From: an uncultured Bacillota bacterium
GTDB lineage: Bacteria; Bacillota_I; Bacilli_A; ML615J-28; CAG-313
Reading direction: 5' to 3'
Assembly (NCBI GenBank): GCA_900317575.1
Contig: ONHH01000024.1
Location: forward strand, 1-32,080
Length of the DNA stretch: 32,080 nucleotides
Position 1 is the stretch's first letter. The number at the start of each line of letters is the position of its first letter. The notes below the pieces were generated by a model. The model worked only from the letters and a program-made list of their open reading frames with translations. It had not been told where the DNA came from and did no database searches. Below are positions 1 through 32,080 of this stretch, one piece after another. The translations under genes were made by a program, and so were the position numbers.

Positions 1-1271
1 TATATTATTGAACTAAGATAATGCATGGTATCTATATTCATTTTAGTAACATATTCATTAGTTTTACTATCATATTCTTCATAATAGAGTTCAAAATCAT
101 GATTACTATATGTTTTATTTGGAGTTATTATTTCAAATTCATCAATTAATTTACTTATATTACTTAAGGTTACATAACATTTATCATCATTAATTAAAAG
201 TTTTGGAAATGCTTCATAATATACACCAGTTATTCCAAGTGTATTAAATGTATTAATTCTCCCTTCTTTAAGTTCTACATCATTCCAATATCTTTTTTCA
301 TAGGCTTTTAATATTTTTATCTGTTCTAAATATGGAAGGATATTATTTGGTATGATTAAATAATTAGTAAAATCTGGTACAATTAAATCGTAGTCTATAA
401 CATAAGCAATGTTATAATATTTTGCATAGCTATATAAGTAATTGATGTAGTGAGTGGTCGTTTTCCTCTTACTTATGAATTCTTCATAATCTATATCATT
501 AACTAATTCACAAGAGAAACCATTTTTATCATTTATAATTACTATTTCTGGATAAGGAACCTCTATTTCTAATGCTTTTAAATAATAATAGAATAATGAA
601 TCAGATAATTTATCTACTTTACCATTAACTTTTAAATCATAATAGTTATAAAAATTTATTTCTCTTTCTTTAAATGCTATTCTACTCTTAAGTCTTGTTA
701 CTAGCAATTCAAAATCTTCATCGCTTAAGTTAGTAAAAGCATCATCATATTTAAATCTAATAGATTCTACTAAATCTAAATTATCATACGTTCCATTACC
801 AGATATATATGCTACAAATAGACGATATCCATAATATCTATCATTTCTTTTTTCAACTATTTCGATAAGTATTTTTTTATTATCTATAAGATAAGTATTT
901 TTAATGTCGTTGTAATCATAAGGATAAGGTCTTTCAATTGCATATCTAGTAATACTATTTCTATTTTTTGGTATAGAATAATAAGTGTCTTTTTTATATA
1001 ATATTTTAGATTTACCTGTTAATTCCCCTATATAATCTTCACTAAATCTAAAATAGCGTTTTATATCTTGATATAGTGGTGAAAATTCAACAAATATACC
1101 ACTTGTTCCAGAAAAAGTACCCATTATATTATATTTAATATCATCAAAATGCTCTTCAAACTTTACAAAACTTAGATCCTTTTCTTCTTGTTCTTTATCT
1201 CTATCTTTCTTACAACTAGTTACTATAAATATAGATAATATTATGATAAATAATAATATACATTTTTTCAT
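1..1271 (-). CDS. Lipoprotein of unknown function, 3' part cut by window edge
   Basis: An open frame starts with ATG at 1271-1269 and stays open to the window edge, giving 423 codons without a stop; the C-terminus lies outside. The N-terminus is a clear lipoprotein signal: MKK, a hydrophobic run of Ile/Leu/Phe, then the lipobox VTSC with Cys20, followed by a charged Lys/Asp/Glu linker. The mature part is rich in Tyr, Asp, Lys and Ile and shows no motif I recognise; no repeat or transmembrane segment follows the signal. The start is supported by an AGAGG ribosome binding site about 9 bases upstream and a good promoter just before it, so the gene is a separate unit downstream of the ribosomal terminator. 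It should be attached to the outer face of the membrane. Function unknown; export and lipidation are well supported. Confidence 0.85.
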   Translation of the reverse strand, partial: MKKCILLFIIILSIFIVTSCKKDRDKEQEEKDLSFVKFEEHFDDIKYNIMGTFSGTSGIFVEFSPLYQDIKRYFRFSEDYIGELTGKSKILYKKDTYYSIPKNRNSITRYAIERPYPYDYNDIKNTYLIDNKKILIEIVEKRNDRYYGYRLFVAYISGNGTYDNLDLVESIRFKYDDAFTNLSDEDFELLVTRLKSRIAFKEREINFYNYYDLKVNGKVDKLSDSLFYYYLKALEIEVPYPEIVIINDKNGFSCELVNDIDYEEFISKRKTTTHYINYLYSYAKYYNIAYVIDYDLIVPDFTNYLIIPNNILPYLEQIKILKAYEKRYWNDVELKEGRINTFNTLGITGVYYEAFPKLLINDDKCYVTLSNISKLIDEFEIITPNKTYSNHDFELYYEEYDSKTNEYVTKMNIDTMHYLSSII

Positions 1272-1289
1272 AACTCATACCTCTTTTGA

Positions 1290-1319
1290 ATTATACCATG
1301 TTTTAACCTTTTTTACCAA
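1290..1319 (-). promoter_or_regulatory. Sigma-A type promoter for the lipoprotein gene
   Basis: On the minus strand a perfect TATAAT (1290-1295) lies 18 bases downstream of TTGGTA (1314-1319), a four-of-six match to TTGACA. It lies about 20 bases before the lipoprotein start and directly after the ribosomal operon terminator, where a new promoter would be needed. Confidence 0.65.
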
Positions 1320-1320
1320 A

Positions 1321-1348
1321 TAAAAAGATTCCTCTAATAAGAGGAATC
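1321..1348 (-). terminator. Rho-independent terminator of the S10-spc-alpha operon
   Basis: Read on the minus strand, a perfect 9-bp stem (GATTCCTCT / AGAGGAATC, 1340-1348 with 1327-1335) with a 4-base loop is followed by TTTTTA (1326-1321). It lies 12 bases after the rplQ stop codon. Confidence 0.93.
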
Positions 1349-1360
1349 CTATTTTATTAA

Positions 1361-1723
1361 TTATTCTACGAATTCAATGATTGCCATTTCTGTTGCGTCA
1401 CCTCTACGTGGACCAAGTTTTAATACTCTTGTATATCCACCGTTACGGTTAGCAAATTTTGGAGCAATTTCACTAAATAGTTTTTGAATAGCGTAATTGT
1501 TTTCTTCGTCTTTTTCAAAACGTACAAGTTTAGCTGCTTGTCTTCTAGCTGCTAAGTCGCCTTTTTTACCTAATGTAACCATTCTATCAGCTAATTTTCT
1601 TAATTCTTTAGCTTTTGCTACAGTAGTTTCAATACGGCCATTTAATATTAAATCAGTTACTAAGTCACGGAATAGGGCTTTACGCTCAGCACTATGTTGA
1701 CTAAATCTGCGATATTCTGCCAT
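1361..1723 (-). CDS. rplQ: Large ribosomal subunit protein bL17
   Basis: This 120-residue protein is the bacterial ribosomal protein bL17, which binds 23S rRNA near the peptide exit tunnel. The N-terminus shows the family pattern: MAEYRRF, then [16 protein letters not shown] and the motif [19 protein letters not shown]. The C-terminus has the usual [16 protein letters not shown] followed by a short beta strand. The length is normal for the short Gram-positive form. It is the last gene of the ribosomal operon, 23 bases after rpoA, with an AAGGAG site before its ATG and a terminator immediately after. Confidence 0.98.
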
Positions 1724-1746
1724 TTTAATCTCCTTCTATCTTTCGA

Positions 1747-2829
1747 TTATTCTTCATCATCTGATTCATCTTCATCTTCATCATCTAAATCAAAGTTGAA
1801 AGTACTATTCTTTAAACTTAAGCCTTTAGAGTGAAGAACTTGGATTACTTGTTTTAATGATTTACGTCCTAAGTTTCTGATCTTCATCATTTCTTCTTCT
1901 GTCTTATCGATTAAATCACGAACTGTATTGATTTGTGCTCTCTTTAGACAGTTATAAGGACGAATATCTAAGCCTAATTCCTCTAGAGGTAGATCTAATA
2001 AGACATTGTCTACCTTTTCTTTTTCTTGAGTCATGTAATCTTTTTGAGCAATTTCAGTATTTAATGTTTCGATTACTTCATAATGATTGATTAAGAATCT
2101 AGCAGCAAGAGTGATTGCGTTAGTAGCAGTGATTGAACCATTAGTCCAAACTTCTATAACTAATTGATCACAGTCGAAATCATCTTCATAACGAGTCTTA
2201 CTAACTTCATATTTACAACGATCTACTGGAGTAAATATTGAATCTATTGCAAGATAGCCATTTAGACGAGTATATTCATCTTTACAATATAATTTATTGT
2301 TTTCAGTACTTGATACATAACCTACACCATTACGTACTAATAGACGCATATCTAAAGTTTTACCTTTTGATAAAGTACAGATTACTTGATCTTTATTAAC
2401 TACTTCGATGAAATCTTGTCCTTCAACATTAATTTGACCTGCTGTTACTGCAAATTCATTATCAGTATCATTAGTGAAATTAAGAGAAACTTCATATGTT
2501 TGATCTTGATCACCAAAATCACCTTTTTCACAATCTTCACGATTAATAGTAAAGATAATGTTTTTAATATTAAGAATGATTTCAGTTACATCTTCTTTAA
2601 TTCCTTCAACTGCACAGAATTCATGAGCTACGCCTTCAATTTTTACCGCAAGTGCTGCTGCACCTGGGATTGAAGAGATAAGAACTCTTCTTAAAGAATT
2701 ACCTAAAGTCATACCATAGCCACGTTTAAGTGGTGATATTTTTAACTTACAGTAATTATCATCAACAGTTCCATCTTCAAGTGGAATTAGCTCTAATTTT
2801 GGTTTTATAAATTCAATTCTTTTATTCAT
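1747..2829 (-). CDS. rpoA: DNA-directed RNA polymerase subunit alpha
   Basis: Alpha subunit of RNA polymerase, the dimer that nucleates assembly of beta and beta' and contacts upstream promoter DNA and activators. The N-terminal assembly domain spans roughly residues 1-235, with the typical LKRGYGMTLGNSLRRVLLSS-like stretch near residue 35 (here ending VLISS) and the GAAALAVKIEG segment. The C-terminal helix-hairpin-helix domain is at about 275-335, with ELGLDIRPYNCLKRAQI and RNLGRKSLKQV. At 360 residues it is longer than most bacterial alphas (about 310-330). The excess includes an acidic tail of almost only Asp and Glu in the last 14 residues. It lies between rpsK and rplQ, the standard alpha-operon position, with an AGGAGG site before the start. 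Confidence 0.98.
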   Translation of the reverse strand: MNKRIEFIKPKLELIPLEDGTVDDNYCKLKISPLKRGYGMTLGNSLRRVLISSIPGAAALAVKIEGVAHEFCAVEGIKEDVTEIILNIKNIIFTINREDCEKGDFGDQDQTYEVSLNFTNDTDNEFAVTAGQINVEGQDFIEVVNKDQVICTLSKGKTLDMRLLVRNGVGYVSSTENNKLYCKDEYTRLNGYLAIDSIFTPVDRCKYEVSKTRYEDDFDCDQLVIEVWTNGSITATNAITLAARFLINHYEVIETLNTEIAQKDYMTQEKEKVDNVLLDLPLEELGLDIRPYNCLKRAQINTVRDLIDKTEEEMMKIRNLGRKSLKQVIQVLHSKGLSLKNSTFNFDLDDEDEDESDDEE

Positions 2830-2880
2830 TAATTCCTCCTATAAAAGTATGAATTGTGTATTTATTGTATAGTTTATCTC

Positions 2881-3267
2881 TTATACGTGACGAGGTTTTG
2901 GAGGACGACAACCATTATGTGGAATTGGTGTTACGTCTTGAATTGAAACAATTTGTAAATGTGCTACTTGTAAAGCTCTAATTGCTGATTCACGACCTGG
3001 GCCTGGACCTTTAACTACAACTTCTACTTTTTGCATACCATTATCTACAGCTGTTTTGCCTGCAGCTTCTGCTGCTGTTTGTGCTGCGAATGGAGTAGAC
3101 TTTTTACTACCTTTAAAGCCAACTGCACCTGCAGATGACCATGCAACTACATTACCTTCAGGATCAGTAATAGTTACAATTGTATTATTATAAGTTGAGT
3201 GAATATGAGCAACTCCTAATGGAACGCTCTTCTTAACTCTACGTTTACGAACTACTTTTTGTGCCAT
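2881..3267 (-). CDS. rpsK: Small ribosomal subunit protein uS11
   Basis: uS11 lies on the platform of the 30S subunit and helps shape the E site and the interaction with the Shine-Dalgarno helix. The 128-residue protein has the basic N-terminus [13 protein letters not shown], the family core [19 protein letters not shown] and [20 protein letters not shown], and the conserved C-terminus [17 protein letters not shown]. The length is typical. The start is fixed by AGGAGGT a few bases upstream, and rpsM ends 16 bases before it. Confidence 0.98.
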
Positions 3268-3283
3268 TATTTGTTACCTCCTA

Positions 3284-3649
3284 TTATTTCTTCTTATTAG
3301 CTACTGTCTTAGCAGGGCCTTTTCTTGTACGAGCATTTGTTCTTGTTCTTTGACCTCTTACAGGAAGACCTTTACGATGTCTAAGTCCACGATAGCTTCC
3401 AATTTCCATTAATCTCTTGATATCCATTGCGGTATCACGACGTAAGTCACCTTCTACCTTATGTTGTGCTACGCCTTGACGGATTAATGTTAATTCTTCT
3501 TCATTTAAATCTTTTACTCTTTTAAGTGGATCAATACCAGCATCTGCTAAAATTTTAGCTGCTGTTGGTCTACCGATACCATAAATATATGTTAATGAAA
3601 TTCCAATATTCTTTTCATTTGGAATATCAACACCTGCGATACGTGCCAT
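3284..3649 (-). CDS. rpsM: Small ribosomal subunit protein uS13
   Basis: uS13 sits on the head of the 30S subunit and forms intersubunit bridges with 23S rRNA and uL5, contacting the P-site tRNA through its tail. The 121 residues begin [14 protein letters not shown] and include the helix-hairpin-helix segment [14 protein letters not shown]. The family stretch [19 protein letters not shown] follows, then the basic tail [19 protein letters not shown]. The length is normal. The ribosome binding site AGAGGAGG abuts the rpmJ stop codon, indicating coupled translation. Confidence 0.98.
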
Positions 3650-3662
3650 ATTATGCCTCCTC

Positions 3663-3779
3663 TTATCCTTGTCTTTGTTTGTGTTTAGGGTAAGCAGAGC
3701 AAATTACCATAACACGTCCATGTCTTTTAATTACTTTACATTTATCACAAATAGGTTTAACTGATGGTCTAACCTTCAT
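3663..3779 (-). CDS. rpmJ: Large ribosomal subunit protein bL36
   Basis: A 38-residue gene. The protein begins [19 protein letters not shown], continues with [19 protein letters not shown] and ends in TAA at 3663-3665. The four zinc ligands of the zinc-binding form of bL36 are visible: Cys11, Cys14, Cys27 and His33. bL36 stabilises 23S rRNA folding in the large subunit. It lies between infA and rpsM, the standard place in Gram-positive operons, with an AGGAGGT site before its start. Presence of the zinc form together with a zinc S14 means this operon has at least two zinc-dependent ribosomal proteins. Confidence 0.96.
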
Positions 3780-3839
3780 GTGTGTTACCTCCTAAATTTT
3801 AAAACAACGAATTGTTTATTGCTCATTAAATATTAATCG

Positions 3840-4061
3840 TTATTTATAACGATATGTAATTCGTCCACGTGTTAAATCATATGGCGATATTTCGACAGTC
3901 ACTTTATCACCTGGTAAAATGCGGATCGTATGCATACGTATTTTACCAGAAACGTGGGCTGTAATAACTTGACCATTTGCGGTAAGCTTTACTTTAAATA
4001 CAGTATTAGGTAATACTTCAACGACTGTTCCTTCGGTTTCAAATACATCATTCTTTGACAT
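3840..4061 (-). CDS. infA: Translation initiation factor IF-1
   Basis: IF-1 binds the A site of the 30S subunit during initiation and assists IF-2 and IF-3. The 73-residue protein is a single S1-type OB fold with the family pattern [19 protein letters not shown], then a Gly-Lys-Ile-Arg segment ([17 protein letters not shown]) and the end [18 protein letters not shown]. The length matches the family. It starts 24 bases after the adk stop; in many relatives map stands between these two genes, but there is no room for it here. An AGGAG site precedes the ATG. Confidence 0.98.
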
Positions 4062-4085
4062 TATTCTTCTCCTATACCGCCAGCA

Positions 4086-4736
4086 TTAATTGAATTTCTT
4101 TAGTGCTTCAACGATTAAATTAGTAGTATGTTCAGCACTCTTATTAGAATCAATAGTTATAAGAAGATTTCTTTTCTTATAATATTCAATTAATGGTTCT
4201 GTTTGTTCGCTATATATAGCAAGTCTTGTCTTAATTGTTTCTTCGTTATCATCTTTTCTTTGAATTAATGGAGCACCACATACATCACAAATACCATCTT
4301 TCTTTGGTTTCTTTGTAACTAAATTGTAGCTTGCGTCACATTTAGAACATAAACGACGATTAACAATTCTTTGAATAATTAATTTATGATCAACATCTAG
4401 ATCGATTGTAGCATCTAGTTTCATTCCTAATTCTTTTAGAATATCATTTAATTTATCTGCTTGATTAATATTTCTTGGAAATCCATCAAGTAGGAAACCT
4501 TTTTTACAATCATCTTGACTTAAACGATCTTTAACAAGACCACATGTAACTTCATCAGGTACAAATTTACCATTGTCAATTAGTTCTTTAGCAATTTTAC
4601 CTAATTCAGTTTGATTCTTTATTGCTTCACGAAACATGTCTCCAGTTGAGATATGGGGGATGCCGTAGATCTTAACTAAGTCTGCGGCAGCAGTCCCCTT
4701 ACCAGAACCAGGAGCACCTAGTAATATTAGATGCAT
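4086..4736 (-). CDS. adk: Adenylate kinase, zinc-binding long form
   Basis: Cytosolic enzyme that interconverts AMP + ATP and two ADP. The 216-residue protein carries the P-loop GAPGSGKGT at residues 7-15, the AMP-binding STGDMFR at 30-36, the LDGFPRN segment near 83-89 and the Arg of the LID domain. The LID has four cysteines, Cys130/133 and Cys150/153, the structural zinc site seen in Gram-positive adenylate kinases. It follows secY, 24 bases downstream, with an AAAAGGAG site. All catalytic features are present, so an active enzyme is expected. Confidence 0.98.
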   Translation of the reverse strand: MHLILLGAPGSGKGTAAADLVKIYGIPHISTGDMFREAIKNQTELGKIAKELIDNGKFVPDEVTCGLVKDRLSQDDCKKGFLLDGFPRNINQADKLNDILKELGMKLDATIDLDVDHKLIIQRIVNRRLCSKCDASYNLVTKKPKKDGICDVCGAPLIQRKDDNEETIKTRLAIYSEQTEPLIEYYKKRNLLITIDSNKSAEHTTNLIVEALKKFN

Positions 4737-4760
4737 TAATTCTTTCTCCTTTTGATCATT

Positions 4761-6080
4761 TTACATGAAGCCACGATAGTCTTGAGACTGAGTAGCTGTC
4801 TTAATTTGCTTAAATGTCTCAATGGCTACACCAACTACGATCATTAATGATGTACCACCAATTTGTACACTTGATGGTAAGTTAGTAAAGATTAAACCTA
4901 CAATCATTGGTAATGCCGCAAGAATAGCTAAGTATGTTGCGCCTAGTAGGGTAATCTTAAATAATACTTTTGAAATATATTGAGCTGTTGCTTCACCAGG
5001 TTTAACACCAGGAATATAAGCATTTTGCTTCTTTAAGTTATCACTAATCTTATCTGGATTAATTTGTAAGAAAGAATAGAAGAAGCTAAAGATAAATATT
5101 AAAATAATATATATAGCAAATCCTATTGGTTTCTTGAAACTAAATACGATTGTCCACCATTCACTTACTGTCTTACCACTATTTTCTAAGAAATTAATAA
5201 TAGTTGTAGGGAAAGATAAAAGTGTTGATGCGAAGATTACTGGGATAACTGAAGCACTATTAAGCTTTAATGGAATATTTGAATCTTGATTTCCAGCAAA
5301 TCTTGATGCAGCTGGACGGTTAGCATATTGAATAGGAATCTTTCTTACTAAACCTTCCATCCATACAACACCAACAATTATTGCAACGAATAGTAATAAT
5401 ACTAATACATAATACAAGATACCTTGCCATTGTAATACGCCATCAGTATAATAAGTACCTGTCTTAGATCCTAAGAAGTATTCCCAAAGTGATGTCATCA
5501 TTGTAGGGAAGCTTGCGATGATACCAGCAGTAATCATCATTGAAGCACCATTACCAACACCATGAGCACTCATTTGATCGGCAAGCCATAGTACAAATGC
5601 TGAACCAGCTGTTACTACTAATGCCATATAAATATATGTAAAGATATCATATTCAGTATTAGGAACATATTGGAAGAATTGATAATTGTAGCTTACTTTG
5701 TAACCAACAATTAATGCAAGACCTTCAACAAATGCAAGGAATAGAGCGATGTAACGAGTCCATCTATTTAATTTTTCTTTTCCTGCTTCACCTTCTTCTG
5801 CCCATTCAGCAAATTGAGGTACGATATCCATTTGTAATAATTGAACAATGATACTAGCGTTAATATAAGGGCTAATACCTAAAGCTAGAATTGAGAAGCT
5901 TTGTAAAGCACCACCGGTAAAGATATCTAAGAATCCAAAGATTGATGTAGATGTAGTACCCTGAGAAAATTCTACAAAAGGTAATCTAATATGTACACCA
6001 ACACGCCAGATAAATAGGCATAAAGCTGTAAATAATATTGCAAGAATTAATTTCTTATTCTTTGAAAAGAATGCAGCCAT
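4761..6080 (-). CDS. secY: Preprotein translocase subunit SecY
   Basis: Central channel of the Sec translocon in the cytoplasmic membrane, which moves unfolded preproteins outward with SecA and SecE. The 439-residue protein is strongly hydrophobic with the ten-helix pattern of the family. Recognisable stretches are the first helix after KNKKLILAILFTALCLFIWR, ALGISPYINASIIVQLL near residue 70, GNGASMMITAGIIASFP near 180, IPIQYANRPAA near 250 and PGVKPGEATAQYI near 355. The C-terminus ends QDYRGFM. Only one base separates it from the rplO stop, so its ribosome binding site lies inside rplO. It is presumably used by the exported proteins encoded at 18.4-25.9 kb. Confidence 0.98.
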   Translation of the reverse strand: MAAFFSKNKKLILAILFTALCLFIWRVGVHIRLPFVEFSQGTTSTSIFGFLDIFTGGALQSFSILALGISPYINASIIVQLLQMDIVPQFAEWAEEGEAGKEKLNRWTRYIALFLAFVEGLALIVGYKVSYNYQFFQYVPNTEYDIFTYIYMALVVTAGSAFVLWLADQMSAHGVGNGASMMITAGIIASFPTMMTSLWEYFLGSKTGTYYTDGVLQWQGILYYVLVLLLFVAIIVGVVWMEGLVRKIPIQYANRPAASRFAGNQDSNIPLKLNSASVIPVIFASTLLSFPTTIINFLENSGKTVSEWWTIVFSFKKPIGFAIYIILIFIFSFFYSFLQINPDKISDNLKKQNAYIPGVKPGEATAQYISKVLFKITLLGATYLAILAALPMIVGLIFTNLPSSVQIGGTSLMIVVGVAIETFKQIKTATQSQDYRGFM

Positions 6081-6081
6081 C

Positions 6082-6522
6082 TTACTTGCCCTCGATTGTT
6101 CCGCCAGCTTTGACTATTTTTTCTTCAGCAGCCTTTGATAACTTAGCTACTTTAAATGTTAATGCTTTATCTAATTCGCCAACTGCGAGTACTTTAACTC
6201 CTTCATATTCCTTTTTAATTAAGCCGACTTTCTTTAGTGATTCACTATCAACTACAGCACCAGCTTCAAATTTGTCATTAATTTGTTTTAAATTAACAAC
6301 TGCATATTCATGAGCGTGAATATTTGTAAAACCTCTCTTAGGAATACGTTTGAATAATGGAGTTTGTCCACCTTCATAACCAGGTCTTACACCTCTTCCA
6401 CGAGCATTTTGTCCCTTAGTTCCACGGCCAGCTGTTTTACCAGTTCCGCTTCCAATTCCACGACCTACTCTTTTACGATCACGTACTGCACCATCAGCAG
6501 GTTTTAATTCATTTAATTTCAT
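6082..6522 (-). CDS. rplO: Large ribosomal subunit protein uL15
   Basis: uL15 is a late-assembling 23S rRNA-binding protein of the 50S subunit. I take the start at 6522 ([12 protein letters not shown], 146 residues) rather than the longer in-frame start at 6546. AGGAGGC stands 5-6 bases before the shorter start, and MKLNELKP is the family N-terminus. The extended basic Gly/Arg region [20 protein letters not shown] and the following [15 protein letters not shown] are diagnostic. Translation start overlaps the end of rpmD by a few codons' distance, with the SD lying across the rpmD stop codon. Confidence 0.97.
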
Positions 6523-6532
6523 TGTTTGCCTC

Positions 6533-6721
6533 CTACTCTTCTTCAACAGTTACTAAATGAGCAACTGTTTTAGCCATTGCTTTAACTTCTGGATTATTAG
6601 GACGGTAAGAAACAGAACCTACTTTTCCTAAACCTAAAGCTTTTAGAGTGGCTTTTTGATTCTTAGTGATGCCAATAGGACTTCTAAATAATGTAATTTT
6701 TAATTGATTTTTATCAGCCAT
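6533..6721 (-). CDS. rpmD: Large ribosomal subunit protein uL30
   Basis: Small 50S protein of 62 residues with the uL30 pattern: [29 protein letters not shown] and [20 protein letters not shown] chose the ATG at 6721 (MADKNQL) rather than an in-frame GTG three codons upstream, because AGGTGAG sits about six bases before the ATG and would be partly inside the coding region otherwise. It is the short bacterial form. It lies between rpsE and rplO as in the standard spc order. Confidence 0.95.
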
Positions 6722-6733
6722 AGTTCTCACCTA

Positions 6734-7237
6734 TTAAAGAATTTCTTCTTTAGCCTTTCCTCTAACTTGTGCAACTTCTTCAGCTGTACGTACTTGCATT
6801 AAAGCATTGAATGTAGCTCTAACAATATTAATTGGTGTATTTGAACCTTGTGATTTAGATACGATATCTTGGATACCAGCAAGTTCTACTACGTTACGAA
6901 CAGGACCACCTGCTACGATACCAGTACCTTCAGGAGCTGGTTTAAGAAGTACTCTACCAGCATCTTGAACACCGATAATTTCATGAGGAATAGTAGTACC
7001 TACAACTGGAACATTAATAACATTCTTTTTAGCATCTGCTAGTGCTTTCTTGATAGCTTCAGGAACTTCACCAGCTTTACCAGTACCGAAACCAACACGG
7101 CCTTTACGGTCACCAATAACTACTAAAGCAGCAAAACGCATTCTACGACCACCTTTTACTACTTTGGTAATACGATTAATGGTAACAACACGTTCTTCGA
7201 ATTCTTTTTCTTCTTCTCTTCTATTTTGCTTTTCCAT
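6734..7237 (-). CDS. rpsE: Small ribosomal subunit protein uS5
   Basis: uS5 takes part in decoding accuracy and mRNA unwinding at the entry of the 30S subunit. In 167 residues it shows the N-terminal double-stranded-RNA-like domain ([19 protein letters not shown], then [20 protein letters not shown]) and the C-terminal domain with [21 protein letters not shown]. The charged N-terminal helix is of usual size. An AGGAGGT site lies at the end of rplR, so the two genes are likely coupled. Confidence 0.98.
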
Positions 7238-7247
7238 GTGTTACCTC

Positions 7248-7610
7248 CTAGAATTTTAATCCTGCTTCTCTTGCAGCATCTGCTAAAGCTTGAACTCTAC
7301 CATGATATAAGAAACCAGCACGGTCAAATACAACTTCTGTAATACCAGCTTTTAAAGCTCTTTCAGCTAGAGTTTTACCTACTAATTTAGCAGCTTCTAC
7401 ATTAGAACCATTCGCAAATTTATTTTCCTTTTCAAAGCTAGAACTAGAAACTAGTGTAATACCTTTAGTATCATCAATAATTTGAGCAGAAATATTCTTA
7501 TTAGAACGGAATACTGCAAGACGAGGTCTTTCAGTAGTACCACTTAATGTTCTACGAATATGTTTATGACGTTCAGCTCTAGCAATTTTCTTATCTTGAA
7601 TCTTAATCAT
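7248..7610 (-). CDS. rplR: Large ribosomal subunit protein uL18
   Basis: uL18 binds 5S rRNA and, with uL5, attaches it to the central protuberance of the 50S subunit. The 120-residue protein shows [27 protein letters not shown] and ends with [28 protein letters not shown], both typical. The GGAGAG site is about 13 bases from the ATG, a longer spacing than for its neighbours, so initiation here may be weaker or coupled to rplF. Confidence 0.97.
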
Positions 7611-7631
7611 ATTATACTAAGTCTCTCCTTT

Positions 7632-8168
7632 CTATTTAGCTTTCTTTCCTTCTTTACGACGAATATATTCGCCATGATAGTGGATACCTTTACCTTTATA
7701 TGGTTCAGGTTTACGTACTTTACGAACATTAGCCGCAAATTCACCAACTAGTTGTTTATCAGCACCAGTTATATGAATTTCAGTTGGATTAGGAACAGTT
7801 ACAGTTAAGCCCTTAGGTACTACGAATTCTACTGGATGAGAATAACCAGCAGCAAGTACTAATTTAGTACCTTGTAATTGAGCACGGTAACCAACACCAA
7901 CAATTTCAAGAACCTTTTCAAATTGTTCATTTACACCAACTACCATATTATGGATGTTAGCACGAGTTGTTCCATGTAATGAACGATGAATACGATCATC
8001 ACTTGGACGAGTAACATGAATTTCAGTTCCTTCTACTTTAACACCAATTTCCTTATTAAATGTGTAAGATAATTCACCTTTGCCACCTTTAACAGTAATT
8101 GTATTATCTTTTACTTCAACAGTAACGCCTGCAGGAATAGTAATAGGTTTATTTCCAATTCTTGACAT
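7632..8168 (-). CDS. rplF: Large ribosomal subunit protein uL6
   Basis: uL6 lies near the factor-binding site of the 50S subunit. I place the start at 8168 ([15 protein letters not shown], 178 residues), not at the in-frame ATG at 8183, since AGGAGG is directly before the former and this is the family N-terminus. Two similar beta-alpha domains are visible, with [16 protein letters not shown] in the first and [25 protein letters not shown] in the second. Its ribosome binding site overlaps the rpsH stop codon. Confidence 0.97.
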
Positions 8169-8176
8169 ATATCCTC

Positions 8177-8569
8177 CTACCAAACATAAGCAATGACTTC
8201 GCCACCAAGTTTTTGTTTTCTTGCTTCACGATCAGTCATAACTCCGTTTGAAGTTGAAATTACTGCAATACCTAAACCATTAAGAACTTTTGGAAGTTCA
8301 GTTGATTTAGCATATACTCTAAATCCAGGTTTACTAATTCTCTTTAAACCTTTAATTACTCTTTCCTTATTAATGTACTTAAGAGTTACTTTAATAACAC
8401 CTTGTTTTCCATCTTCAATCTTTTCATATTCTGCAATGTAACCTTCATTCTTTAAAACATTAAGAATTTCAAGTTTAATTCTTGATGCAGGTAATTCTAC
8501 TTCTTGATGTTTTGCTTGATTAGCATTACGAATTCTAGTTAACATATCTGCAATTGGATCAGTCATCAT
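8177..8569 (-). CDS. rpsH: Small ribosomal subunit protein uS8
   Basis: uS8 is a primary 16S rRNA-binding protein of the 30S platform; in E. coli it is also the repressor of the spc operon. The 130-residue protein has [19 protein letters not shown] at the N-terminus and the RNA-binding C-terminus with [19 protein letters not shown] and GGEVIAYVW. Two consecutive ATG codons begin the frame; with AAGGAGGT upstream either could be used, which changes only one Met. Confidence 0.97.
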
Positions 8570-8588
8570 AATTGTCTAGACCTCCTTC

Positions 8589-8774
8589 TTACCAGCTTGA
8601 CTTTGTAACGCCAGGAATTTGTCCTTTATATGCAAGATCTCTTAAGCAGCAACGGCAAAGTTTGAACTTGCGATATACAGAATGAGGGCGTCCACAACGT
8701 TCACAGCGAGTGTATTCTTGTGTACTAAATTTATGCTTTTTATTGCATTTAACTTTTTGAGATGTTTTAGCCAT
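8589..8774 (-). CDS. rpsZ: Small ribosomal subunit protein uS14, zinc-binding type Z
   Basis: Short S14 of 61 residues, needed for 30S head assembly. The zinc knuckle is complete: Cys24 and Cys27 (CERC) with Cys40 and Cys43 (CRCC). The rest matches the type Z form: [18 protein letters not shown] and the tail [11 protein letters not shown]. The longer zinc-free S14 is not in this window. Some lineages name this gene rpsN. An AGGAGG site precedes the start. Confidence 0.97.
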
Positions 8775-8783
8775 AAAAACCTC

Positions 8784-9326
8784 CTACTTTCTAGCGAAAG
8801 GCATGCCTAATTTAGTTAATAGAGCACGACCTTCCTCGTCAGTTTTAGCAGTGGTAACAATAACAATATCCATACCACGAATTTTTAATACTTTATCATA
8901 GTCGATTTCAGGAAAAATTAATTGTTCTTTAATACCTAAAGTATAATTTCCTCTTCCATCAAAAGCATTAGGATTGACACCACGGAAGTCTCTAACACGT
9001 GGAAGAGCGATTGAAACTAATTTATCATAGAATTCATACATTCTTTCACCACGTAAAGTAACTTTTGCACCGATTGACATTCCTTCACGAAGTTTGAATA
9101 CAGCAATTGATTTCTTTGCTTTAGTAACAAGTGGTTTTTGACCAGTGATTTGAGTTAAATCGTCAACTGCAGCATCTAGTAGTTTAGAGTTGGAGATAGC
9201 ATCACCAACACCCATATTGATTACAATTTTAACAATCTTTGGAACTTGCATTACAGAAGTATATTTAAATTCTTCTTTTAGTTCGGGTAATACATTATTC
9301 TTATAATTTTCTAATACACGATTCAT
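8784..9326 (-). CDS. rplE: Large ribosomal subunit protein uL5
   Basis: uL5 binds 5S rRNA and contacts P-site tRNA and uS13 in the central protuberance. In 180 residues it shows the family blocks [35 protein letters not shown] and [17 protein letters not shown]. The C-terminal blocks are [19 protein letters not shown] and [17 protein letters not shown]. Normal length, with AGGAAGGAG before its ATG, between rplX and rpsZ. Confidence 0.98.
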
Positions 9327-9339
9327 TTAATGCTCCTTC

Positions 9340-9663
9340 CTATTTACTAAGTTCAGTACCAGAAAGTTTGCAGAATCTAATCTTAACTTTCTTACCGTCT
9401 TTCTCAATAAATTTATAACCAATTTTTGTAGCTTTCTTTTGTTTTGGATCAAGATAAGCAACCTTTGATACATGCATAGGTGCTTCTCTCTTTTCAATTC
9501 CACCATCAGGTTTTGCGTTAGTAGGACGTTGATGCTTTGTTACAAGATTAACACCTTTAACGATTACTCTTTGAGTGGCTGGAGAGGCAGCTACTACTTC
9601 ACCAGTTTTGCCTTTTTCAGGACCAGATATAACGATTACAACGTCGCCTTTTTTGATTCTCAT
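9340..9663 (-). CDS. rplX: Large ribosomal subunit protein uL24
   Basis: uL24 is an assembly initiator that binds the 5' domain of 23S rRNA. The 107-residue protein opens with the KOW motif (MRIKKGDVVIVISGPEKGKTGEV) split over residues 1-23, followed by GVNLVTKHQRPTNAKPDGGI and the beta-rich region KREAPMHVSKVAYLDPK. The length is typical. GGAAGGAG lies upstream; the gene follows rplN by 12 bases. Confidence 0.97.
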   Translation of the reverse strand: MRIKKGDVVIVISGPEKGKTGEVVAASPATQRVIVKGVNLVTKHQRPTNAKPDGGIEKREAPMHVSKVAYLDPKQKKATKIGYKFIEKDGKKVKIRFCKLSGTELSK

Positions 9664-9675
9664 AATAGCTCCTTC

Positions 9676-10044
9676 CTATAGCACTTCTGGTGCAAGTGAT
9701 ACGATCTTCATATAATCGAAGTCTCTTAATTCTCTTGCAACAGGGCCAAAAATACGTGTGCCTCTTGGAGTCTTATCTTCTTTAATAATAACGCCTGCAT
9801 TATCATCAAATTTAATATAAGATCCATCAGCTCTTCTTAATGGTTTTGTAGTTCTTACGATTACGCATTTAACTACATCACCTTTCTTAACAGTTCCACC
9901 AATGTTTGCATCTTTAACAGAACATACACAAACATCACCTACAGTAGCAGTTTTATGTCTTGCACCACCTAGGATTTTGATAATTAGAAGTTCTTTAGCG
10001 CCGGAATTATCAGCAACTTTTAAACGAGTTTCTTGTTGAACCAT
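9676..10044 (-). CDS. rplN: Large ribosomal subunit protein uL14
   Basis: uL14 is on the subunit interface and forms a bridge to 16S rRNA. The 122-residue protein is highly conserved: [19 protein letters not shown], the block [25 protein letters not shown], and the C-terminus [18 protein letters not shown] then [14 protein letters not shown]. Normal length, AGGAGGT before the start, 15 bases after rpsQ. Confidence 0.98.
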
Positions 10045-10059
10045 TGTTAGAACCTCCTA

Positions 10060-10320
10060 TTAAAGAATTATAGCTTCTTGAACAACTCTAACTAAACGAT
10101 AACGTTTAGTAGCTGATAGAGGACGAGTTTCCATAATTTCTACGATATCGCCTTCCTTACAAACATTTTGTTCATCATGAGCTCTAAATTTCTTTGAATA
10201 TTTTACTCTTTTACCATATAAAGCATGTTTACGGTAAGTTTCTACTAAGACAGTTATTGTTTTGTCATTTTTACTAGAAACAACTTTACCAACATATACC
10301 TTACGACTATTTCTTTCCAT
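10060..10320 (-). CDS. rpsQ: Small ribosomal subunit protein uS17
   Basis: uS17 is a primary 16S rRNA-binding OB-fold protein. I set the start at 10320 ([15 protein letters not shown], 86 residues), because the in-frame ATG at 10338 lies at the rpmC stop and would place the GGAGG ribosome binding site inside the coding region. Family stretches are [36 protein letters not shown] and [19 protein letters not shown]. Length agrees with Gram-positive homologues. Confidence 0.96.
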
Positions 10321-10337
10321 AGTATTACTTACCTCCA

Positions 10338-10595
10338 TTACTTAGCTTCGCTACGACGTTCAGTTTGAACTGTATAGCATCTAGCGATTTCTTTCTTTAC
10401 TTTACGAAGATCAGCAGTCTTATCTAACTTACCAACTGAAGCTTGGAAGCGTAGGTTAAATAATTCTTGTTTTAATTCGTTAATTCTTTGTTGTAATTCT
10501 TCGTCTGATAAATGTCTAATTTTTTCAGCTGCAGTTTCTCTAACTACTTGCTTCTTAGCTTTTTTATCAGCAACTACTTTCTTTTCCTTAGCCAT
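10338..10595 (-). CDS. rpmC: Large ribosomal subunit protein uL29, N-terminally extended
   Basis: uL29 lies near the peptide exit tunnel and forms part of the docking site for trigger factor and SRP. The conserved part is residues about 24-80: [20 protein letters not shown], then [20 protein letters not shown] and [17 protein letters not shown]. At 85 residues it is longer than the usual 60-70: about 20 extra residues, mostly Lys with Val and Ala ([19 protein letters not shown]), precede the first helix. The start codon shares one base with the rplP stop (TAATG), so the extended start is likely real and coupled to rplP. Confidence 0.95.
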
Positions 10596-11017
10596 TAACG
10601 TTCACCGCTTTCTTCTTTCTTAACAAATTTTGTTTTAACTGGTAATTTATTAGCAGCAAGTCTAAGAGCTTCTCTTGCAACTACTTCTGATACACCAGCG
10701 ATTTCGAACATAATTGTTCCTTCTTTAACAACTGCATAATATCCATCTGGACTACCTTTACCTGAACCCATACGTACTTCAAGTGGTTTCTTAGTCTTGA
10801 TATTATGAGGGAATATTTTAATCCAAACTTTACCATCACGTTTCATATAACGTGTCATAGCAATACGGGCTGCTTCAATTTGATTAGCAGTGATCCAAGA
10901 TCCTTGTAATGATTGAAGACCATATTCACCGAAAGTAACTTCTTTACCGCCTTTTGCTTTACCTTCATAACTAACACGATGAGGACGACGATATTTTGTT
11001 CTCTTAGGCATTAACAT
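10595..11017 (-). CDS. rplP: Large ribosomal subunit protein uL16
   Basis: uL16 helps form the A-site and contacts tRNA; it is a late assembly protein. The 140-residue protein starts [19 protein letters not shown] and has [38 protein letters not shown] and the block [24 protein letters not shown] lies ten bases before the first ATG (11017), which fits better than the ATG two codons later; MLMPKR is also common in relatives. It follows rpsC by two bases. Confidence 0.97.
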
Positions 11018-11019
11018 GA

Positions 11020-11697
11020 TTATTTAGCCTCCTTATTTGCTTTATGATTATCCTTAGGTGCAGTTGGTAATACTTCACCTTTATTAATCCAAACTTTAAC
11101 TCCTAACTTTCCATAAGTTGTTAATGCTTCATCCCAAGCATAATCAATATTAGCTCTTAATGTATGACGAGGAACGCTTCCTTCGCTATAGCCTTCGCCT
11201 CTAGCAATTTCAGCACCACCTAAACGTCCTTTAACTAATGTCTTAATACCTTTAGCACCAGCTTTTAGAGTTTTTTGGATTGCTTTCTTTTGAACCATTC
11301 TAAATGATGCACGGTTTTCTAGATCTTCTGCAATCTTTCTTGCAACTAGAACTGCATCTTTATCTGCTTCATTTTGTTTAACTTCGATAACTGTTAAGAA
11401 TACTGTTTTCTTAGTCATCTTTTGTAATTGTTTAACAGCTTCATTCTTTTTAGAACCACCTGTACCAATTACTACACCAGGCTTTGCAGCATGGATAGAG
11501 ACAATTACTCTCTTACCTGTTCTCTTGATTTCAATACGTGAAACGTATGCAGCTTTATAGAATGATGATAAGAATTTACGAATTCTTAAATCTTCATGTA
11601 ATAGATCAGCAACTTGATTCTTAGGGGCATACCATTTAGCATCCCATTCACGAACGATACCAATTCTTAATCCTATTGGACTTACCTTTTGACCCAT
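11020..11697 (-). CDS. rpsC: Small ribosomal subunit protein uS3
   Basis: uS3 lies at the mRNA entry channel and contributes to the ribosomal helicase. The 225-residue protein has the N-terminal [19 protein letters not shown], the KH domain around residues 45-110 ([18 protein letters not shown], where the GxxG loop reads GTGG), and the C-terminal domain with [20 protein letters not shown] and [18 protein letters not shown]. The length is within the usual range. AGGAGG precedes the start. Confidence 0.98.
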
Positions 11698-11706
11698 ACG
11701 TTCCTC

Positions 11707-12060
11707 CTATCTTTCATCAGAAACCACAACAGTAATGTGGCAACTTCTCTTTAAAATTCGATATCCACTACCTTTAGCACGTGGATGCATTCTCTTTAAC
11801 ATTGTGCCTTCATTAACGAAGATTTGTTTTACAAATAAATCATCTAGGTTAACTTTAGCATCTTTATTTTCATTAGCGAAATTAGCATTTGCAACAGCTG
11901 AATTAAGTACTTTAAGAATTGCTTTACCACGAGGTGATTCAACATTATTTAAAATACCAATTGCTTCGCCAACTTTCTTTCCACGGATTAAATCAGCAAC
12001 AAGTCTAGTTTTACGAGGAGACATAGGAGCTGATTTCTTAATTGCTTTAAATTCTGCCAT
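11707..12060 (-). CDS. rplV: Large ribosomal subunit protein uL22
   Basis: uL22 binds all 23S rRNA domains; its long beta-hairpin lines the exit tunnel and is a site of macrolide-resistance mutations in other species. The 117-residue protein has SPRKTRLVADLIRGKKVGEA at the N-terminus and the tunnel hairpin LKRMHPRAKGSGYRILKRSC followed by HITVVVSD at the C-terminus, with no insertion or deletion apparent in the loop. Typical length and a good AGGAGGT site. Confidence 0.98.
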   Translation of the reverse strand: MAEFKAIKKSAPMSPRKTRLVADLIRGKKVGEAIGILNNVESPRGKAILKVLNSAVANANFANENKDAKVNLDDLFVKQIFVNEGTMLKRMHPRAKGSGYRILKRSCHITVVVSDER

Positions 12061-12073
12061 ATGTTAAAACCTC

Positions 12074-12349
12074 CTAACGACCTGTCTTCTTATCTTTTCC
12101 GTGACCACGGTAAGTTCTTGTAGGTACGAACTCACCAAATTTGTGACCAACCATATCTTCTGTAACGTAAACTGGTAAATGAGTTTTACCATTATATACA
12201 GCTACTGTATGACCAACAAATTGTGGGAATATTGTAGATCTACGAGACCAAGTTTGAATAACCTTCTTTTGATTTGCAGCATTTAATGCTTCAACCTTCT
12301 TTAGAAGATGTTGATCAATGAATGGTCCTTTTTTAAGTGAACGTGACAT
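12074..12349 (-). CDS. rpsS: Small ribosomal subunit protein uS19
   Basis: uS19 lies on the 30S head beside uS13. The 91-residue protein has the universal pattern [20 protein letters not shown], then [20 protein letters not shown] and [19 protein letters not shown]. Normal length. Its AGGAGG site is just after the rplB stop codon. Confidence 0.98.
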
Positions 12350-12364
12350 ATTCTAGAGTTCCTC

Positions 12365-13195
12365 CTATCCATTACGACGACGAACAATTAACTTATCAGT
12401 CTTGTTCTTAGTCTTTCTTGTCTTCTTACCAAGTGCAACTTTACCCCAAGGTGTCATAGGTGACTTTCTACCTACTGGTTGTCTACCTTCACCACCACCA
12501 TGTGGGTGATCATTAGGGTTCATTACTGAACCTCTTACTGTAGGGCGAATACCCATATGACGAGTACGTCCTGCTTTACCAATATTAACTAGTGAATAAT
12601 CTAAATTACCAACAACACCAACTGTTGCACGACATTCATTAAGAATTCTACGTACTTCGCCTGATGTTAATCTTACTAGTACATATCTTTCTTCACGACC
12701 TAGGATTTGAGCACTAGCGCCTGCACTTCTTGCGATTTGTCCTCCATGTCCAGGATGAAGTTCGATATTGTGAATAACTGTACCAACTGGAATATTAACG
12801 ATTGGCATTGTGTTACCAACTTTAATATCTACTTTTTCGCCTGATAGAATTGTTTGACCAACTTTTAGTTCATCAGGTGCAATAATATATCTCTTTTCAC
12901 CATCTAAATAATTGATTAAAGCAATGTTAGCACTACGATATGGATCATATTCAATTGTAGCTACTTTACCAGGGATGTTGTCTTTATTACGTTTGAAGTC
13001 AATTAGACGATATTGTCTACCTTGAGCTCCACCTTTATGACGAACTGTGATTGAGCCTGAGTTATTACGACCAGCTTTATAATTTAATTTTACTAGAAGG
13101 CTTTTCTCGGGTTTACTTGTTGTGATTTCTTCATTAGTTAGAGTAGTCATATCACGACGACCATTAGTCGTTGGCTTATATACTTTGATACCCAT
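12365..13195 (-). CDS. rplB: Large ribosomal subunit protein uL2
   Basis: uL2 is needed for subunit association and for the peptidyl transferase centre. The 276-residue protein has the OB fold near 60-110, the [18 protein letters not shown] segment, and the SH3-like part with [16 protein letters not shown]. The C-terminal stretch [20 protein letters not shown] contains the universally conserved His of the catalytic-centre loop. Length as in other bacteria. Confidence 0.99.
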
Positions 13196-13210
13196 ATTTG
13201 TTTCCTCCTA

Positions 13211-13495
13211 CTATACTTCGAATGCATCGATCTTTTGACCTTTAGCTAGAGTTACAATTGCTTTTTTGTAACCTGGCTTAAAGCCTTCATAACGATTCAT
13301 TCTTTTAGCCTTTCTTTTAACATTGATTGTTTGAATCTTTTCAACTTTTACATTAAAGATTTTTTCAATTGCATCTTTAATTTCTACCTTATTAGCTTCT
13401 CTTGCTACTTCGAATGTATATACTAATTTTTCTGCAAGTTGTGAGCTCTTTTCAGTAATGATTGGTCTAATTACAACATCATAAATACTTTTCAT
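13211..13495 (-). CDS. rplW: Large ribosomal subunit protein uL23
   Basis: uL23 at the tunnel exit is the main docking point for trigger factor and SRP. The 94-residue protein shows IYDVVIRPIITEKSSQLAE, YTFEVAREANKVEIKDAIEK, FNVKVEKIQTINVKRK and the end GYKKAIVTLAKGQKIDAFE. Its ATG overlaps the rplD stop by one base (TAATG), with GAGGAGG inside the rplD end, so translation is coupled. Confidence 0.98.
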   Translation of the reverse strand: MKSIYDVVIRPIITEKSSQLAEKLVYTFEVAREANKVEIKDAIEKIFNVKVEKIQTINVKRKAKRMNRYEGFKPGYKKAIVTLAKGQKIDAFEV

Positions 13496-14121
13496 TATTG
13501 TAATGCCTCCTCATATTTTTCTACTGCTGCTTTAGTTACAACTAAGGTATTTGCGTTCATTAATTGATATACAGAAGCATGAGATTGAGTTTGAACTAAT
13601 ACATTTGGTAGATTTCTTCCTGCTAATTCAACATTAGGATTAGTTTCATCTAAAACAATAATTACTTTCTTGTCTTCAATCTTGAAGTTCTTTAATACTT
13701 CGATTAATCCTTTTGTTTTGAATGTTTCAAGTTCTAGATTGTCAAGAACAAATAAGTTTTCTTCTCTTAATTTTGAACTTAAAGCACAGCGTGTAGCAAG
13801 TCTAACTACTTTCTTATTAACTTTTAGGTTATAAGATCTTGGTGTAGGAGCAAATACAACACCACCACCACGCCATTGAGGAGCACGGATAGAACCTTGA
13901 CGAGCACGACCAGTACCTTTTTGTCTCCATGGTTTTCTACCACCACCGCTAACTTCATGTCTAGTCTTTGCTTTTTTTGTTCCTTGACGCATTGCTGCTC
14001 TTTCAGCTACAATTGTTTGGTAGATTGCTTGAGCATTATCTTCTTGAGCAAATACTTTTTCGCTTAATTCTAATTCTCCGCAAGCTGATCCATTTTGATT
14101 GTATAATACAACTTTAGGCAT
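13495..14121 (-). CDS. rplD: Large ribosomal subunit protein uL4
   Basis: uL4 binds 23S rRNA domain I and its long loop reaches the exit tunnel. The tunnel loop appears as KKAKTRHEVSGGGRKPWRQK, then GTGRARQGSIRAPQWRGGG. The C-terminal globular part includes LDNLELETFKTKG. Length 208 is normal. In E. coli, L4 represses its own S10 operon by acting on the leader; the structured leader at 15145-15262 in this window makes the same possible here, but the sequence does not prove it. Confidence 0.98.
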   Translation of the reverse strand: MPKVVLYNQNGSACGELELSEKVFAQEDNAQAIYQTIVAERAAMRQGTKKAKTRHEVSGGGRKPWRQKGTGRARQGSIRAPQWRGGGVVFAPTPRSYNLKVNKKVVRLATRCALSSKLREENLFVLDNLELETFKTKGLIEVLKNFKIEDKKVIIVLDETNPNVELAGRNLPNVLVQTQSHASVYQLMNANTLVVTKAAVEKYEEALQ

Positions 14122-14135
14122 GTGTTACTCCTTTC

Positions 14136-14795
14136 TTATGCTAATGCTTCAGGATTGATTGTAGCATTCTTTGATTTAACTGCGTTCTTAACTACTACAA
14201 AGCTATTTTTAGCTCCTGGAACATTACCTTTAATTAAAATTACGTTGTTTGCAGCATCATATTTAACAAATGTTAAATTTTGAACTGTCTTAGTTTCGCC
14301 GCCCATACGACCAGCCATATGTTTACCTGGTTTAATACGTGCAGGATTGATTGAACCCATTGAACCAATACCTCTGTGGTATCCAGATCCATGTGCTTTA
14401 GGACCAATGTGAGCATTCCAACGTTTAACTACGCCCGCATAACCCTTTCCTTTTGAAGTACCTGTAACATCTACAAGTTCACCTTCAACAAAAATATTTC
14501 CCTTAACTTCACTGCCAACTTCAAACACTAGCATTTCTTCCCCAGCGATTTCTTTAATGAAGCGCTTAGGGGCTGTGTTTGCTTTTGCAGCATGTCCAGC
14601 TTCAGGCTTGATGACTTGTTTTTCTTTCTTGTCAGCATAGCCTAATTGTACTGCGTTGTATCCATCTGTTTCAACAGTTTTCTTTTGTAATACAACGTTT
14701 GGAGTAACTTCAATTACTGTAACAGGAATTAATGTGCCTGCTTCAGTAAAGATTTGAGTCATTCCGACTTTTTTACCTAAGATTCCTTTGGCCAT
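14136..14795 (-). CDS. rplC: Large ribosomal subunit protein uL3
   Basis: uL3 is an early-assembling protein whose loop approaches the peptidyl transferase centre. The 219-residue protein starts [20 protein letters not shown], and carries the [19 protein letters not shown] block with the centre-proximal loop ([13 protein letters not shown] and [17 protein letters not shown]). Normal length; AAAGGA is present upstream, a weaker ribosome binding site than for its neighbours. Confidence 0.98.
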
Positions 14796-14822
14796 GATTT
14801 TTTCCTTTCTTTATTTTCTTTC

Positions 14823-15131
14823 TTATTTTAGAACGATATCTACACCTGATGGTAATTCAAGGTGAGCTAAAGCGTCCATTGTTTTAGGATTAATATTTTC
14901 AATATCAATTAAACGTTTGTGAGTACGACGTTCAAATTGTTCACGACTATCTTTATATTTGTGTGGTGAACGTAAGATTGTAAATACTTCCTTTTCTGTA
15001 GGTAGCGGAATTGGACCTGATACTGATGCACCAGTTCTCTTTGCTGCTTCTACAATTCTTTTTGCAGATTCATCTAGTAATCTGTGATCATAAGCTAATA
15101 ATCTAATTCTTAGCTTTCTTGTCTTTGCCAT
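14823..15131 (-). CDS. rpsJ: Small ribosomal subunit protein uS10 (NusE)
   Basis: First gene of the superoperon. uS10 is in the 30S head and, as NusE, also works with NusB and NusG in transcription antitermination. The 102-residue protein shows [40 protein letters not shown] and the end [19 protein letters not shown]. Its AGGAGG site is eight to nine bases before the ATG and directly abuts a 7-bp hairpin; the whole upstream leader is structured. Confidence 0.99.
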
Positions 15132-15144
15132 ATTTTTTTCCTCC

Positions 15145-15262
15145 TATAGCTTGGTTTTATAAGCTATCTAGACTCCATGCGAATTCCCTGGTCATAACGT
15201 ACGACTAGGCAACTCTGCCGTGCGTACCAGCAACCTCGCATATCTTAGCCCTTCTTTTAGCC
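15145..15262 (-). ncRNA. Structured S10-operon leader RNA (probable ribosomal-protein binding element)
   Basis: Between the promoter and rpsJ the minus strand is unusually GC-rich for this genome and folds into nested helices. P1 is ATGCGA (15241-15236) with TCGCAT (15182-15177). P2 is CTGGT (15230-15226) with ACCAG (15192-15188). Inside, TACG pairs with CGTA and encloses a perfect GGCA-GAGT-TGCC hairpin (15219-15208). A further 7-bp hairpin (ATAGCTT / AAGCTAT, 15167-15146) touches the rpsJ ribosome binding site. Leaders upstream of rpsJ are known as feedback targets of L4 in gammaproteobacteria, and Firmicutes also have conserved rpsJ leaders. I infer the same role; the exact class and the ligand are not shown by the sequence. 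No intrinsic terminator lies inside, so control of translation is more likely than attenuation. Confidence 0.7.
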
Positions 15263-15268
15263 TTATAT

Positions 15269-15296
15269 ATTATACACTTTTTGCAAAATATAGCAA
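15269..15296 (-). promoter_or_regulatory. Promoter of the S10-spc-alpha superoperon
   Basis: On the minus strand a perfect TATAAT (15269-15274) is preceded by TTGCTA (15291-15296) at a 16-base spacing, a four-of-six match to TTGACA. It is the only clear promoter before rpsJ, and no internal terminator is visible down to 1348, so one transcript of about 14 kb is likely. Confidence 0.75.
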
Positions 15297-15349
15297 TTAA
15301 TATGCTCATTAATAAAAATGTAAACCGTTTTCTTAATTTTGAGCTAAAT

Positions 15350-15389
15350 AAAAAAGAGAATAACTCTTATCATTTTTCGAGTTATTCTC
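15350..15389 (-). terminator. Rho-independent terminator after the M16C protease
   Basis: A perfect 11-bp stem (GAGAATAACTC / GAGTTATTCTC, 15379-15389 with 15356-15366), a 12-base loop and a run of six T on the minus strand. It lies 27 bases after the protease stop and separates it from the ribosomal operon promoter. Confidence 0.93.
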
Positions 15390-15415
15390 CTAAAATGTTG
15401 TTAATTATTTATAAT

Positions 15416-18298
15416 TTATTCCATTAATTTGACTTTATTCTTCAAATATTTTGATTCATTTTCAATTTTTTGTTCATTACCTACTACACATATTACAGCA
15501 TTTTTGATTGCATCTACATATATAGGTAGAACTTTTTTAATATCTTCAAGACTACAATTAATGATTTGATCTCTTATTTTTTGAATATCTTTTGCGGTAA
15601 TACCTTTTTGATAATATATATAATCAGAATTTCCTTGAGCTCTAGGACTTCTAGGTGCATCAAGTGGACCGATTGCAGCGATGATAGAATTAGTTAATTC
15701 TTCTTCAGTTAGATTTAATTCAGATAAATATGTCGGAATATCTAAAAAAGTTTCAATCGAATTTTCGAGATTTGGGTCACGATATGTCGTTCCTTCAAAG
15801 ATCCCTGGTCTTATGAATGAACAAGATACTCCATATGCACCACCTTGTACACGAGTTTTGATATATAAATAATCATTATTTATACTTACTTCTGCAACTC
15901 TTATTATTCCTTCATTACCTATTAATTTATCAGTACTTCCCGCCACCGCAACATATTGGATTTGTGATGGTGTCATTAAGCCTTCATTCTTAATATCTTT
16001 CTTAAAGAGTTTTCTTTCTTTTAAAGGATATATATCTTTATTTAATTTATTTAAAAATTTAGGTAGAACTTCTTTATATGTATTTTCTAATGAAGTATAA
16101 GATATAATTAAATTGTCTTTTCTAAATAGTAATTGACATAATTTATTTAATTTTGAAGATAGTTCATCAATATTTAAATTCTTATTTAGCTTTGCGATAA
16201 AGCGATATGCGTCTATTTCATTAATGATTTGATTATAATATGCTACTTCATTGATATATGATTCAGCTCTTTTAATTGCAGTTGCATCACCACGATTAAT
16301 AAATCTAGATTCTTTTAACGATTGTAGTTCTTTTAAGATTTCGCTTATACGTTTTTTATCAGTAAATTTAGACTCATACATTATTTCATGTGTTAAATCT
16401 AATGCTTTTTCTAAATTATTATCAAGACATGAGATACTTAATTCAAATCTTATATTAAGTTTTCCATCTTTTTCATATGTAGTATTTACTGTAGAAATAC
16501 CACCAGTTAATATTTTCTTTTCTAAATCTAATTCTAAATATGTATGTTTTTTTGTATCAACATATCCTAATAGTTCTGTAAGTAAACCTATATATGGAAT
16601 ATCTTCATCATCTACACTAGCTGCATCAAATGATAAATTAATGTAATCAATGCCATTAGTATTATACATATGTCTAACTAAAAGTGTATTATCTATATAT
16701 TCTTCTTCGTTAGATAGTTTTATTTCATCTTTACTAATATCATTTTTACTTAATTTTGGCATCGTTGCCAATTCTTCTTTAGTTGACGGAGTCTCTTGAT
16801 ATATCTTTAAATGCTTTGTATCTTCAATTAATTTATTAATCTCTTCATCGCTCATTCCATCTTTTAGTTTCTTTAATTTATCTTTTAATTCTTGATTCTT
16901 TCTTTCTAAATAAGTAGTTGATGGGTTTAAGGTAACTAAGGCTTTAAAGTTATTATTAATGATATATGTTTCAATGATTTTTTCAAAATAATCAGTATCA
17001 ATTTTCTCTCTTAAAGCTTTAAATAGATGAGTGTATTCTAAATATTTGCCAGGGAATGTGTCTTCATAAATCCATGGAGATAGATCAAACATATATATAA
17101 GGCCCATTGGAGCACGTCCAAAGTCTTTTTCTCTTGCTTTAAACTCAAAATAATTTAAAGTAGCAAGTAATTGTTTTTTATCAATTCCATTTTTAATTAC
17201 TTCTTTACATGTATTAATGATTGTGTCATAGAATTCTTGTGCTCTATTTGCTGGCGCATCTTTACTTATTATAACTAAAGCAGGCTGAAGTAAGCTAGAT
17301 GTGAATTGAGAAGATATATCTACACCTAATCCTTTATCTAATAAAGCTTGTTTTATTGGGGCTCCTTCTGATGAAATTAATATATCTTCTAAGATGTTCA
17401 TTGCAAGAATTAATTCTTGATTTTTATAATTATCAATTGATATTCCTAATGAATAATAAGTCTTGTTAGATATATCATCGTTTTTACCTATAGGATATTC
17501 AAACTCAGATATCTTAATTTTATTAAATGGTTTTTGATATTCAATTTGAGTATTAACTTCTATTTTATCAAAATAAGATAAATATTCTTTATCCATCCAT
17601 TCAAGTCTTTCATCCATATCCATTTTTCCATAAAGGAAAATATAGCTATTAGCTGGACTATAGAAAGTTTTATGGAAATTTAAAAAGTTCTCATAAGTTA
17701 AATCAGGAATAAATTCTGGATCACCGCCAGATTCACATCCATAGGTGTTATCTGGATATAATTCATGACGCAATCTTCTAAATAATACTTCAATTGGATT
17801 AGAAAATGCTCCCTTCATTTCATTATATACAACACCATTAATCTCTATATCACTATCTTTATCTTTTAATTCATAACGCCAGCCCTCTTGTCTAAAGATT
17901 TCTTCACGCTTATATACATTAGGATAGAATACAGCATCCATATATACTTCCATTAAATTCTTGAAATCTTTTAAATTACAGCTTGCAACTGGATATATAG
18001 TCATATCAGGAGCAGTCATTGCGTTGATAAATGTAGTTAATGAACTCTTAATTAATTCTGTAAAAGGATCTTTTACTGGAAATTTCTTTGATCCACATAA
18101 AGTTGAATGCTCTAATATATGTGGCACCCCAGTATCATCTGTAGGTGTAGTTCTAAATGCAATACCAAAAACTTTATTAATGTCTTCGTTTTCAATAGTT
18201 AAAACTCTTGCTCCAGACTTAATATGTCTATATTCTGATACGGTAGATTTTATATCTTCAATATATTTCTTTTCTATAAATGTGTAATTCTTGTTCAT
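15416..18298 (-). CDS. M16C family zinc metalloprotease, PreP/Cym1-like
   Basis: A 960-residue M16C (presequence-protease type) peptidase. The inverted zinc motif HxxEH is HILEH at residues 60-64, and the distal zinc ligand is Glu160 in VVYNEMKGAFSNP, 96 residues later, the expected spacing. FGIAFRTTPTDDTGVPHILE and STLCGSKKFPVKDPF around the motif are typical. Two M16 domains flank an M16C-associated helical region (about residues 460-710, including the charged stretch KNQELKDKLKKLKDGMSDEE). The C-terminal half lacks a second HxxEH, as expected. There is no signal peptide or membrane segment, so it should act in the cytosol on peptides and unfolded segments. It is preceded by a 60-base inverted/direct repeat region and GAGG site, and follows a NAGPA-domain gene. 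PreP homologues are common in Firmicutes and the link to its neighbours may be only positional. Confidence 0.93.
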   Translation of the reverse strand: MNKNYTFIEKKYIEDIKSTVSEYRHIKSGARVLTIENEDINKVFGIAFRTTPTDDTGVPHILEHSTLCGSKKFPVKDPFTELIKSSLTTFINAMTAPDMTIYPVASCNLKDFKNLMEVYMDAVFYPNVYKREEIFRQEGWRYELKDKDSDIEINGVVYNEMKGAFSNPIEVLFRRLRHELYPDNTYGCESGGDPEFIPDLTYENFLNFHKTFYSPANSYIFLYGKMDMDERLEWMDKEYLSYFDKIEVNTQIEYQKPFNKIKISEFEYPIGKNDDISNKTYYSLGISIDNYKNQELILAMNILEDILISSEGAPIKQALLDKGLGVDISSQFTSSLLQPALVIISKDAPANRAQEFYDTIINTCKEVIKNGIDKKQLLATLNYFEFKAREKDFGRAPMGLIYMFDLSPWIYEDTFPGKYLEYTHLFKALREKIDTDYFEKIIETYIINNNFKALVTLNPSTTYLERKNQELKDKLKKLKDGMSDEEINKLIEDTKHLKIYQETPSTKEELATMPKLSKNDISKDEIKLSNEEEYIDNTLLVRHMYNTNGIDYINLSFDAASVDDEDIPYIGLLTELLGYVDTKKHTYLELDLEKKILTGGISTVNTTYEKDGKLNIRFELSISCLDNNLEKALDLTHEIMYESKFTDKKRISEILKELQSLKESRFINRGDATAIKRAESYINEVAYYNQIINEIDAYRFIAKLNKNLNIDELSSKLNKLCQLLFRKDNLIISYTSLENTYKEVLPKFLNKLNKDIYPLKERKLFKKDIKNEGLMTPSQIQYVAVAGSTDKLIGNEGIIRVAEVSINNDYLYIKTRVQGGAYGVSCSFIRPGIFEGTTYRDPNLENSIETFLDIPTYLSELNLTEEELTNSIIAAIGPLDAPRSPRAQGNSDYIYYQKGITAKDIQKIRDQIINCSLEDIKKVLPIYVDAIKNAVICVVGNEQKIENESKYLKNKVKLME

Positions 18299-18318
18299 AT
18301 GCTTTCCTCATTTTCGCA

Positions 18319-18357
18319 AAATAATTTGCACAAACTCTTCATTTGCACAAATTATTT
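18319..18357 (-). promoter_or_regulatory. Inverted repeat containing two TTTGCACAAA boxes between the NAGPA gene and the protease
   Basis: A 10-bp inverted repeat (AAATAATTTG, 18319-18328, with CAAATTATTT, 18348-18357) encloses a second CAAA/TTTG pairing. The same sequence contains an 11-base direct repeat, ATTTGCACAAA, at 18324-18334 and 18341-18351, 17 bases apart; each copy is nearly palindromic. There is no T tract after the hairpin, so it is a poor terminator. It could be an operator or an mRNA element controlling the protease. Confidence 0.5.
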
Positions 18358-18358
18358 T

Positions 18359-20671
18359 TCACAAATTCTTATTTTTTTTTAAAATAAAATATAAAAGTGA
18401 AATACAACTTAGAAGTTCTACTAATACTATGCTCTTTTTTCCACACTTTTTCTTAGTAGGAGTTTCTTGTTTATTTAAAGTTTCATCATAAGATACCATT
18501 ATTTCATCAGATATCATACTCTTTCCACTTGAATATTTAACATTTAATCTTACTGCAAAATCTCCAGTTGCTAGATCGATATCACTAATTTCATATGTTC
18601 TTGCATCTCTTTCTGCATACATAGATATATATTTTTCTTGACTTACTGGACGATATTCAATAAATATTGCTTCAATTTGTTTATCAGAATCATCAATATC
18701 AAAATTTAATTTAAGATTTTTATTATCTATATTTGTTGCAGTTAATGACTTAATTAATGGTTTATTAATATTAATAGTTGTGAATTCTAAATAATCTTCA
18801 CAATTCATATCTTTATTTAATAATTCATCGTGAACTACATATTCTACTTTAATTAAATAATTAGTGTTACGATTTAAATTATTAAATGTATATTTATCTC
18901 CAAATTGCTTTAAATCAATACTTTGAAGGACTTCTGTTTGTCCTGCTAATAATATAGAAGCTTTAGTAGATATATATTTACTATAATAAGTTGATACATA
19001 TTCAATAGTAGCTGATGTTGCATTTATATCTATTAATTCAATACCATGTCTTGGTGGTACATATTTTGCAGTGCTACCTTTTAAGTTAATATATCTTTCA
19101 ACAGAGTTAATTGTATAATACAATTTAACATCATATTCAGTATCTTCATTTAAATCATTAATAACAATATTACCATTTTCGCCTGGATAGAATTTTTTAT
19201 TATTACATTCAGCATATATATTACTAATTACATCTTTATTATAATCATTAATTTTTGATAACGTAATTGATGTTCTAGTTGAATCTTTTCCATAACAAGC
19301 ATATCCAGGATCTCTAACAACAAAGAAGCATCCAGAAATGACATTTCTTTGTCTAACTCCTGAATCATTTGATTCATTTACAATATCAAATGAACCGGTT
19401 GGAGTTCTAACAATAGCTGTTACTGAACCACCACCATCTTGTTGATATGCCTCTACTACGCCATAATTCTTTAAAATAGCATTTGATTCATCATGATCAG
19501 TACCAGTAAAGTTACCATTATTAACTAATCCTCTCGCAACCGTCATTAGCACATATGTACCATCTGCTTTGCGGCCAAAAATTGATCGATTATAACGATT
19601 AGTATTATATGGAGCAGTACTTTCAACATCAGCGTTACCCTTTCTTTGTAAAGAATGATATCCAAATGCTGATTCAATATTATTTAATTTATCATCTATA
19701 TAATGTAATTGAACTCTTACTCTTGTTCCTTTGGTAAGAATTGATTCCAATCCATCTCCTTCAATACCAAAAGTAAATCTATTGAATGTATATGAATCAA
19801 ATATTTCGCTTACAGTACCCCTTCCAAACACAATATCTTCTTTTGAACCAACTGAATAAGTTCTAGAATTACTCATATATGCAAGTTCAGGATCTTCAAT
19901 TATATATAATTTTGATGAAGAATTTACTTCAATTGGATTGCAAATGCCATTTGATTCTTCATTATTATATGGAAACCAAACGGATATTTTTCCACTAGTT
20001 GGTGAAGAATTAATATTGTCTACATCATATATACTAAGAATGTTTCCATCATTATCTAATATTTCAAGTTTCAAACCGCTAAAAATTTCTGCTGCATTAT
20101 TTGTTGATGTCGGATAAATAAATGGTTCATTATATTTATTATTTGATATACCTATAAAGTTACTATAATTTCCAGTTGGACTAGCTGCAAATCTTCTTTC
20201 GCCATCCATAAACAAAGGATAATATGGTTGAGGAGAATAAAAGAATGCACCTGATGTATATAAATCTGAACCAAAATATTGGAAATATTGATCTCCATTT
20301 ACACCAGCAGTAACAATCCAACCTGGGTGAGTCTTTTCATAATCCTCTGCTATATATGTCAAACCAGCTCTACCATATTTATCATTACCACTTTGAATAG
20401 CCCATGCAACTAATTTTGAATTAATTCCATCAGTTTTCATTTCTAAAAGATTAATCATTTGATTGCCATCAGAAGAATATCTTGTAGAAGTAGTTGTACC
20501 ATATGCTTTTAAATGTTTAGTTCCATATATATCCTGAACTTCTTCGGTTTTAGGAGTCCATGACGCTTTACCATTATCAGATGTATTTGCATTAAATTTG
20601 TTTAAATTAATAAACATTAAACTAATTAATAATGTAATTATAAAAGAAAAAATGTATTTATATAGTTTCAT
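18359..20671 (-). CDS. Secreted phosphodiester glycosidase (NAGPA-domain) protein with fn3-like repeats and KKCGKK C-terminal anchor, paralogue A
   Basis: The 770-residue protein begins with a signal peptide or anchor (Lys-rich start, then hydrophobic residues about 7-23), so it is exported. Residues about 75-460 match the phosphodiester glycosidase (NAGPA) family, named after the enzyme that removes GlcNAc from phosphodiester-linked sugars. Visible motifs are GVNGDQYF (123-130), NRYNRSIFGRKADGTYVL (358-375) and the signature DGGGS (412-416). Three beta-rich, fibronectin type III-like modules follow (about 468-535, 538-635 and 640-720). The C-terminus is KKKCGKK, a hydrophobic segment and a Lys/Asn tail, like a sorting or anchoring signal. 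The start is the ATG at 20671 with GAGGTG before it, not the GTG three codons upstream. Paralogue B lies next upstream. The substrate is unknown; a surface or host glycan is inferred. Confidence 0.88.
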   Translation of the reverse strand: MKLYKYIFSFIITLLISLMFINLNKFNANTSDNGKASWTPKTEEVQDIYGTKHLKAYGTTTSTRYSSDGNQMINLLEMKTDGINSKLVAWAIQSGNDKYGRAGLTYIAEDYEKTHPGWIVTAGVNGDQYFQYFGSDLYTSGAFFYSPQPYYPLFMDGERRFAASPTGNYSNFIGISNNKYNEPFIYPTSTNNAAEIFSGLKLEILDNDGNILSIYDVDNINSSPTSGKISVWFPYNNEESNGICNPIEVNSSSKLYIIEDPELAYMSNSRTYSVGSKEDIVFGRGTVSEIFDSYTFNRFTFGIEGDGLESILTKGTRVRVQLHYIDDKLNNIESAFGYHSLQRKGNADVESTAPYNTNRYNRSIFGRKADGTYVLMTVARGLVNNGNFTGTDHDESNAILKNYGVVEAYQQDGGGSVTAIVRTPTGSFDIVNESNDSGVRQRNVISGCFFVVRDPGYACYGKDSTRTSITLSKINDYNKDVISNIYAECNNKKFYPGENGNIVINDLNEDTEYDVKLYYTINSVERYINLKGSTAKYVPPRHGIELIDINATSATIEYVSTYYSKYISTKASILLAGQTEVLQSIDLKQFGDKYTFNNLNRNTNYLIKVEYVVHDELLNKDMNCEDYLEFTTININKPLIKSLTATNIDNKNLKLNFDIDDSDKQIEAIFIEYRPVSQEKYISMYAERDARTYEISDIDLATGDFAVRLNVKYSSGKSMISDEIMVSYDETLNKQETPTKKKCGKKSIVLVELLSCISLLYFILKKNKNL

Positions 20672-20707
20672 AATAATCACCTCATGAAAAATATATCATA
20701 TTTTGAC

Positions 20708-20736
20708 ATTATATTCTATAAATTAACAAATAAAAA
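20708..20736 (-). promoter_or_regulatory. Possible promoter for NAGPA paralogue A
   Basis: A TATAAT (20708-20713 on the minus strand) lies about 37 bases before the start codon. At 17 bases upstream only TTTTTA is found, inside the preceding terminator's T tract. The terminator between the two paralogues makes some promoter here likely, but the -35 element is poor. Confidence 0.35.
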
Positions 20737-20767
20737 ACTTAGTGTATTTTAAATTTACACTAAGTTT
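20729..20767 (-). terminator. Rho-independent terminator after NAGPA paralogue B
   Basis: A perfect 12-bp stem (AAACTTAGTGTA / TACACTAAGTTT, 20756-20767 with 20735-20746) with a 9-base loop, followed by a T-rich tail on the minus strand. It lies 17 bases after the paralogue B stop. Confidence 0.92.
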
Positions 20768-20784
20768 TATTTTATTATTTTATA

Positions 20785-23076
20785 TTACTTTTTTCTTCTA
20801 ATAACAAACGCTAGTAATGTAGATGCAGTTAATAAACCAACAATTAATTCTGCATTTTTCTTTCCACATTTTTTAGTTTTTTCAGGAGCTGGGGCTGGAG
20901 TATCAGGTGTTTCAGGAGCTTTTTGCATTTCATAATGTAGAACTGAACTTTCTAATTTAGTTCCTTTAAATACAAGAACTAATTTTATATCATAAGAATT
21001 CTTTGTAAAATCTAGACCAGTTACATCAACACTACCAGTTCTTGCGGTTAAAACTTGATATTCAGCACCATTTAAAGATATATATGCTTTTTCAACTACT
21101 CTATCTGGGTCAGAATATTTATATGAAATAGTTACACTATTATCTGTTTTAGAACTTTCACTAAAATTACTAATAGTTGGTAATTCATAATCAGTTGTAT
21201 GTAATATTAATTCTTCTGTACTACCACTAAATGTCTTTTTGCTTACAGGATCATATATATCATATGTAAAATAGTATGGATATTCTTGATCATATAATAA
21301 GTCAGTTGCAGTATATTCAGCAGCACTACCCATATTAAATGTTTGATCACCTAAATGAATTACAATATTAGATATATTTTCAGCATAATCTGTATTACAT
21401 TTTACAAATGTAGCTGATGTCTTACTAACAGATTTTAATTCTACTGTTTCAGTTGGGAATACATAAGCACCAGTTTTAAAAGTCTTATTAAATGATGATT
21501 TTTTAGTTTGGCCATTAATAGTAATATCATATTTAATATTTAATTCATATTCAGTCTTTTCATCTAAACCATCTAATACTAATTCACTATCATTAAAATC
21601 ATATTCTTTTCCTAATAGGCCTACTTTAATATTAGATATTGTAGCATTACCTGCAACACTTGCTTTAGTTAATTTAACAGAATGATATGTAATATTGCTA
21701 TCTAAGCATTGAACACCTGGATCTCTAATTACAAAGAATAGATAACTAAAGTTTTCTCTTGGTAATTCTGGCTTTCCTGAATCTTTAGGGAAATTAGTTA
21801 CCTTAAATGATCCATCTGAATTTCTAACCATGGCAGTTACAGATCCACCACCATCCATTTGATACATATCTTGAACACCATAATATTCTGCTAAAGCATT
21901 ACATTCTGTCCAAGTCATACCAAATGAACCAAGTGATGTTACATAGTCAGCAGTTAATAATACATATGTACCATCTGCTTTTCTACCGAATAATGCTCTT
22001 GAATAATGGTTAGTATCATATGACGCCGTTGTTGAATTATCAATACCATTTACACGATGACATGAATGATATCCTATTGCTTCTTCAACTTTATTCATTG
22101 CTTCATTTGCAAAATATTGTTCAACTTTAATTCTTTTTCCATTAGACAAAGCACTAATAACTTCTGGATTAGATGTTTCAACAGCAAATTGTCCTTTAGT
22201 TAATGTATAAGATGTAAGTGTATCATTTGATATATATCCTTTTGCAAAAATTGTATTAGTATTATAATGTCCAGGATAATATTCATCATCACCATTTTGA
22301 TACATACTCATAAATGCAGTTTCTGCATTTTCAACAATAAATAGTTTATTAGTTGTTGATACAGGTTGATCTTCAGCAACCTGAGAAAGTCTCTTACTGA
22401 AGTGGAAACACCAAACACTTGTGCCGTTTGCACTAGCATTTTTATTTAATGCTTCAACTGGGAATGTTTTTAATACCGTATTATTTTCATCTATAACACT
22501 TAATACATATCCTCCAGCTCCTTCTGAAGATACAAAACTATTAACAGAGCCATCATTTGTAAAACCAATTACACTAGTTGCATTACCAGTTGCACTAACA
22601 GTAAATAATTTATCACCATTAGAAACCATTGGATAATATGGTGAAGGTTCCATTATTGCTGATCCATCTAATCCTAAATCTGTACCAAATTTAAAGAAAT
22701 ATTGGTCAGCATTAATTCCACTTACAACAATCCAGCCAGGATTTTTTGCTTCATAATCTTTTGCGGCTTGAATGATATTCTTTCTTACATATGATGAACT
22801 ATCCTTTTGAACAGCCCAATTGACTAATTTTGATGAAAAGCCATCAGTCTTCATTGCAAAAGCATTAATGAATTGTCCATAATTTGCGCCTTTTGTTGTA
22901 GTTGTAGCTTTAACAATTTGATGATCAACTCCATAAACCACTTCTTTTTCAACATTATTAATTGTTAAAGTACTTGTGCCAGTACTATCACTGACAGAGT
23001 CTGCTTTAAAATTAACAAGATTAAAAGAAGCTACCATAATAGCAAATGCTATTATTGCAAACAAAACTTTTTTCAT
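20785..23076 (-). CDS. Secreted phosphodiester glycosidase (NAGPA-domain) protein with fn3-like repeats and KKCGKK C-terminal anchor, paralogue B
   Basis: The 763-residue protein starts with a classical signal peptide (MKKVLFAIIAFAIMVASFNL). The NAGPA domain spans about residues 75-460, with GINADQYFF (120-128), HYSRALFGRKADGTYVLLT (357-375) and DGGGS at 408-412 in the context MYQMDGGGSVTAMVRN. Fibronectin-like beta modules lie at about 470-720. A Pro/Ala linker (PDTPAPAPEK) leads to KKCGKK, a hydrophobic stretch (ELIVGLLTASTLLAFVI) and RRKK. Colinear similarity with paralogue A across the whole length shows a duplication, followed by strong divergence. The gene follows the GT2-like gene by 11 bases, with GGAGG overlapping that gene's end, and is closed by a strong terminator. 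Enzymatic activity is inferred from the family only. Confidence 0.9.
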   Translation of the reverse strand: MKKVLFAIIAFAIMVASFNLVNFKADSVSDSTGTSTLTINNVEKEVVYGVDHQIVKATTTTKGANYGQFINAFAMKTDGFSSKLVNWAVQKDSSSYVRKNIIQAAKDYEAKNPGWIVVSGINADQYFFKFGTDLGLDGSAIMEPSPYYPMVSNGDKLFTVSATGNATSVIGFTNDGSVNSFVSSEGAGGYVLSVIDENNTVLKTFPVEALNKNASANGTSVWCFHFSKRLSQVAEDQPVSTTNKLFIVENAETAFMSMYQNGDDEYYPGHYNTNTIFAKGYISNDTLTSYTLTKGQFAVETSNPEVISALSNGKRIKVEQYFANEAMNKVEEAIGYHSCHRVNGIDNSTTASYDTNHYSRALFGRKADGTYVLLTADYVTSLGSFGMTWTECNALAEYYGVQDMYQMDGGGSVTAMVRNSDGSFKVTNFPKDSGKPELPRENFSYLFFVIRDPGVQCLDSNITYHSVKLTKASVAGNATISNIKVGLLGKEYDFNDSELVLDGLDEKTEYELNIKYDITINGQTKKSSFNKTFKTGAYVFPTETVELKSVSKTSATFVKCNTDYAENISNIVIHLGDQTFNMGSAAEYTATDLLYDQEYPYYFTYDIYDPVSKKTFSGSTEELILHTTDYELPTISNFSESSKTDNSVTISYKYSDPDRVVEKAYISLNGAEYQVLTARTGSVDVTGLDFTKNSYDIKLVLVFKGTKLESSVLHYEMQKAPETPDTPAPAPEKTKKCGKKNAELIVGLLTASTLLAFVIRRKK

Positions 23077-23087
23077 TTAATCCTCCT

Positions 23088-23966
23088 CTATTTATTATAT
23101 TTTCCTAATTTTTTCTCTTTATAATCATCTTTTGCTTTATCAATCATTATGAATTTATCACGGTAATTCTTATCTCTTGTTCTAATTTCTTTTCTTTCTT
23201 GATGAGCAAGTTTCTTATCAATTTTAATATACTCTGGATCAATATATTTATATTCATCCCATAAATAATATCTATTTCTGGTTTCATAATATAAATCCAT
23301 TATATCTCTTTCATAAGCTTTTAAGGTAATAAATAATAGTTTTCTTGATATTGTACGATAGTTTTGATTTCTAAAAGCACAGTTTTGTGCTAATACTACA
23401 TCATATCCTAGGTTTCTAATTCTTAAACAGTATTCATAATCAAAAGTAGTTTGATAGTATTCAGTTTTAATGAAGGGACTTTCTTTATATATATGTAAAT
23501 TTAATAACGCACCTAATAATCGACATCCTTTAATAGTTCTATATGCTTCAGATTTTCTTTCATGAATCTCACATGCTAAAAGGGGCATAGGAGTTAAAAT
23601 GGCTAATTTTGATAAGTCAGAAGTAGCTAAATATTTCTTTAATTCAGAAAATACACTCTCCTCATAGAAATATCCAGGACGTATATAAGTAACAAAATCA
23701 GCATTTTCTTGTATAGATTTATTAACTAATTCTTGATAAATCTCTGCTTCCCCATATCCATATGCATCTACATATTCAATTTTTTGTGATGCATTTATGC
23801 TAGAAATAAACTTTTTAATATCTGATTTTGTCTGATTATATATATATAATTTATCTAAATGTGGTAAATATGTAGCAAGATTATCTAAATATTGTTTAAT
23901 GTCTTCATCAGAATAAATAGGTCTATCAACAAAATATCCAGCATATATTCTCAATTCTAAAGCCAT
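23088..23966 (-). CDS. GT2-like (rhamnosyltransferase-type) protein with altered active-site motif
   Basis: A 292-residue soluble protein that resembles family 2 glycosyltransferases of the rhamnosyltransferase type. Supporting segments are HLDKLYIYNQT (36-46, in the place of the usual VDNGS strand), FDYEYCLRIRNLGYDVVLAQ (175-194) and YYETRNRYYLWDEY (226-239). The last two closely follow the family's ExxLR-like and xxRNRYYL motifs. Where a nucleotide-sugar and metal-binding DxD would be expected, the sequence reads YIRPGYFYEE (94-103), so the normal metal ligands are missing. The C-terminal 45 residues are highly charged. It starts 3 bases after the lipoprotein stop and ends 11 bases before NAGPA paralogue B, so all three are probably one operon. 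It could be a true transferase with unusual chemistry, or a non-catalytic relative. Confidence 0.7.
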   Translation of the reverse strand: MALELRIYAGYFVDRPIYSDEDIKQYLDNLATYLPHLDKLYIYNQTKSDIKKFISSINASQKIEYVDAYGYGEAEIYQELVNKSIQENADFVTYIRPGYFYEESVFSELKKYLATSDLSKLAILTPMPLLACEIHERKSEAYRTIKGCRLLGALLNLHIYKESPFIKTEYYQTTFDYEYCLRIRNLGYDVVLAQNCAFRNQNYRTISRKLLFITLKAYERDIMDLYYETRNRYYLWDEYKYIDPEYIKIDKKLAHQERKEIRTRDKNYRDKFIMIDKAKDDYKEKKLGKYNK

Positions 23967-23969
23967 ATT

Positions 23970-25940
23970 TTAACCTACTTGATTTTCTAATTCTACTAAT
24001 TTATTATAATTTGTAACAAGACTCTTACCTTGATTTGAAATAGTATTATATAAATTTCTTGCGTATGAAACAGTTGTTTTATTAACTACTGCTCTAGCTG
24101 TAGTTAAATTATATATATACATTTCTGTCATTTCAATCTTTTGTTGATCAACAAATTGCTCATTAACTATCCATTTAGCATATAGAACTTTATTATTTCC
24201 TATCTCTGTAACTGCACTTCCATTACATTCTGGATTATCATACCATCCACCAAATGTATATCCTCTAAGATGAATATTGGAATTAATATCAGTAAAATTA
24301 TTAACAACACATGCACAATTTTGAAACATATCAATCATTCTACGAGATTGAACATAAGAAGTTTCATCAGTAAAGTAGAAGAATTTACCAATATCTACTG
24401 TTGGAGCCCATGCTTCAGCAAATAAATCAGCTCCATAATTATTTAAACTTGCATATCCTTCATCTAATCTCCAATAAGCAAAGAACAAATAAATAAATGG
24501 TAAAAAGTCTGTATATAAATTATTAATATTGCAGAAACCTAAGAAATAATCTTCTGTTTGGTTATCATATATACCATTGATATCTTTTTGAAGTAGATAT
24601 TCTCCCGCAATATCACCTATTGCTCTCATTTCTCCTCTTCCATAATTATAATCGCCTGCTAGACTAATAAATGATTCAAGACTATTAATCTTATTATCAA
24701 TTAAATCGTTCTTTAGTGGGTGATTCATTGAAATGAAAAAGTAAAAATCTGTAAAGAATGCTTTAAATAATTGTTCTCTAGATGTATAAATACCTTGATT
24801 TAATCCATTAGAGAATATATATTTAACTTCATCTTTATCATTATTGATGAAATTTAATAGATATTCTAGTTTTCCATGATATGCTACAGATTTAGTATTT
24901 TCATCTAAATTATTATATTCTCTTTCTAATTCTAGAATTCTATCCTTATTAACAAACTCAGTTCCAACTTGAATACTCATTACTTCTTTATTAAATGGAG
25001 CTGCCGTAAGTATTGCTTCTCTATATAAAGCATCAATACGTCCTTTAAGTACTTCATAATTAGAATAATTAGTAATATAACCTTTTAATTCATTAGACAA
25101 TTTATTATATTTTTTATCAATATCGTTAGTTTTATATATATCACTAGCAATAATTGAATCTTGATTTAATAATTCATTGATTAAATCACTAACTTCTTTA
25201 GCTGGTTTTAATGTGTTTGTTTTCTTTTTTGCAGCATCTAATTTATCAAAATTTGTTATTTTTAGTCTCTTTGATGGTTTTAACGATAAATATTCATCAT
25301 ATACTTCATTAATTAAATCAAAGTCATCAAAGCTAATTTCATCAGGTAATGAATCAATTCTTTGAATTACATATTCAACATTATATTCATATTCTGCAAA
25401 TAATTCTACAGTAGAATTTTCATTAATTTTAATTGTAGATGGATTAATTGTTGTACCATCACTATCACACCATCTCAAAAATGAACAGTTTAATTTAACA
25501 GGATCAGGTAAATTTATTGATTCAAAATTTAATTGCTTTAATAATTCTTTATCAATTGATCCTTTATTTAAATTAAGTTTTATTTCTTTTTGAGTAATAA
25601 AAGTTTGTATTACTGGACTAATAGTTATATTTTTATCAGTCTTTATAGGACTAACTAATTCTTTTCCTGATTCATCAATCCACTTTACAAATATATATTT
25701 ATTATTTCTTTGAATTACACTTGTATAATCTTCTTTTTCATCAACAATTATATCATTGATATATATAGTATTCTCTGTAACAGTTGGAAGTTCAAATGAT
25801 TTATTCTTTTCAACTATTAATTCACTATTATATTGAAATCCATATTCATTTTCAGCAAATGTAATTGTGTAAGTTTGCTTTTTACATGCACTAAACACAA
25901 GTAAAAATAATAATAAAACACCTATAATTATTTTTTTCAT
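23970..25940 (-). CDS. Multidomain lipoprotein with InlB-like repeats and helical repeats
   Basis: The 656-residue protein has a lipoprotein signal: MKK, a hydrophobic core and the lipobox FSAC with Cys19, then KKQ. Residues about 80-190 hold InlB/Flg_new-type beta units (YIFVKWIDESGKEL, then SFLRWCDSDGTTINPSTIKI). A canonical unit, GYTFGGWYDNPECNGSAV-TEI ending LYAKW, lies at 560-590. Three helical repeats of about 55 residues (189-245, 248-305, 313-365) share an I..L...I pattern with Y..L and a T/V-x-N-Y/F-x-x-L end. A fourth lies at 600-656, ending KSLVTNYNKLVELEN. The middle part, 375-550, is rich in Phe, Tyr and Trp and matches nothing I recognise. It is exported, lipid-anchored, and heads the operon with the GT2-like and NAGPA genes. 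Binding or structural surface role inferred. Confidence 0.85.
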   Translation of the reverse strand: MKKIIIGVLLLFLLVFSACKKQTYTITFAENEYGFQYNSELIVEKNKSFELPTVTENTIYINDIIVDEKEDYTSVIQRNNKYIFVKWIDESGKELVSPIKTDKNITISPVIQTFITQKEIKLNLNKGSIDKELLKQLNFESINLPDPVKLNCSFLRWCDSDGTTINPSTIKINENSTVELFAEYEYNVEYVIQRIDSLPDEISFDDFDLINEVYDEYLSLKPSKRLKITNFDKLDAAKKKTNTLKPAKEVSDLINELLNQDSIIASDIYKTNDIDKKYNKLSNELKGYITNYSNYEVLKGRIDALYREAILTAAPFNKEVMSIQVGTEFVNKDRILELEREYNNLDENTKSVAYHGKLEYLLNFINNDKDEVKYIFSNGLNQGIYTSREQLFKAFFTDFYFFISMNHPLKNDLIDNKINSLESFISLAGDYNYGRGEMRAIGDIAGEYLLQKDINGIYDNQTEDYFLGFCNINNLYTDFLPFIYLFFAYWRLDEGYASLNNYGADLFAEAWAPTVDIGKFFYFTDETSYVQSRRMIDMFQNCACVVNNFTDINSNIHLRGYTFGGWYDNPECNGSAVTEIGNNKVLYAKWIVNEQFVDQQKIEMTEMYIYNLTTARAVVNKTTVSYARNLYNTISNQGKSLVTNYNKLVELENQVG

Positions 25941-25962
25941 TTAGATAAGTCCTCTTTTCACA

Positions 25963-25990
25963 ATTATATTTTATCATATTTTTTTATTAA
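25963..25990 (-). promoter_or_regulatory. Possible promoter of the lipoprotein-GT-NAGPA operon
   Basis: A TATAAT (25963-25968) with TTAATA (25985-25990) at a 16-base spacing on the minus strand, about 22 bases before the lipoprotein ATG and after the fba terminator. The -35 match is weak in a very AT-rich stretch. Confidence 0.45.
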
Positions 25991-26025
25991 TTGTTTTTTG
26001 ATTAATAATATTTTATTGATTAAAT

Positions 26026-26057
26026 AAAAAAAGTGTTTTAGAAATATCTAAAACACT
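26026..26057 (-). terminator. Rho-independent terminator of fba
   Basis: A perfect 11-bp stem (AGTGTTTTAGA / TCTAAAACACT, 26047-26057 with 26032-26042), a 4-base loop and six T (26031-26026) on the minus strand, 11 bases after the fba stop. Confidence 0.95.
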
Positions 26058-26068
26058 ATATTTATTTA

Positions 26069-26944
26069 TTATTCAGCTTTACCATAAGAGCCGAATGCTT
26101 TTAATAATTCAGTTACTTTTTCTTCAATTGCTTGACAGCCAGGTTTTAATAATTTTCTTGGATCAAAACCTTTTGCAGCTTTGTCTAAATCTTTACCAGC
26201 TTCGAAATATGTTCTTGTTCCAGCAGCAAATGCAAGTTGTAAATCAGTATTAATATTTACTTTACTTACGCCTCTTTCAATTGCACCTCTTACCATATCA
26301 AATGGAATACCAGTTCCACCATGTAAAACAAGTGGTTTACCAGATGTTGCTTTTTGGATTTCTTCTAATAAATCAAGATTTAATCCTTTCCAATCAGCAG
26401 GATATATACCATGAATATTTCCAATACCTGCAGCTAAGAAATCAACACCTAATTCAGAAATAATTTTACATTCTTTAGGATCAGCTTGTTCACCAGCACT
26501 TGTTACACCATCTTCTGAGCCACCAATTCCACCTACTTCACATTCTACTGAAATACCTTTTGAATGTGCAAGTGCAATGATTTCTTTTGATTTTTCTAAA
26601 TTTTCTTCAAATGGATAATGTGAACCATCAAACATTACAGATGTATAACCAGCTTCAATAGCTTTTTTTGCACCTTCATATGTACCATGATCTAAGTGTA
26701 ATGCTACTGGAACAGTAATTCCTAGAAATTCTACAATGTTTTCTACCATATTTGCAACGGTTTTGAAGCCACACATATATTTGTTAGCTCCTTCACTTAC
26801 TTCAAGAATAACTGGTGCTTTTGCTTTTTCGCATGCAGTTAAGATTGATTTAGTCCATTCTAAATTATTAATGTTAAATGCACAGATAGCATAATGTCCT
26901 TCATGTGCTTTATTAATCATTTCTGTTGCGCTTACTAATGCCAT
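26069..26944 (-). CDS. fba: Class II fructose-1,6-bisphosphate aldolase
   Basis: Zinc-dependent aldolase that cleaves fructose 1,6-bisphosphate to dihydroxyacetone phosphate and glyceraldehyde 3-phosphate in the cytosol. In 291 residues the metal and catalytic signature LHLDHGTYEGAKKAIEAGY is at 82-100 (Asp85, His86). SVMFDGSHYPFEENL follows at 102-116, the acidic segment ECEVGGIGGSEDG at 134-146, and the further zinc ligands are His178 (IGNIHGIYP) and His208 (VLHGGTGIP). The phosphate-binding loop INTDLQ is at 231-236. The length is typical of the short Gram-positive type. GGAG lies ten bases before the ATG. It is a single-gene unit with its own promoter and terminator. Closely related tagatose-bisphosphate aldolases cannot be fully excluded, but no sugar-utilisation genes are nearby. 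Confidence 0.95.
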   Translation of the reverse strand: MALVSATEMINKAHEGHYAICAFNINNLEWTKSILTACEKAKAPVILEVSEGANKYMCGFKTVANMVENIVEFLGITVPVALHLDHGTYEGAKKAIEAGYTSVMFDGSHYPFEENLEKSKEIIALAHSKGISVECEVGGIGGSEDGVTSAGEQADPKECKIISELGVDFLAAGIGNIHGIYPADWKGLNLDLLEEIQKATSGKPLVLHGGTGIPFDMVRGAIERGVSKVNINTDLQLAFAAGTRTYFEAGKDLDKAAKGFDPRKLLKPGCQAIEEKVTELLKAFGSYGKAE

Positions 26945-26973
26945 ATTTTTATTTCTCCTTTTTTTACCCTCGT

Positions 26974-26982
26974 ATTATATCA
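26974..26982 (-). promoter_or_regulatory. Extended -10 promoter of fba
   Basis: The minus strand reads TGATATAAT, a perfect extended -10 element (TGnTATAAT), about 30 bases before the fba start. No good -35 box is seen at 16-18 bases, as is common for extended -10 promoters. No convincing mfd terminator precedes it. Confidence 0.7.
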
Positions 26983-27023
26983 TAATTTAATATTGATAGA
27001 CTTTAATTTGCTTTTGAAAACAT

Positions 27024-30000
27024 TTAACTAATTTTTATATTTTCTAGAAATTTTGTTAAGATATATATATAATTTTCTTTTAATTTTCTTGGGTCGAATC
27101 TTACTCTAAATTTCTTATCAACAAAATCATAATCAAAACTCTTAGATATTTCTTTCATTTCTTTAGTTGGATTTGAATATTGAATTCTTGGAGTAGTATA
27201 TTCATCAAAAATAAATTCTACTTTAGTTTCGCTATCGCTAAATAGTTCTACTCCTTTAGATTTAAGTAAAAATTCTAAATACTTTTCTTCAATATATAAT
27301 CTTAAATTTTCATCAATTGTACCATATCTATCAGTAAATTCAGTTATTAACTCATTAATCTTTTCTCTTGAAGTTATACGATTTATCTTTTTATGCATTT
27401 CAATTCTTAATGCATCATCACTAACATAATTAACATCAATATGTTTATTAACTAAAACATTAAAATACCTGCTATTATCTTCTTCTTTAACAACACCTTT
27501 TAATTCATCAATTGATTCATTTAATAATTTTGTATATAAATCAATACCAATGGAATCAATAAATCCTGATTGCTCATCACCTAAAATGTTTCCTGCTCCT
27601 CTTATCGCAAGATCTCTTGTTGCAATCTTATATCCACTACCTAAAGATGTAAATTCTTTAATTGCTTCAAGACGTTTTACAGCTGTAGTAGTAATAGTTT
27701 TATTGGGATTATACATTAAATATGCATAAGATAATCTATCGCTTCTTCCAATTCTTCCTCGAATTTGATATAACTGACTTAGTCCTAGCATATCTGCTCT
27801 TTCAATAATTAGAGTATTTGCGTTAGGTATATCAATTCCCGTCTCAATAATAGTAGTACATACTAGAACGTTATATATATTATCTAAGAAATTTACTAAT
27901 TCATTTTCAATGACTGTTTTATCCATTTGGCCATGAATAACACCAATTGTAGCGTCAGGACACAATTTTTTTATCTTATCTACTGTTCTATCTATTTGAT
28001 CTATTCGATTCAATAAATAGAATACTTGTCCATGACGTCCTATTTCTCTATTGATTGCGTCTCTAATAACTGAATCATTTTCTTCAATTACATATGTTTG
28101 TATAGGTAATCTGTTTTGTGGAGGTGTATCAATAATGGATAAATCCTTTAATCCTGATAGAGCCATTTGTAGAGTACGAGGAATAGGCGTTGCAGTAAGT
28201 GTTAACACATCAACATTTGCTTTAATTTCTTTAATTTTTTCTTTATGAGTTACACCAAATCTTTGTTCCTCATCAATAATTAATAAACCTAAGTTTTTAA
28301 ATTCAATATCTTTAGACAAGATACGATGTGTGCCAATAATTATATCAACATATCCACTTTTTAGACCTTTTATTATTTCTGTTTGTTTCTTTCGTGGTAC
28401 AAATCGATTAATTAATTCAACTCGAACACCATATTTTTCAAAACGTTCTTTAAAAGTGAAGAAATGTTGACGAGTAAGAATAGTTGTAGGAGCTAAATAT
28501 GCAACTTGTTTATTACTTAAAACAGCTTTAAAAGCAGCACGCATAGCCACTTCAGTTTTACCAAAACCTACATCACCACAGATAAGTCTATCTACAGGCT
28601 TTTCAGATTCCATATCTTTTTTAACTTCTTCTATTGCTCTTAATTGATCTGCAGTTTCTTGATAATTAAAGTCATTTTCAAATTGTATTTGTTCTTCAGT
28701 ATCTTTAGAATATATATATCCTTTTCTTAATTCTCTTTCTGCTTGAACTTTTATTAACTTTTTAGCAAGATCAATAACCTTTTCCTTTATAGCTGCTCGC
28801 TTTTTCTTCCATTCTTTTCCATTTAGAGAATTAAGCTTTGGTACATGATCACTATTATTTATATATTTCTCAATTAAATAGATGTTTTCAATTGGTACAT
28901 ATAGTTTTCCATCTTCCGCAAATTGAATATATAGATAATCATTCATCTTTCCGCGTACTTCTTTTGTTACTATTCCATTATAAATACCAATTCCATAGTC
29001 TTGATGAACTACATAATCACCTTTATTTATTTCATCTTTATTATATATTTGTTGACTATTAGCATAAAATTTTTGATATTTTGATCTATTTTGCGCATGT
29101 CCCGGAGCATATTCATATGGGGTAATAACTGATAGATTCATCTCTAAATCAGTGAAACCATATATATCACTAGAAATAATTAATTGAATTCTTTTAGAAT
29201 TATCGTTTTCTAAACATATATCTAATTCATTGGATTTAAAAATTGTAATTAAATAATCTAATCCTTTTTGATCAAATGCTGTAATAATATATTTTCTATC
29301 CACATTAATCTTTATTTCATCGATAACTAATTTCATATTATTGTTATATTCAAAACTATTTACAGTCTTAAAATCAATTAAATCTAACAATTTAACTTTT
29401 GAAATGTTAGTTAATGTCTTAGATAGATAGATATTTATATCAGCTAAGTTCATTGTTGAAGTAACATCATTATAGAAATTCTTATCAAATTTAAAATTAA
29501 TGCTCTTATAATAATTAATCATTTCTTCATAATTATAATTATAATGCTTAATAATTTGATCAATATTCTCATAAACAACAATAGCTTTATCAAATAATTC
29601 TAAAAAACATATATATTTTTCATCAATAATTGGCAAATAACAATATAATTGATCTATTGAAGAATAATCATTAATCTTGTTTATATCTTTTTCAACTTTA
29701 CTTGATTCTCCATATTTCTTTTGAATCTTATCAATTATTTTATCTTTATCTTTTTGATCATAATAAATATCATATAACGGGAAAATAATTAATTCAGTTA
29801 ATTTATCAACACTCATTTGTGTTGATATATCTATTTTTTTAATAGTTTCTATTTCATTATCAAAAAAATTAATTCTAAATGCGCTGTCTCCATTAATAGG
29901 ATATATATCAATAAGACTTCCTCTTACGCTAAATGAACCCATTTCTTCGGTTACTGCGGCTTTTTGATATCCTCTCTCATATAATTTATTGACTACTTCA

Positions 30001-30452
30001 TCAATTTCTATTATATCCCCTATTTTAAGCTTAATAATCGAATTATTAATTCTCTCTTTTGACATCATTTTTCTCGTTATTCCAAGTGAACAAGTAACAA
30101 TTACTTGAGGAATATTGTTGATAACTTTATTTAATGTCATCATTCTTGCAAGTCTAAATGGATAACTTGATGCTACAAGCTCACTTGATACGAACTCTTC
30201 AACGGGAAAAAAGCTGACAAAGTCAGCTCCTAAAATGTTACATAACATATCATACGCATGATTTGCGTTAGATACATTATCACATGTATATATAATTGTT
30301 TCTTTATTTTTTTGAAAGTAATCAGCAATAACTAATCTAGATAAAGAAGTTGAAATATTATTAATACATATATTACCTGCATTAATATTAGTTAATTTCT
30401 TTACTAAACTAGAATATTTACTATTACTATTTAAGAAATCTAATGCATTCAT
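27024..30452 (-). CDS. mfd: Transcription-repair coupling factor
   Basis: Mfd removes RNA polymerase stalled at DNA lesions and recruits UvrA. The 1142-residue protein has a UvrB-like N-terminal region (to about residue 330, with EEMGSFSVRGSLIDIYP at 169-185). The RNA polymerase-interacting CarD-like domain is at 474-535 (GDYVVHQDYGIGIYNG). The superfamily 2 helicase follows: Walker A GDVGFGKT at 626-633, DEEQ at 727-730, TATPIPRT at 753-760, and the QIRGRIGRSDR motif VI later. The C-terminal TRCF domain is present. Length is near the family norm. The gene starts 4 bases after pth and has no recognisable Shine-Dalgarno before its ATG, so it is probably translated by coupling to pth. Confidence 0.98.
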   Translation of the reverse strand: MNALDFLNSNSKYSSLVKKLTNINAGNICINNISTSLSRLVIADYFQKNKETIIYTCDNVSNANHAYDMLCNILGADFVSFFPVEEFVSSELVASSYPFRLARMMTLNKVINNIPQVIVTCSLGITRKMMSKERINNSIIKLKIGDIIEIDEVVNKLYERGYQKAAVTEEMGSFSVRGSLIDIYPINGDSAFRINFFDNEIETIKKIDISTQMSVDKLTELIIFPLYDIYYDQKDKDKIIDKIQKKYGESSKVEKDINKINDYSSIDQLYCYLPIIDEKYICFLELFDKAIVVYENIDQIIKHYNYNYEEMINYYKSINFKFDKNFYNDVTSTMNLADINIYLSKTLTNISKVKLLDLIDFKTVNSFEYNNNMKLVIDEIKINVDRKYIITAFDQKGLDYLITIFKSNELDICLENDNSKRIQLIISSDIYGFTDLEMNLSVITPYEYAPGHAQNRSKYQKFYANSQQIYNKDEINKGDYVVHQDYGIGIYNGIVTKEVRGKMNDYLYIQFAEDGKLYVPIENIYLIEKYINNSDHVPKLNSLNGKEWKKKRAAIKEKVIDLAKKLIKVQAERELRKGYIYSKDTEEQIQFENDFNYQETADQLRAIEEVKKDMESEKPVDRLICGDVGFGKTEVAMRAAFKAVLSNKQVAYLAPTTILTRQHFFTFKERFEKYGVRVELINRFVPRKKQTEIIKGLKSGYVDIIIGTHRILSKDIEFKNLGLLIIDEEQRFGVTHKEKIKEIKANVDVLTLTATPIPRTLQMALSGLKDLSIIDTPPQNRLPIQTYVIEENDSVIRDAINREIGRHGQVFYLLNRIDQIDRTVDKIKKLCPDATIGVIHGQMDKTVIENELVNFLDNIYNVLVCTTIIETGIDIPNANTLIIERADMLGLSQLYQIRGRIGRSDRLSYAYLMYNPNKTITTTAVKRLEAIKEFTSLGSGYKIATRDLAIRGAGNILGDEQSGFIDSIGIDLYTKLLNESIDELKGVVKEEDNSRYFNVLVNKHIDVNYVSDDALRIEMHKKINRITSREKINELITEFTDRYGTIDENLRLYIEEKYLEFLLKSKGVELFSDSETKVEFIFDEYTTPRIQYSNPTKEMKEISKSFDYDFVDKKFRVRFDPRKLKENYIYILTKFLENIKIS

Positions 30453-30456
30453 AGTA

Positions 30457-31020
30457 TTAATTATATTTATTCATAACAAATTCAATATCTTTAACAATCA
30501 TGTCTTCAATTATTAATGGCATTTCATCTTTTATTTGATTAATTGTTTCCATTTCTTTTTTTGAAAACTTCGATAACACATAATCAACTACTTCTTCTTG
30601 AGATTCTGCATCATTATGACCTATTCCAATTTTAATTCTTTTAAAATTTTCAGTTCCTAATTCATTAATAATTGATTTAATTCCATTATGTCCGCCAGAA
30701 GAACCTGATTTTCTAATTCTTTTTTTTCCAAAAACTAAATCCATATCATCATGGATTACTATTAAATCGTTTGGATCAAATTTATAATAATTCATAAATG
30801 ATCTTATTGGGGTTCCTGATAAATTCATATACATTTGTGGTTTTAATATATAATGTTTTTCACCATTGAATTTAAATTCAGCTATTTCTATTTGGAATTT
30901 GTTATTTAATTCAAATTTTGTTTTAAAATGTTCTGCAAGGCAATCTGCCATGATAAACCCAACATTGTGGTGAGTATTTTCATATTTCTTTCCCGGATTG
31001 CCTAATCCCGCAATTATCAT
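30457..31020 (-). CDS. pth: Peptidyl-tRNA hydrolase
   Basis: Cytosolic esterase that frees tRNA from prematurely released peptidyl-tRNA. The 187-residue protein has the family pattern GLGNPGKKYENTHHNVGFI, with the catalytic His in THHNVGF near residue 19. The substrate-binding blocks KPQMYMNLSGTPI (with the conserved Asn) and DDMDLVFGKKRIRKSG follow, then SSGGHNGIKSII. The AGGAGG site overlaps the fhs stop codon, and mfd follows 4 bases later; pth-mfd adjacency is common in Firmicutes. Confidence 0.97.
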   Translation of the reverse strand: MIIAGLGNPGKKYENTHHNVGFIMADCLAEHFKTKFELNNKFQIEIAEFKFNGEKHYILKPQMYMNLSGTPIRSFMNYYKFDPNDLIVIHDDMDLVFGKKRIRKSGSSGGHNGIKSIINELGTENFKRIKIGIGHNDAESQEEVVDYVLSKFSKKEMETINQIKDEMPLIIEDMIVKDIEFVMNKYN

Positions 31021-31028
31021 ATATCCTC

Positions 31029-32080
31029 CTATGATAAATTGATTATATCTCCATTTTCATCTAAATCTATCTTTTCTGCAAGTGGTACTCTTGGTAAACC
31101 TGGCATTGTCATAATAGTTCCAGTTAAGCAAACTAAGAATTTTGCACCTGCTGAAATTCTAATTTCTTTAATTGTTACAGTAAATCCTTTTGGAGCACCA
31201 ACAATTTTTTGATTATCTGTTAATGATAAAGGAGTTTTTGCGACACAAATAAAGTATTTTTCATATTCTGTGCCACGAATCTTATTTAAAGTTTCTTTAG
31301 CTTCGTCAGTAAAGACAATATCTTTTGCGCCATAAACATTTTGAGCAATTTTTAATATTTTATCTTCAACAGGTTCATCTAAATTATACATATATTTAGG
31401 TGTGCGAGGTTGATCAATAATCTTAATTAATCTATTTGCTAAATCAATACCACCTTTACCACCATTAGCGAATACACTGGATAATGCATATTCAACACCA
31501 TGTTCTTTTGCCCAGTCATCAAATGCTTTTAATTCAGCTTTAGTATCGCTAGCGTATTGATTTAATGCAACAACATATGGAATACCAAATTTATCTAATG
31601 TATCCATGTGTTTTTCTAGATTAACAAGTCCAGCCTTTAAAGCATCAACATTTTCTTCTGTAACAATTGCTTTATCAACACCACCATGATATTTTAAGGC
31701 TTTAAGAGTTGCAACAAGAACTACTGCACTTGGTTTAAGACCTGCAATACGGCATTTAATATCTAAGAATTTTTCTGCACCTAAATCAGCGCCAAAACCA
31801 GCTTCTGTTACAACATAGTCTCCTAGTTTTAATGCAAGTTTAGTTGCAAGGATTGAATTACATCCATGTGCTATATTAGCAAAAGGCCCCCCATGAATAA
31901 TAATTGGATTATTTTCTAATGTTTGAACAAGATTTGGTTTAATTGCATCCTTAAGTAGAACTAATACACTACCAGAAATCTTTAAATCTTTAACTTTAAC
32001 TACTTTATTATCATATGTATATGCAACAATTAACTCTTCAATACGATGTCTTAAATCTTCAACACTTGTCGCAAGACATA
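31029..32080 (-). CDS. fhs: Formate-tetrahydrofolate ligase, 5' part cut by window edge
   Basis: ATP-dependent synthesis of 10-formyltetrahydrofolate from formate and tetrahydrofolate, feeding purine and fMet-tRNA formation. The frame stays open from the window edge to the TAG at 31029, giving 349 residues of the usual 555 or so; the N-terminal P-loop part is outside. Diagnostic stretches are NPIIIHGGPFANIAHGCNSI, VTEAGFGADLGAEKFLDIKC, GGVDKAIVTEENVDALKAGL and LDKFGIPYVVALNQYASDT. The end, TGTIMTMPGLPRVPLAEKID, is the normal C-terminus. An internal Met at 31607 could be mistaken for a start, but homology continues without interruption upstream of it. Its stop overlaps the pth ribosome binding site. 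Confidence 0.96.
   Translation of the reverse strand, partial: CLATSVEDLRHRIEELIVAYTYDNKVVKVKDLKISGSVLVLLKDAIKPNLVQTLENNPIIIHGGPFANIAHGCNSILATKLALKLGDYVVTEAGFGADLGAEKFLDIKCRIAGLKPSAVVLVATLKALKYHGGVDKAIVTEENVDALKAGLVNLEKHMDTLDKFGIPYVVALNQYASDTKAELKAFDDWAKEHGVEYALSSVFANGGKGGIDLANRLIKIIDQPRTPKYMYNLDEPVEDKILKIAQNVYGAKDIVFTDEAKETLNKIRGTEYEKYFICVAKTPLSLTDNQKIVGAPKGFTVTIKEIRISAGAKFLVCLTGTIMTMPGLPRVPLAEKIDLDENGDIINLS

What the first reader, a model, noticed from the sequence alone, without database searches (positions are those of the whole stretch)
18359..23076. Shared KKCGKK plus transmembrane C-terminus on two exported proteins: candidate sorting signal
Both NAGPA paralogues end in the order Lys-Lys-Cys-Gly-Lys-Lys, a hydrophobic segment of about 17-20 residues, then a short basic tail, preceded in paralogue B by a Pro/Ala linker. 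The architecture is that of LPXTG, MYXO-CTERM or Synerg-CTERM tails, but with a single Cys in a cluster of Lys instead of LPXTG. The motif is the part best preserved at the C-terminus, while the hydrophobic residues diverge. This suggests recognition by a processing enzyme (cleavage, or lipid attachment at the Cys) and not only a membrane anchor. Tail signals with Cys are established knowledge; this exact form I do not recognise.
Basis: partly seen in the sequence, partly recalled or inferred. Interest (0 to 1): 0.62.

Follow-up and report, generated by a model that had tools for sequence, protein, structure and literature searches.

The report
Cysteine-containing C-terminal surface-protein sorting tail
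Two exported enzymes in this uncultured gut-type bacterium end in a short tail with one fixed cysteine just before a membrane segment, and the same kind of tail caps many unrelated exported proteins across a bacterial order that has no sortase, so it is probably a separate, undescribed way of fixing proteins to the cell surface.

Summary
Both NAGPA-type proteins end in KKCGKK, a hydrophobic stretch and a basic tail. The exact DNA-level motif occurs 7 times in the 1.43 Mb genome, 0 times in the reversed control, each time at a C-terminus, once on an unrelated GHL10 protein. A profile finds at least 12 such tails here. KKCGKK is only the genus form. Across the order the invariant part is one Cys, usually 25-29 residues from the end. 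In samples picked by catalytic domain, not by tail, the Cys is in 12/12 NAGPA and 19/20 GHL10 membrane tails. Residues around the Cys follow the genus, not the protein family, as expected if a shared enzyme reads them. No NCBIfam sorting family reaches its cut-off. The 43 genomes examined have no sortase, exosortase or credible rhomboid. CPBP (myxosortase-class) proteases are present but do not track the tail. A divergent second Lgt paralogue, beside a CPBP gene in two outgroup genomes, suggests lipidation at the Cys followed by CPBP cleavage. That mechanism is inferred. The system resembles MYXO-, JDVT- and Synerg-CTERM but fails membership by sequence.

The parts
18359..20680 (-). paralogue A: exported NAGPA-type protein, 773 aa from GTG, carrying the tail
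18434..18451 (-). signature KKCGKK of paralogue A; Cys codon 18443-18445
18380..18430 (-). hydrophobic segment IVLVELLSCISLLYFIL of paralogue A (17 aa)
   Evidence: sequence
18362..18379 (-). basic C-terminal cluster KKNKNL of paralogue A
   Evidence: sequence
19331..19738 (-). NAGPA domain match (residues 315-450) of paralogue A
20785..23076 (-). paralogue B: exported NAGPA-type protein, 763 aa, carrying the tail
20875..20925 (-). Pro/Ala-rich linker of paralogue B (residues 718-734), mostly low confidence in the model
20857..20874 (-). signature KKCGKK of paralogue B (residues 735-740); Cys737 codon 20866-20868
20800..20847 (-). hydrophobic segment LIVGLLTASTLLAFVI of paralogue B (16 aa; predicted helix 740-762)
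20788..20799 (-). basic C-terminal cluster RRKK of paralogue B
   Evidence: sequence
21775..22212 (-). NAGPA domain match (residues 289-434) of paralogue B
23002..23076 (-). N-terminal signal segment of paralogue B (about residues 1-25; helix 2-20)
   Evidence: sequence

Best explanation
The tail is the genus-specific form of a C-terminal surface-anchoring and sorting signal used across one uncultured order of Bacilli that lacks sortases. Shown: the three-part layout (a short motif with one invariant Cys, about 16-20 hydrophobic residues, a Lys/Arg cluster), its nearly fixed spacing, its presence on unrelated exported enzymes, its near restriction to this order in the class sample, and genus-wise drift of the residues around the Cys. 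Inferred: after Sec export the hydrophobic segment holds the protein with the Cys at the outer membrane face; an Lgt-type enzyme (canonical Lgt or the divergent paralogue here called Lgt2) puts a lipid on the Cys; a CPBP glutamic intramembrane protease then cuts on the C-terminal side and removes the membrane segment, leaving a C-terminally lipidated surface protein. My estimates: surface sorting/anchoring signal 0.85; Cys covalently modified 0.6; tail cleaved by a CPBP protease 0.4; Lgt-type lipidation 0.35.
For: Seven of 7 exact motif hits are C-terminal ends, 0 in the control. At least 12 tails in this genome on NAGPA, GHL10, phosphatase-like and unassigned proteins. In an alignment of 46 whole carriers the tail Cys is the only invariant column of 2436, though carriers were picked by a profile that includes it. 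In samples picked by catalytic domain: 12/12 NAGPA tails and 19/20 GHL10 tails; chance at body Cys frequency is about 8% per tail. Near order-restricted: strong full-length hits lie in the order, mostly weak hydrophobic-part-only hits elsewhere in 395 genomes, and the readable f7 tails lack the Cys. Dialect test: flank similarity 0.434 within genus between protein families against 0.201 across genera within family, 0 of 2000 permutations. Sortase 0/43, exosortase 0/43, no rhomboid over cut-off. CPBP found in 42/43, with EExxFR, FxxxH and HxxxN motifs conserved in the 18 aligned. Lgt2 in 28/31 tail-bearing genomes; Lgt2 and CPBP are adjacent, same-strand genes in G050 and G053. Precedent: myxosortase MrtX, a CPBP protease, cleaves the Cys-containing MYXO-CTERM, with Lgt proposed as acyl-transferase (PMC11980579).
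Against: The main CPBP is inherited vertically and is also in genomes where no tail was found, so nothing ties it to the tail. Lgt2 is also in 8 of those 12 (Fisher p 0.08). No enzyme gene recurs beside tail genes inside the order. The adjacent Lgt2-CPBP pairs lie in outgroup genomes whose tails were not examined. One GHL10 tail, in G016, has no Cys. No direct evidence of cleavage or lipid exists. Lys on both sides of the membrane segment would also suit a plain anchor.
Confidence: 0.5

Rival explanations
1. Plain C-terminal membrane anchor: the hydrophobic segment stays, nothing is cleaved, and the Cys serves another purpose such as spontaneous or enzymatic S-acylation, disulfide pairing or redox protection.
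For: The hydrophobic and basic parts alone would anchor the protein. In class members outside the order, Cys-free membrane tails exist on long proteins (f7 genomes). No processing enzyme tracks the tail.
Against: A plain anchor needs neither an invariant Cys at nearly fixed spacing nor genus-wise co-variation of the residues around it across unrelated proteins. Among GHL10 proteins of the order, membrane tails occur with the Cys in 19 of 20 cases.
Confidence: 0.27
2. The tail is read by a processing enzyme of a family not tested here, for example an unrecognised transpeptidase that joins the Cys or a neighbouring residue to a cell-wall or lipid acceptor.
For: The three classical tail-enzyme families were not found in the order and CPBP does not track the tail, while the dialect pattern points to a reader.
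Against: No recurrent unknown membrane enzyme was seen next to tail genes; recurrent membrane neighbours are DUF624, DUF1189 and transporter genes in conserved gene order. MYXO-CTERM, with the same Cys layout, is cut by a CPBP protease.
Confidence: 0.18
3. The shared tail only reflects common ancestry, domain shuffling or gene conversion of a C-terminal segment, without a dedicated function of the Cys.
For: Some tails in one genome are near-identical recent copies (C27 and C49).
Against: Hydrophobic parts diverge widely while the Cys is kept. The tail occurs on several unrelated protein families in more than a dozen genera. In genomes without Cys tails, most GHL10 proteins lack the whole tail.
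Confidence: 0.05

Closest known systems
MYXO-CTERM with myxosortase MrtX (PMC11980579), and JDVT-, Synerg- and CGP-CTERM (Haft 2024, cited there; full text not held)
   Same: Short motif with an invariant Cys, hydrophobic helix, basic cluster, many exported carriers per genome; CPBP glutamic proteases occur in both.
   Different: Tails score below the curated cut-offs of MYXO-, JDVT- and Synerg-CTERM; the host is a Gram-positive-type Bacilli lineage; the local CPBP proteins hit MrtJ and MrtS only far below cut-off; no enzyme-target gene pair was found in the order.
LPXTG/NPXTG sortase signals (TIGR01167, NF033846)
   Same: Three-part layout at the C-terminus of exported proteins; weak hits, in the printed case to the hydrophobic and basic part.
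   Different: No LPXTG-like motif; sortase PF04203 in 0 of 43 genomes.
GlyGly-CTERM with rhombosortase; PEP-CTERM with exosortase
   Same: Three-part layout.
   Different: Signature differs; no exosortase and no rhomboid above cut-off in the order.
Heimdall-CTERM and Loki-CTERM (NF045529, NF033507)
   Same: Among the best sub-threshold hits; the hydrophobic-plus-basic part resembles.
   Different: Below cut-off (20.4 against 24 bits in the best Heimdall case printed); archaeal families; the match in the printed cases starts after the Cys.
N-terminal lipoprotein pathway (Lgt, LspA)
   Same: Cys at the outer membrane face next to a hydrophobic segment; Lgt-family enzymes are present.
   Different: Order of parts is reversed (Cys precedes the membrane segment) and there is no lipobox.

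Membership tests
MYXO-CTERM / myxosortase system | Tail passes the curated MYXO-CTERM models (TIGR03901, TIGR03382) | tested here: not met
   1 of 44 tails hits each, best E about 0.08
MYXO-CTERM / myxosortase system | Invariant Cys before a hydrophobic helix and a basic cluster on exported proteins | tested here: met
MYXO-CTERM / myxosortase system | Cognate CPBP protease matching MrtX, MrtJ or MrtS models | tested here: not met
   CPBP proteins present; MrtJ and MrtS hits 19-33 bits against cut-offs 75 and 130
MYXO-CTERM / myxosortase system | Enzyme tracks the signal across genomes | tested here: not met
   CPBP also in genomes where no tail was found
MYXO-CTERM / myxosortase system | Cleavage at the tail dependent on the Cys | not testable with these tools
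   needs experiment
JDVT-CTERM and Synerg-CTERM | Tail passes NF033191 or TIGR04564 | tested here: not met
   3 and 1 of 44 tails hit, best E 0.011 and 0.041
LPXTG / sortase | LPXTG-type motif and a sortase gene | tested here: not met
   no motif; PF04203 0/43 in the order
GlyGly-CTERM / rhombosortase | Rhomboid-family sorting protease | tested here: not met
   no rhomboid over cut-off in the order; one sub-cut-off hit with five stop codons in G022
PEP-CTERM / exosortase or archaeosortase | PF09721 gene | tested here: not met
   0/60
CGP-CTERM | Cys-Gly-Pro motif | tested here: not met
   Pro is not among the residues listed two positions after the Cys, which cover 69 of 70 tails; model not hit

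The most novel reading that the evidence does not exclude
A sortase-free order of Bacilli makes C-terminal lipoproteins in two steps: a divergent second Lgt-family acyl-transferase (motif GRIGCFxAGCCYG) lipidates the tail Cys and a CPBP glutamic protease removes the hydrophobic tail. This Lgt paralogue would be a counterpart of the still unidentified acyl-transferase postulated for Cys-containing CTERM systems.
Probability: 0.25. Interest if true: 0.82.

Novelty: new variant of a known kind. Interest (0 to 1): 0.62.

Why it matters
Sortase-free Bacilli orders have been read as having few surface proteins: a 2024 survey takes the absence of srtA/B in orders RFN20 and ML615J-28 to indicate reduced surface protein expression (PMC10868615). 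This order also lacks sortase yet carries many tailed exported hydrolases per genome, so a different anchoring route is likely. It gives a concrete Cys-based signal outside the lineages where such signals were described, a short list of candidate enzymes (CPBP, canonical Lgt, Lgt2), and so makes the open question of which enzyme modifies the Cys in CTERM systems testable.

Tried and rejected
Sortase, exosortase and rhomboid as reader: not found in the order above cut-off. CPBP-B (next to the ychF gene): rejected as general reader, since members of genus g2 and of G009 lost the EExxxR motif. CPBP-A as a profile match: near-universal and vertical, so not discriminating. Lgt2 as a profile match: suggestive only, p 0.08 and confounded by phylogeny. 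Neighbouring polytopic genes: DUF624, DUF1189 and transporter genes explained by conserved gene order or sugar operons. A first family definition by single linkage merged unrelated carriers and was redone with a stricter one. A first Lgt motif filter dropped the divergent paralogue and was redone by coordinates. Literature: no description of such a tail in this group found in the held library; Haft 2024 itself is not held.

Full report
Observation. The two ORFs at 18359-20680(-) and 20785-23076(-) are NAGPA-type exported proteins. They end in KKCGKK, 16-17 hydrophobic residues and a basic cluster. They are 32% identical overall while KKCGKK is identical in both. A structure prediction of paralogue B (mean pLDDT 79.5) shows an N-terminal helix, a folded mostly beta body, a low-confidence linker and a C-terminal helix 740-762, with Cys737 at the junction.

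Not chance and not only paralogy. The degenerate DNA pattern for KKCGKK has 7 hits in the 1.43 Mb genome and none when read backwards. All 7 are C-terminal ends of ORFs: six NAGPA proteins and one unrelated GHL10 protein. A profile of these tails finds more members with weaker motifs (KKCGSK, KKCKKK, KSCKKN, AGCTIS, SGCNSS), giving at least 12 tailed proteins here.

Relatives. In all five sampled genomes of the genus the tail recurs. In the rest of the family and in part of the sister family a broader form is found. In 395 genomes of the class, strong full-length matches lie in the order; matches elsewhere are weak and mostly cover only the hydrophobic part. Of those read, three f7 tails clearly lack the Cys (a fourth is masked), while one outgroup tail (G084, L217) has a Gly-Cys. 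Family f1 is 15 of 15; within f2 I count 16 tail-bearing genomes and 12 in which none was found. 'None found' is not proof of absence.

The Cys is the invariant part. Over 44 tails, and over 46 whole carriers, the Cys is the only invariant column. These sets were chosen with a profile that contains the Cys, so I made two samples chosen by catalytic domain instead. Of NAGPA homologues found through catalytic peptides, 12 of 12 with a C-terminal membrane tail have the Cys; the other homologues read have no such tail. Of GHL10 proteins found through PF02638, 19 of 20 such tails have it; the exception is G016, and one G027 case was left out because of masked bases. At the Cys frequency of the protein bodies, a Cys in that 9-residue zone is expected in about 8%. 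The tails are not independent, so the binomial figure overstates significance.

Dialects. The three residues on each side of the Cys are more alike between unrelated proteins of one genus (0.434) than between the same protein family in different genera (0.201); 0 of 2000 permutations reach this, and the direction holds without the window's genus (0.318 against 0.167). This is what a shared reader enzyme would produce. Gene conversion of tails inside a genome could contribute.

Carriers. 46 carriers include NAGPA (16), GHL10 (8), calcineurin-like phosphoesterases (8), Listeria-Bacteroides repeats (9), pullulanase-like and Ig-like proteins. Neighbours include genes that look like amino-sugar and muropeptide genes, assigned from sequence likeness by eye, not by a search.

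Known families. Single tails touch LPXTG, Heimdall-, Loki-, NPXTG-, JDVT-, Synerg- and MYXO-CTERM models only weakly; where the cut-off is printed the score is below it. Pfam shows no tail family.

Candidate enzymes. Sortase: 0 of 43 genomes of the order. Exosortase: 0 of 60. Rhomboid: no hit over the cut-off in the order; one sub-cut-off hit with five stop codons. CPBP glutamic proteases: present in nearly all, with G027 and G028 shown by contig-edge fragments and G029 the one without a hit. The main CPBP has conserved EExxFR, FxxxH and HxxxN motifs in the 18 aligned, but its tree follows the species and it also occurs where no tail was found. Lgt: most genomes carry, besides or instead of canonical Lgt, a divergent paralogue with GRIGCFxAGCCYG in place of GRWGNFxNQE. 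The paralogue was classified by sequence in the loci read and by score elsewhere. It is in 28 of 31 tail-bearing and 8 of 12 other genomes, p 0.08. In two outgroup genomes of different families, G050 and G053, it lies next to a CPBP gene on the same strand.

Mechanism. By analogy with the experimentally shown myxosortase MrtX (PMC11980579) I think lipidation of the Cys followed by CPBP cleavage is the likeliest route, at under even odds for each step. The signal itself is far better supported than the mechanism.

Who. Contig lengths identify relatives with public MAGs: G004 with SVBG01 (deposited as Erysipelotrichaceae SIG222), G001 with CAMODB01, G007 with JAFTPH01 (Bacilli RGIG4026), G009 with DUOG01 (Acholeplasmataceae AS08sgBPME_156). 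Two families, peptidoglycan- and sporulation-type genes (the latter two recognised by eye) and no sortase fit the order ML615J-28 of PMC10868615, but I did not establish this.

Verdict. A real, order-wide, previously unmodelled Cys-containing C-terminal signal; a new variant of the CTERM kind; reader enzyme unknown.

Noticed in passing
L420:1677-3140, L424:712-1887, L430:2929-3783 and others: A divergent Lgt clade (GRIGCFxAGCCYG motif) beside or instead of canonical Lgt in the order.
   Followed up: partly
L422:6175-7830 and L423:5825-7379: Lgt2 and CPBP protease genes adjacent on one strand in two outgroup genomes of different families.
   Followed up: partly
L421:1604-3154: Canonical Lgt of this genome appears fused to a HAD phosphatase (PpaX-like) domain in one 517-codon frame.
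   Followed up: no
L139:3930-6785 and orthologues (L118, L127, L130, L133, L213): A conserved 950-1100 aa tailed exported protein without any Pfam hit, with a GNAT-like gene recurrently nearby.
   Followed up: no
L147:2719-3546, L153, L154, L155: CPBP-like zinc-ribbon membrane protein next to ychF that has lost the EExxxR motif in some genera.
   Followed up: partly
L356:1-3117 (G016): GHL10 protein with a basic C-terminal membrane tail but no Cys, in a genus where no Cys tail was found.
   Followed up: no
window 23970-25940: Predicted N-terminal lipoprotein with a Listeria-Bacteroides repeat near the two tailed proteins, so the N-terminal lipoprotein route coexists.
   Followed up: no
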